Made by a program: the position numbers and the translations under genes. Positions 1 through 64,000 of a stretch of 64,000 nucleotides of DNA are shown piece after piece. The notes beneath the pieces are model-generated. The model saw only the letters and a program-made list of their open reading frames with translations. It had not been told where the DNA came from and did not search any database. The stretch is taken from positions 1 through 64,000 of the forward strand of contig JAAZYR010000010.1 of NCBI GenBank assembly GCA_014239555.1, written 5' to 3'. Within the stretch, counting starts at the first letter, position 1; each line of letters opens with the position of its first letter. This stretch comes from Acidimicrobiales bacterium. GTDB taxonomy: Bacteria > Actinomycetota > Acidimicrobiia > Acidimicrobiales > Poriferisodalaceae.

Positions 1-1
1 T

Positions 2-1384
2 CGAGGTCTCGTTGTAGTCATAGTTGCTCTCGGTATCAGTGCTTTGATGCACTTCCCGTGGGTCGCGGTGTTAGGTGATAGTGAAGCTGTTCTTCAACAC
101 GTTTTCGGAGGATCGACTACACCAGCGACTGCTGAGCTTGCTTCCTTGTTGCGTTTCGCTCCGGGGTCTTATGGGAATGCGTGGGTGTCATGGGCGCCTC
201 TACTCGTAGCGGTAGTTCCGCTTATGTTGGCCCGGGCTGCCCGTTTGAGAATTGCTGTTCTTGCCGGGTTTACCGCCGCTGCCGCTTTCGGCTTGGCTTG
301 GGCATCAGGCAACGGGTGGTTAAGTGACGCACTAGATCGTGATGTGTTTATTGGAGACAGCTTGTTGGTGCTGGCGGCAGTCGGTGTGTGTTGGTCTGCC
401 GCTACTGGCCCGCCGGCAGTCCGAATTGACGGTGACCTGTCGCCAGCTTTCTTGCGGCGGATCGTCGTTGGGGTAGGCGCGATATCGCTCACACTGAGCA
501 GCGGCGTGCTGTTACTCGAAAGTGCCGACGGAAGGTGGGAAACCCCAACCAACGACCTGAAAATAGCGCTGTCGTTGCTCGATGATCGAGATCTTGGCCC
601 GTCCTATCGCGTGCTTTGGCTGGGCAGCGCCGAAGTTTTACCGTTAGAAGGCTGGCCGGTGGGGGAAGGATTGCACCTTGGAACATCCGTACGGGGTTAC
701 CCTGACGTCCGCCACCGTTGGCCGGGTTCGCCGACAAGTGCACACAGCGAACTCGTTAATGCTGTCAAGATCGGTTTGTCTGGGGATACCGTGAGAATGG
801 GACGCCTACTGGCCCCATTTGGTGTCAAATACCTTGCGGTCGTCGAGCGTTCGACGCCCTCATTCTCTAGGGGAATAGAGCGCCCAGTTAATGCGCGAGT
901 TCGAGAAGCCTTGAACTCTCAACTGGATCTTCGACCTCTTGCCACAGATCCTTCAGCAATGGTCCTGTTGAATGAATCTTGGATGTCGAGTCGGGCCCAG
1001 TTCTCTGAACCAGTGCGCTTAGCTGGTCTCGATGAGCCAGGGGAGTTGGTGGTTACTGACCTGACGTCTGGTATTCCCGTTTTGACTGAACGGAAATCTT
1101 CCAGGGAACAGCGCGGTTTCGTGGGTGTTGGGGAGGTGCTTGTTGCCGATGCCTTCGACCCTCATTGGCGGTTGTTGGTCGGCGATCAAATCGTTGAACC
1201 CGAAGTATCGTTTGGGTGGGCGATGCGTTTCAGCAGCCCGGTCGCGGGACCGGCTGCCCTGTGGCACGCACGGCCTAACTCAGTCGCTGATCGGGTTGTT
1301 GTTCAACTTGTTCTCTGGGCAGTTGTTGCACGGATAGCGATCTCTGAGCGCCGAAAAGTGCGCCAAACGTGGTCTTCGACATGA
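2..1384 (+). CDS. Membrane protein, C-terminal part (5' truncated), probable glycosyltransferase-associated
   Basis: The reading frame is open from base 2, so the real start lies upstream of the window. The visible part begins with several hydrophobic segments (roughly the first 160 residues) and continues as a long, mostly soluble region, then a last hydrophobic stretch near the C terminus (AVADRVVVQLVLWAVVARIA-like) and a basic tail. In other Actinobacteria the gene before a DUF5719 gene is often a very long family-2 glycosyltransferase fused to a membrane part; this may be the tail of such a protein, but no catalytic motif is visible here. It ends in ATGA, overlapping the next gene, which suggests translational coupling. 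Confidence 0.7.
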   Translation, partial: RGLVVVIVALGISALMHFPWVAVLGDSEAVLQHVFGGSTTPATAELASLLRFAPGSYGNAWVSWAPLLVAVVPLMLARAARLRIAVLAGFTAAAAFGLAWASGNGWLSDALDRDVFIGDSLLVLAAVGVCWSAATGPPAVRIDGDLSPAFLRRIVVGVGAISLTLSSGVLLLESADGRWETPTNDLKIALSLLDDRDLGPSYRVLWLGSAEVLPLEGWPVGEGLHLGTSVRGYPDVRHRWPGSPTSAHSELVNAVKIGLSGDTVRMGRLLAPFGVKYLAVVERSTPSFSRGIERPVNARVREALNSQLDLRPLATDPSAMVLLNESWMSSRAQFSEPVRLAGLDEPGELVVTDLTSGIPVLTERKSSREQRGFVGVGEVLVADAFDPHWRLLVGDQIVEPEVSFGWAMRFSSPVAGPAALWHARPNSVADRVVVQLVLWAVVARIAISERRKVRQTWSST

Positions 1385-2901
1385 GTCTCTTGCTGTGGAT
1401 GGTTCGGCTGACATTGCCAGCACTTTTAGTTGGCGGACTCATCGTGGACCAAGGGGTTCGTCGTCCCAGTCAACAAAAAGACGAGTCCGCGGTAGTGGAA
1501 AATGAAGTTCGAGTGCCTAGTAACAGATCGCTAACTTCCACTTGGTACTGCCCGACCGTCCACAGTCGAAAACTTGTTGACTCCGGAGTTGCAGCAGAGG
1601 TCGAACTTTTAGTGACGAACACCGCTGCGGAGCCGACGCGGGTAAGCGTGCACTTGCTGAGTCCCACGAGTGCGCGTCAACTGCTTTATCTAGAGGTGCC
1701 AGGACTGGCTACTCGGTCACTTCAGGTGGCAAATCACACCAATGACGAGCTCGTGTCAGCTTTAGTTGAGGCTCCAACCTCTGGTGTTGTAGTGACCCGC
1801 CGCCTCCGGTCGAATATCGGTACTGACGTCGCTATGTGTTCTTCGGTCGTGGCGGACGAATGGTACGTGATTTCGGCCGACACTCAAGCAGATGCTCGAG
1901 ATCAACTCGTGATCTATAACCCGCTGCCCACAGACGCGGTTGTCGATTTACGCTTTGCCACTGAGGCCGAAGTAGGCCCTTACGCGTCCCCGGAATTGTC
2001 TGGACTGGTTGTGCCAGCAGCAAGTTCAATCTTGATTGAGATTGGCGAATATGTTCGCCGGCGCGACATAGTCGCCGCTACGGTGCAGGCTCGCTTGGGT
2101 CGTGTGGTGGTAGATCACCTCCAAACCTTTGGCGGGTCCTCAGGACGGTTAGGATTTTCAGCACATCTCGCCACCGCCACAAGTTCGACCGCTTGGCACC
2201 ATCCTGTTGTTCGATTAGGCGATGATGCACGCGTGTCGGTAATGGTGGCAAACCCGACGGATGTGGTCACCGATGTAGATGTGACGGTGGTCACGGGCGA
2301 AGGAAAAGTCGAATCTGTCGCCATCAGCGTCGGTCCTTACGACGTGACACGGGTGGACGTTCGATCAAATCTTGGCGAAGGCATTGCACCCGGGACCTTG
2401 TCTGCTCCTCTTGGTTTCTTTGGAATTATTGTGGAATCTTCGGATGGAATTCCTGTTGTATCAGGTGTAGAAGCTGCTTCCGGTCCTGACGGTTCCCCCG
2501 GTCGAGAGAGCCCAGAAAAAGACCTAATTCAGGAGGACGATCAAGGGAGCGACATCGAGCCACCAACAGGACGAGTAAGTGGACTTTCAATTAGTTCTGG
2601 AGTGCCGAATGGGTCGAAGGGCTGGGTGTTGGCCGTGCCAGAATTATCCGGAGAGGTGATGGTCGGAATCCAAAACGGGTCAGCGTCAACGGCCACTGTC
2701 ATCTTGTCCCGTTATGGGCATCGTGATCGCTACCAAATGCGGCTCGGCGCTTACGCCAGCCAGCAAGTTCGCTTCGGCGCAGGAACCACTATGGAAATCA
2801 GGGCCGATGTGGCTATCGCTGTAGCCGCGATGCATCAGGAGCGAAATGGCGCAGGTCTCAGTTCCGTTCTCGCTATCAAATTCTCCGAGGACAACAAATG
2901 A
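1381..2901 (+). CDS. DUF5719 family secreted/membrane-anchored protein
   Basis: A protein of about 506 residues with one N-terminal hydrophobic segment (LTLPALLVGGLIV) followed by a long beta-rich region with no further membrane segment, as expected for an anchored extracytoplasmic protein. Composition, length and position (between a membrane glycosyltransferase-type gene and the manB locus) fit the DUF5719 family of Actinobacteria, whose function is unknown. The chosen ATG overlaps the previous stop as ATGA; an in-frame ATG at 1369 would add four residues. The stop overlaps the thioredoxin start, again as ATGA, so three genes form one tight operon. Family assignment is by recollection of context and sequence character, not by a search. 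Confidence 0.68.
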   Translation: MSLLLWMVRLTLPALLVGGLIVDQGVRRPSQQKDESAVVENEVRVPSNRSLTSTWYCPTVHSRKLVDSGVAAEVELLVTNTAAEPTRVSVHLLSPTSARQLLYLEVPGLATRSLQVANHTNDELVSALVEAPTSGVVVTRRLRSNIGTDVAMCSSVVADEWYVISADTQADARDQLVIYNPLPTDAVVDLRFATEAEVGPYASPELSGLVVPAASSILIEIGEYVRRRDIVAATVQARLGRVVVDHLQTFGGSSGRLGFSAHLATATSSTAWHHPVVRLGDDARVSVMVANPTDVVTDVDVTVVTGEGKVESVAISVGPYDVTRVDVRSNLGEGIAPGTLSAPLGFFGIIVESSDGIPVVSGVEAASGPDGSPGRESPEKDLIQEDDQGSDIEPPTGRVSGLSISSGVPNGSKGWVLAVPELSGEVMVGIQNGSASTATVILSRYGHRDRYQMRLGAYASQQVRFGAGTTMEIRADVAIAVAAMHQERNGAGLSSVLAIKFSEDNK

Positions 2902-3320
2902 CTCGACTATTTATTGCTGCCGCGTTAGCTGCATTGGTGACTTTGGTTACGCGTTTCGTGGACCGACGTCGCACCCGACATCCACTTGCTGTTCGCCGAG
3001 GAGCTCTTCCAACGCAAGTTCCCGCCGCGGAAGTTGGCCTCGATGACGGGCCAGCCATCATCATCTTTACCGAGTCAAGTTGTCGTAGTTGCCAGGACGC
3101 AATAAGACTGATTCGGGGACCAGCTGGCGCAGGAATCTCGGTCGCCGATATCGAATACGGTGCGCAGCCAGAACTGCATAAGCGGTTCGATATCGACACA
3201 GTTCCGACAACCGTCGTCGTTGACGAAAAAGGCAGCGTCGTTGCTGGATGGACAGGCAGAGTTGACCTCAGCGAACTTACTTTGGCGCTGGCCGAGGTCG
3301 TTCAATCAGAACTCGACTGA
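2898..3320 (+). CDS. Membrane-anchored thioredoxin-like protein
   Basis: 140 residues. An N-terminal hydrophobic helix (residues about 4-20) is followed by basic residues and a thioredoxin fold with a CRSC redox pair (C62, C65) and the cis-proline loop TVPT (P103). The order of hydrophobic then Arg-rich residues leaves the location of the domain uncertain; it could face either side. It starts inside the stop of the DUF5719 gene (ATGA) and its last 19 bases overlap the end of ftsH on the other strand. Coupling to an extracytoplasmic protein suggests a role in thiol redox or cytochrome/envelope protein maturation, but that is inference. Confidence 0.82.
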   Translation: MTRLFIAAALAALVTLVTRFVDRRRTRHPLAVRRGALPTQVPAAEVGLDDGPAIIIFTESSCRSCQDAIRLIRGPAGAGISVADIEYGAQPELHKRFDIDTVPTTVVVDEKGSVVAGWTGRVDLSELTLALAEVVQSELD

Positions 3321-5215
3321 TCCAAGGACGGGGAGTTCGATGTTGTATTTGCTGAGTTTGGGTCTTCTTCGGCTCCACTTGGTGCCGGGACCAACATGGC
3401 GACATCGTCGCCGCTAATAGTCTCCTTGTCCAATAAGGCCGCAGCTACTCGATCGAGCGCGCCACGGTGTTCGACTAAGGCATGGCGAGCACGAGCTTCT
3501 TGAGTGCGTAAAATTCGTTCAATTTCTTCATCGATAACACGCGCGGTTTCATCGCTGTAATCGCGCCCGTTTACAAGGCCCTCTCCTAAGAACACCTGGT
3601 TGTTTGAGCCCCACGCCATGGGCCCAACCCTGTCGCTCATGCCCCACTCCACGACCATTTTTTTTGCTAACTCCGTGCCTTGAACGAGGTCGTTTGCGGC
3701 ACCCGTAGAGGTCACACCAAATACGGTGTCTTCAGCCATGCGCCCACCGAAGAGAACGGCGAGCCGGTCCTCTAAATAGTCTTGGCTGTACGCGTGTCGC
3801 TCCTCAGGAAGTTGCATTGTCACGCCGAGGGCTTGACCTGTAGGCAGAATCGTCACTTTATGCACCGGGTCGGCATGAGCGAACAGCGTCGCGATTAGAG
3901 CGTGCCCTCCCTCGTGATACGCGGTCACCTCTTTTTCGCGATCCGTCATCGCCACTGATTCTCTGCGTTGGCCCATGAGCACGCGATCACGAGCTGCCTC
4001 GAAATCAGCTTGGGAAATCGACTCTCGATCGCTTCGCACTGCGTGCAACGCGGCCTCATTCACAAGATTCGCTAGATCAGCGCCGCTCATACCTGGTGTG
4101 CCTTTGGCGATGATGTCAAGATCGATACTTTCGTCGACCTTCTTGTCAAGAACGTGAACCTTCAAAATTTCGGCTCGTTCCCCAAATTCGGGCAGCGGGA
4201 CCACCACCTGCCTATCGAACCTACCCGGGCGAAGAAGCGCTGGATCAAGAATGTCCGGCCGGTTCGTTGCAGCCATCATCACTATTCCCTCAGTCGGCTC
4301 AAACCCATCCATTTCAGCAAGCATCTGATTGAGAGTTTGTTCTCGTTCATCATGCCCCCCGCCTAAGCCAGCGCCTCGTTTACGTCCGATCGAATCTATT
4401 TCGTCAATGAAAATAATTGCTCGACCTAACTTCCGAGCCGTCTGAAATAAATCGCGGACGCGGCTTGCTCCAACGCCAACGAACATCTCCATAAAGTCGG
4501 ACCCCGTCACCGACAAAAATGGGACGCCTGCCTCTCCGGCGACTGCGCGAGCGATGAGAGTTTTGCCGGTACCAGGAGGCCCAACTAGTAGTACGCCTTT
4601 GGGAATGCGTGCGCCGACAGCGGCGAACCGCTCAGGCTCTTTGAGAAAGTCAACGACTTCAGTGATTTCTTGCTTTACACCGCTATAGCCAGCGACGTCG
4701 TCAAAGACTGTTTCCGGACGTTCAGTGGTGTACGTCCGCGCTTTGCTCCGGCCGATCGACATGATTCCACTCATCTGACCCTGCGCTCGACGTTGCATCC
4801 ACCAGAACAATCCGATGATTAAGGCGAAGGGAAGCAAGATGGGAAGCATGCTTAGGAACGGGTTTGAACTCTCGGTACGAAACTTCACGTCGATATTGCG
4901 ATCTCGGAGCAGCTTCAGGTCGAGTTCAGGCAACTCGACAGGACCCTTGCTGGAGTAGGTTGTGCCGTCAATCGCTTCGGCAGAGATAGCACCGGTTTCG
5001 TTGGTGACAACTATGGAGTTGATGTTCCCGTCCGCCGCTTGTTCTATTAGATCGCTGTAATCGACTGCTGTGCTGTTATCTCGGTTGAGAAGACCGGGAA
5101 GGGCCACTGATGCAAGAACTAGCGCGATCAGTATCCACACGGACCATTTGCGCCAACCCTCGCGGCGGTGACGTTCGTTGGGTTGTTCTTCGGGTCCCTG
5201 AGCGTCGGAGGCCAT
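3302..5215 (-). CDS. ftsH: ATP-dependent zinc metalloprotease FtsH
   Basis: 637 residues, usual length. Two membrane segments (about 23-43 and 120-140) flank an extracytoplasmic domain. The AAA+ module shows Walker A GPPGTGKT (212-219), Walker B IIFIDEID (about 267-274) and the second region of homology with [20 protein letters not shown] (316-335). The zinc site HEGGH is at 434-438. FtsH degrades damaged membrane proteins and selected soluble regulators at the cytoplasmic membrane. The C-terminal tail is acidic and Ser/Asn-rich. The gene is alone on its strand here; its 3' end overlaps the thioredoxin gene tail to tail. The 5' leader holds a weak hairpin (5235-5257). Confidence 0.98.
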
Positions 5216-5297
5216 AAGTTCATGCTAGGGGCGGCCTCACCTCATTCATCTGTGAGGTACGAACTGAAGTGGTTATGGATCCCTAGACGCCAGGTCG

Positions 5298-5567
5298 ATG
5301 TTCGGTATCTTCGGCCGAGTGACCATTTCCAAATCTCGTCTATGTAGCCGGCCTTTGTGCGCAAATGATGCCGAGGTACTGCTGCTTTTCGAATACGAAA
5401 CTCGACTGGTTGAGCTTCGAGGCCTTAGTGGAGTTCGTGATTCGAATCTTCTCGAGCTTTGCGCCGATCATGGTGACAGGTTCCGCCCTCCGCATGGGTG
5501 GTCTTGTCAAGATGTGCGTCAAAGTCAGGTGACAGCTGAGTCGGATGGAAGCCGTTACGTCAGATAG
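5298..5567 (+). CDS. DUF3499 family small zinc-ribbon-like protein
   Basis: 89 residues. The pattern C16-SRPL-C21 near the N terminus and LCADH (C55, H58) followed by a GW motif matches the actinobacterial DUF3499 family, which typically begins with a CSR-x-GC pair and ends with an LCxxHxxR and RGW segment. The Cys/His set would bind a metal, probably zinc. Function is unknown; the family is habitually found just upstream of phosphomannomutase in Actinobacteria, as it is here. Start is uncertain: ATG at 5298 or GTG at 5319. A small gene that is easily missed because it is short and stands between larger ones. Confidence 0.78.
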   Translation: MFGIFGRVTISKSRLCSRPLCANDAEVLLLFEYETRLVELRGLSGVRDSNLLELCADHGDRFRPPHGWSCQDVRQSQVTAESDGSRYVR

Positions 5568-5689
5568 GACTAGCCAGTTGTTTGTGGCGATGTGGCGATG
5601 GTCGAATGTGATCTGCTGAATTCCATGGGTGCGTAAGCGTCTGTGGTCGACAATTAACCTGCTTGGCGATTCCTCTGATCCTCGTGGGG

Positions 5690-8188
5690 ATGCCAACATG
5701 GTGCCCAATGTCGGTCCAAGAAGACGTACGGTTCAAAGCACCCGCGTTCGGGCGGAGTTTTGTTTCGAGCTACGGAAAGATCCCGCTTGAGCGCTGGACG
5801 TCTTTTTTGGTTGCTGTGGCTGCATGTGTGGTGGTCTTTTGGCGCTTAGGGCCTGCAGATATCTTCACCGACAGCACCCCGACTGGTGGCGACATGGGCG
5901 CTCACGTGTGGGGCCCCGCATTTCTTCGTGACCACCTTTTGCCTTCATTTCAGCTTCGAGGGTGGAGCCCGGATTGGTACGCGGGCTTTCCAGCGATGCA
6001 GTTCTACATGGTGCTGCCGTACCTCTTTATCGTTGTGTTCGATTTGCTGTTGCCTTACGGCGTCGCTTTCAAACTTGTCGCTATTTCCGGTGTAGTGCTC
6101 ATGCCTTTAGCCGCATGGTCCATGGGTCGACTCTCGTCTTGGCGCGAGCCGCTACCCGGTTTGATGGCAGTGGCAGCGCTGCTGTTCGTGTTTGATTTCA
6201 ATTTCACGATTTATGGCGGCAATATTGCCTCGACGCTTGCCGGAGAGTTCGCGTTTTCCATGGGGCTTGCAGCATCTCTGTTGTACCTGGGTCTTGTACA
6301 CCGCGTGTTAGAACACGGAACCCATCACGGCCGAGCAGCAGTCGTGCTGGCCGTGGTCGCGTTGTGTCACCCCATCACTCTGTTGTTTTCGGTTAGCGCC
6401 ACAGTGGTTCACGTCGTGGTTCGAGCAGTTCACGGGTTTCCTAGGCGTCTCGGTGTGAAGTCAGCAGTGGTAGCGCTGCTCCTTGCGACCCTGATTCTTC
6501 TCGGTGTGTTCTCGGCGACGTCCCGCGTTTTCCCGAGGCTGTTGGTTGTCGCGCTGCTACTGCTGTGTTTGCTACTTCTCGAATTTCGCAGTTCGATGCG
6601 TCTGCTTGCTGTTGGGGTGTTGGGAGGAGCTCTTTCAGCATTTTGGACAATACCTTTCCTGCTCCGACGCTCGTATTTAAATGACATGGGTTGGGAAAAG
6701 CTCGACAATGTCCCCGAGAATTTGTTCTTCCCTGATCGGTTAGGTGGCGATAGTGCCAAGATGGCGATCGTTTGGTTGCTTGCTTTGGCGGCTCTCGGCG
6801 TGTTGGCAGGCCTCGTGCGATGGTTCCAACCGGCCCTCCTGCTCTCAGGCATTGGGTTTGTTGCGGCCTTGGGTTTCGTCTACTGGCCTCAGCATCGACT
6901 CTGGAATGCTCGACTGCTCCCGTTTTGGTATCTATCGGTTTATTTTCTGGTCGCGGTCGGGCTACTTTTTCTCTCCGAGTCGCTTAAATCCGCTGAGGTG
7001 CTAAGCGAAGAGTCATGGCCTCGGAGCACTCCGAAAAGATGGATTTCTTTAGCTACTCCTGTCCTGGCATTAGTTGCGGCCACTGCTTTCGTGTCGCTGT
7101 ACCTTGGAGTTGCTCCTGGCGGCAGCTACGAAGAAGACGGCGATTTCCGGTGGGGGCCATTTACCGTTGCCTCAGCAGACCGAAACTTTGTCGCTGGGTG
7201 GGCAGCATGGAACTTCAGCGGATATGAGTCGCGCCCTGCGTTCCCGACCTTGAACAGTCTCATCGAAACCATGGCATCTGTTGGTCAAGAATATGGTTGC
7301 GGGCGAGCCCTATGGGAATATGACAGAGACGAGTTGGGGTCTTACGGAACGCCGATGGCGCCAATGTTGCTTCCCTATTGGACTGACGGATGTATTGGTT
7401 CGATGGAAGGACTGTATTTCGAATCCTCGGCCACCGTCCCGTTCCACTTTTTAATGCAGTCAGAACTTTCGGCTAACCCATCTCGGCCGATGCGGGGATT
7501 AACGTACCGGGGCCTCGACCTAAATAACGGAACTCGGCATCTCCAAATGTCAGGTGTTCGTTATTACCTAGCGTTCAGTGAGCGCGCGGTTGCGGAAGCG
7601 CAACGTTTCCCCGATCGTTTGGAACTGATTGCGCGATCTGACCCGTGGAGTATTTACCGGGTTCTAGATGCTGACCTTATTGAGGGTCTTGGCTACGAGC
7701 CCAATGTTTCCAAAGCGGGATTAACGGGCGGGAGGTCGTGGACCGACCCATCGACCGAGTGGTTTAACGATCCGACTAGGTGGGACGTGCTTGTTGCCAG
7801 CGATGGGCCATCTCGTTGGAACCGCGTAGATGTCTTGAATACGGGGCCGACCGCTAGGGCACGTTTTGCTCCTTCCTTAGAACGACCATTGGCTGCAGTT
7901 TCGGTGACAGGGATCGTCGACGAAGGTGAGAGAGTTAGTTTTAGCGTTGATCGGGTTGGGATACCTGTCGTTGTTAAGACGTCTTACTTTCCTAATTGGT
8001 CCGTCAAAGGTGCGCTCGGGCCCTACCAAGCGACGCCGAATTGGATGATTGTGGTCCCGACTGAAAACGAAGTTGTGTTGGAGTACGGGGCCACCTGGGT
8101 GGAGTACCTGGGATGGGTCATCACCGTGATTGGGGTAGGAAGCCTTCTGGTCGTGGCGCAAAGAAAACGTCGAAAGGCGCACGCATGA
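5690..8188 (+). CDS. Large polytopic membrane protein, PTPS-related (6-pyruvoyl-tetrahydropterin synthase-related) domain, GT-C-like
   Basis: About 832 residues. The first ~470 residues contain a dozen or so hydrophobic helices; the C-terminal half is a large soluble, probably extracytoplasmic domain, with a final membrane helix (YLGWVITVIGVGSLLVV). The early loop with GGDMGAHVWGP and WSPDWYAGFP resembles the acidic loop of PTPS-related and GT-C membrane glycosyltransferases, where an Asp binds the lipid-linked sugar. A role as a membrane glycosyltransferase using the polyprenyl-phosphate sugar made by the next gene is inference. ATG at 5690 was chosen; ATG 5708 or TTG 5663 are possible and none has a clear ribosome site. 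It overlaps the next gene as ATGA. Confidence 0.8.
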   Translation: MPTWCPMSVQEDVRFKAPAFGRSFVSSYGKIPLERWTSFLVAVAACVVVFWRLGPADIFTDSTPTGGDMGAHVWGPAFLRDHLLPSFQLRGWSPDWYAGFPAMQFYMVLPYLFIVVFDLLLPYGVAFKLVAISGVVLMPLAAWSMGRLSSWREPLPGLMAVAALLFVFDFNFTIYGGNIASTLAGEFAFSMGLAASLLYLGLVHRVLEHGTHHGRAAVVLAVVALCHPITLLFSVSATVVHVVVRAVHGFPRRLGVKSAVVALLLATLILLGVFSATSRVFPRLLVVALLLLCLLLLEFRSSMRLLAVGVLGGALSAFWTIPFLLRRSYLNDMGWEKLDNVPENLFFPDRLGGDSAKMAIVWLLALAALGVLAGLVRWFQPALLLSGIGFVAALGFVYWPQHRLWNARLLPFWYLSVYFLVAVGLLFLSESLKSAEVLSEESWPRSTPKRWISLATPVLALVAATAFVSLYLGVAPGGSYEEDGDFRWGPFTVASADRNFVAGWAAWNFSGYESRPAFPTLNSLIETMASVGQEYGCGRALWEYDRDELGSYGTPMAPMLLPYWTDGCIGSMEGLYFESSATVPFHFLMQSELSANPSRPMRGLTYRGLDLNNGTRHLQMSGVRYYLAFSERAVAEAQRFPDRLELIARSDPWSIYRVLDADLIEGLGYEPNVSKAGLTGGRSWTDPSTEWFNDPTRWDVLVASDGPSRWNRVDVLNTGPTARARFAPSLERPLAAVSVTGIVDEGERVSFSVDRVGIPVVVKTSYFPNWSVKGALGPYQATPNWMIVVPTENEVVLEYGATWVEYLGWVITVIGVGSLLVVAQRKRRKAHA

Positions 8189-8916
8189 GACCGGCAGCCA
8201 TTTCGGTGATTCTGCCGGCCTACCGAGCTTCGTCGGTCGTTGCAACGACCGTGGCTCGCATCCGCAGTGCCATGCCAGGAAAGGAAGTGGAAATCATCGT
8301 CGTTGATGACGGTTCTGGAGATGACACAGATTTAGCGGCGAGTCGCGCTGGTGCGGACCAAGTAATCAAACTGCAGGAGAATCGTGGAAAAGGAGCAGCG
8401 GTGCGGGCTGGGATGTTGAACGCAGTTGGCTCCCATTTCGTTTTCACCGACGTCGACCTGGCCTATGACCCGTCTCAGATACCAGCTCTGATCGATGCGC
8501 TTGAGAGTGGTGCGGACGTCGCGCTAGGGAGTCGCCGTCACCCACACAGCAGTGAGATCACGTCCGCCCCAGCGCTTCGCGAACGGGGTAGCCGCATCTT
8601 CAATCAGTTCACTCGACTGGTTCTTAGAAGCTCCTACCTCGACACTCAGTGCGGTTTGAAGGGGTTCACTGCTGACGCGGCGCACGCAATCTTCACACGA
8701 ACCAAAGTTGATGGGTTCGCTTTCGACGTTGAGGTACTTCATCTTGCCGAGAAACTCAGCCTCAAGACAACAGAGGTGCCGGTCATTCTGGATCACATAG
8801 AACAGACCACGGTTCGCTTCATCCCACAAGCGACAAGAATGCTGTGGGATGTACTCAAGATTCGTATGTGGTCCGCCCTGGGCAGATACCCAGATCTCAC
8901 CCTGAGGCGTGGTTAG
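8185..8916 (+). CDS. Family-2 glycosyltransferase, dolichyl/polyprenyl-phosphate hexose synthase-like
   Basis: 243 residues of a GT-A fold: the nucleotide-binding start VILPAYRA, then VVDDGSGDDT, the metal-binding DVDLAYDP (DxD-type), and the TQCGLKGF segment typical of ALG5/DPM1-like enzymes that move glucose or mannose from a nucleotide sugar to a polyprenyl phosphate. No membrane helix is evident. The start is the ATG overlapping the upstream stop (ATGA), preferred over an extension to 8113 that would run inside the previous gene. Its pairing with a polytopic membrane protein and with manB suggests it supplies a lipid-linked hexose to the membrane glycosyltransferases. Confidence 0.88.
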   Translation: MRPAAISVILPAYRASSVVATTVARIRSAMPGKEVEIIVVDDGSGDDTDLAASRAGADQVIKLQENRGKGAAVRAGMLNAVGSHFVFTDVDLAYDPSQIPALIDALESGADVALGSRRHPHSSEITSAPALRERGSRIFNQFTRLVLRSSYLDTQCGLKGFTADAAHAIFTRTKVDGFAFDVEVLHLAEKLSLKTTEVPVILDHIEQTTVRFIPQATRMLWDVLKIRMWSALGRYPDLTLRRG

Positions 8917-8929
8917 CCTTCTAGGTGAA

Positions 8930-10294
8930 ATGAAACATCCAGCCGTTATCCCGCCAATTAGTGACGACCGATTAGCGGCCGTTTTTAAGGCATACGACGT
9001 TCGAGGATTGAGCCCACAAGAATTCGACGAACCGATGGCGCGTGCGATAGGTGCAGCCTTTGCTAGGTACACCAAAGCGACATCCATTGTGATTGGTCGT
9101 GACATGCGCCCCTCAGGTGAAGGACTTTCAGTGGCCTTCGCTGAGGGAGTGACGTCTCAGGGGGTAGATGTTATTGATATCGGTCTTGCTTCCACCGATC
9201 TTCTCTATTTTGCTTCTGGACATCTGGAAATACCCGCGGTGATGTTGACGGCTTCTCACAATCCGGCTTCCTACAACGGCATCAAGTTTTGTCACGCAGG
9301 GGCTAAAGCGATCGGCGTAGACACGGGACTAACTCAAATACGTCGGTTAGCTACTCAACAAGTGAGTTCAGCGGGCGTACGCGGACAAACAAAGGATGTC
9401 GACCTGCTCGATCGCTTCGTTGACCACGTCCACTCGTTCGTAGATGTGGACGCGCTGCAACCCCTACGAATCGTTGCCGACACTGCGAACGGCATGGGTG
9501 GACATGTTGTGCCAGCAACCTTTGCCGGTTTGCCATTCCAGCTTGAAATTATTTTCGAGGAACTTGACGGGACTTTTCCTAACCACCCTGCAGATCCGAT
9601 TCAGCCGGAAAATTTGGTGGATTTGCAACGCAAAGTTGTCGAAGTCAAAGCCGATGTTGGGTTGGCATTTGACGGAGACGCAGACCGCGTTTTCTTGGTT
9701 GATGAGGCGGCGAATCCTATTAGCGGTTCTCTAACGACAGCTCTTGTCGCCTTGGCCATCCTGGAACGTGAAGGTCCGGGACCTATTCTGCACAATCTGA
9801 TTTGTTCTCGAGCAACGGTTGAAGCTATTCGGGGAGCCGGAGGTGACCCGATCAGGACCCGAGTGGGGCACAGTTACATCAAGGCGCTCATGGCTGAGAC
9901 AGGAGCCGCATTTGGTGGCGAACACAGTGGGCATTATTACTTTGCCCGAAACTTCGGAGCTGATTCAGGTTTGATAGCGGCCCTTATTGTCTTGGAACGT
10001 TTATCAACTTTCGGGGGTTCGTTGTCTTCGTTGCTGGCCCCGCTAGACCGCTACGCGAACTCTGGCGAAGTCAACGCCGAAGTCGCGGATCCTTCTTTCG
10101 TGATCGAAAAAGTCTCTGCTTACTTTGCTGGTAAACCCCAGGACCGGCTCGATGGTTTGACAGTCGACTGCGGTGAGTGGTGGTTCAATCTGCGGCCGTC
10201 TAACACCGAAGCACTATTACGTCTCAACGTAGAAGCTCCTGACGATCAGCAGGTAGCTGATCACGTGGGTGAAATCTTGGCGCTGTTTCGCTGA
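8930..10294 (+). CDS. manB: Phosphomannomutase/phosphoglucomutase
   Basis: About 454 residues of the alpha-D-phosphohexomutase superfamily. The phosphoserine loop TASHNPASYNG, the metal loop DGDADR, the sugar-binding loop GGEHSGHYYF and a C-terminal phosphate-binding loop with RPSNTEALLR are all present in order. It interconverts mannose-6-P and mannose-1-P (and probably the glucose phosphates), feeding GDP-mannose for glycan synthesis. Start: ATG 8930, preceded by AGGTG at short spacing; GTG 8909, overlapping the upstream gene by 8 bases, is an alternative. It sits between a glycosyltransferase and Trm112/PGI-PMI genes, a normal actinobacterial arrangement. Confidence 0.95.
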   Translation: MKHPAVIPPISDDRLAAVFKAYDVRGLSPQEFDEPMARAIGAAFARYTKATSIVIGRDMRPSGEGLSVAFAEGVTSQGVDVIDIGLASTDLLYFASGHLEIPAVMLTASHNPASYNGIKFCHAGAKAIGVDTGLTQIRRLATQQVSSAGVRGQTKDVDLLDRFVDHVHSFVDVDALQPLRIVADTANGMGGHVVPATFAGLPFQLEIIFEELDGTFPNHPADPIQPENLVDLQRKVVEVKADVGLAFDGDADRVFLVDEAANPISGSLTTALVALAILEREGPGPILHNLICSRATVEAIRGAGGDPIRTRVGHSYIKALMAETGAAFGGEHSGHYYFARNFGADSGLIAALIVLERLSTFGGSLSSLLAPLDRYANSGEVNAEVADPSFVIEKVSAYFAGKPQDRLDGLTVDCGEWWFNLRPSNTEALLRLNVEAPDDQQVADHVGEILALFR

Positions 10295-10358
10295 TCGCTG
10301 CCGTACCCTGACGGGTGTTGGTCCTACTGTGCTAATAGCAACTTATCGACAAGGGCTC

Positions 10359-10366
10359 AAGGAGAA
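10359..10366 (+). promoter_or_regulatory. Ribosome-binding site fixing the Trm112 start
   Basis: AAGGAGAA lies 4 bases before ATG 10371. It decides the short 78-residue form of the Trm112 protein against an in-frame extension that would begin inside manB. Confidence 0.8.
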
Positions 10367-10370
10367 CGTC

Positions 10371-10607
10371 ATGGCTCTCGACCCCGGACTGCTTGAGATT
10401 CTTGCATGTCCCGATGACAAAGGGCCGCTTCGCTATCTCCCCGATGAGGACATCTTGTATAACCCGCGACTTGGTCGTTCATACCCCATCCGAGACGGTA
10501 TTCCTGTTCTTCTCATTTCCGAATCTACGGACCTTGACGAGGATGAAAAAAAGCGAATTGATGAGATAACCGACGACGGATCCCAGAGTTCGAGTCCCGA
10601 GGGTTGA
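10371..10607 (+). CDS. Trm112 family protein
   Basis: 78 residues. The start LLEILACPDDKGPLRY and the later SYPIRDGIPVLL are the two hallmarks of Trm112/YcaR-type proteins, here with a single Cys (CP) rather than a full zinc-binding set. Eukaryotic and archaeal Trm112 activate methyltransferases; bacterial copies are small and poorly understood. In Actinobacteria it habitually lies between manB and the SIS-domain isomerase, and that is the case here. The C-terminal tail is acidic and Ser-rich and is probably disordered. Confidence 0.9.
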   Translation: MALDPGLLEILACPDDKGPLRYLPDEDILYNPRLGRSYPIRDGIPVLLISESTDLDEDEKKRIDEITDDGSQSSSPEG

Positions 10608-10611
10608 AGTG

Positions 10612-11640
10612 ATGGGTCGTGTTGATTCGCTTGGCATGCAGGACGCCGCGTTCGGCTTGCCGGACCAGATCGACCAATCGATGCAAGAGTCACGCGAAAT
10701 TGTCGGGCTTCCCACCATGGAAGATATTGACCAGGTGCTCATACTTGGTATGGGTGGTTCGGGCATAGCAGGTGACATTGTCGAAGCCATAGCCGCACCG
10801 CGGATGGCGGTCCCCGTCGTTGTTTCCAAGGGATATGAATGCCCTAGCTTTGTTGATCGCAGGACGCTAGTCATGGCTGTTTCCTTTAGTGGTGACACGG
10901 AAGAAACTCTTCATGCCGTATCAATCGCCCATGACTTAGACGCCCGAATTGTCGCGGTGACCTGTGGCGGACAGCTTGGGGAGCTAGCGCGGCAATGGGA
11001 CTCTTCGCTGCACCTTGTGGATTCGAGTATTCCGATGCCACGCTGCGCGGTAGGTGCTGTATCGGTTCCGTTACTCATGGTTTTGCAATCGATTGGTCTA
11101 CTTATCGGCGTCGAATCAGAGCTGCAGTCCTGCGTGGAGACGCTTCGTAAACGGTGTGATTCGATACAAAATGGTCTGAATGTTCCGCTCGAAGTGGCAC
11201 AGGGAATCGGTGACGGTATTCCACTGATCTACGGGGGCGGGCGCATTGGCGCCGTCGCCGCGTCTCGTCTCAAGAACCAGATTAACGAAAACGCGAAGAC
11301 GCCAGCATTCTTCAATGCGATGCCCGAACTGTGTCACAACGAAATAGCAGGCTGGGGCGCTGCAGGTGACGTCGCGCACCATCGCATCTCACCGTTGCAT
11401 CTTCGTCATAGCTTCGAACACTCGCGGTTATCGCAACGCTTCGACTTCAACGAAAGCATCGCGACTGGCGGCCAAGGAGAGGTAGCCACCATTCAAGCTC
11501 AAGGGGACACCCCGCTAGCTCAACTCTTTGACTTGATCCTGTTTGGCGATCAAATGTCTCTAGAGTTAGCGGCACTGCGAGGGCAGGATCCTGGGCCTAT
11601 TGATGTTCTTATTGACTTGAAGCACCTTTTAGCTGAGTGA
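10612..11640 (+). CDS. SIS-domain bifunctional phosphoglucose/phosphomannose isomerase
   Basis: About 342 residues. An N-terminal SIS domain (GMGGSGIAGDI, then SFSGDTEET) is followed by the PGI/PMI-specific C-terminal domain with the diagnostic stretch NQINENAKTPAFF and MPELCHNEIAGW. It converts fructose-6-P to glucose-6-P and mannose-6-P, supplying ManB. Start ATG 10612, with GTG 10609 directly in front as an alternative; the gap to the Trm112 stop is only a few bases. A GAGGG lies just upstream. It completes a fructose-6-P to mannose-1-P route within three adjacent genes. Confidence 0.92.
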   Translation: MGRVDSLGMQDAAFGLPDQIDQSMQESREIVGLPTMEDIDQVLILGMGGSGIAGDIVEAIAAPRMAVPVVVSKGYECPSFVDRRTLVMAVSFSGDTEETLHAVSIAHDLDARIVAVTCGGQLGELARQWDSSLHLVDSSIPMPRCAVGAVSVPLLMVLQSIGLLIGVESELQSCVETLRKRCDSIQNGLNVPLEVAQGIGDGIPLIYGGGRIGAVAASRLKNQINENAKTPAFFNAMPELCHNEIAGWGAAGDVAHHRISPLHLRHSFEHSRLSQRFDFNESIATGGQGEVATIQAQGDTPLAQLFDLILFGDQMSLELAALRGQDPGPIDVLIDLKHLLAE

Positions 11641-11658
11641 CCGTCTCGATTCAGACGG
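11641..11658 (+). terminator. Weak hairpin directly after the isomerase stop
   Basis: CCGTCT-CGATTC-AGACGG forms a perfect 6-bp stem with a 6-base loop starting right after the TGA. No T-run follows, so it is at best a pause or mRNA-3'-end structure, not a clear intrinsic terminator. Confidence 0.35.
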
Positions 11659-11729
11659 GTCGAGGACGGTAGGCTCAAACCTGTCGCATCCCGATTTACT
11701 ACAAGCGTCAAACCGCACAGGAGTGCTGC

Positions 11730-13184
11730 ATGCCCCCCATCCGGTCTCTCGACGGAGACTACAAAATTGCTGATCTGAGCCTTGCCGAGTTGGGCCGTAA
11801 ACAAATTGAACTGGCTGAGGAAGAAATGCCAGGTCTAATGACGTTGCGGGCCCAAGGCTACGACTCGCAACCCCTTGCAGGCGCGAGGATTATGGGATCG
11901 CTTCACATGACAGTTCAGACAGCGGTTCTTATTGAGACGCTCATAGACCTTGGGGCAGACGTGCGATGGGTGTCTTGCAACATCTTTTCAACTCAAGACG
12001 ACGCTGCAGCCGCAGTCGTGGTTGGGCGCAGCGGCACTGTTGAGGACCCTCAAGGTGTTCCGGTGTATGCCTGGAAAGGGGAAACCCTGGAAGAGTATTG
12101 GTGGTGCACTGACCAAGCTCTTAGGTGGCCAGGAGAGACTGGCCCCAACTTGATACTCGACGATGGGGGCGACGCCACTTTGCTGGTGCATCTGGGAGCC
12201 AGATTCGAGTCAGAGGGAGCCGTACCTGAACTCGAAACGGCGACTTCGCACGATGAAGAAGAAATCCTCAAGCTCTTAGCTGACGTGGCTGAATCTCGAC
12301 CGGCTTTTTGGACCAACATGATCTCGAACATCAAGGGTGTCTCGGAGGAAACCACCACCGGAGTTCACCGGCTGTATGAGATGGTTGAACGCAACGAATT
12401 GCAGTTTCCCGCGTATAACGTCAACGACTCAGTGACCAAGTCGAAATTCGACAATCTGTACGGATGTCGACACTCGCTGATAGACGGCATCAACCGGGCA
12501 ACCGACGTCATGCTCGGCGGCAAAGTGGCGTTCGTCGCTGGCTACGGGGATGTGGGTAAAGGATGCGCGCAGTCGTTGCGAGGTCAAGGTTGCCGGGTGC
12601 TTGTTGCTGAAGTTGACCCGATCAATGCCCTCCAAGCAGCGATGGAGGGTTTCGAGGTGGACCGCCTAGACAACGTTGTGAGCCAAGTGGACATCTTCGT
12701 TACCACCACCGGCAATCGTGACATCATCTCAGCCGAACATATGGGTGCGATGAAACACAACGCCATCGTGTGCAACATCGGGCACTTTGATAATGAGATT
12801 GACATGGCAGGCTTGGAAAAAATGTCCGATGTCCAGCGTCGCAATATCAAACCTCAGGTAGATGAGTACATCTTCCCGAGCGGTAACAGCGTCATTGTTT
12901 TGGCGGAAGGACGACTCGTCAACCTTGGCTGTGCAACAGGACATCCCAGTTTCGTGATGTCGATGAGCTTCACGAATCAAGTATTGGCCCAGATGGAACT
13001 TCACGCCAATGTTGACTCTCTCGAGAACGACGTTCACGTCTTACCGAAACGTCTGGACGAAGAGGTCGCTCGACTTCATCTCGACAAACTCGGGGTGAAA
13101 CTGACAACGCTGACAGCCGACCAGGCTAAATACATTGGCGTGCCGGTAGAGGGGCCATTTAAGCCCGAGCATTACCGGTACTGA
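11730..13184 (+). CDS. ahcY: S-adenosylhomocysteinase (adenosylhomocysteinase)
   Basis: 484 residues, usual length for the bacterial enzyme. It shows the substrate-domain start with [21 protein letters not shown], the [17 protein letters not shown] segment containing the catalytic Lys/Asp/Asn set, the NAD Rossmann motif [11 protein letters not shown], and the family's C-terminal KPEHYRY tail that reaches the neighbouring subunit. It hydrolyses SAH to adenosine and homocysteine, relieving product inhibition of methyltransferases. CAGGAG stands 7-8 bases before the ATG. An 89-base leader separates it from the isomerase; no convincing SAH riboswitch could be folded there by eye. Confidence 0.97.
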
Positions 13185-13267
13185 CCTGCTACCAAGGATT
13201 CGCTGGCAGCTAGTTGAGGTCATTTAGCGACCTTTAAGGAGCCCAGGGCACCGGTAGCCTTACAACG

Positions 13268-15949
13268 ATGGCAGTGTTCCAAAAACTCTTACGCGTGGGC
13301 GAAGGGAAAAAGATTCGGGCACTTGAGTCTTTGGTGCCTGAGATCAACGCGGTTGAGTCAGAATATGAAGCGCTTTCGGATGAGGCTCTTCGAGCGAAGA
13401 CAGGTGATTTCAAGCTCGAGATTGAGCGGGGTGCTGAACTCAATGACCTACTGATTGACGCGTTCGCTGTGGCACGTGAGGCCGCCCGTCGGGTGTTAGG
13501 GGAACGTCATTATGACGTTCAGTTAGTTGGTGGAGCAGCTCTTCACTTCGGATGGGTCGCAGAAATGCGGACCGGTGAAGGAAAGACCCTTGTTTCGACT
13601 TTACCGGTCTACCTCAACGCGCTCTCAGGCCAAGGTGTCCATATTGTTACGACGAACGACTACCTCGCGAGCCGTGATGCCGAGTGGATGGGTCGTGTGC
13701 ATCGTTTTTTGGGTCTAGAAGTTGGGCTCGTCGTACCAGGTCAAACTGATCCAGAGTTCAAACGCCTCCAATATTCTGCTGACATTACGTACGGTACGAA
13801 CAACGAATTTGGGTTTGATTATCTGCGAGACAACATGGCGCCGTCGCTGACTGAACAAGTGCAGCGCGGACACAGCTACTGCATAGTTGACGAAGTTGAC
13901 TCGATCCTCATTGACGAAGCCCGCACTCCTTTGATCATCAGCGGACGGCTCGGCGATGCAGCCAAGCTGTACGGGCAATTTGCGCAGATAGCGCGCACCA
14001 TGAGTCGCGACCGTGACTATGAGGTGGAAGAGGACAAAAAAAATGTCGCTGTTCTCGAGCCAGGAATTGAGAAAGTCGAGCGAGCTTTGGACGTGGAAAA
14101 TCTCTACGACCAAGTGTCATCGAACTTTGTGCATCAGATGAGCGTGGCGTTAAAGGCTAAGGAGCTATATCGCCGCGATCGCGATTACGTAGTCCAAAAC
14201 GGCGAAGTGAAAATTGTCGACGAATTCACTGGTCGGGTACTCGAAGGTCGTCGATGGAGTGAGGGGCTTCACCAGGCCGTAGAAGCTAAAGAGGGCGTGA
14301 ACATCAAAGCTGAGAATCAAACTCTCGCGACGATCACCCTTCAGAACTATTTTCGCCTATACGAAAAATTAGCTGGAATGACTGGTACTGCGACTACCGA
14401 AGCCGCGGAACTTGGTAACACCTACGGCTTAGATGTAGTGCCCATACCGACTCACCGTCCAGTTCAGCGCGCCGATCACGCGGATCTTATTTATAAGACT
14501 GAGACAGCAAAGATTGAAGCCGTCGTAGGTGATATTGAGCAGAGAAGAGTTACTGGCCAACCGATATTGGTCGGCACAGTAAGCGTTGAAAACAGTGAAA
14601 AGATCTCGCGAGCACTAGATCAACGAGGTGTTACTCACAACGTTCTCAATGCGAAAGAGCACCACCGAGAAGCTGAAATTATCACCCAGGCGGGCCGGTT
14701 GGGAGGAGTAACTGTTGCAACCAATATGGCGGGACGAGGCGTTGACATTGTTTTGGGTGGTAACCCTGAAGGTTTAGCGCGACAGGATTTATACCGTGCG
14801 GGCTTAGATCCTGACGATCCTCTGCAAAGCCAAGAACTTGCCGCCCGCTTGGCTTATCACGAACCGAATTGCAGCGAAGAGGGCGCGAAAGTTCGAGAAG
14901 TAGGAGGGCTTTACGTCCTTGGAACCGAACGCCACGAGTCACGACGAATCGACAACCAGCTGAGAGGACGATCTGGTCGGCAAGGCGACCCGGGAGAAAG
15001 TCGCTTCTATCTGTCACTCGAAGATGACTTGATGCGCCTATTCGCGACGGGAGCGATGAACTGGGTGATGGACCGTGCTCTTCCTGATGACACCCCAATC
15101 GAAGCAAACATGGTCTCTAAGGCAATCGAACGTGCCCAAAATACCGTTGAACAAAAAAACGCGGAAATCCGAAAGAACGTTCTTAAGTACGACGAGGTTA
15201 TGAATGAACAGCGCAAGGTGATTTATGCCCGTCGAGCGCAAATTCTCGATGGAGATGACCTTCGCGAAGAGTCGTTGGGATATGTCGAAGCGGCAATTGG
15301 GCACGTAGTTGACCAATTTTGTGTGGAGGAGTTGGCCTCGGAGTGGGACCTCGAAGCGTTGCACGCTGAAACATCGGGATACTGGCCCACTGAACTTGAC
15401 CTCAACGAAATGGCGAAGATCAAGGATGCGGCGACTCTCGAGCAAGCCATGGTGGACGACGCGACTCGGTACTTCGAACTGAGAGAAGCCAAACTGGGTG
15501 CGTCAACGATGCGAGAAGTGGAACGCCAAGTGCTTCTTCGAATCGTTGACCAACGATGGCGCGAGCATCTGTACGAAATGGATTATTTGCGCGAGGGGAT
15601 CCATCTGCGAGGTATAGGCCAAAAAGACCCGGTGTCGGAATGGCAACGCGAAGGGTTTGACATGTTCTCTTCGATGTTGGAATCGGTGTACAGGGATTTC
15701 GTGAAGTACGCGATGCATGCAGAGGTGGTGACGGCTGAAGAACATAATGGTCGTCTTGACCGAGTGAGCTACTCGAGTTCAGAAAATCCTGCAGAATTGG
15801 CGTCAGCAGGAGCACCTCCCAAGCCATCACCTGCGGTTCCAACTGCCAAACACACTCAAGTAGTGAAAACTGACGAAGAGAAGATTGGACGTAACGACGC
15901 TTGTCACTGTGGATCCGGCAAGAAATTCAAACATTGTCACGGCCGATGA
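13268..15949 (+). CDS. secA: Preprotein translocase ATPase SecA
   Basis: 893 residues. Walker A with MRTGEGKTL, DEAD-type box DEVDSILIDEAR, the NMAGRGVDIVLGGNP segment of the second ATPase domain, and the C-terminal zinc motif CHCGSGKKFKHCHG for SecB/lipid contact. It drives Sec-dependent export at the membrane. No ribosome site lies at proper spacing before the ATG; a TAGCCT hexamer 7 bases upstream would fit a -10 element of a leaderless transcript, common in Actinobacteria, but this is a guess. Followed 15 bases later by prfB, an order shared by many Gram-positive bacteria. Confidence 0.98.
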   Translation: MAVFQKLLRVGEGKKIRALESLVPEINAVESEYEALSDEALRAKTGDFKLEIERGAELNDLLIDAFAVAREAARRVLGERHYDVQLVGGAALHFGWVAEMRTGEGKTLVSTLPVYLNALSGQGVHIVTTNDYLASRDAEWMGRVHRFLGLEVGLVVPGQTDPEFKRLQYSADITYGTNNEFGFDYLRDNMAPSLTEQVQRGHSYCIVDEVDSILIDEARTPLIISGRLGDAAKLYGQFAQIARTMSRDRDYEVEEDKKNVAVLEPGIEKVERALDVENLYDQVSSNFVHQMSVALKAKELYRRDRDYVVQNGEVKIVDEFTGRVLEGRRWSEGLHQAVEAKEGVNIKAENQTLATITLQNYFRLYEKLAGMTGTATTEAAELGNTYGLDVVPIPTHRPVQRADHADLIYKTETAKIEAVVGDIEQRRVTGQPILVGTVSVENSEKISRALDQRGVTHNVLNAKEHHREAEIITQAGRLGGVTVATNMAGRGVDIVLGGNPEGLARQDLYRAGLDPDDPLQSQELAARLAYHEPNCSEEGAKVREVGGLYVLGTERHESRRIDNQLRGRSGRQGDPGESRFYLSLEDDLMRLFATGAMNWVMDRALPDDTPIEANMVSKAIERAQNTVEQKNAEIRKNVLKYDEVMNEQRKVIYARRAQILDGDDLREESLGYVEAAIGHVVDQFCVEELASEWDLEALHAETSGYWPTELDLNEMAKIKDAATLEQAMVDDATRYFELREAKLGASTMREVERQVLLRIVDQRWREHLYEMDYLREGIHLRGIGQKDPVSEWQREGFDMFSSMLESVYRDFVKYAMHAEVVTAEEHNGRLDRVSYSSSENPAELASAGAPPKPSPAVPTAKHTQVVKTDEEKIGRNDACHCGSGKKFKHCHGR

Positions 15950-15964
15950 GCACCAAGATTTCCA

Positions 15965-17080
15965 ATGCGCGATAACTCTGAAATTTTCGAAGAACTTGGA
16001 CGGCGGGTAACCGAGGCCCACACCTATCTCAGGATCGATCAAGCCCGCGAAGAAATGACGCAATTGGAGTCTCGCGCTGCAAGTCCTGACCTTTGGGATG
16101 ACCAAGAAGAGGCGCGAAAGATCACCGGCCGTCTTGCCAATGTGCGCGACGACATCGAACGCTGGGAAAAAGTAACAAATGAGGTAGAAGACGCAACCAC
16201 TCTCGATTTACTCGCCCGAGAAGAGGAAGACGAATCCCTAACGGAGGAAATCGATCTAGCGATTTCCTCCATCTCTAAGCAACTCGACGACATTGAATTG
16301 CTGGCGTTATTCAATGGCGAACATGACGAAAATGACGCGGTGTGCGAAGTCCACTCGGGAGCAGGAGGAACCGACGCGTGTGACTGGGCGGAAATGGTGC
16401 TCCGTATGTACCTCAGATGGGCAGAACGCAAAGGCTTCGGGGTAGAAATTCAAGAAGCAACTGATGGCGGTGAGGCAGGCGTTAGTTCAGCCACATTTAT
16501 CGTTAAAGGACGGTTTGCCTTCGGTTTCTTACGAGCGGAGCGGGGAGTACATCGACTTGTCAGGATTTCGCCGTTCGACGCCCAAGCCCGCCGCCACACA
16601 GCGTTCTGCTCCCTTTCGGTCGTGCCATTCTTTGATGAGGTTTCAGATGAAGTGATCATCGATGAGAAGGACCTACGAATTGACACCTATCGATCTTCGG
16701 GAGCAGGGGGGCAACATGTGAATGTCACGGACTCAGCGGTGCGCATCACCCACCTTCCTACTGGCACCGTGGTCGCGTGTCAGAACGAACGAAGCCAGCA
16801 CCAAAACAAGGATCGAGCAATGCAAATGCTCGCTGCCAAGCTCGCGGATTTACAGCGTCGAGAGCGCGAAGCCGAGATGAACGCGCTGGCTGGTGAGCAA
16901 CGTGACGTCGCCTGGGGTAGCCAAATTCGTTCCTATGTGCTTCACCCATACCAACAAGTTAAAGATCTCAGATCTAATCTCGAGCTCGGCAACGTCGAAG
17001 CGGTATTAGATGGCGATTTGGACCCTTTGATGGAGGCGTTCCTTCAATGGCAACGAAGTCAACATGACCATGCGCCTTAG
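15965..17080 (+). CDS. prfB: Peptide chain release factor 2
   Basis: 371 residues in a single frame. The stop-codon recognition tripeptide SPF (in VRISPFDAQA) identifies RF2 (UAA/UGA), and the peptidyl-hydrolysis motif GAGGQHVN is present. There is no in-frame TGA near the N terminus, so the autoregulatory +1 frameshift known from E. coli prfB is absent and the gene is read directly from ATG 15965. Its place between secA and ftsE matches other Actinobacteria. Confidence 0.97.
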   Translation: MRDNSEIFEELGRRVTEAHTYLRIDQAREEMTQLESRAASPDLWDDQEEARKITGRLANVRDDIERWEKVTNEVEDATTLDLLAREEEDESLTEEIDLAISSISKQLDDIELLALFNGEHDENDAVCEVHSGAGGTDACDWAEMVLRMYLRWAERKGFGVEIQEATDGGEAGVSSATFIVKGRFAFGFLRAERGVHRLVRISPFDAQARRHTAFCSLSVVPFFDEVSDEVIIDEKDLRIDTYRSSGAGGQHVNVTDSAVRITHLPTGTVVACQNERSQHQNKDRAMQMLAAKLADLQRREREAEMNALAGEQRDVAWGSQIRSYVLHPYQQVKDLRSNLELGNVEAVLDGDLDPLMEAFLQWQRSQHDHAP

Positions 17081-17184
17081 ACGCCTTGAACCGTGAACCG
17101 CTGACGCTACCAAGGGCGGATCCTGCCGTACTGTGGGGGTGTCCCTCCTCAGCCAAGTAACTGGCCTTAACGACCCTGGTTCTG

Positions 17185-17862
17185 ATGATCCGCCTCGACA
17201 ATGTCACCAAGATTTACAAAGGCGAGACCCGAGCTGTTGACGGGGTGAGCCTTGATATCAAAAAAGGGGAATTCGTCTTCCTTGTGGGTGAATCAGGATC
17301 GGGGAAATCGACGATGCTGCGGTTGGTCACGGCAGAAGAACCTGCCACCACCGGACAAGTACATGTAGCGGGTAAAGATCTCTCGCGGATTAGTTCTGGG
17401 CGCGTTCCCTATCTTCGCCGAAACATCGGTTCAGTTTTCCAAGACTTCAAATTGTTGCCCCAAAAAACCGTCTACGAGAACGTCGCATTCGCCCTGGAAG
17501 TGATCGGGCGTCCCAAAAACATCGTCACAACGCAAGTTCCCGCGATTCTTGACCTCGTCGGACTTTCCCATAAGCAGAAAAGTTTTCCTGACGAACTTTC
17601 AGGGGGTGAACAACAACGCGTATCGATAGCGCGGGCGTTTGTGAACCGCCCATTGATTCTTCTTGCCGACGAACCCACCGGAAACCTCGATCCGAATACC
17701 GGGCAAGAAATTATGCGGCTGCTTGATCGAATTAACGGGACGGGCACCACCGTCGTCATGGCGACTCATGATCAAACCATCGTCGATCAAATGCGGCGTA
17801 GGGTTGTTGCGCTTCGCGCTGGTCAAGTGGTTCGCGATGAACAACATGGGGTGTACGGGTAG
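17185..17862 (+). CDS. ftsE: Cell division ATP-binding protein FtsE
   Basis: 225 residues, ABC ATPase: Walker [11 protein letters not shown]-loop region [13 protein letters not shown] (typical of FtsE), signature LSGGEQQR, Walker [14 protein letters not shown] and the H-loop MATHD. With FtsX it forms the membrane complex that activates peptidoglycan hydrolases at the division site. The ftsX ATG comes 2 bases after the stop, so the two are translated from one mRNA. The upstream 104 bases show no clear promoter by eye. Confidence 0.97.
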
Positions 17863-17864
17863 CG

Positions 17865-18770
17865 ATGGCTGGGTTCTTAGGCCGAAGCGGCTACTTCGTT
17901 CGCGAAACTTGGATCAATATACGTCGTAACTTGACCTTGACTGTTGCGGCGATCTTGACGGTCGCTGTTGGAGTCATGCTTGTGGGGCTGGGGCTGATGG
18001 CCCGATATGCCAGTACGAACGCGCTGGGGCGTTGGCAAGGCGGCGTGCAATTCGAGATTTTTCTCGAACCAAGCATCGCTGGCGGCCAAATCGACGCGCT
18101 TGGTGAAGAACTCAGAAACCATCCCGACATCGAACGAATTCAATACATCACTAAAGATCAGGCATTCGGGTTGCTTGAAGAGATGCTGGTTGATGAACCA
18201 GAGCTGTTAGCTGAGGTTTCGATCGAAAGCTTGCCGTCGTCGTATCGAGTTGTTCCGAGGTTTGCCGAGGGAGAACTCATCGAGTCCCTTGCCGCACAAT
18301 TTCGACAACGCCCAGGTGTCTACTCGGTAGAGACGGGACGACAACAAGTCGACGCGATCAGAGAGTGGTTTAACTCATTTAGGTGGATTGTCTTACTGAT
18401 GTCAATCGTGCTCGCAGCTGCGAGCGCGCTGCTGATCTTCAACATGATTCGAGTAGCAATGTTTGCTCGCCGCCGCGAGATTGAAGTGATGAAACTGGTA
18501 GGAGCGACGAATAGTTTTATTCGCCTCCCATTCATTTTGGAAGGAATGTTGCACGGTTTGGCAGGCGGGATCGTGGGTGCAGTAGCGGCAGGGGTACTCC
18601 GGAACCACGTCGAAGAACTCTTTGGGCGCTCAGAAATTCTGGCGTTCTTTCGTTCGTTTACTGTTACCTCAAGCCAATTCAATACAGCAATTCTCGCGAC
18701 CGTGATCATGGGCGTAGTGGTGGGCGCGTTGGGATCGGCCTTTGCTGCCGGCCGCTTCTTAGATGTCTAA
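17865..18770 (+). CDS. ftsX: Cell division protein FtsX (ABC permease)
   Basis: 301 residues: a basic cytoplasmic start, first membrane helix (LTVAAILTVAVGVMLVGLGL), an extracytoplasmic domain of about 120 residues, then three helices with the FtsX/MacB-type segment RRREIEVMKLVGATNSFIRLPFILEG. It couples FtsE ATP hydrolysis to murein hydrolase control outside the membrane. The final 8 bases overlap the next gene, suggesting that the downstream GGCT-like protein is co-translated. In most Actinobacteria smpB follows ftsX; here it does not. Confidence 0.96.
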   Translation: MAGFLGRSGYFVRETWINIRRNLTLTVAAILTVAVGVMLVGLGLMARYASTNALGRWQGGVQFEIFLEPSIAGGQIDALGEELRNHPDIERIQYITKDQAFGLLEEMLVDEPELLAEVSIESLPSSYRVVPRFAEGELIESLAAQFRQRPGVYSVETGRQQVDAIREWFNSFRWIVLLMSIVLAAASALLIFNMIRVAMFARRREIEVMKLVGATNSFIRLPFILEGMLHGLAGGIVGAVAAGVLRNHVEELFGRSEILAFFRSFTVTSSQFNTAILATVIMGVVVGALGSAFAAGRFLDV

Positions 18771-19149
18771 ACAGTGCAGCGTTGTCGACGAGGTTTTTTG
18801 TTACGGCACCCTTCTTCCCGGTGAACAACGTTGGCCATTTCTTGCACCCTTCGTCCTCGAAGAAGAACCCGATCAGGTCAGTGGACGTCTTTATGACACG
18901 GGCCTGGGATACCCGGCTGCGTTATTTGATCGCGTGGGCATCATTCACGGTATGCGTTTCCGATTGGAGTCGGCACGCCTTTCTGAAGCGTTAGCGCTAC
19001 TTGATGAGATCGAAGGCGCAGTTGACGGTCTGTACCACCGAGTCTTCCTCGTAACGGCAATGGGGTTTGGTGTCCACGCGTACCAATATGGTGGCGATCT
19101 TCAGGGGCTCATCGATTTACCCGACGGGGATTGGCTTGCTCGTCAATGA
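18763..19149 (+). CDS. Gamma-glutamylcyclotransferase-like (GGCT/AIG2 fold) protein
   Basis: 128 residues. The YGTLLPGEQ substrate-loop motif near the start and the catalytic-type Glu in LLDEIEGAVDGLYHR fit the YtfP/AIG2 family, with VSGRLYDTGLGYPA between them. Members cyclise gamma-glutamyl amines or peptides to 5-oxoproline; many bacterial ones have unknown substrates. It overlaps ftsX by 8 bases, so it is probably expressed with the division genes; a link to peptidoglycan gamma-glutamyl bonds is tempting but unproven. Confidence 0.85.
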   Translation: MSKQCSVVDEVFCYGTLLPGEQRWPFLAPFVLEEEPDQVSGRLYDTGLGYPAALFDRVGIIHGMRFRLESARLSEALALLDEIEGAVDGLYHRVFLVTAMGFGVHAYQYGGDLQGLIDLPDGDWLARQ

Positions 19150-19209
19150 AGCTAGTTGCAGCTATAGCCGCTATCGGCAACTCTCTGGGGACTAGTTAAA
19201 AGGAAACCG

Positions 19210-20112
19210 ATGCCCGAATTTGAAACGCTCCGTTATGAAATTGAAGACCAGGTCCTCCTGTTGACAATGAACCGGCCGGAACGACTGAATGCGTTCAACA
19301 GCGTAATGCAAACCGAATTTCTCGAAGCGCTTGACCACGCTGATGCAGACGACGAAGTTCGCGCTGTGATAGTCACCGGAGAAGGCCGCGGCTTCTGTGC
19401 AGGAGCCGACCTTTCAAAGGGTGCGGAGACATTTGATTATGACAACCAAGCTGAAGAGGCGAAAGCCGACCGGGCATCCAATGAAGGCCGACAAGAAGGC
19501 TCAAATGCCTGGATGAGGGACGGCGGTGGACTTCTCTCTTTACGTATCTACGAATTCAATAAACCCATAATCGCTGCGATAAACGGACCTGCGGTGGGGG
19601 TAGGGGTCACCATGACTCTCCCAATGGACATCCGTATCGCTTCGACCAAAGCACGTATCGGTTTCGTGTTCAGTCGTCGGGGCATCGTTCCTGAAGCCTG
19701 CTCTTCGTACTTTTTACCGAGGGTGGTTGGGGTGAGTAAGGCCCTTGAGTGGGCGTACAGCGGAAAGGTTTTTGATGCGGAGGAGGCACTGAGCGGTGGC
19801 CTGATCCGAAGTGTTCACGAACCAGAAGATCTGCTCCCAACTGCGCGAGCGATCGCATCTGAGATAGCTGAAAACACTTCGGCGATCTCTGTGACGATGA
19901 TTCGTCACATGATGTGGCGAATGCTTGGCGCTGACCACCCCATGGAAGCCCACAAGGTTGATAGTCGAGGAATTTTTCATCTGGGACGGGGAGCAGATGC
20001 TCACGAAGGCGTCGTTTCCTTCTTGGAAAAACGACCTGCTGACTTCACCATGAAAACCAGCGAGGATCTGCCCGAGTTCTTTCCCTGGTGGGATGAACGA
20101 CACTTCGAGTGA
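19210..20112 (+). CDS. Crotonase-family enoyl-CoA hydratase/isomerase
   Basis: 300 residues with the crotonase start LTMNRPERLNAFN, the oxyanion-hole segments GRGFCAGADL and NGPAVGVGV, and the RRGIVPEACSSYFLPR stretch. The two Glu of true enoyl-CoA hydratase are missing (Thr and Phe in their places); instead a Glu sits in VPEA, where isomerase-type members keep their acid. It is therefore more likely an isomerase or a divergent hydratase. An extra loop of acidic residues (about 75-105) lengthens the protein compared with the usual 260. AAAAGGAAA is near the ATG. Confidence 0.9.
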   Translation: MPEFETLRYEIEDQVLLLTMNRPERLNAFNSVMQTEFLEALDHADADDEVRAVIVTGEGRGFCAGADLSKGAETFDYDNQAEEAKADRASNEGRQEGSNAWMRDGGGLLSLRIYEFNKPIIAAINGPAVGVGVTMTLPMDIRIASTKARIGFVFSRRGIVPEACSSYFLPRVVGVSKALEWAYSGKVFDAEEALSGGLIRSVHEPEDLLPTARAIASEIAENTSAISVTMIRHMMWRMLGADHPMEAHKVDSRGIFHLGRGADAHEGVVSFLEKRPADFTMKTSEDLPEFFPWWDERHFE

Positions 20113-20145
20113 CGGATCATCAGCGGGGTCATCTACGGTGGCTTG

Positions 20146-21474
20146 ATGGCTGAACATGTTCTAGATCTCTCCTCGCGGTTCATTGACACCGGTCGAGTTG
20201 ATGGTCCCCCCAACCGGGTGACCCATGAGTTAAGCGAACTGGCCGATGGGGTGGCACTCGTTGAGGCGTTTAGCCACGTACTTGTGGTGGACACCGATGA
20301 GGGACTCGTCGCCTTTGACTCCAGTGGGCCAGGTAGCGGCGGCCGAGTGCTTGAGAGCCTGCGGCGGTGGAGTGACGCTCCATTTCACTCCTTGGTGTAC
20401 ACCCACGGGCACATAGACCATGTTGGGGGAAGCCGCGCTTTCGCACATGACGCGAAAAGTTCGGGACGTCCTCTTCCCAACGTCATTGGCCACGAGAATT
20501 TGATCCCTCGATTGCAGCGTTACCGCGCGACTACTGGGTACAACAAAGTCATTAATGCTCGGCAATTTGGTGGTTCGCCTGTGTCAACGCTCAGCGGAAC
20601 GAGTAGTCAACAACCGTTTATTCCTGAGGGAACACTGGAGCCGGTAATTGAATACAGCGACGCGATGACCACCGAGATTGGTGGGGTTGAATTCCAACTT
20701 CATCACGCGTTAGGTGAAACCGATGATCACACATGGACGTGGATACCGCATCACCAAATGATTTCGGCAGGCGACCAGTTCATATGGAACTTCCCAAATT
20801 GTGGCAATCCACAAAAGGTGCAGAGATACCCAATGGAATGGGCAGCTTCGCTACGCGAAATGGCCGCCACGGACGTTGAACTGTTCGTTCCGGCCCATGG
20901 TCTACCCATTGCCGGTCATAACCGAATCATTTCGTGTCTGAACCAGGTGGCGTCCACTCTGGAACAGTTAGTCGACGACGTTGTTTCCGCGATGAATTCC
21001 GGAGCTACTCTCAACGACATCGTTTTAGGGGTGACCGTGGACCCGGAAGTGCTTGAGTTGCCGTACTTACGTCCTCTCTATGACGAACCTGAATTCGTGA
21101 TCCGAAATATCTGGCGTCTCTACGGCGGATGGTGGGATGGTAAACCGTCTCGATTAAAGCCGGCATCCGATGTCGCGCTAGCTGTTGAATTGGCTGAACT
21201 CGCAGGTGGAGCCGAGACGCTCTCCGAACGCGCACGCGTGTTAGCGGAAAGCGGCGAACTTCGTGTTGCATGCCATTTAATTGACATGGCAGCGGACGCC
21301 GCACCCGACTCCACTGCCATTCACGAAATTCGTGCTTGGATATATCTCACCCGCCGCGCCGCTGAATCTTCTCTGATGTCTAAGGGTATTTTTGAGTCAG
21401 CCGCCAATGAATCCCGCGAGGCAGCCGGCCAAGAGTTCGAGCCTCGCCGGTCGATACTTTCCCTAGAGGAGTGA
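20146..21474 (+). CDS. Metallo-beta-lactamase-fold hydrolase, alkylsulfatase-like
   Basis: About 442 residues. The zinc motif THGHIDHVGG, later HALGETDDH and SAGDQFIWN, and PAHG form the MBL site. Downstream, RLYGGWWDGKPSRL and a helical tail fit the alkyl-sulfatase dimerisation domain of SdsA1-type enzymes; the C-terminal SCP2-like domain of full alkylsulfatases is absent. It could hydrolyse alkyl sulfates or related esters; the substrate is inferred only. ATG 20146 was taken (TTG 20143 just before). Its end overlaps the prmA start as GTGA. Confidence 0.85.
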   Translation: MAEHVLDLSSRFIDTGRVDGPPNRVTHELSELADGVALVEAFSHVLVVDTDEGLVAFDSSGPGSGGRVLESLRRWSDAPFHSLVYTHGHIDHVGGSRAFAHDAKSSGRPLPNVIGHENLIPRLQRYRATTGYNKVINARQFGGSPVSTLSGTSSQQPFIPEGTLEPVIEYSDAMTTEIGGVEFQLHHALGETDDHTWTWIPHHQMISAGDQFIWNFPNCGNPQKVQRYPMEWAASLREMAATDVELFVPAHGLPIAGHNRIISCLNQVASTLEQLVDDVVSAMNSGATLNDIVLGVTVDPEVLELPYLRPLYDEPEFVIRNIWRLYGGWWDGKPSRLKPASDVALAVELAELAGGAETLSERARVLAESGELRVACHLIDMAADAAPDSTAIHEIRAWIYLTRRAAESSLMSKGIFESAANESREAAGQEFEPRRSILSLEE

Positions 21475-22274
21475 CTGGTCAAGTTGTCGTCGCTGCCGAC
21501 GCGTTCTCACGTGAAGACGTTGAGGTCTTGCTCGGAATGGCAGGGGAGTGGAAGCTGCTTCGGCCAAACCGGTGGGTGGCGATATATGAAGTTGACGACG
21601 AGAACATAGGTAGAGCGCTCGTAGCTGAGTTGAGAAATGCTGGCCACCCAGCCGTCGCTGGACCGCCAGACGAAGCAAGAGCTGTGGGATGGCACAACCG
21701 GAATCAACCAACTCCGGTCGGCGAACGAGCCGTGGTGTGTTTTCCCTGGGTTGAATCTGAAGCCGAGATAGTCATCGAAATTGACCCTGGAGTGGGATTT
21801 GGAACGGGAGACCACCCGTCTACCCGACTTCTTCTTGAAGAGCTGGCTTCTGCCATTCGGGGCGACGAGTCAGTTCTCGATGTTGGATGCGGCTCGGGTG
21901 TACTGGCGATCGCTTCAGTCCGTTTCGGAGCTGTCTGCGCCATCGGAATCGACATCAATGGGGCAGGGCTGGTTGCAGCGAAAGCCAATGCGCGAAGGAA
22001 CCGCGTCGCAGATCAGACCGAATTTTTACGGACAGGTCTCAAAGAAATTTCGGGAAAGTATGACGTTGTAGTCGCCAATATTCACGATGACATCCTTCGC
22101 AGCATGGCAGACGATCTAGTCGCTCGAGTCGCTGCAGACGGTTGGCTTGGTCTGAGTGGAGTGTCGCCGGGCCAGTTGTCGCGACTGCGAGCGGCGTTCC
22201 CGCAAATCATTTTTGAGGAGCCTCGACGGATGGATGATTGGAATGCTCTGATAGGGAGACGAAAAATCGAATAA
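21471..22274 (+). CDS. prmA: Ribosomal protein L11 methyltransferase-like (PrmA)
   Basis: 267 residues. A degenerate N-terminal domain precedes the class I SAM-dependent core with the PrmA signature DPGVGFGTGDHPSTRLLLEEL, motif I VLDVGCGSGVLAI, and VVANIHDDIL where PrmA has its NI-L acceptor loop. It would trimethylate L11 or a related target. GTG start overlaps the previous stop by 4 bases (GTGA), suggesting coupling to the alkylsulfatase-like gene, an unusual partner. The N-terminal domain is short in conservation, so assignment to PrmA rather than another protein methyltransferase is likely but not certain. Confidence 0.83.
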   Translation: MTGQVVVAADAFSREDVEVLLGMAGEWKLLRPNRWVAIYEVDDENIGRALVAELRNAGHPAVAGPPDEARAVGWHNRNQPTPVGERAVVCFPWVESEAEIVIEIDPGVGFGTGDHPSTRLLLEELASAIRGDESVLDVGCGSGVLAIASVRFGAVCAIGIDINGAGLVAAKANARRNRVADQTEFLRTGLKEISGKYDVVVANIHDDILRSMADDLVARVAADGWLGLSGVSPGQLSRLRAAFPQIIFEEPRRMDDWNALIGRRKIE

Positions 22275-22320
22275 TCTGGGTTTGTTCGATTATGTGAATC
22301 TTTGAGTATCGGAGAGTGCG

Positions 22321-23418
22321 ATGCATGTAGGCATGAGCGTCATATTTCAAAATCCTGGTGAAGAGCTGCCGGATCAGCAGGTGTACCAACAGGATTTGGC
22401 GTTGGCGTTGCAGGCCGAACCACTTGGGTTTGACTCGGTGTGGAGTGTCGAACATCACTTCACGAGCTACACGATGTGTCCCGACGTGCTGCAGTTTTTG
22501 ACCTACATGGCCGGAGCAACCGAATCGGTGCAGTTGGGTTCGATGGTGTGCGTTCTTCCATGGCACGACCCTTTGAGAGTCATTGAGCAAATCTCAATGC
22601 TCGACAATCTTTCAGGTGGAAGGCTGATCTTGGGACTCGGCCGAGGCACGGGCAAAGTGGAGTTTGATGGATTCCAAACCGAGATGGGATCGGCGAGGCT
22701 GCGCTTTAAAGAGTCGACCGAAATGGTGCTGAACGCATTGGAAAACGGCTACGCGGAATACCACGGAGAACTCCTCGACCAGCCCCGTGTAGATATCCGC
22801 CCTCGCCCAGTGAAATCGATGCGAGGACGAGCTTACGCTGCCGCTGTTTCGCCGGACTCGGCACGGATTATGGCTGAAATGGGTGTCGGCATCTTGATTG
22901 TCCCGCAAAAGCCTTGGAAAGTAGTGCGCCGAGAGTTGCAGGACTACCGAGATATCTATCGAGACGCGAATGGGGAAGAGCCCCCTCCGCCGATGGTCGC
23001 GGGATGGACCTTTGTGGACGAAAACGCCGATCGGGCAGAAGAAAAGGCTCGCGAATTCATCGGTGGCTACTGGGACTCAATCATCGAGCACTACCAGTTC
23101 GATCAACCACATCTGAAAGACATTCCGGGCTATGAACACCACGGACTCATGTATGACCGTCTCACCGCCCCCGGGGGCCTCGAGATGATGACCGATTTTT
23201 TCATTGACCTGCAGCTATGGGGAACGCCGGAACAGGTATACGACAAAATCGTGAAACTTCAAGACGAGACCTTTATGGATAGCTACATGGGAGTCTTCAG
23301 TTATGCAGGTATGGACCATGCAGAAGCTGACCGAAATATGAACCTATTTGCACGTGAAGTAATGCCCGAACTGCAGGCTTTAGCTCCAGTTCATGAGCGC
23401 CTAGGGATGCCTGCCTAA
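22321..23418 (+). CDS. LLM-class flavin-dependent oxidoreductase (luciferase-like monooxygenase)
   Basis: 365 residues of the bacterial luciferase-like TIM barrel: SVEHHFTSYTMCPD, a VCVLPWHDPLRV strand, the GGRLILGLGRGTGK flavin/phosphate loop and RAYAAAVSPDSA. The family uses FMN or F420 to oxidise diverse organic substrates. It is a clear paralogue of the gene at 41219-42325 (about half of aligned residues agree by eye along the first 130). Downstream genes are on the other strand and its 3' end overlaps the MFS gene by 18 bases. Substrate unknown. Confidence 0.92.
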   Translation: MHVGMSVIFQNPGEELPDQQVYQQDLALALQAEPLGFDSVWSVEHHFTSYTMCPDVLQFLTYMAGATESVQLGSMVCVLPWHDPLRVIEQISMLDNLSGGRLILGLGRGTGKVEFDGFQTEMGSARLRFKESTEMVLNALENGYAEYHGELLDQPRVDIRPRPVKSMRGRAYAAAVSPDSARIMAEMGVGILIVPQKPWKVVRRELQDYRDIYRDANGEEPPPPMVAGWTFVDENADRAEEKAREFIGGYWDSIIEHYQFDQPHLKDIPGYEHHGLMYDRLTAPGGLEMMTDFFIDLQLWGTPEQVYDKIVKLQDETFMDSYMGVFSYAGMDHAEADRNMNLFAREVMPELQALAPVHERLGMPA

Positions 23419-24576
23419 CAAGTCACGCTTTTCCTGCACACGGTCTGCGACCGTCAACGCCAACCCCAACGTCGCACACGAAGCGGCCAGCAGTAACGCG
23501 GGCCGAAACGAACCAGAGGAATCAGCTATGACACCACCTAGTTGTGGGCCTATAGCGAGCCCGGCCCCAAAAACTATTGTTACGACTGCGTATGCCGCAC
23601 CGAACGCTTCTGCATCTAAGTGATGGCTTACTTTTGCGGTGACCGCAGTCACCACCCCGGTGAACGCAACTCCGAAGACCATTGTGGCGACAGTAGCTCC
23701 GAGCGTGTGTCCCGTAGCGATCATCACGCAGCTGACGGCCATCGCAGCGAGCGATAGCAGTTGAGAAGAGTTCCTTCCAATTTGATCAGTCAGCCAGCCC
23801 ATTAAAAACCCACCAGCGACCATTCCAACGCCGATTAAAGAGTAGATAAGCGATGCTGAATCAGCTCCGTACCCAGCATCTTCTTCGAGCAATGCGACCG
23901 TAAAAGTCATTGCGAGGGAACCGCTTATGGCAAAAAATCCGTAGGTTGCGCAGAGGTTCAGCCAGCCGGGAATCTGTTGGAGAGTTTTGGGACTTGGGCT
24001 TTCCGCGAAACTCGATGGTGAAGAGTCGTTAAAGACGAGAGAAAATAATACGAGGCACGCGATGCCTATGAGCGTTTCGGTGCCGTAGACCGACCGCCAA
24101 TCGCTCATGACGACATCAAAGATGCAAGCGAATACGAACCCGGCGCCGACGCCAGCGCTAATCCAACCCACAGCTAAACCTCGGTGAGCTGAGCCCAAAA
24201 CGTTTGCCGCCAAAGCTGGCGCTGCTACCCACACTCCGGATGCGGTAACTCCTGTGATGAACAAAGCGACGACAACGACAGAGGTAGTTGGTGCCCAAGT
24301 CAGCAGCGCCAAACCGGCTGTGACTCCCGTCAAACCGTATTTGGCTGTGCGCACGAGTCCAAAACGGCCGACCCCAAAGGCGACGATAAGGGACCCCAAC
24401 AGATATCCGACCAGGTTGAGGGATCCGATTCCTCCGGCCGCAGTGTTGGAGAGGCCGAAATCATCCCGAATGTCGGTGTAGAGAACTGAATACGTGAAAC
24501 GCCCAAACGATTGAGACACCGCCGTTGTGGCTGCTAACGCAATGAGTGCAACAATCCGATTCACCCCTGAGGCCAA
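23401..24576 (-). CDS. MFS transporter
   Basis: 391 residues, about 12 hydrophobic helices, with the MFS cytoplasmic loop pattern GWLTDQIGRN between the two halves and FGRFTYSVLYTDIRDDFGLS near the start. It belongs to a YbfB/OFA-like group of organic-anion or drug carriers; the substrate cannot be told from sequence. It overlaps the EthD-domain gene upstream by 16 bases, so the pair is probably co-transcribed with the crotonase before it, suggesting uptake or efflux of a catabolic compound. Confidence 0.9.
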   Translation of the reverse strand: MASGVNRIVALIALAATTAVSQSFGRFTYSVLYTDIRDDFGLSNTAAGGIGSLNLVGYLLGSLIVAFGVGRFGLVRTAKYGLTGVTAGLALLTWAPTTSVVVVALFITGVTASGVWVAAPALAANVLGSAHRGLAVGWISAGVGAGFVFACIFDVVMSDWRSVYGTETLIGIACLVLFSLVFNDSSPSSFAESPSPKTLQQIPGWLNLCATYGFFAISGSLAMTFTVALLEEDAGYGADSASLIYSLIGVGMVAGGFLMGWLTDQIGRNSSQLLSLAAMAVSCVMIATGHTLGATVATMVFGVAFTGVVTAVTAKVSHHLDAEAFGAAYAVVTIVFGAGLAIGPQLGGVIADSSGSFRPALLLAASCATLGLALTVADRVQEKRDLLGRHP

Positions 24577-25169
24577 TTCCTTAAGGACATAGGGGGGCGT
24601 TGACCATAAATTGTTTCAGTTGTCACAACACGCCTCGGCGACTTGGAGTTCGCGAAACTAGCAACGTCGGTATAGATAACTTCCCGGTCGTTGTCATCGC
24701 CGAAAAAGCGGTCTTTCATAGACTCCAAAGAATCGAAAGCGACGAGAGCGAATCCGTCAATTTGTGGTCCGTTCAAAGCGCGAATCACACTGAGTTGCGT
24801 GTAGTCCCACATTCCGGGGTGATGGCGGAGGGCCAGCGGTGCATGGGTGTCGCGCCAGTGGGCGTCTGCTTCCTCGTGGGTCAAATCGGGATGGTGCAAC
24901 AAGGGGAAGACAGCGGTCACTCCTGGTGAGGCAGTTCCGGAGTCAGTAGCGACCGGTCGCTCGCGAATAACGCGACTGAAGACGAGATAGGTTCCGAATT
25001 CCGCGGCAGAAGCAAGTCGTTCTGGGCTATCGGTCACCGCGCGAACCATTGTTGTGAAAGGCGTGGGTCGTGTTTCTTCGGGATCGCTGAGATAGCAGAC
25101 GCCTCCAAGATCGCTCGCGATAGCGGTTGCTGCTTCGTGGTCGTTTCCTACTGCAACTAGTTCATGCAT
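24561..25169 (-). CDS. EthD-domain (dimeric alpha-beta barrel) protein
   Basis: 202 residues. The second half carries the EthD pattern with LLHHPDLTHEEADAHWRDTH and LALRHHPGMWDYTQ, then a DGFALVAFDSLE segment and a late aspartate-rich strand, as in EthD and related ferredoxin-like dimeric barrels found with ether-, quinone- or polyketide-processing enzymes. The first half looks like a degenerate second barrel (VRAVTDSPERLASAAEFGTY), suggesting a fused duplicate. It overlaps the MFS gene by 16 bases and follows a PaaG-like crotonase. Confidence 0.8.
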   Translation of the reverse strand: MHELVAVGNDHEAATAIASDLGGVCYLSDPEETRPTPFTTMVRAVTDSPERLASAAEFGTYLVFSRVIRERPVATDSGTASPGVTAVFPLLHHPDLTHEEADAHWRDTHAPLALRHHPGMWDYTQLSVIRALNGPQIDGFALVAFDSLESMKDRFFGDDNDREVIYTDVASFANSKSPRRVVTTETIYGQRPPMSLRNWPQG

Positions 25170-25251
25170 TTGTAAAGTCTCCTAGGTCTGTACCCGTTGT
25201 GCCCGTGAGTAATTCCTCGTTGTTTGAGGGGTCATAGGTAACGAAGTTCGG

Positions 25252-26037
25252 TTATCGGCCCTCAAATTTGGGGTCGCGCTTATCCAGAAATGCCGCGACC
25301 GCTTCTTTAGTGTCTGAGGTGTAGAAATTGACGGTCTGGGCCATGCCCTCAGCTTCGAGCGCTGACTTGAAGTCATTACTCGCGTTAAGGGTAAGCATTC
25401 GCTTGGTCATGGCGAGTGCCAATGGTGGGCCAGCTGCGAGGCGGTTTGCCCAATCTTGGGTTTCGGCGTCGAGCTGGTCGTGAGGAACGACCTTATTGAC
25501 GATTCCGAATTCTGCTGCTTGCTCGGCAGAAATTACGTCTGCGAAGAACGCAAGTTCCTTGGCTTTATGCAAGCCGATCAGCCTAGGCAATACCCATGTT
25601 CCACCAAAATCGACGCTTAAACCACGTCGGGCAAAGATTTCACTGAATCGAGCTTGGTCGCTCGCCAAGATCAAATCGCAGGCCAACGCCATGTTCATGC
25701 CGGCGCCTGCGGCGACGCCGTTTACCTTCGCGATGACTGGGACCATAATCGAATATAGGGCCTCTACCGTTTGATGGATGAGGTTCATCGAAACCAATTG
25801 ATGACGGTCTCGTTGCTGCCCCGCTAGGTCTGCCCCACTACAGAATGCGTCCCCGGCGCCGGTCATTACGACTGCTCGAACTTGTGGATCTACAGCTAGA
25901 GCGTTCCAGGTGTCGCGCAGCTCGTCCCACATGACGGAGTTCGCCGCGTTCTTTTTTTCCGGACGGTTCATTGTTACCGTTACGACTCCGTTGTCGGTGG
26001 CATCAATAATCAACGTTTCTAGCTCTTGAGATTCCAT
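25252..26037 (-). CDS. Crotonase-family enoyl-CoA isomerase (PaaG-like)
   Basis: 261 residues. VTMNRPEKKNAAN, GAGDAFCSGADLAG and NGVAAGAGMNMALACD are crotonase landmarks. The hydratase Glu pair is absent (Asn and Phe), while an Asp occurs in GLSVDFGGTWVLPRLIG, exactly where PaaG-type 1,2-epoxyphenylacetyl-CoA / 2,3-dehydroadipyl-CoA isomerases carry their catalytic Asp. An isomerase role in aromatic or unsaturated acyl-CoA breakdown is therefore likely. The FYTSDTKEAVAAFLDKRDPKF tail is family-typical. First of a probable run with the EthD and MFS genes on the same strand. Confidence 0.92.
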   Translation of the reverse strand: MESQELETLIIDATDNGVVTVTMNRPEKKNAANSVMWDELRDTWNALAVDPQVRAVVMTGAGDAFCSGADLAGQQRDRHQLVSMNLIHQTVEALYSIMVPVIAKVNGVAAGAGMNMALACDLILASDQARFSEIFARRGLSVDFGGTWVLPRLIGLHKAKELAFFADVISAEQAAEFGIVNKVVPHDQLDAETQDWANRLAAGPPLALAMTKRMLTLNASNDFKSALEAEGMAQTVNFYTSDTKEAVAAFLDKRDPKFEGR

Positions 26038-26159
26038 TGGCTCACCCTACGCCGTTAGCTAACTACCCCGCATCGCGCACTCATCCCAACGATGGTGAAT
26101 CGGGATTGAAAGACTTGTCCAGTTAGGTGACGCCACATTGGGAAAGCAATCTTTCTGGG

Positions 26160-27107
26160 TCAGCTATTTAAGAAGGGGACCAATGCTCCAAGGAACCCAG
26201 TGGTGTTTTGGCCATGGACGTTGTGGCCACTATCAGCCACAGTCTCTAACCTGCCGTCAGGCAAAGCATCGACGAACCGTTGGGCAGCGTCGGCTGTGAG
26301 CACATTTGAATCTGCTCCTCGGATGAGCAAAGTCGGTTGAGGGATCTTTTTAGCATCTCGAAGGGAGAAAAGATCGCTCTTTTCGCGTTGAGTTTTCGTT
26401 GTCGCTAATCGAGGCCCGTGGTCTCTTTTGCTCACATATTTTCCATCAGCGCGCTGCAGCAGGTTGTACTTCACTGTTCGCTCGATGTGTTCTCGCGACC
26501 GATAGGGATCGTATTTCTGAACGGATTGAACGAAATGTTCAACATCGTCAAACTCACGATTTTCGGTCACAAAATTGCGGATGGTTTTTGTCCCTTGGTC
26601 CGACAATTCAGGTCCGATGTCAACGAGGACGACACGGGCAGCGCTTTCAGGTTGGTCAACAGCCAGTCGCATTGTGTTCATGCCTCCCATCGAGTGGCCG
26701 ATGACGGTGACCGACTCAATCTTCAGGGCTTCCAAGACAGCACAGGCATCAGCTGCCATGGCGTTCGACGAGTAGTCCGCGTCGCGCGCCCACTCACTAT
26801 CCCCGTGCCCTCGTTGATCCAGGGCGATGATATGGAATTGGTCCGCAAGGTGCAGGCTCACTAGGTCCCACGAATGCGCTGACTGGTTTCCCCCGTGCAG
26901 CAACAGCAGGGTTGGCTGGGAGGGGTTGCCCCACTCCAAGAGATGGAATCTTTGATGTCGCGCAATCACATTGGTCGAGACATAACGGATCTCATCTGAG
27001 TGACTGATACCGAGATCGGACGCGCTTTGACACAGACTTGCGAATTCAGGGCTAGCCGTCATATCGAGCGGTGCGCCAGATGAGGAGAAGTCGTTGAGGT
27101 ATGGCAT
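26160..27107 (-). CDS. Alpha/beta-hydrolase
   Basis: 315 residues. The oxyanion strand LLLLHGGNQSAHSWD, the nucleophile elbow GHSMGG, an acid strand LLIRGADSN and a late His in DSGHNVHGQN give a full Ser-Asp-His triad. It resembles epoxide/ester/meta-cleavage product hydrolases. Only 6 bases separate its start from the stop of the acyl-CoA dehydrogenase upstream, so both are likely on one transcript; it may open or cleave the acyl-CoA pathway product. No signal peptide, so cytoplasmic. Confidence 0.9.
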   Translation of the reverse strand: MPYLNDFSSSGAPLDMTASPEFASLCQSASDLGISHSDEIRYVSTNVIARHQRFHLLEWGNPSQPTLLLLHGGNQSAHSWDLVSLHLADQFHIIALDQRGHGDSEWARDADYSSNAMAADACAVLEALKIESVTVIGHSMGGMNTMRLAVDQPESAARVVLVDIGPELSDQGTKTIRNFVTENREFDDVEHFVQSVQKYDPYRSREHIERTVKYNLLQRADGKYVSKRDHGPRLATTKTQREKSDLFSLRDAKKIPQPTLLIRGADSNVLTADAAQRFVDALPDGRLETVADSGHNVHGQNTTGFLGALVPFLNS

Positions 27108-27113
27108 TGGTAG

Positions 27114-28223
27114 TCAGATCCGCCCTAAGTGCAGGTCAAGGTAGCCGCGTGCGATGTTGCCGTGCAGAACTTCGGTGGAGCCTTCGGCAAGACGCGTGGC
27201 TCGGGCTCGGCGAAAGACAGACGCCAACGGATGCGAATCGACGAGGGATTCTCCACCAATTATTTGGATTGCAAGGTCTACCAAGGAGCTGAGAGCCTCA
27301 GTTGCCAAAGTTTTTGACGCCATGACTTCATTTACGGCGTTGTCGCCATGATCGACGAGTCGCGCTGTTCGATACACGGCGCTCCGGGCGGCGTACGCGT
27401 CGGCGCGCATCTTTCCAAATTGGACGCGCACAGCTTGGTGGCTACCGGCAGTGGTGGACGATGTGGTTCGGTCAAGATGATCCGCGACTTGGTCACAGAC
27501 GAACCCGCAGAGTCCTGCGCAATTGGCAGCAATGGCCATTCGGACGGCGTTCACCTGATCAAGAGCCCTCGTCATGCCTGCTCCAGCATCACCGATAATG
27601 TGTTCGCTTGGCACGCGCACATCGGTGAAAGAGAAACTGGCATGGTGGCTTCCATCAATTGATCCGAAGCGTCGAATTATCTGTACTCCGGGGCTGTTTG
27701 TTTCGATCAGCACCATGGCAGGTCCGACATCTTCGAGTTCTACCAGGGTGTTGATGAAATCTGCGTGTGATCCCCCGGTCACGTAGGACTTTTGACCATT
27801 GATCAGGAGACCGTCACCCTCGTATCGCGCCCAGGTGTGTCTCTGGGCATCGGAGGGTTCCGTAAACCCGAACCCTCCCTTCATTTCTCCTGCCAAGTAC
27901 GGCTTCAAAAATTTGTTTCTGACATGCTTTGATGCTTGCGCTAGTAGGCCTGGGGTAGGCCCAAAAAGCCCGGGTAAGTGGTCAACCCCGTAGCTTCCGA
28001 GAGCTTCGCGGGCAATGGTCAACTCAAGGCACGTCGCGTCGGTCCCCCCAAATTCGGTGGGTTGGGTCAGGAAAAAAATTCCGGCCCGTTTTGAAAGAGC
28101 ACGGGTTTCTCGTTCGATTTGATGGGCCTCGAGGGCGTCAGTGTCGAGCGCCGCTACGCGACGCCCGAGCGAGTCTGCTCGTTGTTGTATGTCGCGCTGA
28201 GCGTCATTGAGAAAATCTGGCAC
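27114..28223 (-). CDS. Acyl-CoA dehydrogenase family protein
   Basis: About 369 residues: N-terminal helical domain with REALGSYGVDHLPGLFGP, middle beta domain GFTEPSDAQRHTWARYEGDGLLINGQKSYVTGG (FAD/substrate loop), and a C-terminal domain ending RLAEGSTEVLHGNIAR with the catalytic-base-type Glu. It oxidises an acyl-CoA to the enoyl-CoA with electron transfer flavoprotein as acceptor. The frame stays open to 28343, but that would overlap the divergent SDR gene; GTG 28223 before PDFLNDAQRD gives a normal N terminus and is preferred, with a GGGG just upstream. Confidence 0.9.
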   Translation of the reverse strand: MPDFLNDAQRDIQQRADSLGRRVAALDTDALEAHQIERETRALSKRAGIFFLTQPTEFGGTDATCLELTIAREALGSYGVDHLPGLFGPTPGLLAQASKHVRNKFLKPYLAGEMKGGFGFTEPSDAQRHTWARYEGDGLLINGQKSYVTGGSHADFINTLVELEDVGPAMVLIETNSPGVQIIRRFGSIDGSHHASFSFTDVRVPSEHIIGDAGAGMTRALDQVNAVRMAIAANCAGLCGFVCDQVADHLDRTTSSTTAGSHQAVRVQFGKMRADAYAARSAVYRTARLVDHGDNAVNEVMASKTLATEALSSLVDLAIQIIGGESLVDSHPLASVFRRARATRLAEGSTEVLHGNIARGYLDLHLGRI

Positions 28224-28279
28224 CCCCGAACGGTAGCCCGATAAGACACCTAACGAACTCTTCGGTCTAGTCTCCGAGG

Positions 28280-29137
28280 ATGGACAAACTTGAAGGTAAG
28301 ACGGCAGTCGTAACTGGAGCCGCGTCCGGTATGGGTCTAGCAATGGCCCGTCGTTTCGGTAATGCCGGAATGAAGGTCGTGCTTTCAGACATTGACGAAG
28401 TCAAGCTGGACCTAGCGGTGAATAGCATTCGGGAGTCGGGCGCTGACGTCACTGGAGTAATCACTGACGTTTCCGACGAAGCCGAAAATCACGCACTCTT
28501 TGATGCTGCCGTCGATGCTTTTGGAAGCGTCAACGTGGTGTGTCTCAATGCTGGGGTGCAGGGCTCGATTGGCCGGTCGTGGTCCCTTTCGAAAGACGAT
28601 TACGAATGGACCCTTGGGATCCTTCTCAATGGTGTTATCCACGGTGTTCGAGCGTTCGTTCCCCATCTCATCGAACATGACGATGGTCACGTCGTCCTAA
28701 CGGCTTCCATAGCGGGTCATATTTCCTCCCCATTTGGAGCTCCGTACAACATCGCGAAACACGGTGTGGCGACGCTTGCAGAGACTCTTTTCCACGAATT
28801 GAAAACCGAGGGGTCAAATGTTGGTGTCACTTGCCTGTGCCCCGGTTTCGTAAATACAAACATTGTGAACGCGACCGTTGCCCGCGCCGCCGGGTCGGTC
28901 GGATCGGCAATAGACGATCGAGGTGACCAAATGCTTGAACTTACTCAACGTGCTCTTCGAGGAGGTCTCGATCCCGAGATTGTCGGCGGTCAGGTACATG
29001 ACGCAATCCTTGATGAACAATTTTGGTTGTTCACCGATCAAGATTGGGATGACGCAATATCGGCGCGAGCTCAACAAATAGTTGAGAGAAACCAACCAAA
29101 ATTTCGAGGTCCGAGCCAGGGTTGGAAACGAACCTAG
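28280..29137 (+). CDS. SDR-family oxidoreductase
   Basis: 285 residues of a classical short-chain dehydrogenase: NAD(P) motif TGAASGMGLAMA, CLNAGVQG, catalytic Ser in TASIAGHIS, and YNIAK (Tyr and Lys). It oxidises or reduces a hydroxy/keto group. The Asp following strand 2 (LSDIDE) favours NAD. It is divergent from the acyl-CoA dehydrogenase with only about 56 bases between starts, a likely shared control region; TAGTCT six bases before the ATG would suit a -10 element of a leaderless mRNA. Confidence 0.93.
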   Translation: MDKLEGKTAVVTGAASGMGLAMARRFGNAGMKVVLSDIDEVKLDLAVNSIRESGADVTGVITDVSDEAENHALFDAAVDAFGSVNVVCLNAGVQGSIGRSWSLSKDDYEWTLGILLNGVIHGVRAFVPHLIEHDDGHVVLTASIAGHISSPFGAPYNIAKHGVATLAETLFHELKTEGSNVGVTCLCPGFVNTNIVNATVARAAGSVGSAIDDRGDQMLELTQRALRGGLDPEIVGGQVHDAILDEQFWLFTDQDWDDAISARAQQIVERNQPKFRGPSQGWKRT

Positions 29138-29246
29138 AAATGTTCGGAATCTCCGCAACGAACTTTTGGTCACCAAACAGGTTGCCGCCGGCCTTGAAAA
29201 CCTTCAGCCAAAGGTCCACGCCAGAAGGTGTCGCTAAGTTGTGATC

Positions 29247-30872
29247 ATGAACGAACGTGAGAGCTCTGAGATTCCGTCCTACGGAGTGGTCATCATCGGA
29301 GCAGGCGTGTCGGGGTTGTATCAGCTCTACAAGTCACGTGAGATTGGCGTGAGCGCGTTGGTACTGGAGTCAGGAAGTGATGTGGGTGGCACCTGGTACT
29401 GGAATCGGTACCCAGGAGCCAGGTTCGATTCTGAGAGTTATTCCTATGGGTATTCATTTAGCCAAGACTTACTTGACCAATGGGATTGGCAAGAACGCTT
29501 TTCTGCTCAACCAGAAAATTTAAGATACCTCCAACATGTGGCCGAGCACTTTGACCTGCGGAGCGACATCAGATTCCAAAGTGTTGTAACCCAGTGCACT
29601 TTCGATGAAACGTCTAACGAATGGCAGGTTGAAGTCGAAGACGGATTCCGGGTGCGTTGCCGGTTCCTAGTCACAGCTATCGGGATCCTTTCCAAACCCT
29701 TGATTCCAGATTTTGACGGGATGGACGACTTCAAAGGACCGTCTTTCCATACCGCCCAATGGCCTCACGACGAGGTCGTTTTCACGGGAAAACGAGTCGG
29801 CATAATCGGTACAGGAGCTACCGCAGTACAGCTCATACAAGAAGTAGCTAAGACCGCGGACCATCTGACTGTTTTTCAGCGAAGTCCCAATTGGTGCGCC
29901 CCACTTCACAATGGTCCTATCGAACCAGCTGAGATGGATGACATTCGTTCCCGCTATGACGAAATCTTTGAACGCTGTAGGAAGTCTTTTTCAGGATTCA
30001 TACACGACTCAGATGACCGAAAAGCTCTTGACGTAAGCGAAGAAGAACGAGAAGCCCTGTACGAGGAACTTTATGCTTCACCAGGATTCGGCATCTGGAT
30101 CGGGAACTTTCGGGATGTATTGGTTGACGAAACGGCTAACGCCACGCTTTCTGACTTCATCGCACGGAAAATTCGAGAACGAGTAGACGACGGAGAACTT
30201 GCCGAGAAGTTAATCCCACGCGACCACGGCTTTGGCACTCGCCGGGTACCAATGGAAACTGGCTATTACGAGGTTTACAACCAAGACAATGTGCTCCTTG
30301 TGGATGTCAACGAAACACCCATTGAAAAGATCACCATCGACGGGATCCAATGTTCAGACCAAGAGCACCCTTTCGATCTAATCGTCTACGCGACGGGCTT
30401 CGATGCGGTTATGGGGCCCTACAAGTCAATAAAATTCACAGGCAGCGACGACTGCACTCTTGCTGAAAAATGGGAAACTGGACCGAGCACATATCTTGGG
30501 TTGGCCACAGCAGGGTTCCCAAACATGTTCACATTGGTGGGACCTCATAACGCGTCCACATTTTGTAATATGCCCCGCTGTATTGAGCAGAACGTGGAAT
30601 GGGTGTCGACGTTCTTGGAACAACTTTTCGACGCAGACGTAACACGTGTTGAGGTCGATATTGATGCTGAAGATGAGTGGACTGAACACGTGTATGAGTC
30701 GGTGCAGCGGATGCTCTTCAGCAAGGTGGACTCATGGTTTATGGGGGTGAACAAGAACATCGAGGGCCGCGATAGCCGAAACTTCATGCTCTACGTGGGG
30801 GGATTTCCCAGTTATACCGAACGATGCGATGACGTAGCTAGAGATGGCTATCGGGGTTTCATTATGAGTTGA
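29247..30872 (+). CDS. FAD-containing monooxygenase, Baeyer-Villiger type
   Basis: 541 residues. First Rossmann GAGVSG (18-23) for FAD, second GTGAT for NADPH, and between them the BVMO fingerprint FKGPSFHTAQWP, followed by the conserved GTWYWNRYPGARFD-like FAD segment. These enzymes insert oxygen next to a ketone, giving esters or lactones. A paralogue with the same layout lies at 55352-57010. Downstream of an SDR that could supply the ketone from an alcohol. GTG 29241 is an in-frame alternative two codons upstream. The end is followed by a palindrome (30876-30914). Confidence 0.94.
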   Translation: MNERESSEIPSYGVVIIGAGVSGLYQLYKSREIGVSALVLESGSDVGGTWYWNRYPGARFDSESYSYGYSFSQDLLDQWDWQERFSAQPENLRYLQHVAEHFDLRSDIRFQSVVTQCTFDETSNEWQVEVEDGFRVRCRFLVTAIGILSKPLIPDFDGMDDFKGPSFHTAQWPHDEVVFTGKRVGIIGTGATAVQLIQEVAKTADHLTVFQRSPNWCAPLHNGPIEPAEMDDIRSRYDEIFERCRKSFSGFIHDSDDRKALDVSEEEREALYEELYASPGFGIWIGNFRDVLVDETANATLSDFIARKIRERVDDGELAEKLIPRDHGFGTRRVPMETGYYEVYNQDNVLLVDVNETPIEKITIDGIQCSDQEHPFDLIVYATGFDAVMGPYKSIKFTGSDDCTLAEKWETGPSTYLGLATAGFPNMFTLVGPHNASTFCNMPRCIEQNVEWVSTFLEQLFDADVTRVEVDIDAEDEWTEHVYESVQRMLFSKVDSWFMGVNKNIEGRDSRNFMLYVGGFPSYTERCDDVARDGYRGFIMS

Positions 30873-30875
30873 AAG

Positions 30876-30914
30876 AGGCTCAGTATGCATACTGATTGAC
30901 TCGACACTGAGCCT
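30876..30914. repeat. Inverted repeat with a nested perfect palindrome at a convergent gene junction
   Basis: AGGCTCAGT (30876-30884) pairs with ACTGAGCCT (30906-30914), a perfect 9-bp stem with a 21-base spacer; inside lies the 14-base perfect palindrome CAGTATGCATACTG (30881-30894). It covers the end of the dioxygenase gene and begins 3 bases after the monooxygenase stop. It could act as a two-way transcription terminator, though no T-run follows, or as a protein-binding site. Confidence 0.5.
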
Positions 30915-32079
30915 GAGTCAAACCTTTACCTCGGACAATTTCATCGTCAAGCCAAAGGTCAAGCGCGTCGATTTCCCACCCACCCAGTAAGTCTGGCTTC
31001 GCCGACTGAAGACGCTGTCGATCCATCCACTCCGCTCCTTCGTACCGAACTGGGAAACCCAATCCATTGAGCGTGTACGCGTACACGCGACAGAGACCGT
31101 CGCCTTCTGGGAAATCACCGACATAAGACACCCATGGCGTTTCGATGCTCAACTGGTCTCGAACTGCTGCCTGTAACGCGGCGATGTAATTGCCAGCGTC
31201 CCAGTCAGCTATTGCTTTTTCGGTGAATGTGGGACCCCCAGGCAAAGTCAGTTGACCTTGTGGGTTACTCAACAAAAGCACCTCTTGATCGTTACCTTCC
31301 CTGAGTAGCAACAGGCGGGTCGTGTCAATGGTTCTGTTGCTGTGGCGGGCCAGGACCGAACGCCCGACAGAGGTGAGAGCGTCGTGGACTTGGTCGTCGT
31401 ATAGGAACCAACCGGTTGCCGGCGGCGCGTTAGCTGCCGCATATTTGTTAAACGCGCCTACTCGGTGTGAATCGGAAGTGTTTCCGACCGCTTGATGCCA
31501 CAGATGCATGTTCATCAAAAGTAAGTCGCCCCGCTTCAATTCGGGGTCGACATAGCTGTCTTCCGGAGGTCGGACGGGCACGTCGACCTCCATAGGCCGT
31601 TCCTGCCCAACGCGTATCCGTTCTAGGTGGTGGGAACCCGGAGCAACCAATAGTTGTCCAGTGCTGTGATCGAAATCGCAAAAGGGAACAGTCGTGAACA
31701 CCCAGTTCATAGACGAACCGACGGGCCTCCATCTTTTGTAATCGTTGTGACTTGGAATCCCCGCGCCTTGAGGCGTCCGGTCATAAATGACGTAGGCCGA
31801 AAGTTTGGGGTCGGCTCCAAGCACTTCAGCTGCTGCGGGCACGATTTGATCGTGCTCAGCGAGAAAGGCCAAATCGGGGTCTTTGAGGCAGTTGTTGGCA
31901 AGTGTGTATCGCCCCGGTTCGGGGTAGCTCAACTTGCGTGCATCGTACAAAGTCCCATCAAGGGGAGGGTTGCGCTGGAATCCTTGCTCTAATCGACAGA
32001 TATCAGCTTCAGAAATTTGTCCCTTCAGGACCAAAAACCCGTCCCGGTGGTACTCAGCTAGTTGTTCGGTTGTAAGCAC
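30880..32079 (-). CDS. PhyH-type Fe(II)/2-oxoglutarate dioxygenase fused to a Nudix-like domain
   Basis: 399 residues. Residues about 1-230 are a phytanoyl-CoA dioxygenase fold: EYHRDGFLVL start, iron ligands H111-x-D113 (SHNDY), and distal H195 (HLWHQAVG) with an Arg for 2-oxoglutarate soon after. From about 255 a second domain begins (LLLLREGNDQEVLLLS) with Nudix-like LTLPGGPTFTE; the Nudix box is degenerate, reading RDQLSIE where REUxEE is expected, so metal-dependent hydrolysis is doubtful. Start GTG 32079 has GGAGAAGG upstream; an extension to 32268 would overlap the divergent LLM gene. The last coding bases lie in the inverted repeat. Confidence 0.82.
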   Translation of the reverse strand: MLTTEQLAEYHRDGFLVLKGQISEADICRLEQGFQRNPPLDGTLYDARKLSYPEPGRYTLANNCLKDPDLAFLAEHDQIVPAAAEVLGADPKLSAYVIYDRTPQGAGIPSHNDYKRWRPVGSSMNWVFTTVPFCDFDHSTGQLLVAPGSHHLERIRVGQERPMEVDVPVRPPEDSYVDPELKRGDLLLMNMHLWHQAVGNTSDSHRVGAFNKYAAANAPPATGWFLYDDQVHDALTSVGRSVLARHSNRTIDTTRLLLLREGNDQEVLLLSNPQGQLTLPGGPTFTEKAIADWDAGNYIAALQAAVRDQLSIETPWVSYVGDFPEGDGLCRVYAYTLNGLGFPVRYEGAEWMDRQRLQSAKPDLLGGWEIDALDLWLDDEIVRGKGLTQAQCRVNQYAY

Positions 32080-32082
32080 TCG

Positions 32083-32090
32083 CCTTCTCC
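32083..32090 (-). promoter_or_regulatory. Ribosome-binding site fixing the PhyH-Nudix start
   Basis: GGAGAAGG stands just before GTG 32079 on the minus strand (the GGAG part is 7 bases away). It supports the 399-residue form over a longer one overlapping the divergent gene. Confidence 0.6.
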
Positions 32091-32154
32091 CCGACAGACA
32101 TAGCCTGCCATGTGTCAAGGTAATGCGAACATTCAGTGTCGATCGGAGACGCCA

Positions 32155-33066
32155 ATGCGTATAGGTATTTTCAGTGGACCGGCTGGAAAGCTCTTCAATG
32201 TGCAGGAAGCAACTGCGGATGCTCAAGCTGCTCAAGAAGCTGGGTTCCCCTCCTATTGGCTCCCTCAAATGCCTATGGGCATTGACGCCTTAACGTCGCT
32301 GAGTCACATTGGAGCCGCCGTACCCGAGATCGAACTTGGGACCGCAGTCATCCCGACGTATCCCCGACATCCCATAGTGATGGCGCAACAAGCGCTTTCA
32401 GTGACTTCCATTATCGGAGATCGACTCGCGCTGGGTATAGGGCTCTCCCACAAACCGGTAATAGAAAAGCAGTTTGGCTACCAGTTCGATAAGCCAGTGC
32501 GTCATCTGCGCGAATACCTAGAAGTTCTGAATCCGCAGTTACGGGAAGAACCTGTTCGCGTTAAAGGCGAAACTTTGACCGCTCGTAACCCAGCGATGGG
32601 ATTGAACGCGCCTGTTCCTCAAGTTCTCGTAGCTGCTCTCGGACCCCAAATGCTGCGCTTAACAGGGCGCATGGCTGATGGAACGATCACATGGATGACC
32701 GGAAATCGGACCCTGGCCGAACTCACTGTGCCCCAAATTTCGGAAGCAGCTTCGGAGGCTGGACGGCCTAAACCTCGGGTACTTGCGGGCTTGCCCGTGC
32801 TCTGCACCGATGATCTCGATGCCGGTATGGCCAGAGCATCAAAAGTTTGGCAAATGTACGGCACGTTGCCTAGCTACCGAGCGATGCTTGATCGAGAAGG
32901 TCTCGCTGGGCCGGAAGATATTGCCATTGTTGGTAACGAGTCTGAGATAGCGGATCGGCTTCAAGCAACGATCGATGCAGGTGCCGATGACATCATCGTT
33001 GCCGAGTTCGCAGGTAACCCCGATGAACGCATCCGAACCCGCGAAGCGTTGGCATCATTACTCTGA
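32155..33066 (+). CDS. LLM-class oxidoreductase, probably F420-dependent
   Basis: 303 residues of the luciferase-like TIM barrel: MRIGIFSGPAG start, ELGTAVIPTYPRHPIVMAQQAL, the GDRLALGIGLSHKPVIE loop and APVPQVLVAALGPQMLRL. This short, single-domain form resembles the mycobacterial F420-dependent LLM groups and differs from the two longer LLM proteins in the window. It would use reduced F420 or FMN for hydride transfer or monooxygenation. GGAGA before ATG 32155 supports the start. Divergent from the PhyH-Nudix gene with 75 bases between starts. Confidence 0.88.
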   Translation: MRIGIFSGPAGKLFNVQEATADAQAAQEAGFPSYWLPQMPMGIDALTSLSHIGAAVPEIELGTAVIPTYPRHPIVMAQQALSVTSIIGDRLALGIGLSHKPVIEKQFGYQFDKPVRHLREYLEVLNPQLREEPVRVKGETLTARNPAMGLNAPVPQVLVAALGPQMLRLTGRMADGTITWMTGNRTLAELTVPQISEAASEAGRPKPRVLAGLPVLCTDDLDAGMARASKVWQMYGTLPSYRAMLDREGLAGPEDIAIVGNESEIADRLQATIDAGADDIIVAEFAGNPDERIRTREALASLL

Positions 33067-33093
33067 GTCAAATTTCAAATGCCGCTAAATGGC

Positions 33094-33516
33094 TCAACCA
33101 AGGACGTCGCTGTTCCAACGGCGCGGTTTAATAGTTACCTTTGCCTCATCATGACCCGGAAACGCATCGGCGTACTGGTTGCCCAGTTCATCACCTAGAT
33201 ATCTGACTGCGATGTCGCGAAGAACGTCATCTCTTTCTTCTCCGGTCATCAACTCAACGACAGCTTCGCCTTCAGCGGTCACGTACCGGTAGGGGAGTTG
33301 CTCGTCTTGAACACAAACTGTTGCGACTCCGTGACGCCGAAGAAGAATCGATTTCGCTGAGTCGTACGCCATCGCTATTTCGAACCCAACATCCGCTGAG
33401 TATCGGTACCAGATCGGTGCACACAAAGGGCCTTTGTCGTTTCGCTCAATAGCCAGTATCCCCACTCGCACTTCATTCAAAAAGTTGTCGCGTTCGTCGC
33501 TGTTCATTTCGGCCAT
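33094..33516 (-). CDS. Pyridoxamine-5'-phosphate-oxidase-family flavin/F420/heme-binding protein
   Basis: 140 residues of a split-barrel fold: FLNEVRVGILAIERNDKGPLCAPIWYRY, then KSILLRRHGVATVCVQDEQLPYRYVTAEGEAVVE, the usual layout of PPOX-like proteins that bind FMN or F420 (some heme). Function beyond cofactor-binding reductase is not clear. It converges with the LLM gene (27 bases between stops) and is divergent from the acetyltransferase that follows; AGGAGTC is present just before the ATG on the minus strand. Confidence 0.85.
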   Translation of the reverse strand: MAEMNSDERDNFLNEVRVGILAIERNDKGPLCAPIWYRYSADVGFEIAMAYDSAKSILLRRHGVATVCVQDEQLPYRYVTAEGEAVVELMTGEERDDVLRDIAVRYLGDELGNQYADAFPGHDEAKVTIKPRRWNSDVLG

Positions 33517-33598
33517 GAAGACTCCTCGATCCGGTTAGCGTCGCCCACGCTAGGCGAGCGCGAAGATATGACGCGCCGAGATTATGAGGGGCACTCGG

Positions 33599-34198
33599 GT
33601 GACTACAAAAATCAGAGCTGTTGAAGCGCACGATGTACGAGGAATGAGCCTCCTGCTAGCGCACGCGTTCGAACAAGACCCTTGGATGTCGTGGATGTTT
33701 CAGGAACCAAAGTTTCGGGTGACTCTCGCTCAGGCGTGGATGCGAGCAGAACTCAGGTGTGCGGTAGCGCTGGGCACAAGCTGGGCTTTGTGGGAGAAAG
33801 GTGAAATTGTTGCGGGCACCATTTGGGCGCCCCCAGGTCGAGATCTTCATGAAGGAGGGGCTTTTCACCAACTTTGGTACCTGGTGTTGGGCGCAAACCC
33901 CGACCGTGTTGACGAACTAGCCGAAGGCTTATCCATGATCGGTGATACCCACCCAAGCGAACCTCACTATTACCTCAACACTGTGGGGGTCAAACCGGAT
34001 CTAGTGGGACGAGGTCATGGTGGCGCGATGGTCCAATACACCTTGGATCTCGCCGACCGTGCCAGTCAGCCTTGCTATCTAGAGAGCTCAAGTCCTCGGA
34101 ACATTCCGCTCTATCAACGGCTTGGTTTTGAGGTCGTTAACGAAATCGTGATGCCGAATGGCCCCACAATGTGGAGCATGTGGCGTTCAGCCCGCTGA
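33599..34198 (+). CDS. GNAT-family N-acetyltransferase
   Basis: About 199 residues. The acetyl-CoA loop is VGRGHGGAMVQYTLDLA, preceded by the strand YYLNTVGVKPDLVG and followed by CYLESSSPRNIPLYQRLGFEVV, which is the classical GNAT C-terminal half. Substrate unknown. GTG 33599 has GAGGGG seven bases upstream; ATG 33584, five codons earlier, is possible but would place that ribosome site within the gene. Its stop overlaps the MFS gene by 12 bases tail to tail. Confidence 0.88.
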   Translation: MTTKIRAVEAHDVRGMSLLLAHAFEQDPWMSWMFQEPKFRVTLAQAWMRAELRCAVALGTSWALWEKGEIVAGTIWAPPGRDLHEGGAFHQLWYLVLGANPDRVDELAEGLSMIGDTHPSEPHYYLNTVGVKPDLVGRGHGGAMVQYTLDLADRASQPCYLESSSPRNIPLYQRLGFEVVNEIVMPNGPTMWSMWRSAR

Positions 34199-35329
34199 TC
34201 GATCGGCCTCAAGTTGCATCGCGAAGGGAAGAGCAGCGATAGCGGAGACAACTGTCCACGACAAGGCCAGACGGATGTCGCCGAGCGCTTCAGCCAGAGC
34301 GCCTACCGCGGGACGAGCCAGCGCCCCCAGCAGGCCCGTAACGCCGAAAAGCACACCGACTGAAACCCCGGTTCTCGTCTCGCCACCGATCTTGCTTGCC
34401 ATAGCTATCGAAACTGGAAACAGACCGAAGCCGAACATAGCCACGACCCCGATGGCGACCAGAGAGACAACTCCCGAGGTTTGAGAAAATACGAGCACAG
34501 CCGCTACCGTGCCGAGGTTTGCAGCAATGAAAATTCGACGGCCCCCGAATCTGTCATAAATTCTCCCTCCGACGGGCTGAGCGATGGCACCCACCAGCAA
34601 TATCGTTGTCAATGCGGCACCCGCTGTTGTGTCCGCCCAGCCTTCATCGACAAGCATTTTCACCACAAAAGTGATGAAGCTATACAAAACTACAGACAAC
34701 AATCCGAAGGCGAGCGCGGCCACAACGATGGGCTTTCTAATCGCTCCTTTGAGGCGGGCTTCAGGATTCGGAGTGGTTTCATGCAAAGTCGAACGGACAG
34801 CCATAGAGGTAGCGACAATCGGAATGCCGACAAGCAACATGGCCCACCGCCAATCCGCCGCACCGATAACCAAAGTGGCAACCAGGGGTGCCAGAAAGTG
34901 TCCGATCGAACCACCCCATCCATGTAGGCCGAGCATTCGTCCACGATCGTTTGGGTAGGCCTCAACGATAAATGCCGTTGCCTGAGGGTGGTATGTCGCC
35001 GTACCTAAACCGCAGAGCGAACTTACTGCGACTACGAACCAAAACGAAGGAGCGACTGCCATGAGGAGAAATCCGCATCCCCCCACTAAAAATCCTGCAC
35101 TTACTAGAAAGCGTCTGCGTCCGGCCCGATCAGCGAAATGACCTAAGGAAGGTTGCAAAACGCCGGACAGAAGACTGAAAGCAAAAGAAAGAATCCCGAG
35201 TTCCGCGTAGTCGAGGTCCCATTCTCGAGCCAGGGCAGGCAAAAACGCTGGCAGGACGGTCGCATAAAAATCGTTAACAAGATGTGCGCCGATAAAGGTG
35301 AGCAGGATGACGCGCTGTTGGCGCATCAA
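34187..35329 (-). CDS. MFS transporter
   Basis: 380 residues with about 12 hydrophobic helices and the MFS loop GHFADRAGRRRFLVSAG between helices 2 and 3, plus GGRIYDRFGGRRIFI in the second half. It resembles fosmidomycin/multidrug-type and sugar-phosphate-type exporters, but the substrate is unknown. The start overlaps the CoA-transferase stop by 4 bases, making the third gene of a CoA-transferase/crotonase/MFS operon; it may import the acid that the CoA-transferase activates, or export a toxic form. Confidence 0.9.
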   Translation of the reverse strand: MMRQQRVILLTFIGAHLVNDFYATVLPAFLPALAREWDLDYAELGILSFAFSLLSGVLQPSLGHFADRAGRRRFLVSAGFLVGGCGFLLMAVAPSFWFVVAVSSLCGLGTATYHPQATAFIVEAYPNDRGRMLGLHGWGGSIGHFLAPLVATLVIGAADWRWAMLLVGIPIVATSMAVRSTLHETTPNPEARLKGAIRKPIVVAALAFGLLSVVLYSFITFVVKMLVDEGWADTTAGAALTTILLVGAIAQPVGGRIYDRFGGRRIFIAANLGTVAAVLVFSQTSGVVSLVAIGVVAMFGFGLFPVSIAMASKIGGETRTGVSVGVLFGVTGLLGALARPAVGALAEALGDIRLALSWTVVSAIAALPFAMQLEADRSAG

Positions 35330-36549
35330 TCAGACTTATCGGGAATCTGTGACACCACGATGTCCGCCTCCTGAAGCTTCACAATTTCTTGGTCGGTGAG
35401 GCCAATCTCAGAGAGAAGTTCGGAATTGTGTTCACCTTGAAATGGTGGCAGACCTGCGTCAGGAAGTTCACATTGCCCAAAAATCCACGGAGGTGCCGGC
35501 ACCCTCGCCGTCCCGCCTGATCGATCATCCACCTCGCGAATTGCACCTCGTTCGGTTGCCCACTCCGATTCGGCGATCTCGGAAACAGTGCGGATGGTTC
35601 CGACCGCGAGCCCGGCTTCACTTACTTGCGCCTCAAGTTCTTCAATCGTTCTGAAAGTCAACACCCAGGCACGAATTTCATCCAGCAACTCTGACCAATT
35701 TTGGCGACGGAACTGAGCATTGATGAACCGAGGGTCCAGGAGTAGATCGTTTCGCCTCATCATCGCGCAGTATCGCCGGAAGACAAATGTCGACACCGGA
35801 CTAGCGGCAATGGTGATTTTTCGACCGTCGGGTAGCTCGATGACGGGAGACTCAGGAGCGCTGAGGGCAAGTGGTTCTCCTTCAACGTCAATATCTGACA
35901 GTTCATAACTGACGCGATCGTTGACGCTGAGCATTGAGGCGGCCATAGCAACGTCGACATGTTGCCCTTCGCCAGTTCGTTCACGGTGAGCTAGCGCCGC
36001 GAGAGTAGCGATCACTCCCTGCAGACCCGTGTACACATCGGCGTGGTTGTAGGCGTCGTTTTCGGTTCGCGTGAGGGCGTCTCCGTAGTGACGACCGATG
36101 ATCTCAGTGAACCCTGATTCAGCCTGCACGGTTGGAGCAAAAGCGGGTCGGTTGCGCCATGGACCGCTCTGGCCGTACCCAGTAATAGAAACCATGATGA
36201 GGTTTGGCCTCACTGCGACTAAATCATCAAAACCAAGTCCGAAAAGATCGAGGGTCCCGGGACGGAAATTTTCAACGACGACGTCCGCCCCAGCCACAAG
36301 TTTCCGGATAATGTCTTGCGCTTCCGGATAGTTAAGGTCCAGAGAAAGCGCGCGTTTGCCGGCGTTTTGTTGCGCAAAATACAGGGACATCGACCCAACA
36401 TGGGGTTGACCGCTTCGCCCTGTGTCAGATGCTGGAGGCTCTATTTTGATTACCTCGGCACCGAGGTCGCGTAGCGCCTTAGTGCAGTGCGGGCCAGCAA
36501 GAACCCGAGTGAAGTCGACGACTCGAATACCGAAAAGGGGGGCGGTCAT
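35326..36549 (-). CDS. Family III CoA-transferase (CaiB/BaiF)
   Basis: 407 residues. GIRVVDFTRVLAGPHCTKALRDLGAEVIKIEPP, then NAGKRALSLDL, VVENFRPG and NHADVYTGLQG with the Asp that forms the acyl anhydride with substrate in this family. It transfers CoA between acids, activating a carboxylate for beta-oxidation-type chemistry. It overlaps the upstream crotonase and the downstream MFS gene by 4 bases each, so the three are translationally coupled. The substrate cannot be told; a carnitine or bile-acid function is not implied. Confidence 0.95.
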   Translation of the reverse strand: MTAPLFGIRVVDFTRVLAGPHCTKALRDLGAEVIKIEPPASDTGRSGQPHVGSMSLYFAQQNAGKRALSLDLNYPEAQDIIRKLVAGADVVVENFRPGTLDLFGLGFDDLVAVRPNLIMVSITGYGQSGPWRNRPAFAPTVQAESGFTEIIGRHYGDALTRTENDAYNHADVYTGLQGVIATLAALAHRERTGEGQHVDVAMAASMLSVNDRVSYELSDIDVEGEPLALSAPESPVIELPDGRKITIAASPVSTFVFRRYCAMMRRNDLLLDPRFINAQFRRQNWSELLDEIRAWVLTFRTIEELEAQVSEAGLAVGTIRTVSEIAESEWATERGAIREVDDRSGGTARVPAPPWIFGQCELPDAGLPPFQGEHNSELLSEIGLTDQEIVKLQEADIVVSQIPDKSD

Positions 36550-37322
36550 CGGCCCTGAAAAATGGCTGTGCCCGGTCCGGACTCAGAGAACGCCTCAAGT
36601 CCGGTTTGTAAATCCTCGGATTCCCAGACCGACTTGGCGGCGTCGTCTTGAGCTTCGTCGGCCGCCCGCACACCTTGGTTGGCAGTAGTCGCTGCGAGTC
36701 GTTTTATGGCTCCGTAGGAGATTGTCGGACCAGCTGCTAATTGCTGAGCCCACGACATTGAAGCGCCCTCCAACTCGTCGTCGGCAACTACCACGTTGAC
36801 GATGCCCCAACGTTCAAGCAACTCGGGGTCGTGTCGGCGACCGAACATAGCGATCTCCTTACCTCGAGCTGTGCCGGCGCGCTCTACAACTCTCTGGACC
36901 CCTCCCAACAAAGGCATTAAGCCAATAGAGGTTTCGACCAGCCCAAGACGAGCGGAAGCTGAAGCCATAATGAAATCGCAGGCCAGGGCGATCTCGAAGC
37001 CGCCGCCGAGGGCAAGGCCGTGAACAGCGGCGATTGTGGGCAGCGAAACTCCTGTCAATCGATCAAGTACTTCGGCCGCAGGCGTCGCGCGTCGGCCATC
37101 ACCACCGAATCCATCGACGTCAGCCCCAGCCGAAAAATGTTTCATATCACTTCTCAACAGAATTGCTCTGGCCCCGGCATCGGCAGCTCCTTCGAACGCG
37201 TTCATTAGGCTCTCGATGAATGGGCCGTTGAGAAGATTGTGAGGCGGTTTAGCCATAGCCACTACCGCCACGGAACCTTCCAGCTCAACCCGTACGTGAT
37301 CAGATGTGCCGTCATCGGACAT
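36546..37322 (-). CDS. Enoyl-CoA hydratase (crotonase family, both catalytic Glu present)
   Basis: 258 residues. HGLALGGGFEIALACDFIMAS holds the first catalytic-type Glu (GGGFE) and LGLVETSIGLMPLLGG the second, twenty residues later, so this is a true hydratase by sequence. DMKHFSAGADVDGF gives the oxyanion loop. Start: ATG 37322 with GAGGGGA four bases upstream, in preference to a longer frame beginning at 37379. Its stop overlaps the CoA-transferase start (ATGA), first gene of a coupled CoA-transferase/MFS operon. Confidence 0.93.
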   Translation of the reverse strand: MSDDGTSDHVRVELEGSVAVVAMAKPPHNLLNGPFIESLMNAFEGAADAGARAILLRSDMKHFSAGADVDGFGGDGRRATPAAEVLDRLTGVSLPTIAAVHGLALGGGFEIALACDFIMASASARLGLVETSIGLMPLLGGVQRVVERAGTARGKEIAMFGRRHDPELLERWGIVNVVVADDELEGASMSWAQQLAAGPTISYGAIKRLAATTANQGVRAADEAQDDAAKSVWESEDLQTGLEAFSESGPGTAIFQGR

Positions 37323-37326
37323 GAAG

Positions 37327-37333
37327 TCCCCTC
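37327..37333 (-). promoter_or_regulatory. Ribosome-binding site of the crotonase-CaiB-MFS operon
   Basis: GAGGGGA on the minus strand sits four bases before ATG 37322 and decides that start against the ATG at 37379. Confidence 0.75.
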
Positions 37334-37436
37334 TCGTCAGGCGTTGCGAGTCTTCCAGACGAAAGGTTTCGACGCCCATGGATTTCAGTGTTGTTTTGCC
37401 ACCTAAACAGTCAAAAGTAGAACCGGAAAGTTATAG

Positions 37437-38123
37437 CTAGTCATCGAATCCGACGAAGCTTGCGACTTCTCGTACCGGACGTCGGGTTGATTTTACGTCG
37501 TTCGCTACGAAGCTGTCGTCGGGGTAGCCCATGGCGACGCAAGTCATAATCACCTGATCTTCAGGAATGTTTGCGTGCTCCCGAACAATGTCGGATTGCA
37601 TGATTCCCTGCCCATTGATGACGCAACCGAGTCCTTTGGCCCAAGCCGCCAACACCAGGCCGTAGGTCACAGCGCCGCAATCGAAATGACCGACAGCATC
37701 GTGTTCCAGTGTGCGGTCACATGTAACGACGATCGACACCGGCGCGTCGAATTGGCGAAAGCCGCGCATTGCCCAGTCGCGCCGCCTTTCTTTGTCCTCC
37801 CAGGCAATCCCCATCGATTCGAACAACTGAACAGCAATCTCGATCTGTCGATCCCGATGTGCCCCTTCATAACCGTGGTTGAGTGAGATTTCTCGTTGAG
37901 GAGCGGCTCCGTTGACCATGCGCTCAGTGTTGCCCTGTCGAATCAAATCAAGTGGCTCGCCTGTCAAGACATGAAAATGCCAGGGCTGCGTATTCATTGA
38001 CGATGGAGCCCCTCTGGCGATATCGATGATGTCCTCGATGACGCCTCGGGGGACTTGTTCATCTCGATATCCGCGCACGCTCCGACGGTCCTGGACCATG
38101 CTTCTAAATGCTTCGACATCCAT
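37437..38123 (-). CDS. Nitroreductase-family flavoprotein
   Basis: 228 residues. The start RRSVRGYRDEQVPRGVIEDII and GAPSSMNTQPWHF are the FMN-binding features of the nitroreductase fold, and AAWAKGLGCVINGQGI with AMGYPDDSF completes it. Such enzymes reduce nitro groups, quinones or dehydro-compounds with NAD(P)H. The protein works as a dimer. It is separated from the crotonase operon by about 115 bases and is divergent from a VOC gene, whose start lies 101 bases away. Confidence 0.93.
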   Translation of the reverse strand: MDVEAFRSMVQDRRSVRGYRDEQVPRGVIEDIIDIARGAPSSMNTQPWHFHVLTGEPLDLIRQGNTERMVNGAAPQREISLNHGYEGAHRDRQIEIAVQLFESMGIAWEDKERRRDWAMRGFRQFDAPVSIVVTCDRTLEHDAVGHFDCGAVTYGLVLAAWAKGLGCVINGQGIMQSDIVREHANIPEDQVIMTCVAMGYPDDSFVANDVKSTRRPVREVASFVGFDD

Positions 38124-38223
38124 TCAAGTCTCTCTTTTCGCAGCGAACGGCTGTCTCAACCTAGCTATTTACCAACTGATCAGACCAACTTCTTCAAACC
38201 CGACACTGTCTAGGATTACCTCC

Positions 38224-38592
38224 ATGAGCCTTCGCGCTATGGGCGTCACCGTTGATTGTTCTGATCCTGAACGACTCGCCGACTTTTGGAGCAGGGCGGT
38301 CGGATTCACTAACCGAGAGGGAGATGGTGAACCGTATGTCACCATCTCGGGTTCCAACGTTGACCGTGCCGTTAACCATTTGACGTTTCAAAAGGTCCCT
38401 GAGTGCAAAACAGCGAAGCATCGCGTGCATCTGGATCTTTTCGTTGATGACATCGGAGTTGAGGTGCAACGCCTTGTCGCACTGGGAGCAACGGTCGTCA
38501 CTCCGGCAGGAGACCCCAGTCACATGGGGTTCGCTGCTGTGGTGCTGATCGACCCAGAAGGCGGCGAGTTTTGTGTAGTCGGCCGTACCTAA
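38224..38592 (+). CDS. VOC-superfamily (glyoxalase-like) protein
   Basis: 122 residues of one VOC module: MGVTVDCSDPERLADFWSRAVGF, then KTAKHRVHLDLFVDDIGVEVQRLVALGA and DPEGGEFCVVGR. It has the length and strand order of single-domain glyoxalase/bleomycin-resistance proteins that coordinate a metal through His and Glu. Substrate unknown. The ATG at 38224 follows ACCTCC-type sequence without a strong ribosome site; a longer frame to 38026 would overlap the nitroreductase gene head to head and is rejected. Confidence 0.85.
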   Translation: MSLRAMGVTVDCSDPERLADFWSRAVGFTNREGDGEPYVTISGSNVDRAVNHLTFQKVPECKTAKHRVHLDLFVDDIGVEVQRLVALGATVVTPAGDPSHMGFAAVVLIDPEGGEFCVVGRT

Positions 38593-38595
38593 GTT

Positions 38596-39549
38596 TCAGG
38601 TAGCTAGTAACCCTTCAACGCACTCTTGAACCGACAGGGCCTCAGCGAAGGTTCCAATGGTGTGGTCCTGGCCCTTCATCATCCGATCGAGCTGGTCCAA
38701 CTGAGCGGTATAGGCGTCGCTTCCCAGTGCTGCGCGGTCGGACTCAAAGCAGTCGACCCAACGATCTCCGTCTGTTTGCTGAAGCTGGTACCAGTCCCAT
38801 ATTCGCGCAGAAGCATTTGTCCCTCGGATTGTTAGATCTACGACATCTGGCCCCGCTCCGTGGCTAGTGCCAGCGAGAGTGACGTGTGCCGAGCTAGATG
38901 TGAATCGAGCGAGCCCGATCTGTTCGCACAGAACCCCGTCAGGGCCATCTTCGAAGTAAACATCGCCGCTCTCCATGCTGATTGGGCCCAGTAAGCGCGA
39001 AACCAAGAAAATGAAATGAGATACCACTTCGCGAACCCAACCTCCTTGATCTCTCAGACGTAACCACTGAGCTTTTTCGTGCCAAGCGCGTGGCCAACTC
39101 GAAAAATGCAATCGAAGATCCACCCGAGTCAGTTCTCCTAATTCACCATTCGTAACTTTGTATTGGAGTTCTCGGGCCGAGGGCGCGGCACTGAACACAA
39201 AGTTGACGCCCGCGGGCAGATCGCTACGTTCGACCGCATCCACCAGTTCTCGACTCGAAACCAGATCGATTCCGAGTGGTTTCTCACAGAAAATTGCGGT
39301 CTGAGCGGCGATGCAACTCAATACGTAGTCGCGATGATGCTTTGGTGGAACAGCGACATACACCAGGTCAGAGGCTGAGATGACTTCATCGGCACCGGAG
39401 CAAATGTTGACGGAGCCTGCATGAAGCGAACAGGCCTCAGGATCAGCATCCCAGGCTGCCACTAACTCAAAGGCGCCGTGATTGTTGAACTGCTCAACGA
39501 AACGAGAACCAACCGTCCCAAGACCAATGATGCCTACGTTGTGAACCAT
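38596..39549 (-). CDS. Gfo/Idh/MocA-family oxidoreductase
   Basis: 317 residues. NAD(P) motif VGIIGLGTVGSRF at the start, EKPLGIDL with the conserved Lys-Pro pair at the hinge, and a C-terminal alpha/beta domain (GWVREVVSHFIFLVSRLLGP). Members oxidise or reduce sugars, inositols, biliverdin or related cyclic alcohols. It runs on the minus strand after a VOC protein and an amidohydrolase, and these three may form one catabolic unit, although gaps of 24 and 14 bases allow separate messages. Confidence 0.9.
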   Translation of the reverse strand: MVHNVGIIGLGTVGSRFVEQFNNHGAFELVAAWDADPEACSLHAGSVNICSGADEVISASDLVYVAVPPKHHRDYVLSCIAAQTAIFCEKPLGIDLVSSRELVDAVERSDLPAGVNFVFSAAPSARELQYKVTNGELGELTRVDLRLHFSSWPRAWHEKAQWLRLRDQGGWVREVVSHFIFLVSRLLGPISMESGDVYFEDGPDGVLCEQIGLARFTSSSAHVTLAGTSHGAGPDVVDLTIRGTNASARIWDWYQLQQTDGDRWVDCFESDRAALGSDAYTAQLDQLDRMMKGQDHTIGTFAEALSVQECVEGLLAT

Positions 39550-39573
39550 GAAGAGAGTTTGTCAGGCCACGGT

Positions 39574-40053
39574 TCAAGCAGGTTGATTCAACTCGTCGCC
39601 CAATGGTGAGCGGTGAAACTCGATCAACTCAATAATGGTGCCGTCGGGGTCGCGAAAACAGACAAATTTTGTGTGCCCACCCATAAAGAGCGGTTCGGAA
39701 AGAAAATCCACACCATCTGACTTCAAGCGTTCGTATTCGCCATCAAGATCCACAGTCCATAACGCAATCCGGTTAATCCCTAATCTCCCTAGATGCTCGT
39801 AAGGAGGACGATCATCATCTGGAGAAACCCATTCGATTAGATCCAATCGTGTTTGGCGAGGATCGTCAGGGTTCAACATCATGATCGCGGCCTTCCCAGC
39901 GCAAGCTGGCATGCCGAGCCCTTCAGCCAGGCTTGCATCGCCCCCCGTAGGCAAATCCAACACGGTCTCAAACCCGAGATTTTCGTAAAAAGGCAAAGAC
40001 ACTTCGAGATTCGAACAATTGACATTTACATGAAAAATCGCTTTTATTGCCAT
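39574..40053 (-). CDS. VOC-superfamily dioxygenase/glyoxalase-like protein
   Basis: 159 residues: HVNVNCSNLEVSLPFYENLGFETV start, PYEHLGRLGINRIALWTVDLDGEYERLKSDGV and CFRDPDGTIIELIEFH end with a metal-type Glu. This is the vicinal-oxygen-chelate fold of glyoxalase I-like enzymes and extradiol dioxygenases. Located between amidohydrolase and Gfo/Idh/MocA genes on the same strand, which hints at ring or lactone breakdown, but the substrate is not evident. Confidence 0.88.
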   Translation of the reverse strand: MAIKAIFHVNVNCSNLEVSLPFYENLGFETVLDLPTGGDASLAEGLGMPACAGKAAIMMLNPDDPRQTRLDLIEWVSPDDDRPPYEHLGRLGINRIALWTVDLDGEYERLKSDGVDFLSEPLFMGGHTKFVCFRDPDGTIIELIEFHRSPLGDELNQPA

Positions 40054-40067
40054 TCCGGAGTCCTAGC

Positions 40068-41093
40068 TCAAGCGCCGGTAAGTAATGGCAGCCGGTACGC
40101 GCGAGCTGCGGTGTCGTGAAATAAGTCTCTCTTTTCTTGGACCGAATAACCGGCTGTGATGCGTTTGAAGCTGTTCCACAACGGGACGTAACCAACGCCG
40201 CGCTTATCAACCGGAAAGTTGGACTCAAACATGCAACGATTCGCCCCAAATACCTCAATTGCAAATTGGATCGGGTCGCTCCAAGCTTCGGCTAATTCGA
40301 CTGAATTAGCAGGCCGATCGCGCTTATCCCACCGAAACCCCATCATCGGCATTCCGATACCACCAAGTTTTAAAAAAACATTGCTACAGGCCGCGATATT
40401 GGTCATTTGAGCTTTCCAGTACTCAAGGATTTCCTTTCTTTGGTCCTTGTAAGGACCCGTGCCCAATATTCCACCCAAATGGTCGAGGACCATGGGCGTA
40501 TTTGGGCAGGCGCGAGCTACGTCAACGAACTCAGACAACTGCGGGTGATACACCATGGCGTCATAGGTGTACCCCATATCACCGACACGGCGGACTCCCT
40601 CAAGGTAGGACGGGTCGTCCATTGCGACACTTGGCGACATTGCTAACGGCGGATGGTCATCTTGAGCGGTGATGTATCGAACTCCGCGAAAGCGGCCCCG
40701 TCCCGCTGTTTCGTGGGCCTCTAGAACTTCTTGGACAGCGGCACCTAATGAAACATCAGCGTTGCCTTGTATCGCCTTGATTTCTGCCTCACCTGATGTA
40801 GCGCTTTCTTCAGCAAGCTCAATGACAAACTCAGTTTCGCCTACCGGTCGGAGATGAACCGGGCCATTGTTTCGATACTGAGCGTGACATTCGAGGAACA
40901 CAGTGCCCACCACGTTGTGACCGTTCCCAGTGTCTTCATGCAAGTCATCGAGGGTGTACGGCCACCCCGTATGCCCCTTATCGAGCCACAAGTGATGATG
41001 AGGATCCAAAATGGGTAGTTCCGGGTCTAAGACGTCTTCTACCACTGTTGAGAGCCATTGGGCATGTGCTTCAACTGGCCTATCTTCTGCCAT
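40068..41093 (-). CDS. Amidohydrolase-family (TIM-barrel) hydrolase, 2-pyrone-4,6-dicarboxylate-lactonase-like
   Basis: 341 residues. ILDPHHHLWLDKG carries the HxH pair of the amidohydrolase barrel; MVLDHLGG gives a further His and CMFESNFPVDK a late Asp. The layout fits amidohydrolase_2 enzymes (lactonases and decarboxylases). The ATG at 41093 has a perfect GGAGG seven bases upstream and is preferred over 41147. It begins a minus-strand run with VOC and Gfo/Idh/MocA genes and diverges from the LLM gene at 41219. Confidence 0.9.
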   Translation of the reverse strand: MAEDRPVEAHAQWLSTVVEDVLDPELPILDPHHHLWLDKGHTGWPYTLDDLHEDTGNGHNVVGTVFLECHAQYRNNGPVHLRPVGETEFVIELAEESATSGEAEIKAIQGNADVSLGAAVQEVLEAHETAGRGRFRGVRYITAQDDHPPLAMSPSVAMDDPSYLEGVRRVGDMGYTYDAMVYHPQLSEFVDVARACPNTPMVLDHLGGILGTGPYKDQRKEILEYWKAQMTNIAACSNVFLKLGGIGMPMMGFRWDKRDRPANSVELAEAWSDPIQFAIEVFGANRCMFESNFPVDKRGVGYVPLWNSFKRITAGYSVQEKRDLFHDTAARAYRLPLLTGA

Positions 41094-41100
41094 AGCAGTA

Positions 41101-41105
41101 CCTCC
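41101..41105 (-). promoter_or_regulatory. Ribosome-binding site of the amidohydrolase gene
   Basis: GGAGG on the minus strand, seven bases before ATG 41093, decides the start. Confidence 0.8.
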
Positions 41106-41218
41106 GTTTGAAGTCTCTGAGTATTCTTTCAGCCGCAGGATCAACATGTCGTGGGTCGACCCGGCAAGCCAGGCTTGGTGCGGTGTAGTTTCTTAGTGTC
41201 GCAAAGACTGGGGATTTC

Positions 41219-42325
41219 ATGCACACCGGATACACCGCCGCTTTTCAGAACCCTTTTAATGGGTTACCCGATCACGAGGTCTACAGCGAGGAACTTCGTC
41301 TTTGTGATCTCGCTGTCGAACTTGGCTTTAAGTCTCTCTGGACGGTCGAACATCACTTTGATGACTACACGATGTGCCCTGAGCCCGTGCAGTTTCTCTC
41401 CTACATGGCGGGTAAACACCCAGATGTGCTCCTAGGCACAGGCGTCATTGTGTTGCCTTGGCACGATCCGCTGAGAATTACCGAGGACATAGCGTTGCTC
41501 GACACCATGTCAAACGGTCGCATGATCATGGGAATCGGCAGAGGCCTGGCTCGTATCGAGTACGAAGGCTTCCGAGTTGACATGAACACCTCGCGCGAAC
41601 GACTTGTCTCCTATGCGGGCCTGGTGCTGGAGGCACTCGAGTCCGGCAAAATGGAATACGAGAACGAGTTCGGATCGCAACCGCTTCGAGAGATCAGGCC
41701 CCGTCCGCAACACTCGTTCAAGGGACGAGCCTATGCCGCCGCTGTATCTCCCGAATCGATGCCACTTATGGCTGAGTTGGGCTATGGCGTACTTGTTATC
41801 CCCCAAAAGCCTTGGACAGTGGTGCAAGCGGATCTAGCAACGTACAACGAGGTATTTGAGCGAGTTAACGGTGAACCAGGGCCTCCACCGTTCTCTGGAG
41901 GCTCGGTTTTCGTTGATGAGAGCGCCGATCGTGCAGAAGAAATGGCGAGGAAGTACATAGGGGCAAACTATGAGAGTGTGATGCGCCATTACGAATTCCA
42001 GAAGGCTCCACACGAAGGGGTCAAGGGATACGAGTTCTATACGGGTATCACCAGCTACATAGAAAAACAGGGAGCAGACCGCGCTGCACAAGACTTTGTG
42101 GATTTGATGCCTTGGGGAACCCCCGAACAAGTCCTGGAAAAATTTGACTACATGCGAAAAATGATTGGCATGAACGCGATAATGCCGGGGTTCAGCTACG
42201 GCGGCATGCCGTTCGAGGATGCAGAAAAATCGATACGGCTTTTCGCTCAAGAATGTCTGCCAGAGCTATTGAGCTGGGAATGTCCCCCGCTCGAAGTACC
42301 TGGAGCTAAACCTGAATACCGTTAA
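41219..42325 (+). CDS. LLM-class flavin-dependent oxidoreductase (paralogue of 22321-23418)
   Basis: 368 residues with TVEHHFDDYTMCPEPVQF, VIVLPWHDPLRITED, GRMIMGIGRGLARIEYEGF and RAYAAAVSPESMPLMAELG, each matching the same segment of the gene at 22321. The TIM-barrel flavin-dependent monooxygenase family fits both. Followed 27 bases later by a gamma-glutamyltransferase-type gene on the same strand, with which it may share a message. Substrate unknown; having two copies suggests related but distinct substrates. Confidence 0.92.
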   Translation: MHTGYTAAFQNPFNGLPDHEVYSEELRLCDLAVELGFKSLWTVEHHFDDYTMCPEPVQFLSYMAGKHPDVLLGTGVIVLPWHDPLRITEDIALLDTMSNGRMIMGIGRGLARIEYEGFRVDMNTSRERLVSYAGLVLEALESGKMEYENEFGSQPLREIRPRPQHSFKGRAYAAAVSPESMPLMAELGYGVLVIPQKPWTVVQADLATYNEVFERVNGEPGPPPFSGGSVFVDESADRAEEMARKYIGANYESVMRHYEFQKAPHEGVKGYEFYTGITSYIEKQGADRAAQDFVDLMPWGTPEQVLEKFDYMRKMIGMNAIMPGFSYGGMPFEDAEKSIRLFAQECLPELLSWECPPLEVPGAKPEYR

Positions 42326-42352
42326 CGCGAAACTTAACTTCGAAGGTCAATC

Positions 42353-43969
42353 GTGACGAAATATGGCTACGGAATGGTGGTCGCTGCGCAACCTGAAGCA
42401 GTCGAAGCTGGCGCCTCCATATTACGAAGTGGAGGTAACGCAGTCGACGCCGCGATTGCCTGTGGACTGGTTGCTGGAGTTGTGGATCCTCAAATGTGCG
42501 GCATCGCAGGGTTCGGAAATCTGCAGGTGTACCTCCCCGACAAAGGGATTCACCAATGCATCGACTTCCATGCGAAATCACCGCTGGCCACACGAGCGGA
42601 CCAATGGGCTGACATCGTTGTTGGCGAGACCAGAGATGGTTTCGGTTTCGTTCTAGAGGGCAAAGTCAACGACCTTGGCTATCAGGCAATCGCGACACCG
42701 GGCTCTCTCAAGGCTTACTTCGAAGCCCAAACAACCTGGGGAGAAAAAGACTGGGACGAAGTTGTGGCACCCGCCATCAGGTGGGCGGAAGACGGATTTG
42801 TTGTACGGCCGCATGTTGCTGGTTGGTGGGTCGAAGGCGCCTCCATGGGTCGAACTGACAATGTTGAACGACTCCGCTATTCGTCAACGGGCCGGGAAAT
42901 CTATTTTGGGTCTGATGGGTTCCCCAAGCGGGTTGGTGACGTAGTTGTTAACAGCGATCTCGCTAACACCTTGAGGCTGATCGCGTCTGAGGGCGCAGAC
43001 GTCTTCTACAAAGGTCAACTCGCAGAACGAATCGCCGAAGATGTTTCCGCTCATGGGGGACTCATGAGCGACAGGGACCTTTTGGAGTATGAGACCACCC
43101 ACAACGCGCCCATTCGTAGCGCGTACCGCGGTCTTGACATAACGACGAACCATCCCCCTGGAGGAGGAACGATGGTTCTCGAAATGCTCAATGTGCTCGA
43201 ATGTTTTGACCTGAAGGGTATGGGCCACAACAGCACCGATTACGTCCGTACCGTCACAGAAGCTATGAAACGGGCCACCTCTGACAAAGACACCTTCGTC
43301 GGCGACCCCGAACACTTCGATGTTCCGCTCGAACGGCTGATCTCCAAAGCACACGCCGCCGAACACGCAGCATCCATTCAAGCCGGTGAACGGGCGCGTG
43401 TAGAACGGTTGGCTTACGAGCCCCGCGACACAACCCACGTGTGCGTTGTTGACAAAAACGGCAATGCAGCGTCCATGACACACTCGCTCGGAATGCCTTC
43501 GGGTGTTATTACGGACGGGCTTGGGTTCATGTTTAACGGCTGTATGGCTGTGTTCGATCCCCGACCCGGAAATGCTGACTCGCTGGCTCCTGGGAAAAGC
43601 CGGTTTAGTTCCCTTTGCCCCACGATGGTGTTTGACGATGATGAATTGAATTACGTCGTTGGAGCCCCGGGCGGTACCCAAATCGCCATGGGCGTAACCC
43701 AGGTGCTCCTGAACAGCATTGACTTTCAGATGAACATGCTAGAAGCCGTTTCGGCACCCAGAGTTTCAGGAACAAGCAATGCGATCGACGTGTCGAACGG
43801 CATCCCATGGGCTGTTACTGATGCGTTAGAGACTGAAGGTTACGAAGTCATTAGAAGCCCACGTACCCATGATTTTGCTTGGGTTCATGGGATCAGGGTT
43901 CAGAACGGAGACCTGGACGGTGGAGCGGACCCGGCTGCTGATGGTGTGGTCCAGATCGTTCAGGACTGA
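42353..43969 (+). CDS. Gamma-glutamyltransferase-family (Ntn) hydrolase
   Basis: 538 residues. The propeptide-side start GMVVAAQPEAVEAGASILRSGGNAVDAA and the autocleavage site with DTTHVCVVDKNGNAASMT, where the second Thr becomes the N-terminal nucleophile after self-cleavage, are typical. VVGAPGGTQIAMGV is the family GG motif. No signal peptide is visible at the GTG start, so it is probably cytoplasmic, unlike secreted GGTs; substrates may be gamma-glutamyl or oxamate/cephalosporin-type amides. It follows an LLM gene and overlaps the P450 gene tail to tail by 10 bases. Confidence 0.92.
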   Translation: MTKYGYGMVVAAQPEAVEAGASILRSGGNAVDAAIACGLVAGVVDPQMCGIAGFGNLQVYLPDKGIHQCIDFHAKSPLATRADQWADIVVGETRDGFGFVLEGKVNDLGYQAIATPGSLKAYFEAQTTWGEKDWDEVVAPAIRWAEDGFVVRPHVAGWWVEGASMGRTDNVERLRYSSTGREIYFGSDGFPKRVGDVVVNSDLANTLRLIASEGADVFYKGQLAERIAEDVSAHGGLMSDRDLLEYETTHNAPIRSAYRGLDITTNHPPGGGTMVLEMLNVLECFDLKGMGHNSTDYVRTVTEAMKRATSDKDTFVGDPEHFDVPLERLISKAHAAEHAASIQAGERARVERLAYEPRDTTHVCVVDKNGNAASMTHSLGMPSGVITDGLGFMFNGCMAVFDPRPGNADSLAPGKSRFSSLCPTMVFDDDELNYVVGAPGGTQIAMGVTQVLLNSIDFQMNMLEAVSAPRVSGTSNAIDVSNGIPWAVTDALETEGYEVIRSPRTHDFAWVHGIRVQNGDLDGGADPAADGVVQIVQD

Positions 43970-45135
43970 CCCCAAATTGTCGGAACGGTCAGTGGCCCAC
44001 GAAAAGCCCACCCCCCGAATTCAACTGGTGGCGCCATCGCATCGAGACGCAATCCGTCAAGTCGTTCAAACAACTTGGGAAGAGCGACGTTTCCAACAAG
44101 GCTTCTAGAAGCCGCCGCCCCTGCGCAAAAATGAGGTCCCGCACCAAACGTAAGTGACGCTGTGGTGTCGCGCGTCACATCGAAGGTATCCGGGGCATCG
44201 AAATGTTTCTCATCTCGGTTAGCTGAATTGAACATGAAGAACACCCGATCTTCTGGTTCAAAGGTGACACCTTCGTAGGAATGTTCGGTCGCGATTCGAC
44301 GAGGCGACATTCCGATCGGGGCGATCCAGCGACAATATTCCTCGAATACTTGAAGCCACGAAACTTTTCCTGAGACAGCTAAAGCGAGTTGATCGGAGTG
44401 CGTTAAGAGAGCCCATATCGCGCCGGCGATAGCGTCTCGCGGTTCGTTTTGGCCGCCCGAAATTGTCAGCTTGATGTTGGCCCTCACCATTTCCTCGGGC
44501 ATCCCAGATTCTGTCATTACCGAAAGCAAGCTGTAATCGGGAACCTGCTTTACTTGGGGTAAACGTTCGCTGATAGCTGCGTCAATTGCGGCGGTAGCAC
44601 TGTGACACCGTGATGCAACTGAAGGATCATTGGTGTAGTTAGCGACCCCGTCGATCATGGCCTGACTCCACGCATCAAGATCTTGGAACCAAACCTGGGT
44701 AAGACCGGTGATTGCTTTCAAAGCTTCGCCACTCACAGCGGTCGCATAATGGGGCACTAAGTCAGCAGAGCCCGATTGTTGGAAGTTGGTCAATACGGTG
44801 TCGGTGAGATCTTCGAAAAGCGTCGCCCATACCTGCTCCACTTTTCTGGGGGAAATGGCGGGGTAGTAGACGAAACGTTCTTGGCGGTGTTCCTCGGCGT
44901 CTTTTCGCATCATGTTGCGACCCATTAGAACGTTCATCAACCCGTCGGGTTGGTCAGAAGAAAACACGGCAACGTTCTTTTCGCAAGTATGAATGTCGTC
45001 TCGACGGGTAATCAACGTGGCCCCAAGTTCTGGAACGAAACAGATCGGCGTCGATTGTCTCATCCGGGCGAGCGTCGGATATGGATTCGCCCAGAAGGCG
45101 GCGGGATCAATATTTACGGTAGGAGCCGATGACAT
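43960..45135 (-). CDS. Cytochrome P450
   Basis: 391 residues, soluble bacterial class. Heme-binding FGAGPHFCAGAAASR with the Cys ligand, the I-helix segment SGGQNEPRDAIAG, and an EYCR ExxR-type motif. It hydroxylates or otherwise oxidises a small organic molecule with electrons from ferredoxin; no ferredoxin or reductase gene is seen near it. It lies convergent with the GGT gene and divergent from an amidase. Confidence 0.94.
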   Translation of the reverse strand: MSSAPTVNIDPAAFWANPYPTLARMRQSTPICFVPELGATLITRRDDIHTCEKNVAVFSSDQPDGLMNVLMGRNMMRKDAEEHRQERFVYYPAISPRKVEQVWATLFEDLTDTVLTNFQQSGSADLVPHYATAVSGEALKAITGLTQVWFQDLDAWSQAMIDGVANYTNDPSVASRCHSATAAIDAAISERLPQVKQVPDYSLLSVMTESGMPEEMVRANIKLTISGGQNEPRDAIAGAIWALLTHSDQLALAVSGKVSWLQVFEEYCRWIAPIGMSPRRIATEHSYEGVTFEPEDRVFFMFNSANRDEKHFDAPDTFDVTRDTTASLTFGAGPHFCAGAAASRSLVGNVALPKLFERLDGLRLDAMAPPVEFGGWAFRGPLTVPTIWGQS

Positions 45136-45204
45136 TCCTGCAGCTTTGCATGAATCCGAGCATTATTAAGACGCGAGTAACTGCTAGGAAAGGCGGAGGC
45201 GGCG

Positions 45205-46545
45205 ATGCTGCTCTCGATAAGCGAACTGACCCGACGTTATGCGGATGGCACTCTTACCCCAAACGACGTGCTTGACCAATGCCTCGATGCTATTGACACC
45301 CTCGATCCCGTTGTCGGAGCGTGGCAAGCGGTTTATAGCGAAGAAGCTCGCGCTGTTGCGCAAGCGGCGACCGACGCGATTGCAGATGGCGCACAGAAAG
45401 GCCCATTCCATGGCATCCCGTTCGCGCTGAAGGACATTGTCGACGTTGAAGGGAAAATCACCGCAGCGGGCTGCGCAGAATGGGTGGACCGCAAATCGCC
45501 AACTACCGCATCGATCGCTCAGCGACTCATTAACGCTGGCGGAATTCTGGTCGGAAAAACTAAAACCGTAGAGTTTGCCATGGGAGGCTGGGGAACCAAT
45601 CAGCGCATGGGTACCCCGCATAACCCTTGGGATGAGCAAACTGCTCGAACCCCGGGTGGCTCGTCGAGTGGTTCAGGAGCGGCAGTTGCCTCGGGAATGG
45701 TTTCATGCGCGATAGGCACGGACACAGGCGGCTCGGTGCGACTCCCGGCGGCTTTTTGCGGAATTGTCGGTTTGAAAACCACCGAACAGTTACTCCCGAC
45801 GGACGGAATCGTGCCGCTTTCACACACGTTAGATACGCCAGGCCCCATGGCCCGTTCGGTTGCTGATGCTGCAGTCATGTACGAAGCAATGTCTTTGGAA
45901 CCTCTAGAGATTGACCTCGCTGCTGGAATACGCGGTCTTCGTATTGGCTGTTTGCCCGATAACGAACGTCACGGAATAGACGTAGCTCAACTCGAAGCCT
46001 ATGACCGAGCCCTCAACGTTCTCGAAGAACTTGGGGCGCGAGTCGACCCCTTCGACCCCCCCAAACCATTCGAGGAAATGAAAGTAGCGACCTTCGTTAT
46101 CGTGACCGCTGAGGGTTATTTTCATCATCGAGACATCATGGATAACCCTGAAGCTCGGGTTGACGAAAACGTACGGGCGCGCTTTCTTCCAGGAGCATCA
46201 ATTTCCTCGACTGAATACGTTGGAGCAGTGCTCGAACGAGATACCGATCGCAAGAACTTTTACCGTGCGCTCGAAGGCTTTGATGCCCTGGTCACACCAA
46301 CGACCCCGATGTTGCCGCTAACACTGGATGAAGCGGACGAAGACTCAACACCGGCCCGATTCACTCGTGCCTTCAATTACTTATCGATGTGTGCGAGTTC
46401 GATCCCTTCAGGCATCTCGAACGAAGGCCTTCCAACTTCCCTGCAAATTGCATGCCGTGGTTTCAATGAAAATCTTTGTTTGCAAATTTCGGCAGCCTAT
46501 GAGTCCGCCCGCGGAGCACTGCCAGACCCATCGCTTTGCGCCTAG
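45205..46545 (+). CDS. Amidase-signature-family hydrolase
   Basis: 446 residues. FALKDIVDVEG carries the catalytic Lys, TPGGSSSGSGAAVASGM the cis-Ser, and TDTGGSVRLPAAFCGIVGLK the nucleophile Ser of the Ser-cisSer-Lys triad. It hydrolyses amides; GatA is less likely because no gatB/gatC is nearby and the C-terminal half is divergent. GGAGG precedes the ATG by 7 bases. The next gene starts 34 bases after, so the two may be co-transcribed. Confidence 0.93.
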   Translation: MLLSISELTRRYADGTLTPNDVLDQCLDAIDTLDPVVGAWQAVYSEEARAVAQAATDAIADGAQKGPFHGIPFALKDIVDVEGKITAAGCAEWVDRKSPTTASIAQRLINAGGILVGKTKTVEFAMGGWGTNQRMGTPHNPWDEQTARTPGGSSSGSGAAVASGMVSCAIGTDTGGSVRLPAAFCGIVGLKTTEQLLPTDGIVPLSHTLDTPGPMARSVADAAVMYEAMSLEPLEIDLAAGIRGLRIGCLPDNERHGIDVAQLEAYDRALNVLEELGARVDPFDPPKPFEEMKVATFVIVTAEGYFHHRDIMDNPEARVDENVRARFLPGASISSTEYVGAVLERDTDRKNFYRALEGFDALVTPTTPMLPLTLDEADEDSTPARFTRAFNYLSMCASSIPSGISNEGLPTSLQIACRGFNENLCLQISAAYESARGALPDPSLCA

Positions 46546-46579
46546 CCTTCTTCCGACAACCCTTGCTAAGGAACCTGAC

Positions 46580-46951
46580 ATGCACCTCGTGTGGATTCGA
46601 ACCGAAGAAGGCGAAACTGTCGTCGAAGACCTTGAGCTACCTGCGACGAAAGAAGTGCGGGGCTACGAAACTGCGTTGCTGTCGCTAGAAGGCGCGATAT
46701 TTCGGACCCAGCAACCGGCGGTTGACCTGGGCTTTCATAATGCGCCTCGCCGGCAGATCGTCGTTCCTTTGGAAGGAGAAGTCGAAATCGAGACAGGCCA
46801 TGGGGAGGTTCGGCTCATTACTCCAGGGATGGCCTTGCTGGCTGATGATCTGACAGGACAAGGCCACACGTCAAGTTTTCGCCCAGAGAACGCCACCACG
46901 CTCTTTCTTGTATTGCCGGATGACGTAGACCCGACTCTGTGGCGAAACTGA
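46580..46951 (+). CDS. Small cupin-like protein
   Basis: 123 residues. A beta-rich sequence with LGFHNAPRRQIVVPLEGEVEIETGHGEVRLITPGMALLADDLTGQGHTS, which has the two cupin-barrel motifs (His-rich first half and Gly/His-rich second half), though metal ligands are reduced. Function unknown, possibly a small isomerase or a ligand-binding protein linked to the amidase. AAGGA precedes ATG 46580; an upstream in-frame extension to 46328 would run inside the amidase and is rejected. Confidence 0.75.
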   Translation: MHLVWIRTEEGETVVEDLELPATKEVRGYETALLSLEGAIFRTQQPAVDLGFHNAPRRQIVVPLEGEVEIETGHGEVRLITPGMALLADDLTGQGHTSSFRPENATTLFLVLPDDVDPTLWRN

Positions 46952-46962
46952 AATGGCGGTTG

Positions 46963-47676
46963 TTAGCTGTCGTGGAGAACGAACCTAATTCGCTTAAAAC
47001 CGCGACCCTTTGACTCCGTTTTAGTGATCTCGATTCTTCCAACTTCACTGGTGAAAGCGACGTGCGTACCCCCGTCGGCTTGTTTATCTAAGCCAACGAT
47101 GTCCACTACTCGAATGTCTGTCACCGAGTCGGGAATCAAATTGACTTTCGTTCGTATCAAATCTCTATCCAAAACAGCGTCAGAGCGCGGCAGGAAAGAC
47201 ACTTCTATTGGGTGATTGGCAGCGACCTCAGCATTACAAAGGGTCTCCACTTCTTGAGCAAATCCTTGAGGGAACTCATCAAGTTCGAAGTCCATTCGGC
47301 CGGACAGAGCATCCATGTTTCCTCCAGTCACGACCCTCTGCCATTTCTGCCACATCACTCCACACAGAATGTGCATCGCGGTATGAGTCCGCATCATGTG
47401 CTGGCGACGTTCTTGATCAACCACACCGGTGACCGACGCACCGACATCGGGTACATCACCGCCGAGGCGATGCCACACCCTGCCATCAATTGTTCGGACG
47501 TCTTCAACCGAACTTTCGGCGCTTTGCCATCTGAGAAGTCCCGTATCGTGCGGCTGGCCGCCTCCCGTCACGTAAAACGCAGTTTTATCCAATTCAATTT
47601 GATCTTCGTTAATTGCCAGAACGACAGCATCGAACTGCCGAATTGTTGCATCAACGAGGTACAGCTTCTCGGTCAC
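46963..47676 (-). CDS. Alanyl-tRNA editing (AlaX-like) protein
   Basis: 237 residues: the TGGGQPHDTGLL barrel segment, the zinc motif HTAMH (from RTHTAMHILCG) and a C-terminal QADGGTHVAFTSEVG. It is a stand-alone AlaRS editing domain that clears Ser- or Gly-charged tRNA-Ala. In many members the last zinc ligand is the Cys of CGGTH; here Asp replaces it (ADGGTH), so metal binding may differ. It sits beside a crotonase gene on the same strand, 8 bases between. Confidence 0.88.
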   Translation of the reverse strand: MTEKLYLVDATIRQFDAVVLAINEDQIELDKTAFYVTGGGQPHDTGLLRWQSAESSVEDVRTIDGRVWHRLGGDVPDVGASVTGVVDQERRQHMMRTHTAMHILCGVMWQKWQRVVTGGNMDALSGRMDFELDEFPQGFAQEVETLCNAEVAANHPIEVSFLPRSDAVLDRDLIRTKVNLIPDSVTDIRVVDIVGLDKQADGGTHVAFTSEVGRIEITKTESKGRGFKRIRFVLHDS

Positions 47677-47684
47677 GAATTACC

Positions 47685-48461
47685 TCATCGACCTTTCCAT
47701 TGAGGCGGACGTTTCTCCGCGAATGCTCGCGTGCCCTCAACGCTGTCCTCAGTAGTCGCGAGAAGACGAAAGAGATGTTGTTCCAGGCGAAGACCATCAT
47801 CGAGCGGCATGCTCAAACCCTGAACAGCCGCTTGTTTGATCGCTCGAACTGCCAGAGGACCCGAACTCAAAAGCTTTTCAGCCATAGCTTGTGCTGTGGA
47901 CATCAGATCTTTGAGTGGCACGACTTTGTTGACGAGACCTACACGGAACGCTTCCTGCGCGTCTATCCGCTCGCCGCTGTACAACATCCAGAGCGCATCG
48001 CCGAGCGGTATCGCGCGCGGAAGCCGCTGAGTGCCTCCGCCACCGGGCAAAAGACCTAGTAACACCTCCCCTAATCCGAACTGTGCATTTTCGGAAGCGA
48101 TACGTATGTCACAACCCAACGCCTGCTCAAGGCCGCCTCCGTTGCAATGACCATTGACTGCCGCAATCACCGGCTTCCAGATTTCAAGACCACGCATCAG
48201 GTCCCCGCGACCTGCCGCTGCGAAACTATCTGCCGGGTCAGGTAAAGAATTGAAGTTCTTCTTAATGTCACTTCCAGCACAAAACGCCTTGTCGCCCGCG
48301 CCAGTCAAGATCGCTACCCACGCTTCGTCGTTGCGAGCAAAGTCGTCCCACACTTCAGCCAAACGATCATAAGTAGGTTGGTCACATGCGTTGTAGGCCT
48401 CGGGCCGGTTGATGGTTACGTAGGCAATACGATCCCGAATCTCGTAGATAACACTGTCCAT
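47685..48461 (-). CDS. Enoyl-CoA hydratase (crotonase family, both catalytic Glu present)
   Basis: 258 residues. NGHCNGGGLEQALGCD and FGLGEVLLGLLPGGGGTQRLP hold the two catalytic-type Glu twenty residues apart, and GDKAFCAGSDIKKN gives the oxyanion loop, so hydratase activity on a CoA ester is likely. ATG 48461 has GGGAG six bases upstream, which decides it against an ATG at 48521. It precedes the AlaX-like gene on the same strand by 8 bases. A different subgroup from the two isomerase-type crotonases in the window. Confidence 0.93.
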   Translation of the reverse strand: MDSVIYEIRDRIAYVTINRPEAYNACDQPTYDRLAEVWDDFARNDEAWVAILTGAGDKAFCAGSDIKKNFNSLPDPADSFAAAGRGDLMRGLEIWKPVIAAVNGHCNGGGLEQALGCDIRIASENAQFGLGEVLLGLLPGGGGTQRLPRAIPLGDALWMLYSGERIDAQEAFRVGLVNKVVPLKDLMSTAQAMAEKLLSSGPLAVRAIKQAAVQGLSMPLDDGLRLEQHLFRLLATTEDSVEGTRAFAEKRPPQWKGR

Positions 48462-48467
48462 CGTGAT

Positions 48468-48472
48468 CTCCC
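48468..48472 (-). promoter_or_regulatory. Ribosome-binding site of the crotonase at 47685-48461
   Basis: GGGAG on the minus strand, six bases before ATG 48461, decides the start. Confidence 0.7.
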
Positions 48473-48568
48473 TGTCTTTGATTCCCCCAGCTTTGCAGCC
48501 TCCGAGATAAGTTGTCGTCAAAAGACATGAGCTTGTGTTGGCAGCCGTTGGCCTAGAAATCTGGTGAA

Positions 48569-49546
48569 GTGAACTTGACTGAAGCCTCCTTTGACGTCGT
48601 GTCGATCGGTGTGGACATTGGGGGTACGAAAACCCTCGGTCTTGCGCTCACTGGAAGTGGCGAAATCCTCGTTCAAGAAACGAGACCTACCCCTCAGAAC
48701 TCCGACCAAATAGTCGAGTGCGTCGCCACTCTTTTCCACTCATTGGCCAACCAACTCCGGACCTACAGAGTCTCGGCTCTAGGCATCGGTGTCGCCGGTC
48801 TGGTCGACAAGAATGGGCAGCTACACCGAGCACCCAATTTGGCTGATGCTGATGGCCTTAAGCTTCAACGTTCGATAGAGCCGTTAATTGATGTTCCCGT
48901 CTATGTCGATAACGATGCCAACTGTGCGGCACGGGCCGAGTTGATACGAGGCGCCGCAAGAAACGTTGAACAAGCTCTTTTAGTGACACTTGGCACCGGA
49001 ATCGGCGGAGCTGTCATATCGGACGGGAAGGTAGCCCGTGGGGCAGAGGGAATGGCCGGAGAGCCAGGACATATGCTGGTAGACCCAAATGGTCCGATCT
49101 GCGCCTGCGGCATGCAGGGTTGTTGGGAGTCGTACGCGTCGGGTACGGGCCTCGTCAACTTGGCCACCCAAGCGGTTTCGGCAGGGCGCCTTAGCGCCAT
49201 TGTCGAAGACGTAGGAGGCGAAGTAGAAAAAATTACTGGCGAACATGTCACGGCCGCCGCGCGAAAAGGTGATGAAGAAGCGATACGAGTAATTGATGCG
49301 TACAGCTGGTGGGTAGCAGTGGGTTTGGCCAATTGTGCCGCGCTGATAGATCCGGAAATCATCATTCTTGGCGGCGGGCTCATCGAAGAATGGGAACTTT
49401 GGGGACCAAGAGTGCGAACGGCTTTCGACCAGTTGCTGATTGGAGCCAGTCAACGAGCCACGGTTCGAATAGAGCCCGCTGCCGCCGGGGAATTAGCTGG
49501 AGCCGTAGGAGCGGCCCTTCTCGCGGCCAGTGAAGCTGTTGGTTAA
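48569..49546 (+). CDS. ROK-family sugar kinase (glucokinase-like)
   Basis: 325 residues. ATP-binding IGVDIGGTKTLGLAL, sugar loop with DNDANCAARAE, TLGTGIGGAVI and the ROK zinc motif CACGMQGCWESYASG. It phosphorylates glucose or a related hexose at the 6 position. No DNA-binding domain is present, so it is a kinase rather than a ROK repressor. GTG start; diverges from the crotonase (108 bases between starts). Confidence 0.93.
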   Translation: MNLTEASFDVVSIGVDIGGTKTLGLALTGSGEILVQETRPTPQNSDQIVECVATLFHSLANQLRTYRVSALGIGVAGLVDKNGQLHRAPNLADADGLKLQRSIEPLIDVPVYVDNDANCAARAELIRGAARNVEQALLVTLGTGIGGAVISDGKVARGAEGMAGEPGHMLVDPNGPICACGMQGCWESYASGTGLVNLATQAVSAGRLSAIVEDVGGEVEKITGEHVTAAARKGDEEAIRVIDAYSWWVAVGLANCAALIDPEIIILGGGLIEEWELWGPRVRTAFDQLLIGASQRATVRIEPAAAGELAGAVGAALLAASEAVG

Positions 49547-49552
49547 CCGACT

Positions 49553-49592
49553 TTGCGATTGGACAGACTTCAGAGCGACCTCGCAATCTTTT
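49553..49592 (+). terminator. Possible weak terminator after the ROK kinase
   Basis: TTGCGA (49553-49558) can pair with TCGCAA (49581-49586), followed by TCTTTT. The loop of 22 bases is long and the stem only 6 bp, so this is uncertain. Confidence 0.25.
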
Positions 49593-49612
49593 ACGTACAC
49601 ACTTCTTCCCTT

Positions 49613-49618
49613 AGGAGG
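49613..49618 (+). promoter_or_regulatory. Strong ribosome-binding site before the thioesterase gene
   Basis: AGGAGG, a perfect core, lies 8 bases before ATG 49627. Confidence 0.8.
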
Positions 49619-49626
49619 GTTTTCTG

Positions 49627-50088
49627 ATGAGTGATAAAAAAATCGCCGATTTACTCGAATGGCGTGACAATGTTCCTGAGGGCCGACTGCTCAATCCGGG
49701 AGTAGCGCCTTTTGACATCCTGGATGCCCCGGAATGGTCGGTCATCAGTTCCTCTGTCGGGCAGCTTGAACTCCTGTGCCATCTTCCCGACGTCGTACTC
49801 AACCCTGCCGGTCAGCTTTTCGGTGGCTTCACGGCTGCTTACGTAGATACAGCCTCCCTCTACGCGGCGCTAAGCGACGTCGAAGGCACCCCGGGGTTCC
49901 AATCGACTATCAACATGCGACTGGACTATTTCGAAGCGATCACAAAAACTCCTTTTCGCGTAACGAGCGAAGTGATCCACCGCCGCGGTGAAACCCGTTT
50001 AATTGCATGCAACATGTTCCAAGACGACGTTTTGGCGGTCTACGGACTGACAACGATGCGCCACCAGCCACTGTCGGAAGTCTTGTAA
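49627..50088 (+). CDS. PaaI/hotdog-fold thioesterase
   Basis: 153 residues. The hotdog helix begins with LNPAGQLFGGFTAAYVDTASLYAAL, which has the usual Gly-Gly and an Asp near the active site, followed by strands ending INMRLDYFEAITKTPF and RVTSEVIHRRGETRLIACNMFQDD. It hydrolyses acyl-CoA esters, probably aromatic or medium-chain, freeing CoA from the catabolic pathways around it. An unusually strong ribosome site suggests high expression. Confidence 0.85.
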   Translation: MSDKKIADLLEWRDNVPEGRLLNPGVAPFDILDAPEWSVISSSVGQLELLCHLPDVVLNPAGQLFGGFTAAYVDTASLYAALSDVEGTPGFQSTINMRLDYFEAITKTPFRVTSEVIHRRGETRLIACNMFQDDVLAVYGLTTMRHQPLSEVL

Positions 50089-50196
50089 TGCCGGTAAACC
50101 ATCGGCGGCAAGATCGCCTGCCCGTCAAAGAAATATTGTTCTCAGGTGGACTCATTCTGTACTGACTCGATGCGATGACACCAGTAAGGTCATGCA

Positions 50197-50754
50197 ATGA
50201 GACCGTTCTTCGCCGTCACATTTTGTGCAACGGCATTGATGGCCTGCTCACAAGATTCGTCACTTTCTGGCGACGACCTTCCAGTGAACGACACGGCCCA
50301 AGTTGCAACTTCGTTAGTCGTTGACCAAACCACCGAATCGGACCAAGAATCAGGGACCGACGAAATTATCAAGTCGCCCGAACTCGTCAAACTAGAAGAT
50401 ATTTGGGAACTTGTAGCCTCGAGACCTGGTGCAGACATTGGTCAGGTGTTCCAACTGTTTCGCCTGAAACAGTCACTCGGTCCTCGTAACCTCGCATGTT
50501 TTGACCCGAAATCTGAAGACGTATGCGCAAGGATCGTGGAAGCGATCAGCATTGTGGGCCTCACAGAACAACAAGTAGCACTGCTTCTCAATTCTTTAGA
50601 ACTCCCTCACCGAGTCATTGAACGAGATTGCGAACTGCTACCGGTCACCGAAGACTTTGTTGCGGGAAGAGTGAACCTTGCCGTAGCAGAGGGACTTGTG
50701 ACTGGATGGGGTTCAGAAGGAAGCGAAAGGTCCTACTACGACGGTGCTTGCTAG
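50197..50754 (+). CDS. Putative lipoprotein of unknown function
   Basis: 185 residues. A short signal peptide ends in the lipobox ALMAC, followed by an acidic Ser/Thr-rich linker and a compact domain with several Cys (for example ACFDPKSEDVCARIVEA and RDCELLP), which may form disulfides outside the cell. I do not recognise the family. Alone on its transcript; a possible promoter (TTGTTC 16 bases before TGTACT, 50136-50163) lies about 33 bases upstream of ATG. Confidence 0.75.
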   Translation: MRPFFAVTFCATALMACSQDSSLSGDDLPVNDTAQVATSLVVDQTTESDQESGTDEIIKSPELVKLEDIWELVASRPGADIGQVFQLFRLKQSLGPRNLACFDPKSEDVCARIVEAISIVGLTEQQVALLLNSLELPHRVIERDCELLPVTEDFVAGRVNLAVAEGLVTGWGSEGSERSYYDGAC

Positions 50755-50811
50755 CGACGCGAGTAACTCGGTCACCCGGGTTTCGGTTGCGCTAATCAAC
50801 AAGGTCGGCGC

Positions 50812-51156
50812 TCAGCTGACCACCTCAAGAGTGACTTGTTCGTCGTAGAAACAAAGCAGGCCAGCGATCTCAGACATCTCAGGGATCGGGTCTTCGTAGG
50901 ACCAAACAATGTCTTCAAACTCTTCGCCATCGATAATCAGGCTCCAGTAGTGAGCATCACCTTTGTAAGGGCAGTGGGTGATGCTTTTGGTGGGAGTCAA
51001 TAAGTCCATCCGCACGTGGTCGCGAGGGAAATAATGGCGGGGCGGAAAGGCCCCCTCAGTGAGCAGCTGCGCTTTCTCCGAATCGGCTACCGTCACATCA
51101 CTCACACGGACCTGGACCCGATTATTCGTAGATTCAACCGTTATGTGGCTAGTCAT
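50812..51156 (-). CDS. DUF427 family protein
   Basis: 114 residues. RHYFPRDHVRMDLLTPTKSITHCPYKGDAHYW and DIVWSYEDPIPEMSEIAGLLCFYDE are the highly conserved segments of DUF427, a small beta-barrel of unknown function common in Actinobacteria and Proteobacteria. ATG 51156 was taken rather than 51198. It is divergent from the persulfide-dioxygenase-like gene, with 201 bases between starts in which I see no other feature beyond its ribosome site. Confidence 0.9.
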   Translation of the reverse strand: MTSHITVESTNNRVQVRVSDVTVADSEKAQLLTEGAFPPRHYFPRDHVRMDLLTPTKSITHCPYKGDAHYWSLIIDGEEFEDIVWSYEDPIPEMSEIAGLLCFYDEQVTLEVVS

Positions 51157-51346
51157 TCGGCAATCGTAGATGACCTGGCGCCCCAAAGAGTGAGACAAGC
51201 CAGAGAGCGAGGCCTAGTGGTCTCACGCGGCTGCGCTTCGGCCTACGATCTAAGAATCGAAGCACACGCACCTGATCTAACGTGCGACGAGGACAACAAC
51301 GAAGTGGTGCGAGTCGTGCACCAAGCCGAGTTACGCGGCAGAGCAC

Positions 51347-51353
51347 AGGGAGA
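51347..51353 (+). promoter_or_regulatory. Ribosome-binding site deciding the MBL-rhodanese start
   Basis: AGGGAGA, four bases before GTG 51358, supports that start. The frame is open further upstream (to 51016), but that part runs antisense to DUF427 and does not look like protein. Confidence 0.6.
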
Positions 51354-51357
51354 ACAA

Positions 51358-52713
51358 GTGATTCTGGAGCAGTACTACCTTCAGTGTCTTTCACAAGCCT
51401 CGTATCTCATTGGTGATGAGACAACCGGTCGCGCAGTTGTAGTCGACCCCAGAAGAGACATAGAGGACTATCTGCAAGACGCAGAGCAATTGGGTCTTGA
51501 CATCGAACTGGTTCTGGAAACTCACCTGCATGCCGACTTCCTTTCCGGTCATCTGGAGTTCGCCGCTCTTGGTGCAAAAATTGGGTTTGGATCCTTAGCG
51601 GAACCCGAATTCCCCGCCCGGTTATTTGATGACCACGAGCGTTATTCATTGGGCGAAGTCACCCTTGAGATCATGCACACGCCCGGACACACACCGGAAT
51701 CGATCAGCATCGCTGTTTATGAAACTCCCGATTCTTTAACCCCGTACGCCGTATGCACAGGCGACACGTTGTTTGTTGGCGATGTGGGACGCCCCGATCT
51801 TTTGGTGAGTTCTGGATGGTCGAAATTTGAACTAGCTGGGATGTTGCACGACTCGCTTCATGCAAAGCTTTTCACCCTCCCCGACGACACGATTGTTTAT
51901 CCGGCCCATGGTGCTGGCTCGGCGTGTGGGAAGAATCTTTCTAGCGAAACCTGGTCAACGATCGGAGCGCAAAAAAGAGACAATTTGTCGGCACGAATCA
52001 GTGATCGCGAAGAATTTGTTGCTTCGATCAGCGAGGGTCAGGCAACACAACCGGGATATTTTGCCTACGACGCAAAACTCAACGGTCAAATTCGAGCGGT
52101 TCGAGATCACGCGCCGCTACAAGCTTTATCTTTAGCGGAAGTCGATCAGATCACCAGTTCCGGAGCAGTGGTTCTTGATGTGCGAAGCCCCGAAACTTTT
52201 GCTGCTGGACACTTACCCGGAGCTATCAATGTTGGTTTAGAAGGACGCTTCGCCGAATTTGCGGGAAGTGTTATTGACCCGGAAACACCGATTGTTCTTT
52301 TCGGTGAAACTGATCAGCTTTCAGAAGCTCGTACACGACTGTCTCGAATTGGTTACGACCATGTCGCCGGATCGCTAGTCGCTGGGTCTATTGATATGGC
52401 CAATGTTGTTGGTACTGAACGGCTTACAGCCTCTGAACTCAAAGGGCGACTACGTGAAGACTCGGCTCCCATCGTTCTAGACGTCCGCGGCCCAGGGGAG
52501 GTCGCTGAAGGAGCGATCGAAGGGTCGGTGCATATTCCGTTGGTTGAGTTACCCCAACGCATGAACGAAATTGGGACGAACAACGACATAGTCGTGTATT
52601 GCGAAGGGGGCTACCGGAGTTCGATCGCTGCAAGCATGCTCCGCTCACAAATAGCTCCGGATGCTGTCGTTGACCTTGTGGGCGGCTACTCAGCGTGGGC
52701 TGAGGCCAGTTGA
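51358..52713 (+). CDS. MBL-fold persulfide-dioxygenase-like protein with two rhodanese domains
   Basis: 451 residues. The N-terminal half (ILEQYYLQCLSQASYLIGD, HLHADFLSGHLE, HTPGHTPES, GDTLFVGDVGRPDL) is a persulfide dioxygenase/BLH-type MBL domain that binds one iron. Two rhodanese modules follow: the first (about 260-345) has GE at its active loop and no Cys, so is probably inactive; the second (about 355-445) has CEGGYRSS with the catalytic Cys. This layout matches MBL-rhodanese sulfide/persulfide detoxification proteins (CstB/SdoA-like). GTG start supported by AGGGAGA. Confidence 0.88.
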   Translation: MILEQYYLQCLSQASYLIGDETTGRAVVVDPRRDIEDYLQDAEQLGLDIELVLETHLHADFLSGHLEFAALGAKIGFGSLAEPEFPARLFDDHERYSLGEVTLEIMHTPGHTPESISIAVYETPDSLTPYAVCTGDTLFVGDVGRPDLLVSSGWSKFELAGMLHDSLHAKLFTLPDDTIVYPAHGAGSACGKNLSSETWSTIGAQKRDNLSARISDREEFVASISEGQATQPGYFAYDAKLNGQIRAVRDHAPLQALSLAEVDQITSSGAVVLDVRSPETFAAGHLPGAINVGLEGRFAEFAGSVIDPETPIVLFGETDQLSEARTRLSRIGYDHVAGSLVAGSIDMANVVGTERLTASELKGRLREDSAPIVLDVRGPGEVAEGAIEGSVHIPLVELPQRMNEIGTNNDIVVYCEGGYRSSIAASMLRSQIAPDAVVDLVGGYSAWAEAS

Positions 52714-52882
52714 TCGCTCCGATCATCGCAGAGCCCGATTGTTCCTTGAGCAGTTTTTTTAGAACTGAACTCGGAATTGGTTCAATGCCGGAACCGGGCA
52801 GAAGTTAGTTAAAGCACTATGGAAAGATGTCCGAAGTAAGCGGTCGGGGAGATGGGCCGCATTGATTCGATGGAGACCCTTT

Positions 52883-53953
52883 ATGGATGACAAAAAAATG
52901 GCCCAGCTTTCGAAACGCATCATGGGCGCGTACGAGGGAGCTCTTGTTTCGGGCATGGTCTATTTAGGTGACGAAATGGGTCTCTACCGAGCAATGCACG
53001 AGCAAGGCCCGATTACAAGCCACGAGGTCGCAAAACGAGCAGGCCTCCACGAACGCTTTGTCCGAGAGTGGTTATCCCTTCAAGCAGCAGCAGGACTCAT
53101 CGAATACGAGGGGGATGGCCTGTTTCATTTGTCGCCCGAAGCTGGCCTTTTACTAGCGGAAGAAGACGAGATCCGGTCGATGGCGCGATGGTTCGACAAC
53201 TTCCCTCAGCGCACAGCGCTTCTCTCTGAGATCCCCCGTTCATTCAAAACTGGTGTCGGTATTTCTTGGGCCGACATTGAACGTGGTGGAACGTCAGGTC
53301 GTGTGCAGTGGATGGAGCGGTTACTTCGCCCCTGGTATGAACAGGTGCTTGTTCAATCAGTTTTGCCACAACTTGAAGGTTTAACAGACGACTTAGAAGC
53401 GGGCGTTCGAGTCGCCGACGTGGGTTGTGGAAGTGGTGTAGCGGTTGTAGTAATGGCCGAAGCGTTCCCAACGTCAGAGTTTCATGGCTGGGAAATAGCG
53501 CCCTTAGCACTCGATCGCTGCAGAGAAAACGCGATTCAGTCGGGAGTTACGAACGCATTCTTTCACGACGTGCGTGACCACAGACTGCCCGAAGACAACA
53601 GCTTTTCGTTAATAGCGACATTCGATTGTGTTCACGACATGACCTCACCCGACGAGTTAGCTAGCGCCATCTACAACTCAATGACTCCGGAGGGTCGATG
53701 GTTAATAGTTGACCCCACAAGCAAGGGCAGCTTGGAAGAGAATATAAAGATGCCCCTGGCTGTATTTGGGTACGCAGCCTCAGTTGCGGGATGTTTACAG
53801 TCCGGGATGAGTGAATCCGGGGGAGCAGGCCACGGCGCTTTTGGTCTCCCGGCGCCCGCGATGCAAGAACTAACTGAAAAGGCCGGATTTAGTCGTTTCC
53901 GTCAGCTGGATATCGAACACGCCATGAACAGCTACTACGAAGTTCGCCCCTGA
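52883..53953 (+). CDS. SAM-dependent class I methyltransferase with winged-helix N terminus
   Basis: 356 residues. The N-terminal ~110 residues look like a winged-helix dimerisation module (GALVSGMVYLGDEMGLYRAMHEQ, HEVAKRAGLHERFVREWLSLQ); the rest has motif I VADVGCGSGVAVVVMAEAF and a following acidic motif (TFDCVHDM), a Rossmann methyltransferase. It resembles O- or C-methyltransferases of secondary metabolism or rRNA-methyltransferase-like repressor fusions. Substrate unknown. ATG 52883 has GGAG eight bases before it. The 169-base gap upstream holds a T-run (seven Ts) but no hairpin strong enough to call a terminator. Confidence 0.88.
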   Translation: MDDKKMAQLSKRIMGAYEGALVSGMVYLGDEMGLYRAMHEQGPITSHEVAKRAGLHERFVREWLSLQAAAGLIEYEGDGLFHLSPEAGLLLAEEDEIRSMARWFDNFPQRTALLSEIPRSFKTGVGISWADIERGGTSGRVQWMERLLRPWYEQVLVQSVLPQLEGLTDDLEAGVRVADVGCGSGVAVVVMAEAFPTSEFHGWEIAPLALDRCRENAIQSGVTNAFFHDVRDHRLPEDNSFSLIATFDCVHDMTSPDELASAIYNSMTPEGRWLIVDPTSKGSLEENIKMPLAVFGYAASVAGCLQSGMSESGGAGHGAFGLPAPAMQELTEKAGFSRFRQLDIEHAMNSYYEVRP

Positions 53954-54043
53954 CGTCGTCCATCTGGGTTTCTCGGTACTTCTTGGGGATCTCCGGACCT
54001 CGTTGGGAACTAGTTCTACAAATCAAAAAAGGAATGGGTGCAC

Positions 54044-55156
54044 ATGTCTAAGGGAAAACGGCTGATTTCGACCGTCACTTCAGAATCGACAGTCCATTTA
54101 GGTATCGAAGAATTCGAGGTGCCCAATCCGGGACCTGACGAAGTACTCGTAGCGGTGGAGGCATCACCAATCAACCCCAGTGACCTAGGGCTCCTTCTGG
54201 CAGGCGCAAACGCATCGACCGTTTCAAAATCAGAAACCGGGCTCGTCCTGTCGCTTCCCGATGGAGCGATCGATGGTCTCACGGGTCGGCTTGACCGGCG
54301 CATGCCCGTGGGAAATGAAGGAGCTGGCATAGTCATCGACGCAGGAAACGGCGAAGAAGCCCAAGCACTCCGAGGACAGGTTATTGCTGCTCTAGCGGGT
54401 GGAATGTACGCCACCCATCGCATAGTGAAAGCCCGGGATTGCTTAGTTCTAGAAGAAGGCACCAAAGCTCTCGACGCCGCATCGTGTTTCGTGAACCCGC
54501 TTACCGCCTTAGGCATGACTGAAACCATGGGACTTGAAGGGCATTCGGCGCTCATCCACACCGCCGCCGCCTCGAATCTAGGTCAGATGCTCAACCGAAT
54601 ATGTATCGACGATGGAATCGCTTTGGTAAACATTGTGCGACGTGAAGAACACGTAGAACTTCTCCGATCGCAAGGGGCCACGCACGTCACAAACTCCAGT
54701 TCGCCTGACTTCCGTAGCGATTTAGTCGACGCCATCACGACAACTGGCGCAACAATTGGCTTTGACGCCGTTGGTGGTGGTGACTTGACCACAGAAGTCC
54801 TTCATGCCATGGAGGTAGCAGCGAGTTCAAGCGGCGACGAATACAGTCGGTACGGCTCAACAACTCATAAGCAGTTGTACATCTATGGGGGATTGGACCG
54901 AGGGCCTACTCTCCTGCGAAGAAATTATGGGATGGCATGGGGCGTGGCTGGTTGGCTGCTCCCTAATTTCCTAGTCAAAATAGGGCCTGAACGAAGCACA
55001 GAGCTGCGTCGACGCGTAGCGGCTGAATTGACCACTACCTTCGCGAGTTCCTACAGCCACACGCTTTCTCTGGAGTCAGTCCTCGACATTGACCGCATGA
55101 ACGAATACTCCCAAATGAGCACCCAAGGGAAAAGCCTTGTTTGTCCGCAACTTTGA
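54044..55156 (+). CDS. Medium-chain dehydrogenase/reductase (zinc-binding or quinone-oxidoreductase-like)
   Basis: 370 residues. N-terminal GroES-like domain with SPINPSDLGLLLAG and VGNEGAGIVIDAG, then a Rossmann segment IHTAAASNLGQMLNRIC (variant AxxGxxG) and GFDAVGGGDLTTEV. It lacks the structural-zinc Cys set, fitting quinone reductase/enoyl reductase-like MDRs using NADPH. GTG 54038 is an in-frame alternative with AAGGA at four bases; ATG 54044 has it at ten. A 10-base palindrome GAACTAGTTC (54007-54016) precedes it, of uncertain meaning. Confidence 0.88.
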   Translation: MSKGKRLISTVTSESTVHLGIEEFEVPNPGPDEVLVAVEASPINPSDLGLLLAGANASTVSKSETGLVLSLPDGAIDGLTGRLDRRMPVGNEGAGIVIDAGNGEEAQALRGQVIAALAGGMYATHRIVKARDCLVLEEGTKALDAASCFVNPLTALGMTETMGLEGHSALIHTAAASNLGQMLNRICIDDGIALVNIVRREEHVELLRSQGATHVTNSSSPDFRSDLVDAITTTGATIGFDAVGGGDLTTEVLHAMEVAASSSGDEYSRYGSTTHKQLYIYGGLDRGPTLLRRNYGMAWGVAGWLLPNFLVKIGPERSTELRRRVAAELTTTFASSYSHTLSLESVLDIDRMNEYSQMSTQGKSLVCPQL

Positions 55157-55339
55157 CGAATAGCGGCTCCCGACAGCAATATTGGGCTCTTTCTCCTGAT
55201 CGCGTGCGTCGAATTGAACGCGCAACGCAACAGGCTGATGTTGCGGCTGTGATTACCTAGTTGGCTACCCCGGCAGAGGCGTCTCACATGTAAGTACGCT
55301 GCGGTGACCAGCGGTTTGGTTGAGATTCCAAGAGCGATT

Positions 55340-55345
55340 AGGAGA
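55340..55345 (+). promoter_or_regulatory. Ribosome-binding site of the second Baeyer-Villiger-type gene
   Basis: AGGAGA, six bases before ATG 55352, decides that start over an in-frame extension to 55304. Confidence 0.8.
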
Positions 55346-55351
55346 AATCTC

Positions 55352-57010
55352 ATGACTGATCAAATGACCACGGAGACATCGTCTGAAAATTCGTCGACCG
55401 TAGCTAGTCAGCCCGACTACGAAGTCGTGATCATCGGAGCTGGAGTTGGCGGTCTTTACCAGATCAAACGACTTACCGACCTAGGGGTAAACGCGACCGT
55501 CCTTGAAGGCGATGAAGACTTGGGTGGCACCTGGTATCGCAATCGGTATCCGGGAGCTCGTTTCGATTCCGAAAGCTTCACATACGGATACTCATGGGAT
55601 GAGGAGCTCTTGCAAGAGTGGCATTGGACAGAGATGTTTTCGCCGCAACACGAGACACTCAAATACCTGAACTTTGTGGCAGACAAGTTCGGGTTGCGCG
55701 AACACCTGCAATTCAACTGCTACGTCGAACGGATGGTGTTTGAAGAGTCATCATGTACCTGGATCATTCACCTTAAAGACGGGCGAGAAATTACAGCGCG
55801 GTTTATTTTGACGGCGGTAGGGCCTTTGTCGGTCCCAACTATGCCCCGCATCGAAGGTATCGACGGGTTCCAAGGCGAATCGTTCCACACCTTCCATTGG
55901 CCTAGTGAACCTGTTCAACTTGCAGGCAAACGAGTGGCGGTAATTGGCACCGGTGCAACGGCGATACAACTAATTCCCGAGGTTGCAAAAGAAGCGCAAA
56001 CTCTGACGGTTTTCCAAAGACGGCCAAACTGGGCGGCACCCCTCAACAATCGTGACATTTCCGAAGAAGAAATGGCAGACATACGAAAACGGTATGACGA
56101 AATCTTTGCTGCCTGCGCTCGTACCCCAGGCGGTTTTGAACATGAACCAGACCGGCGTGGGTTTTTCAACGTATCCCGCGAAGAACGTCTCGAACTTTGG
56201 GATGGCCTATATGACGGACCAGGTTTCGGTATATGGCTACAAAACTTCGTCGAAATCTTCATGGATGAGGACGCCAACGCAGAATTTTCTGAGTACATAG
56301 CCGATCGCATCCGTCAACGTGTCGACGATCCAGAACTAGCCGAGAAACTGATTCCCAAAGACCATGGATTCGGAATTCAACGGGTGCCTCTGGAAACTAA
56401 CTATTTTGAGTCATATAACCGTGACAACGTTCAACTCGTGGATTCCAGTGAGACTCCAATTGAAAAAATTACTGAAACTGGAATTCAAACTAGTGATCAA
56501 CACTACGAGTTCGATCTGATTGTCTACGCCACCGGTTTTGATGCGTTCACGGGAGCGTTCGACCGGATTGACATTCGAGGGGTAGGTGGGATGAGTTTGC
56601 GAGAGAAGTGGTCTGACGGTCCCGTGACCTACTTAGGACTTTTAGTCAGTGGTTTCCCTAATTTGGTCATGATTTCGGGACCTCAAACCGCGGCAACCAA
56701 CTTCCCTCGTGGAGCCGAACTTTCAGTGGACTGGGCAACGGCGTTACTTGAACACATGTGGGACTCGGATAAGAAACGTTTCGAAACTGATCTTGCCGCA
56801 GAACAGGGATGGTTCGATCATGTGGTGAAAATGTACGAGCCATTCTTGCTGCGAACAGCGCAGAGCTGGATTACTGGTTACAACTCCAACCTTGAAGGGC
56901 ACGAGTACGGAAAAACTCGATACAACATCTACAACGGAGGCGGACCCCGATACGCAGCAGGTCTCCAAAAAGTTGCGCAAGAGGGATACGAAGGAATAAA
57001 TATCGAATAG
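55352..57010 (+). CDS. FAD-containing monooxygenase, Baeyer-Villiger type (paralogue of 29247-30872)
   Basis: 552 residues. FAD motif GAGVGG (29-34), GTWYRNRYPGARFD, BVMO fingerprint FQGESFHTFHWP, second Rossmann GTGAT and a late HGFGIQRVPLETNYFE. Motif order and many linking residues (DLIVYATGFDA, LIPKDHGFG) match the paralogue at 29247. It probably oxidises a different ketone. It lies downstream of an MDR reductase on the same strand and is the last catabolic gene before tmRNA, which is transcribed toward it. Confidence 0.94.
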   Translation: MTDQMTTETSSENSSTVASQPDYEVVIIGAGVGGLYQIKRLTDLGVNATVLEGDEDLGGTWYRNRYPGARFDSESFTYGYSWDEELLQEWHWTEMFSPQHETLKYLNFVADKFGLREHLQFNCYVERMVFEESSCTWIIHLKDGREITARFILTAVGPLSVPTMPRIEGIDGFQGESFHTFHWPSEPVQLAGKRVAVIGTGATAIQLIPEVAKEAQTLTVFQRRPNWAAPLNNRDISEEEMADIRKRYDEIFAACARTPGGFEHEPDRRGFFNVSREERLELWDGLYDGPGFGIWLQNFVEIFMDEDANAEFSEYIADRIRQRVDDPELAEKLIPKDHGFGIQRVPLETNYFESYNRDNVQLVDSSETPIEKITETGIQTSDQHYEFDLIVYATGFDAFTGAFDRIDIRGVGGMSLREKWSDGPVTYLGLLVSGFPNLVMISGPQTAATNFPRGAELSVDWATALLEHMWDSDKKRFETDLAAEQGWFDHVVKMYEPFLLRTAQSWITGYNSNLEGHEYGKTRYNIYNGGGPRYAAGLQKVAQEGYEGINIE

Positions 57011-57071
57011 CTCCACTCCGAGACTGTTTTGCCTGAGTCAGCCTTGGCCGTAGACATCAAAAATTACAAGG

Positions 57072-57436
57072 TGGTGGAGGTGGCGGGAATCGAACCCGCG
57101 TCCTCCGACGTTTCAATGAGTCTTCTCCGAGTGCAGTCGCTTTAGAAGTTGTCGGGCTGAAAGCTGGTAGCGACCCCAGATCTCGCAGCCGTATCCGGCA
57201 AAATGTCCCCATCAGCACACCGGCGATGATGTTGGGCAAGCCTCTCAAATGAGGGCCACCGCTACCCGAGAGGCTGGGGCAGTGGGGCCGTTACCCGTTG
57301 CCTAAATTAGGCAGCGAGTGCCAGGTCATTGGTTTTGACATTGGCGTTTGTAACTGTTCCGGCTCTTTAACGTGGCTCCGGAGACCACGACTCGCTTCTC
57401 TCATATCAACCGACGAAGTCGAAACCGATCACCCCC
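57072..57436 (-). ncRNA. ssrA: tmRNA (transfer-messenger RNA)
   Basis: On the minus strand the gene starts GGGGGTGATCGGTTTCGAC and ends CCACCTCCACCA with encoded CCA. The 7-bp acceptor stem GGGGGTG/CACCTCC pairs with one G-U. A T-arm GCGGGTTCGATTCCCGC is complete. The messenger part reads ANVKTNDLALAA then TAA (57307-57345), ending in the ALAA degron expected for ClpXP. Length 365 nt, usual. It rescues stalled ribosomes with SmpB, whose gene is just upstream on the same strand. No clear promoter hexamers seen; a TAGACA six bases before the first G is a weak -10 candidate. Confidence 0.96.
57307..57345 (-). other. ssrA: tmRNA tag reading frame
   Basis: Thirteen codons (12 residues and TAA) encode ANVKTNDLALAA, read after the alanine carried by tmRNA. 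The LALAA end is the normal signal for tail-dependent proteases. The tail is preceded by the usual resume codon GCC. Confidence 0.9.
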
Positions 57437-57531
57437 GTGATCTGTCTAGAACAGGGCCTAGACCTTCGACGTCAGGGTAGCGGCGATATTTGACGAGCCG
57501 ATTCTGAAATGTTGTTTCTTGGAAAGTCGAA

Positions 57532-58008
57532 TCAACGATTGCGGTAGGACATGGCTCGGCGGGCCTCAAGGTCACTTTCGCGTTTTCGAATGACGTGTCT
57601 CTTGTCGTACTGTCGTCGCCCTTTCGCCAGCGCCAATTCCATTTTGGCGTTGCCGTCTCGGAAGTACACCGATAACGGAATCAGTTGCAAGGGTTCTTGC
57701 TCAGTTCGCGAACGTAAACGATCGATCTCAACTCTGTGAAGTAGCAGCTTTCGTGGGCGATCAACAACGTGACCGTTCTGCGCTGAGGCATGACCCCAAG
57801 GTGAAATGTGCATCCCTAGAATCCACATCTCCCTATTTCTTACCCTGGCGAACGCATCCGCGAGTTGAACGGCGCCGTCTCGAAGGGACTTGACTTCGCT
57901 CCCTTGCAGCACCAGCCCGCATTCATACGTGTCGAGAATGTCGTAATTAGCGCGGGCGCGGCGATTCGACGCAACGATTCGATGCTCTGAAGCGCCGGTG
58001 GTGTTCAT
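57532..58008 (-). CDS. smpB: SsrA-binding protein SmpB
   Basis: 158 residues from ATG 58008 (ATG 58035 would give 167). RRARANYDILDTYECGLVLQGSEVKSLRDG, HISPW and LALAKGRRQYDKR are the SmpB signatures, with a basic C-terminal tail that places tmRNA in the A site. It is upstream of tmRNA on the same strand with about 95 bases between, as in many Actinobacteria, but ftsX and prfB, the usual neighbours, are about 38 kb away in this window. Confidence 0.96.
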   Translation of the reverse strand: MNTTGASEHRIVASNRRARANYDILDTYECGLVLQGSEVKSLRDGAVQLADAFARVRNREMWILGMHISPWGHASAQNGHVVDRPRKLLLHRVEIDRLRSRTEQEPLQLIPLSVYFRDGNAKMELALAKGRRQYDKRHVIRKRESDLEARRAMSYRNR

Positions 58009-58146
58009 GCTGTGCAGGGTATCGGGACCTTCCATCTGGCGAATATCAAATATCGCGTCGCACAGTAACTAGCGCGTTGCGTGCTTTACACGACGACGAG
58101 TAGGTGTACGCCATGGCGGTGCGGGTCTCGGCGTAATCTAGGCGTT

Positions 58147-58893
58147 GTGGCAGGATTAGCGGTTACCGTGCTCGGTTGTTCAGGAAGCTATGCAGCAGCA
58201 GGGCAAGCCTGCAGTGGATATTTGATTCAATCCTCTACTACGACTCTGTGGGTTGACTGTGGCCCCGGCACCCTCGCTAATGTGCAAAACCATGTCGGGC
58301 TAGAAGACATCGACGCGATTGTGGTCTCTCACCATCACCCCGACCACTGCGCTGAGCTGCCAGTTATTTACAACGCGTACAAATACTTCACTGATGTTCG
58401 ACACATAAGAGCGGTAGGAACTGCTGATGTGCGGCGAGTGACCGACGCCTTTCAGCCCGATGGTGACAGCGGAGATCTATTTGATTGGGAAATTGTTACT
58501 GACGGCTGTGTCGCTGAAATCGGTGATATCGAACTTAACTTCTCGCAGACCGACCACCCCGTTGAGACTCTCGCTATGCGATTTCGATGTGATGGCGCGT
58601 CAATCGTATATACCGCGGACACAGGAAGAGGGTGGTCATTAGCGCGACTCGGTCAAGAACCCGACATCGTGGTGGGGGAGGGCACTTTGATCGATGCCAC
58701 AGATAACCCGGCCATTCCCCATATCAGTTGCACTCACCTCGCAGCGGATGCCAACAAGGTTGGAGCGAAACGCTTAGTCGTCACTCACGTTCCACCAGGG
58801 TCTGACCCGTCGCAACATTTAGACGAGGCAGCCTCAGTATTTGATGGAAATGTTGAACTTGCAGTCACAGGGCGTACCTTTTCAACCATCTAG
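58147..58893 (+). CDS. MBL-fold metallo-hydrolase, Rv1339-like (atypical class II cAMP phosphodiesterase family)
   Basis: About 248 residues. GCSGSYAAAGQACSGYLIQ, the metal motif HHHPDH with catalytic-type Asp, YTADTGRG and a late THVPPG fit the RNase Z-like/class II phosphodiesterase MBL group. In Mycobacterium the homologue Rv1339 lies directly before rphA and rdgB and has been reported to degrade cAMP; the same order here suggests an orthologue. GTG 58147 gives a normal start; the longer frame from 58081 adds a poorly protein-like stretch. Confidence 0.85.
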   Translation: MAGLAVTVLGCSGSYAAAGQACSGYLIQSSTTTLWVDCGPGTLANVQNHVGLEDIDAIVVSHHHPDHCAELPVIYNAYKYFTDVRHIRAVGTADVRRVTDAFQPDGDSGDLFDWEIVTDGCVAEIGDIELNFSQTDHPVETLAMRFRCDGASIVYTADTGRGWSLARLGQEPDIVVGEGTLIDATDNPAIPHISCTHLAADANKVGAKRLVVTHVPPGSDPSQHLDEAASVFDGNVELAVTGRTFSTI

Positions 58894-58911
58894 CCTGCGA
58901 CAGGAGTAACT

Positions 58912-59637
58912 ATGCGAGCCGATGGTCGAGAGAACGACGAACTACGTCCGATTCTTTTCGAACGCAATTTCACTGATCAGACCCCAGGGTCGGTCCTCGT
59001 CAGTTTCGGCCGCACCAAGGTGTTGTGCACTGTGTCCATTGACGATGATGTCCCCCGATGGATGCGAGGGAAAGGCGAAGGCTGGGTCACTGCGGAGTAT
59101 TCAATGCTCCCCGGATCTAGTGGAGAACGCGTAGGTCGGGAAGCGAAAAAAGGTAAGCAGAAAGGGCGCACGTTAGAAATTGAACGCCTGATCGGTCGGG
59201 CCCTAAGAGCAGTGTGTGACATGGAAGCATTAGGCGAACGAGAGGTCACAGTCGACTGTGACGTCCTACAAGCCGATGGAGGCACACGAACAGCTTCAAT
59301 ATGTGGAGGATATGTTGCACTCCACGACGCCTTTAGCCGACTCATAGCTGACGGCACACTTCAAACGCAACCACTCAACGACTTTTGTGGGGCGATTTCT
59401 GTTGGCGTCGTGGGGGACAGCCTTTGCCTAGACCTCCCATACATTGAAGACTCCACCGCCGAAGTAGATATGAACGTGGTGATGACCGGCTCCGGCGAAT
59501 TCATCGAAGTGCAAGGAACGGCGGAAGGTGACCCGTTCAATCGAGCGCAGCTTGATGGGCTTCTGAAACTAGCGGAGAAAGGCATCGCTGAAATTGTTGA
59601 ACTGCAACGAGTGGTGTTGTCCCAAGGCTCCGATTAA
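58912..59637 (+). CDS. rph: Ribonuclease PH
   Basis: 241 residues. RADGREND start, [26 protein letters not shown] and [16 protein letters not shown] are RNase PH landmarks; it trims tRNA 3' ends phosphorolytically. CAGGAG lies 7 bases before ATG. Only 5 bases separate it from rdgB and 18 from the MBL gene, so three genes likely form one operon. Confidence 0.97.
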
Positions 59638-59642
59638 GCATC

Positions 59643-60215
59643 ATGCGTCTAGTTATGGCATCGGCCAATCCAAACAAAGTTGCAGAGATTGCTGAGCTAT
59701 TAGCTGACTACGACATCGAACCCAGACCGCCTGAACTGGGAGACATCCCCGAGCACGAACAGACCCTCGAGGGGAATGCCCGGCTGAAAGCAACAGCCGT
59801 TTGTAGCGAAGCGAATGCCGCGGCAGTAGCTGATGACACGGGGCTCGAGGTTGATGCCTTAGGGGGAATGCCGGGGGTGCGAAGCGCTCGATACGCAGGG
59901 GAAGACGCGACGGACGCGGCGAATCTAGTCAAACTGTTAGAGCGAATGGAAGATATCGAAGCCGCTGACCGCACGGCTCGTTTCCGCACGGTTGCGATAA
60001 TCGTGTTCCCCGACGGCCGAGAAGTTCTTGCCCACGGGGTGGTCGAAGGCACTATCTGTGCGACGCCTCGCGGACAAGGGGGATTTGGTTACGACTCAGT
60101 CTTTGTTCCCGACGAAGGCGGCGGGCGTACCTTCGCTCAAATGGATGCCGACGAGAAAAACTCAATTAGTCACCGAGGGCGCGCTTTCCGTTGTCTGGCC
60201 GACCAACTGCCCTGA
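59643..60215 (+). CDS. rdgB: XTP/dITP diphosphatase (RdgB/HAM1)
   Basis: 190 residues. MRLVMASANPNKVAEI start, the ADDTGLEVDALGGMPGVRSARYAG core and GFGYDSVFVP with SHRGRAF end are the hallmarks of Ham1-type nucleotide pool sanitisers that hydrolyse non-canonical purine triphosphates. Immediately after rph, its usual partner in Actinobacteria. Tail to tail with the D-threonine-aldolase-like gene, three bases between stops. Confidence 0.97.
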   Translation: MRLVMASANPNKVAEIAELLADYDIEPRPPELGDIPEHEQTLEGNARLKATAVCSEANAAAVADDTGLEVDALGGMPGVRSARYAGEDATDAANLVKLLERMEDIEAADRTARFRTVAIIVFPDGREVLAHGVVEGTICATPRGQGGFGYDSVFVPDEGGGRTFAQMDADEKNSISHRGRAFRCLADQLP

Positions 60216-60218
60216 TTT

Positions 60219-61211
60219 TCACCAGTGACGCAAATCAATTTCCCAGTGGCCGACTACTTCTTCATTGCGTACAAGGTGAAGTAACTGGTGCTTGGCCATA
60301 GTTGGATCGATGTGGGCGGGGATTAAGCAGACTCGATCTCCCACCAAGAGAGGTTTCTCAGGAATCAGGTTGGTGTGCTCGTCAGAACAGAAAAGAATTT
60401 CCCCTTCCCTCCAGCTTGGGTTGCCGTGGTCCATTCCTTGAGCCTTAAGGCCTGCGTCACACACCGCGAACTTTTCAGCGATCGACACCACAGTCGACTG
60501 TAAGAACAAACCTTGTTCGAAAGGTTGGTCAACCTGTTCGGTGTATGCGGTGTCCATCAATACATATGACCCGGCTTGGATTTCGTTCACCCAGGTGTTC
60601 ACGGCGTGAGTACCTGTCCCTCCTCCTGTCACAAGATCTCCACCGACAAGTTCGTGGGCTTGAAGTAGCCGCTCCATTGCTGCTTCTACTAGTTCGCGTC
60701 GACGGTCCAAGTCGACCACACCCATGGCATGGCCTTCGTAGCCCATCACACCGCGAACCTCTAATCCTGCCTTCCGTGCACGATCGGCTAAATAACCGGC
60801 TTCGCCTACCTCACACCCGCAACGAAAGCCGACTCGAATATCGATGACACACTCCGCGATTCCAGCAGCGGCAGCAGCGTCGATGGTGGCCTCGCTATCG
60901 ACCGCAATCGTGACCCTCGCCTCGCTTCTCGCCATCGAAGTAAGTCGATCAGCGTCGACAGTTTCGTTGGCCAGTAACAGGTCGTGACCTAAGCCAGCGT
61001 CAGCCAACCCCAACACCTCGCGTGCGGTAGCGCACGTAAATCCCATATGCCCGGCTTCGTACTGCAGTCGAGCTATCGCCGTGGTTTTGTGAGCTTTGAC
61101 ATGAGGGCGTAGCCGGTTACCCGGCAAGCGTTGAGCCATCATGGCGATGTTGGTCTCAAGAATGTCGAGATCTGCCCACAAAGCGGGAGTCGGAAGCTCA
61201 TCAATATGCAT
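60219..61211 (-). CDS. PLP-dependent D-threonine-aldolase/D-serine-dehydratase-like protein
   Basis: 330 residues. An alanine-racemase-type TIM barrel: [15 protein letters not shown] start, [12 protein letters not shown] with the PLP Lys, and a C-terminal beta domain with [18 protein letters not shown] followed by PAHIDPT, where HxD is the metal-ligand pattern of D-threonine aldolases. It likely cleaves or dehydrates a beta-hydroxy D-amino acid and needs a divalent metal. The ATG at 61211 overlaps the upstream region of clpP, whose longest frame would start inside it. Confidence 0.9.
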
Positions 61212-61268
61212 GAGATGAGCCTACGGCGGACCAAGGCGCCATCGCCGACAGCAGATAACCTCCAAGTC

Positions 61269-61865
61269 ATGCCAGAGCCCCATTCCGTCAGTGCGTTATC
61301 CACCGGAACCTCAGCCGGACCCGGCGAGATCTACAACCGACTACTTAATGACCGAATCGTTTTTCTCGGTACCGAAGTCGATGATGAGATTGCCAACATT
61401 CTCTGTGCCCAGATGCTGTTCTTGGAAGGGCAGGATCGAGAAAAAGACATTTGGCTGTACATCAACAGCCCGGGTGGTTCAGTCACCGCAGGAATGGCGT
61501 TATACGACACGATGCAATTCGTATCGTGTGACGTAGCGACGGTCTGCATGGGCCTGGGTGCTTCGATGGGCCAGTTTTTGCTCACTGCAGGTGCCCCCGA
61601 AAAAAGGTATTGCCTACCGCACGCTCGGGTAATGATGCACCAGCCTTCAGGTGGAGTTCGAGGGCAAGCTTCAGACATTGCCATTCAGGCTGAACAAATG
61701 GCGTACATCAAACGACTGATGGCTGAACGGATTGCGCTGCATAGCGGCCAAGACGTGGAGCAAATACAAACCGATAGCGAGCGGGACCGCTGGTTCACAG
61801 CAGAAGAAGCAAAAGATTACGGTCTGTGCGACCACGTCATCGTCAAGCGAGGCGAAATTATTTAA
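61269..61865 (+). CDS. clpP: ATP-dependent Clp protease proteolytic subunit
   Basis: 198 residues from ATG 61269. [23 protein letters not shown] start, catalytic Ser in GLGASMGQF, His in [10 protein letters not shown] and Asp in [11 protein letters not shown]. It forms the proteolytic chamber used by ClpX/ClpC on tagged proteins, including tmRNA-tagged ones. Alternatives ATG 61215 or 61206 would lengthen the N terminus toward the divergent gene. It is a lone clpP here, with no second clpP or clpX beside it, unlike the usual clpP1-clpP2 pair of Actinobacteria. Confidence 0.95.
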
Positions 61866-61879
61866 AGCCTCTTCGCTCG

Positions 61880-62308
61880 TTACTCATCGGGCGCAGGGCT
61901 GCAGGTTCTCGCTACGAAAGCGCTTAGGTTTTCAACGGATTCGGTTAACTGTCCCTCAAATTGCTGCTGTGCGGCGCTAATGGCAGCTGACCTTTCTAAC
62001 GGCTCGCTGAACTCGGTGTCATTGAACGCGTGGGTCAAAGCCGCCACAAAAGCCGCCACGACCTCAGCGTCATCGCGAATTTCAATGGGTGCTTCTCTGG
62101 CCACCCTTGCAGTTTGAGCGGCTGTTTGGGCCAAAGCGCCGCGGACGGCTGGGTCATCTGAGGGAGAAACATCAAAACTTAAACGGTCGATTTCTTTCAA
62201 TTCGACAACGGCTTCGCAAAAATTCGCTGTTGGATCTGGGCTCTTCCCGCACCCAAGAAATAGCGCGGTTGTGAGTACCGCTAGAGCGCCGTAGATGGCT
62301 GCTGTCAC
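61880..62308 (-). CDS. Putative lipoprotein of unknown function
   Basis: 142 residues. A hydrophobic signal peptide ends in lipobox LFLGC; a helical, Ala/Glu-rich soluble part follows with paired Cys (NFCEAVV and ARTCSPAP at the ends), suggesting a disulfide. Family not recognised. It starts inside the stop of rpe (4-base overlap), so it is co-translated with it. Converges with clpP. Confidence 0.78.
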   Translation of the reverse strand: MTAAIYGALAVLTTALFLGCGKSPDPTANFCEAVVELKEIDRLSFDVSPSDDPAVRGALAQTAAQTARVAREAPIEIRDDAEVVAAFVAALTHAFNDTEFSEPLERSAAISAAQQQFEGQLTESVENLSAFVARTCSPAPDE

Positions 62309-62985
62309 CCTGATTGAGCTTCGGTGGCTATGCGCCGAAGATCTCGCACACCGTGCTCTAGGCCTTCACTGTATTTATACAGTGCGCTCCCGGACACCAA
62401 AACATTGGCACCCGCAGTGGCAGCACCCGAAATGGTTGAGGAAGAAATGCCACCATCGACTTCGATGTCTACGTCGTAACCGCCCTCAGATATGAGGCCT
62501 TGGAGGGCCGACACTTTGGGTTCCATGCTCTGGATGTAGGCCTGGCCTCCGAACCCTGGGTTGACTGTCATGACGAGAACCATGTCCAGCATGTCAAGCA
62601 CATGAGCAACTGAATCGAGGTGAGTGGACGGATTGAGTGCGGCTGCAGGGCTGCAACCGAGGTCCCGTATGCGGCCCAGAGTGCGGTGAAGATGTGGCGT
62701 TGTTTCCACATGAACAATGACCATCTCACACCCTGCGTCGATGTAGGTGTGGAGAAGCTCATCAGGGTTAGCGACCATTAGATGGGCCTCAAACATTACG
62801 TCCACGTGTTCTCGGCAAGACGCAATGACATCGGGTCCAAAGGTTAGGTTGGGTACAAAATTGCCATCCATCACGTCCCACTGAATGCGGTCTACGCCGG
62901 CGGCTTCGAGAGCGACACATTCTTCCCCGAGTCGGGAAAAGTCCGCTGGGAGGACAGAGGGGACGATCTCGATAGGGCGATTCAT
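62305..62985 (-). CDS. rpe: Ribulose-phosphate 3-epimerase
   Basis: 226 residues of a TIM barrel: VPSVLPADFSRLGEE start, WDVMDGNFVPN with the metal-binding Asp, HLMV, MTVNPGFGGQ and DIEVDGGIS with the second Asp, then VSGSALY. It interconverts ribulose-5-P and xylulose-5-P in the pentose phosphate pathway. The stop overlaps the lipoprotein start by 4 bases; divergent from the RNA methyltransferase, with 24 bases between starts. Confidence 0.97.
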   Translation of the reverse strand: MNRPIEIVPSVLPADFSRLGEECVALEAAGVDRIQWDVMDGNFVPNLTFGPDVIASCREHVDVMFEAHLMVANPDELLHTYIDAGCEMVIVHVETTPHLHRTLGRIRDLGCSPAAALNPSTHLDSVAHVLDMLDMVLVMTVNPGFGGQAYIQSMEPKVSALQGLISEGGYDVDIEVDGGISSSTISGAATAGANVLVSGSALYKYSEGLEHGVRDLRRIATEAQSG

Positions 62986-63009
62986 GTAGGTGACCGTAGC
63001 CTGGGATCA

Positions 63010-64000
63010 ATGTCGAAACGGGTCAACATTCACGATCTTGCCGTCGGAGGAGACGGAGTAGGCCGATTAGAGGACGGCCGCGTCGTGTTTGTTGCAGGTG
63101 CCGCAGTAGATGATGAACTGCTTGTCGATATAACCGAAGAAAAGAGCCGTTACACCAGAGGCACGATCATTGAGATCCTTTCCGCCGGCGACGGGCGACG
63201 GAAACCGTTGTGCCATCACGTTCCGAGAGGTTGCGGAGGATGCGATTGGCAGCATTTAAGTGAAGAAGCCCAGATTGAGGGAAAAATCTCGCTCGTGGAA
63301 GATGCTCTGAGGAAGCTCGGAAACATTTCCTCTCCAGACGTTGGATATGTTGCTGGGCCGGAACCTTTGAGATATCGGACAAGCGTTCGAGTTGGCGTTG
63401 AAAATGGTCGTGGCGCGTACCGACGTGCTCACTCGCACGAATTGGTTCAAGTTGACGATTGCTTGATCGCTCATCCGCTCATCGACGAAATTTTGTTGGA
63501 GGGATTTTTTGCCGAGGCGTCTGAGGTGACGATAAAAGTCGGTGCTCGCACCGGTGACCAGTTGGTGATGGGGGAGCCAACGGCAGAGGGGTTTCGGGTT
63601 CCTGACCAGGTGTCAGTAATTGGCAGGAATCGGGCCCGCAAGGGCGACGAGGCCCACATCTTCGAAGAAGCCGCAGGGATGACATGGAGAATATCGGCAC
63701 GTTCATTTTTCCAAAGTTCTCCGGAAGGTGCTGAAATGTTGGTCGCGCTCGCCGCGGAGTGGCTAACCCTGCACGATGTCGGTGAACAGGTGTTGGTCGA
63801 TCTCTACGCTGGGGTGGGCTTGTTCTCTGGAACAGTCGGCGACTGGTTCGAGAAGGTCACGGCGATCGAATCTTCAGCTTCGGCGGTTGCAGACGCTACC
63901 TACAATCTTGATTCGCATGTCACTATCCACCGCACTTCTGTTGAGCAGTGGGTGCCCGAACTGGCGGATGTGGTGATTGCCGACCCGCCTCGTTCGGGGT
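63010..64000 (+). CDS. Class I SAM-dependent RNA methyltransferase, RlmD/TrmA family (3' truncated)
   Basis: 330 codons are present and the frame runs off the window end with no stop. An N-terminal TRAM domain (HDLAVGGDGVGRLEDGR) is followed by Cys ligands for a [4Fe-4S] cluster (PLCHHVPRGCGGCDWQHL, and a fourth in DDCLIAH), RTSVRVGVENG, then ARSFFQSSPEGAEML, the SAM motif VDLYAGVGLF and DPPRSG near the end. It methylates a uridine (C5) in rRNA or tRNA. The catalytic Cys and the C terminus lie beyond the window, so RlmD and RlmC/TrmA cannot be separated. Confidence 0.92.
   Translation, partial: MSKRVNIHDLAVGGDGVGRLEDGRVVFVAGAAVDDELLVDITEEKSRYTRGTIIEILSAGDGRRKPLCHHVPRGCGGCDWQHLSEEAQIEGKISLVEDALRKLGNISSPDVGYVAGPEPLRYRTSVRVGVENGRGAYRRAHSHELVQVDDCLIAHPLIDEILLEGFFAEASEVTIKVGARTGDQLVMGEPTAEGFRVPDQVSVIGRNRARKGDEAHIFEEAAGMTWRISARSFFQSSPEGAEMLVALAAEWLTLHDVGEQVLVDLYAGVGLFSGTVGDWFEKVTAIESSASAVADATYNLDSHVTIHRTSVEQWVPELADVVIADPPRSG

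Follow-up and report, generated by a model that had tools for sequence, protein, structure and literature searches.

Introduction

Bacterial PhyH hydroxylases such as MysH, EctD, and GriE are 2-oxoglutarate (2OG) oxygenases with a double-stranded beta-helix and an HxD...H motif, about 250–310 residues long and with no Nudix domain. Canonical Nudix hydrolases, for example MutT, YmfB, and the Ap4A hydrolases, carry the box GX5EX7REUXEEXGU. The Nudix fold is used in a different manner, for ligand sensing, by NrtR and AraR, which carry in addition a DNA-binding domain. Another example is the NUDT9H domain of TRPM2, a Nudix domain fused to another protein that no longer hydrolyses, has kept ligand binding, and gates a channel by ADP-ribose (PMC4974056). 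Finally, the land-plant FAD synthetase AtFADS1 is fused to an inactive pyrophosphatase domain that has been universally retained (PMC9678776). Pseudo-Nudix domains are known, then, in regulators, in a channel, and in other fusions, and none has been found reported on a 2OG oxygenase. In fact, in the literature searched, which lay mostly outside the subscription journals, no PhyH–Nudix or other 2OG oxygenase–Nudix fusion was described, in agreement with the initial annotation of the DNA studied here, in which the fusion was taken as not known to be described.

A fusion of this kind is encoded in the window, i.e., the whole stretch of 64,000 nucleotides of an Acidimicrobiales genome that was analysed. 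The protein shares the beta-helix and the HxD...H motif with MysH, EctD, and GriE; unlike them, it has a Nudix-fold C-terminal domain and a signature, YKRWRPxGSS, that is the fusion family's own. The C-terminal domain resembles canonical Nudix hydrolases in fold and in profile homology, but lacks their box, contains an 8-residue insert, bears an extra C-terminal tail, and is matched by no family model. The Nudix fold is also common to NrtR and AraR, although the partner here is an oxygenase and no DNA-binding domain of the winged-helix type found at the C-terminus of NrtR was detected, a 17-residue tail ending the protein after the Nudix fold. AtFADS1 is likewise a metabolic enzyme joined to an inactivated pyrophosphatase domain; in that case, however, the chemistry of the partner explains the origin of the fusion, whereas the fusion described here has no known nucleotide link. 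The family spans two phyla. It offers a defined set of proteins for studying the conversion of a hydrolase fold into a substrate-binding or regulatory module of an oxygenase, and it draws attention to an oxidative step, as yet unassigned, in uncultured bacteria.

The Fusion Gene and its Dioxygenase Half

The fusion gene occupies positions 30880..32079 of the minus strand (399 amino acids plus stop), with a GTG start at 32079, as given by the open reading frame and its translation and by homologues that align end to end; the extent and frame originally assigned to it were correct. A probable ribosome-binding site, GGGGAGAAGG (32083..32092, minus strand), lies 3 bases upstream of the GTG, and a scan of the gene for promoters and terminators gave nothing above chance. 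An artefactual fusion, arising from a frameshift or from the assembly of metagenomic genomes, is ruled out by the same full-length frame in dozens of genomes.

Residues 10–206 (31462..32052, minus strand) form a PhyH Fe(II)/2OG dioxygenase domain (Pfam PF05721, E 2.8e-18), the protein scoring 67.4 bits where the gathering score is 22. The HxD iron ligands are H111 and D113 (31741..31749, minus strand), the first present in 33/33 main-family sequences and the second in 32/33, the remaining one having a gap, and they are followed by the family signature DYKRWRP[VI]GSSM (motif YKRWRP[VI]GSS). The distal ligand H195 (31495..31497, minus strand) is found in all 33 sequences of the main family and in 3/3 of a second subfamily, so that the three iron ligands named in the initial annotation are seen in every aligned relative having those columns. 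The likely 2OG-binding Arg is R206 (31462..31464, minus strand), invariant in the 36 aligned relatives and located eleven residues after H195, the spacing of the 2OG-binding Arg in human PHYH. The PhyH half, judged by its aligned residues, appears catalytically intact (H111, D113, H195, and R206). Its nearest PDB relatives by sequence, with weak E-values, are MysH (5.4e-05) and EctD (4e-04), and fold matches at Z 15–17 were obtained in the search with the full-length model. The protein is not an ectoine hydroxylase as defined by TIGR02408, with 22.8 bits against an equivalog cutoff of 336.5.

A Nudix Fold in the C-Terminal Domain

The C-terminal domain with its tail comprises residues 246–399 (30883..31344, minus strand). 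An AlphaFold model of residues 242–399 alone, for which 40 relatives were aligned and a canonical Nudix row was deliberately kept out, reached a pLDDT of 83.3 and a pTM of 0.82. With this model, Foldseek returned 254 PDB matches below 1e-3, the best ones listed being Nudix-fold proteins, and the best 50 rows of a second structure aligner were all Nudix-fold proteins at Z 11.4–13.4. The top match was YmfB (Z 13.4, with 128 residues aligned at 2.7 A), and the sensors NrtR and AraR (Z 12–13) and the recognition domain of MUTYH were also among the matches; rows less than 1 Z unit apart are counted as tied. The full-length model, built from 12 sequences, had a mean pLDDT of 64; its confidence was low near the active site and in the tail, and it was too weak to position the tail and the insert. 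The fold search made with it was filled by PhyH rows and was uninformative as to the C-domain.

Profile comparison points in the same direction. Outside the fusion family, a profile of the C-domain searched against 200 genomes of a gammaproteobacterial family and 398 genomes drawn phylum-wide gave just three matches (1e-4 to 3e-4 per genome), all of them Nudix proteins with the PGG...E...REUxEE core. In an hhalign control of 182 comparisons, including 174 unrelated neighbour proteins, the top 10 included 7 of the 8 canonical Nudix proteins, and 5 of those 7 were the window genome's own Nudix proteins, which had not been chosen for similarity. The control and the structural matches rule out a chance likeness, and the C-domain is Nudix in both fold and ancestry. 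The initial annotation had regarded the last ~145 residues as Nudix-like, and had proposed structure prediction as the check; a Nudix fold without the canonical set of acidic metal ligands is what the prediction gave. Family models, in turn, do not recognise the domain: none from Pfam or NCBIfam matches the C-terminal part of the window protein, the sole Pfam NUDIX match across 40 C-domains was a weak NUDIX_2 hit below the cutoff (E 0.31), and the profile found one match, at chance level, among the sequences of solved structures. Therefore, routine annotation would give only a PhyH-type dioxygenase and leave the second domain hidden.

Loss of the Canonical Nudix Box and the Motifs Conserved Instead

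The start of the Nudix box survives as LPGG, residues 279–282 (31234..31245, minus strand), in which L279, P280, and G282 are each present in 33/33 sequences. An insertion had been suggested to displace the remainder of the box, and it is real: 8 residues, I290–N297 (31189..31212, minus strand; IADWDAGN in the window protein and IPDWDxGN in the family), separate the LPGG loop from the Nudix helix. The degenerate helix comprises residues 304–312 (31144..31170, minus strand), AAVRDQLSI in place of REUxEExGU, since HMMER, hhalign, and MAFFT alike align A304-A305-V306-R307-D308-Q309 on R52-E53-U-x-E56-E57. The register initially proposed, RDQLSIE for REUxEE, is ruled out by these three methods, being displaced by three residues, and the Gly–Glu spacing described with it holds when counted from G281, but the profile alignments use G282, which leaves E287 one residue short. 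With the insert in place, the canonical box is absent from the fusion family: E53 has been lost in 33/33 main-family sequences, position 308 (E56) is E or D in 22/33, the position of E57 is Q in 23/33 and E in 4/33, and the three metal Glu occur together in none of the 33. The conclusion that Glu residues have been lost is unchanged by the error of register, because no sequence keeps three acids in the earlier register either. The claim that the set of metal-binding Glu is missing thus stands, although E56 is often still acidic.

Conservation is found elsewhere in the domain. E287, D292, D294, and N297 are invariant in the main family (33/33), and within the insert all 33 sequences have the I, D, W, D, G, and N of the motif. 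The C-terminal tail R383–Y399, RGKGLTQAQCRVNQYAY (30883..30933, minus strand), has R383, G384, K385, R393, Q396, and A398 in the 32/32 sequences that reach it, with the consensus RGKGxSQAQxRxDQYAY and the variation pattern RGK[GA]x[ST][QE]Axx Rx[DN]Q[YF]A. On average, pairs of sequences are 80% identical over residues 287–297 and 65% over the tail, with 59% for the PhyH half, 49% for the whole Nudix domain, and 42% for the old Nudix helix, which is among the most variable parts, the IPDWDxGN loop and the tail being the most conserved parts of the C-domain. From the conservation of insert and tail we infer a shift of the domain's functional weight away from the Nudix helix, towards the new loop and the C-terminus. 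On the same grounds, the site in use would be made up of the insert loop and the tail and not of the old Nudix pocket alone, and the two motifs are clear enough to be tested.

Distribution, Inheritance, and Selection

A search for the fusion in other genomes, also proposed at the outset, located it in one gammaproteobacterial family and two acidimicrobial families. In the window's own family it is present at 64–97% identity in two genera, in another family of the same order at 43–46% identity, and in the gammaproteobacterial family in about 35 of the 200 genomes drawn, fragments counted. It was not found in other groups within the phylum-wide samples of 396 and 398 genomes, nor in a plasmid collection. 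Among 100 genomes, the 12 with a close match to the PhyH half (at least 37% identity over the whole half) all carry the C-domain as well, and the next PhyH matches drop to 25–38% identity (E 1e-11 or worse) and are mostly of single-domain size. The PhyH half is therefore never alone among its near relatives, and the fusion is obligate in its clade. The distances of one half track those of the other (correlation 0.91, reached by 0 of 5000 shuffles), as expected from one old fusion. In 12 main-family pairs, dN/dS was 0.05–0.22 for the C-domain and 0.04–0.14 for the PhyH half; both halves, the C-domain included, evolve under purifying selection.

A second, distant PhyH/pseudo-Nudix subfamily exists in the same gammaproteobacterial family (L053:8187-9581, L054:7870-9267, and L055:7736-8968), and one genome, G868, contains both subfamilies. 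The motifs of the second are HxDYKPWRCVGS in the dioxygenase half and LPGC, LPRF, or LPVF where the main family has LPGG, and its C-domain is further altered, with only D294 and N297 of the insert kept and an Asp replacing E287. Since the architecture is the same, the fusion predates the split of the subfamilies. In a tree from a quick search with a far outgroup, the two acidimicrobial groups branch at separate places among the gammaproteobacterial rows, which suggests two transfers of the fusion between phyla.

Possible Roles of the Nudix-Fold Domain

The explanation that we favor, with a confidence somewhat short of even, is that the protein is a two-domain Fe(II)/2OG oxygenase whose non-hydrolytic Nudix-fold domain works in cis by binding or enclosing the substrate. 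The domain would have given up diphosphate hydrolysis and would now serve the attached oxygenase, with the new loop and the tail binding the substrate or closing over it, as a lid or a substrate-recognition domain; the pathway might be the oxidative catabolism of a hydrophobic or terpenoid-like acid, partly as CoA ester. A bolder proposal, which we consider unlikely, is that the DWDxGN loop of the insert and the basic tail make a rebuilt binding or catalytic site that acts together with the oxygenase site on one substrate, in what would be a new class of two-domain 2OG oxygenase. As a counterpoint to a non-hydrolytic role, the acidic residue at E56 in 22/33 sequences and the two invariant Asp of the insert make metal binding, and some chemistry, possible.

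Alternatively, the Nudix-fold domain could be a regulatory sensor that binds a nucleotide-type metabolite (ADP-ribose, NAD, or CoA) and tunes the dioxygenase, as in NrtR or TRPM2. NUDT9H is a precedent for a non-hydrolytic, ligand-gated Nudix domain (PMC4974056), and NrtR and the sugar sensor AraR stand near the top of the structural comparison (Z 12.5–13.0); these matches are tied, however, with many hydrolases and indicate the fold only, and the shift of the conserved surface from the Nudix helix to the insert and tail is unlike a kept nucleotide pocket, so that a sensor seems doubtful. The domain may instead be a pure scaffold, binding no ligand, through which the oxygenase is stabilised or dimerised, which would agree with a fold kept while the catalytic residues are lost, and with the retention in land-plant FAD synthetase of an inactivated pyrophosphatase domain of no known role (PMC9678776). 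The invariance across two phyla of 6 residues of the 8-residue loop and of several tail residues would be more than scaffold loops usually need, and we give this explanation a low probability.

A rebuilt hydrolase has also to be weighed, in which D292 and D294, together with E287 and the often acidic position 308, would form a new metal site, and hydrolysis would persist. The insert stands immediately before the Nudix helix in the AlphaFold model, and the residues concerned are those that are invariant (E287, D292, D294, and N297, 33/33) or frequently acidic (308, E or D in 22/33). But E53 has been lost in all sequences and E57 is mostly Gln, and the second subfamily has kept only D294 and N297 of the insert, with Asp at E287, all of which makes continued hydrolysis distinctly improbable. 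Finally, the idea that the C-domain is the decaying leftover of an accidental fusion, for which the lost catalytic box and one same-genus genome with gene fragments only might speak, is barely credible and largely refuted by selection and distribution, given the low dN/dS (0.05–0.22), the invariant residues common to Actinomycetota and Gammaproteobacteria, and the lack of any PhyH relative of the clade without a C-domain.

Gene Neighbourhood

The preferred reading, a cis-acting substrate domain, can be set beside the genes around the fusion. The convergent neighbour in the window (29241..30872, plus strand) encodes a Baeyer–Villiger-type flavin monooxygenase (BVMO), whose best NCBIfam match, below the cutoff, is the terpenoid BVMO PtlE (pentalenolactone D synthase, 1.6e-73). 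The divergent neighbour (32110..33066, plus strand) is an F420-dependent LLM oxidoreductase (TIGR03564, 328 bits, above cutoff). Further genes in the window encode F420 PPOX-like, CoA-transferase-like, acyl-CoA dehydrogenase-like, enoyl-CoA hydratase-like, and SDR proteins. At other loci, the fusion is accompanied by an acyl-CoA ligase, an epoxide hydrolase, a PQQ dehydrogenase, an Nramp-type transporter, or LLM monooxygenases, and the neighbours vary by lineage, with no partner gene universally conserved across the carrier neighbourhoods, so that they do not point to any one pathway. A CoA-linked catabolic substrate fits the BVMO, acyl-CoA ligase, CoA-transferase, and enoyl-CoA hydratase genes, and the context hints weakly at oxidative catabolism, for which the substrates might be terpenoid-like acids handled in part as CoA esters.

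In the window's own family, the BVMO neighbour is kept in L010, L011, and L013, the LLM neighbour in L010–L013, and the PPOX neighbour is also conserved. In one congener (genome G029), the PPOX, LLM, and BVMO neighbours are intact and the fusion gene between them is reduced to fragments (L013:1298-1700), through either in-place decay or an assembly fault, and the gene may be dispensable there.

Several arrangements were seen in other carriers. At L079:3290-7847, a linalool dehydratase/isomerase-like gene and an AMP-binding acyl-CoA ligase gene directly precede the fusion on the same strand, and the three may form a terpenoid-acid operon. At L061:8467-11869 and L066:5364-8766, the fusion runs at its 3' end into a same-strand gene for a PQQ-dependent dehydrogenase, an overlap that suggests translational coupling. 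At L058, L083, L084, and L085, the next gene downstream, on the strand of the fusion, encodes an Nramp-type transporter. Finally, in a gammaproteobacterial metagenome-assembled genome (L003:3395-4234, 6001-7185, and 7197-8015), three dioxygenase-like genes are clustered, of which the middle one is the fusion and the other two were recognised by eye.
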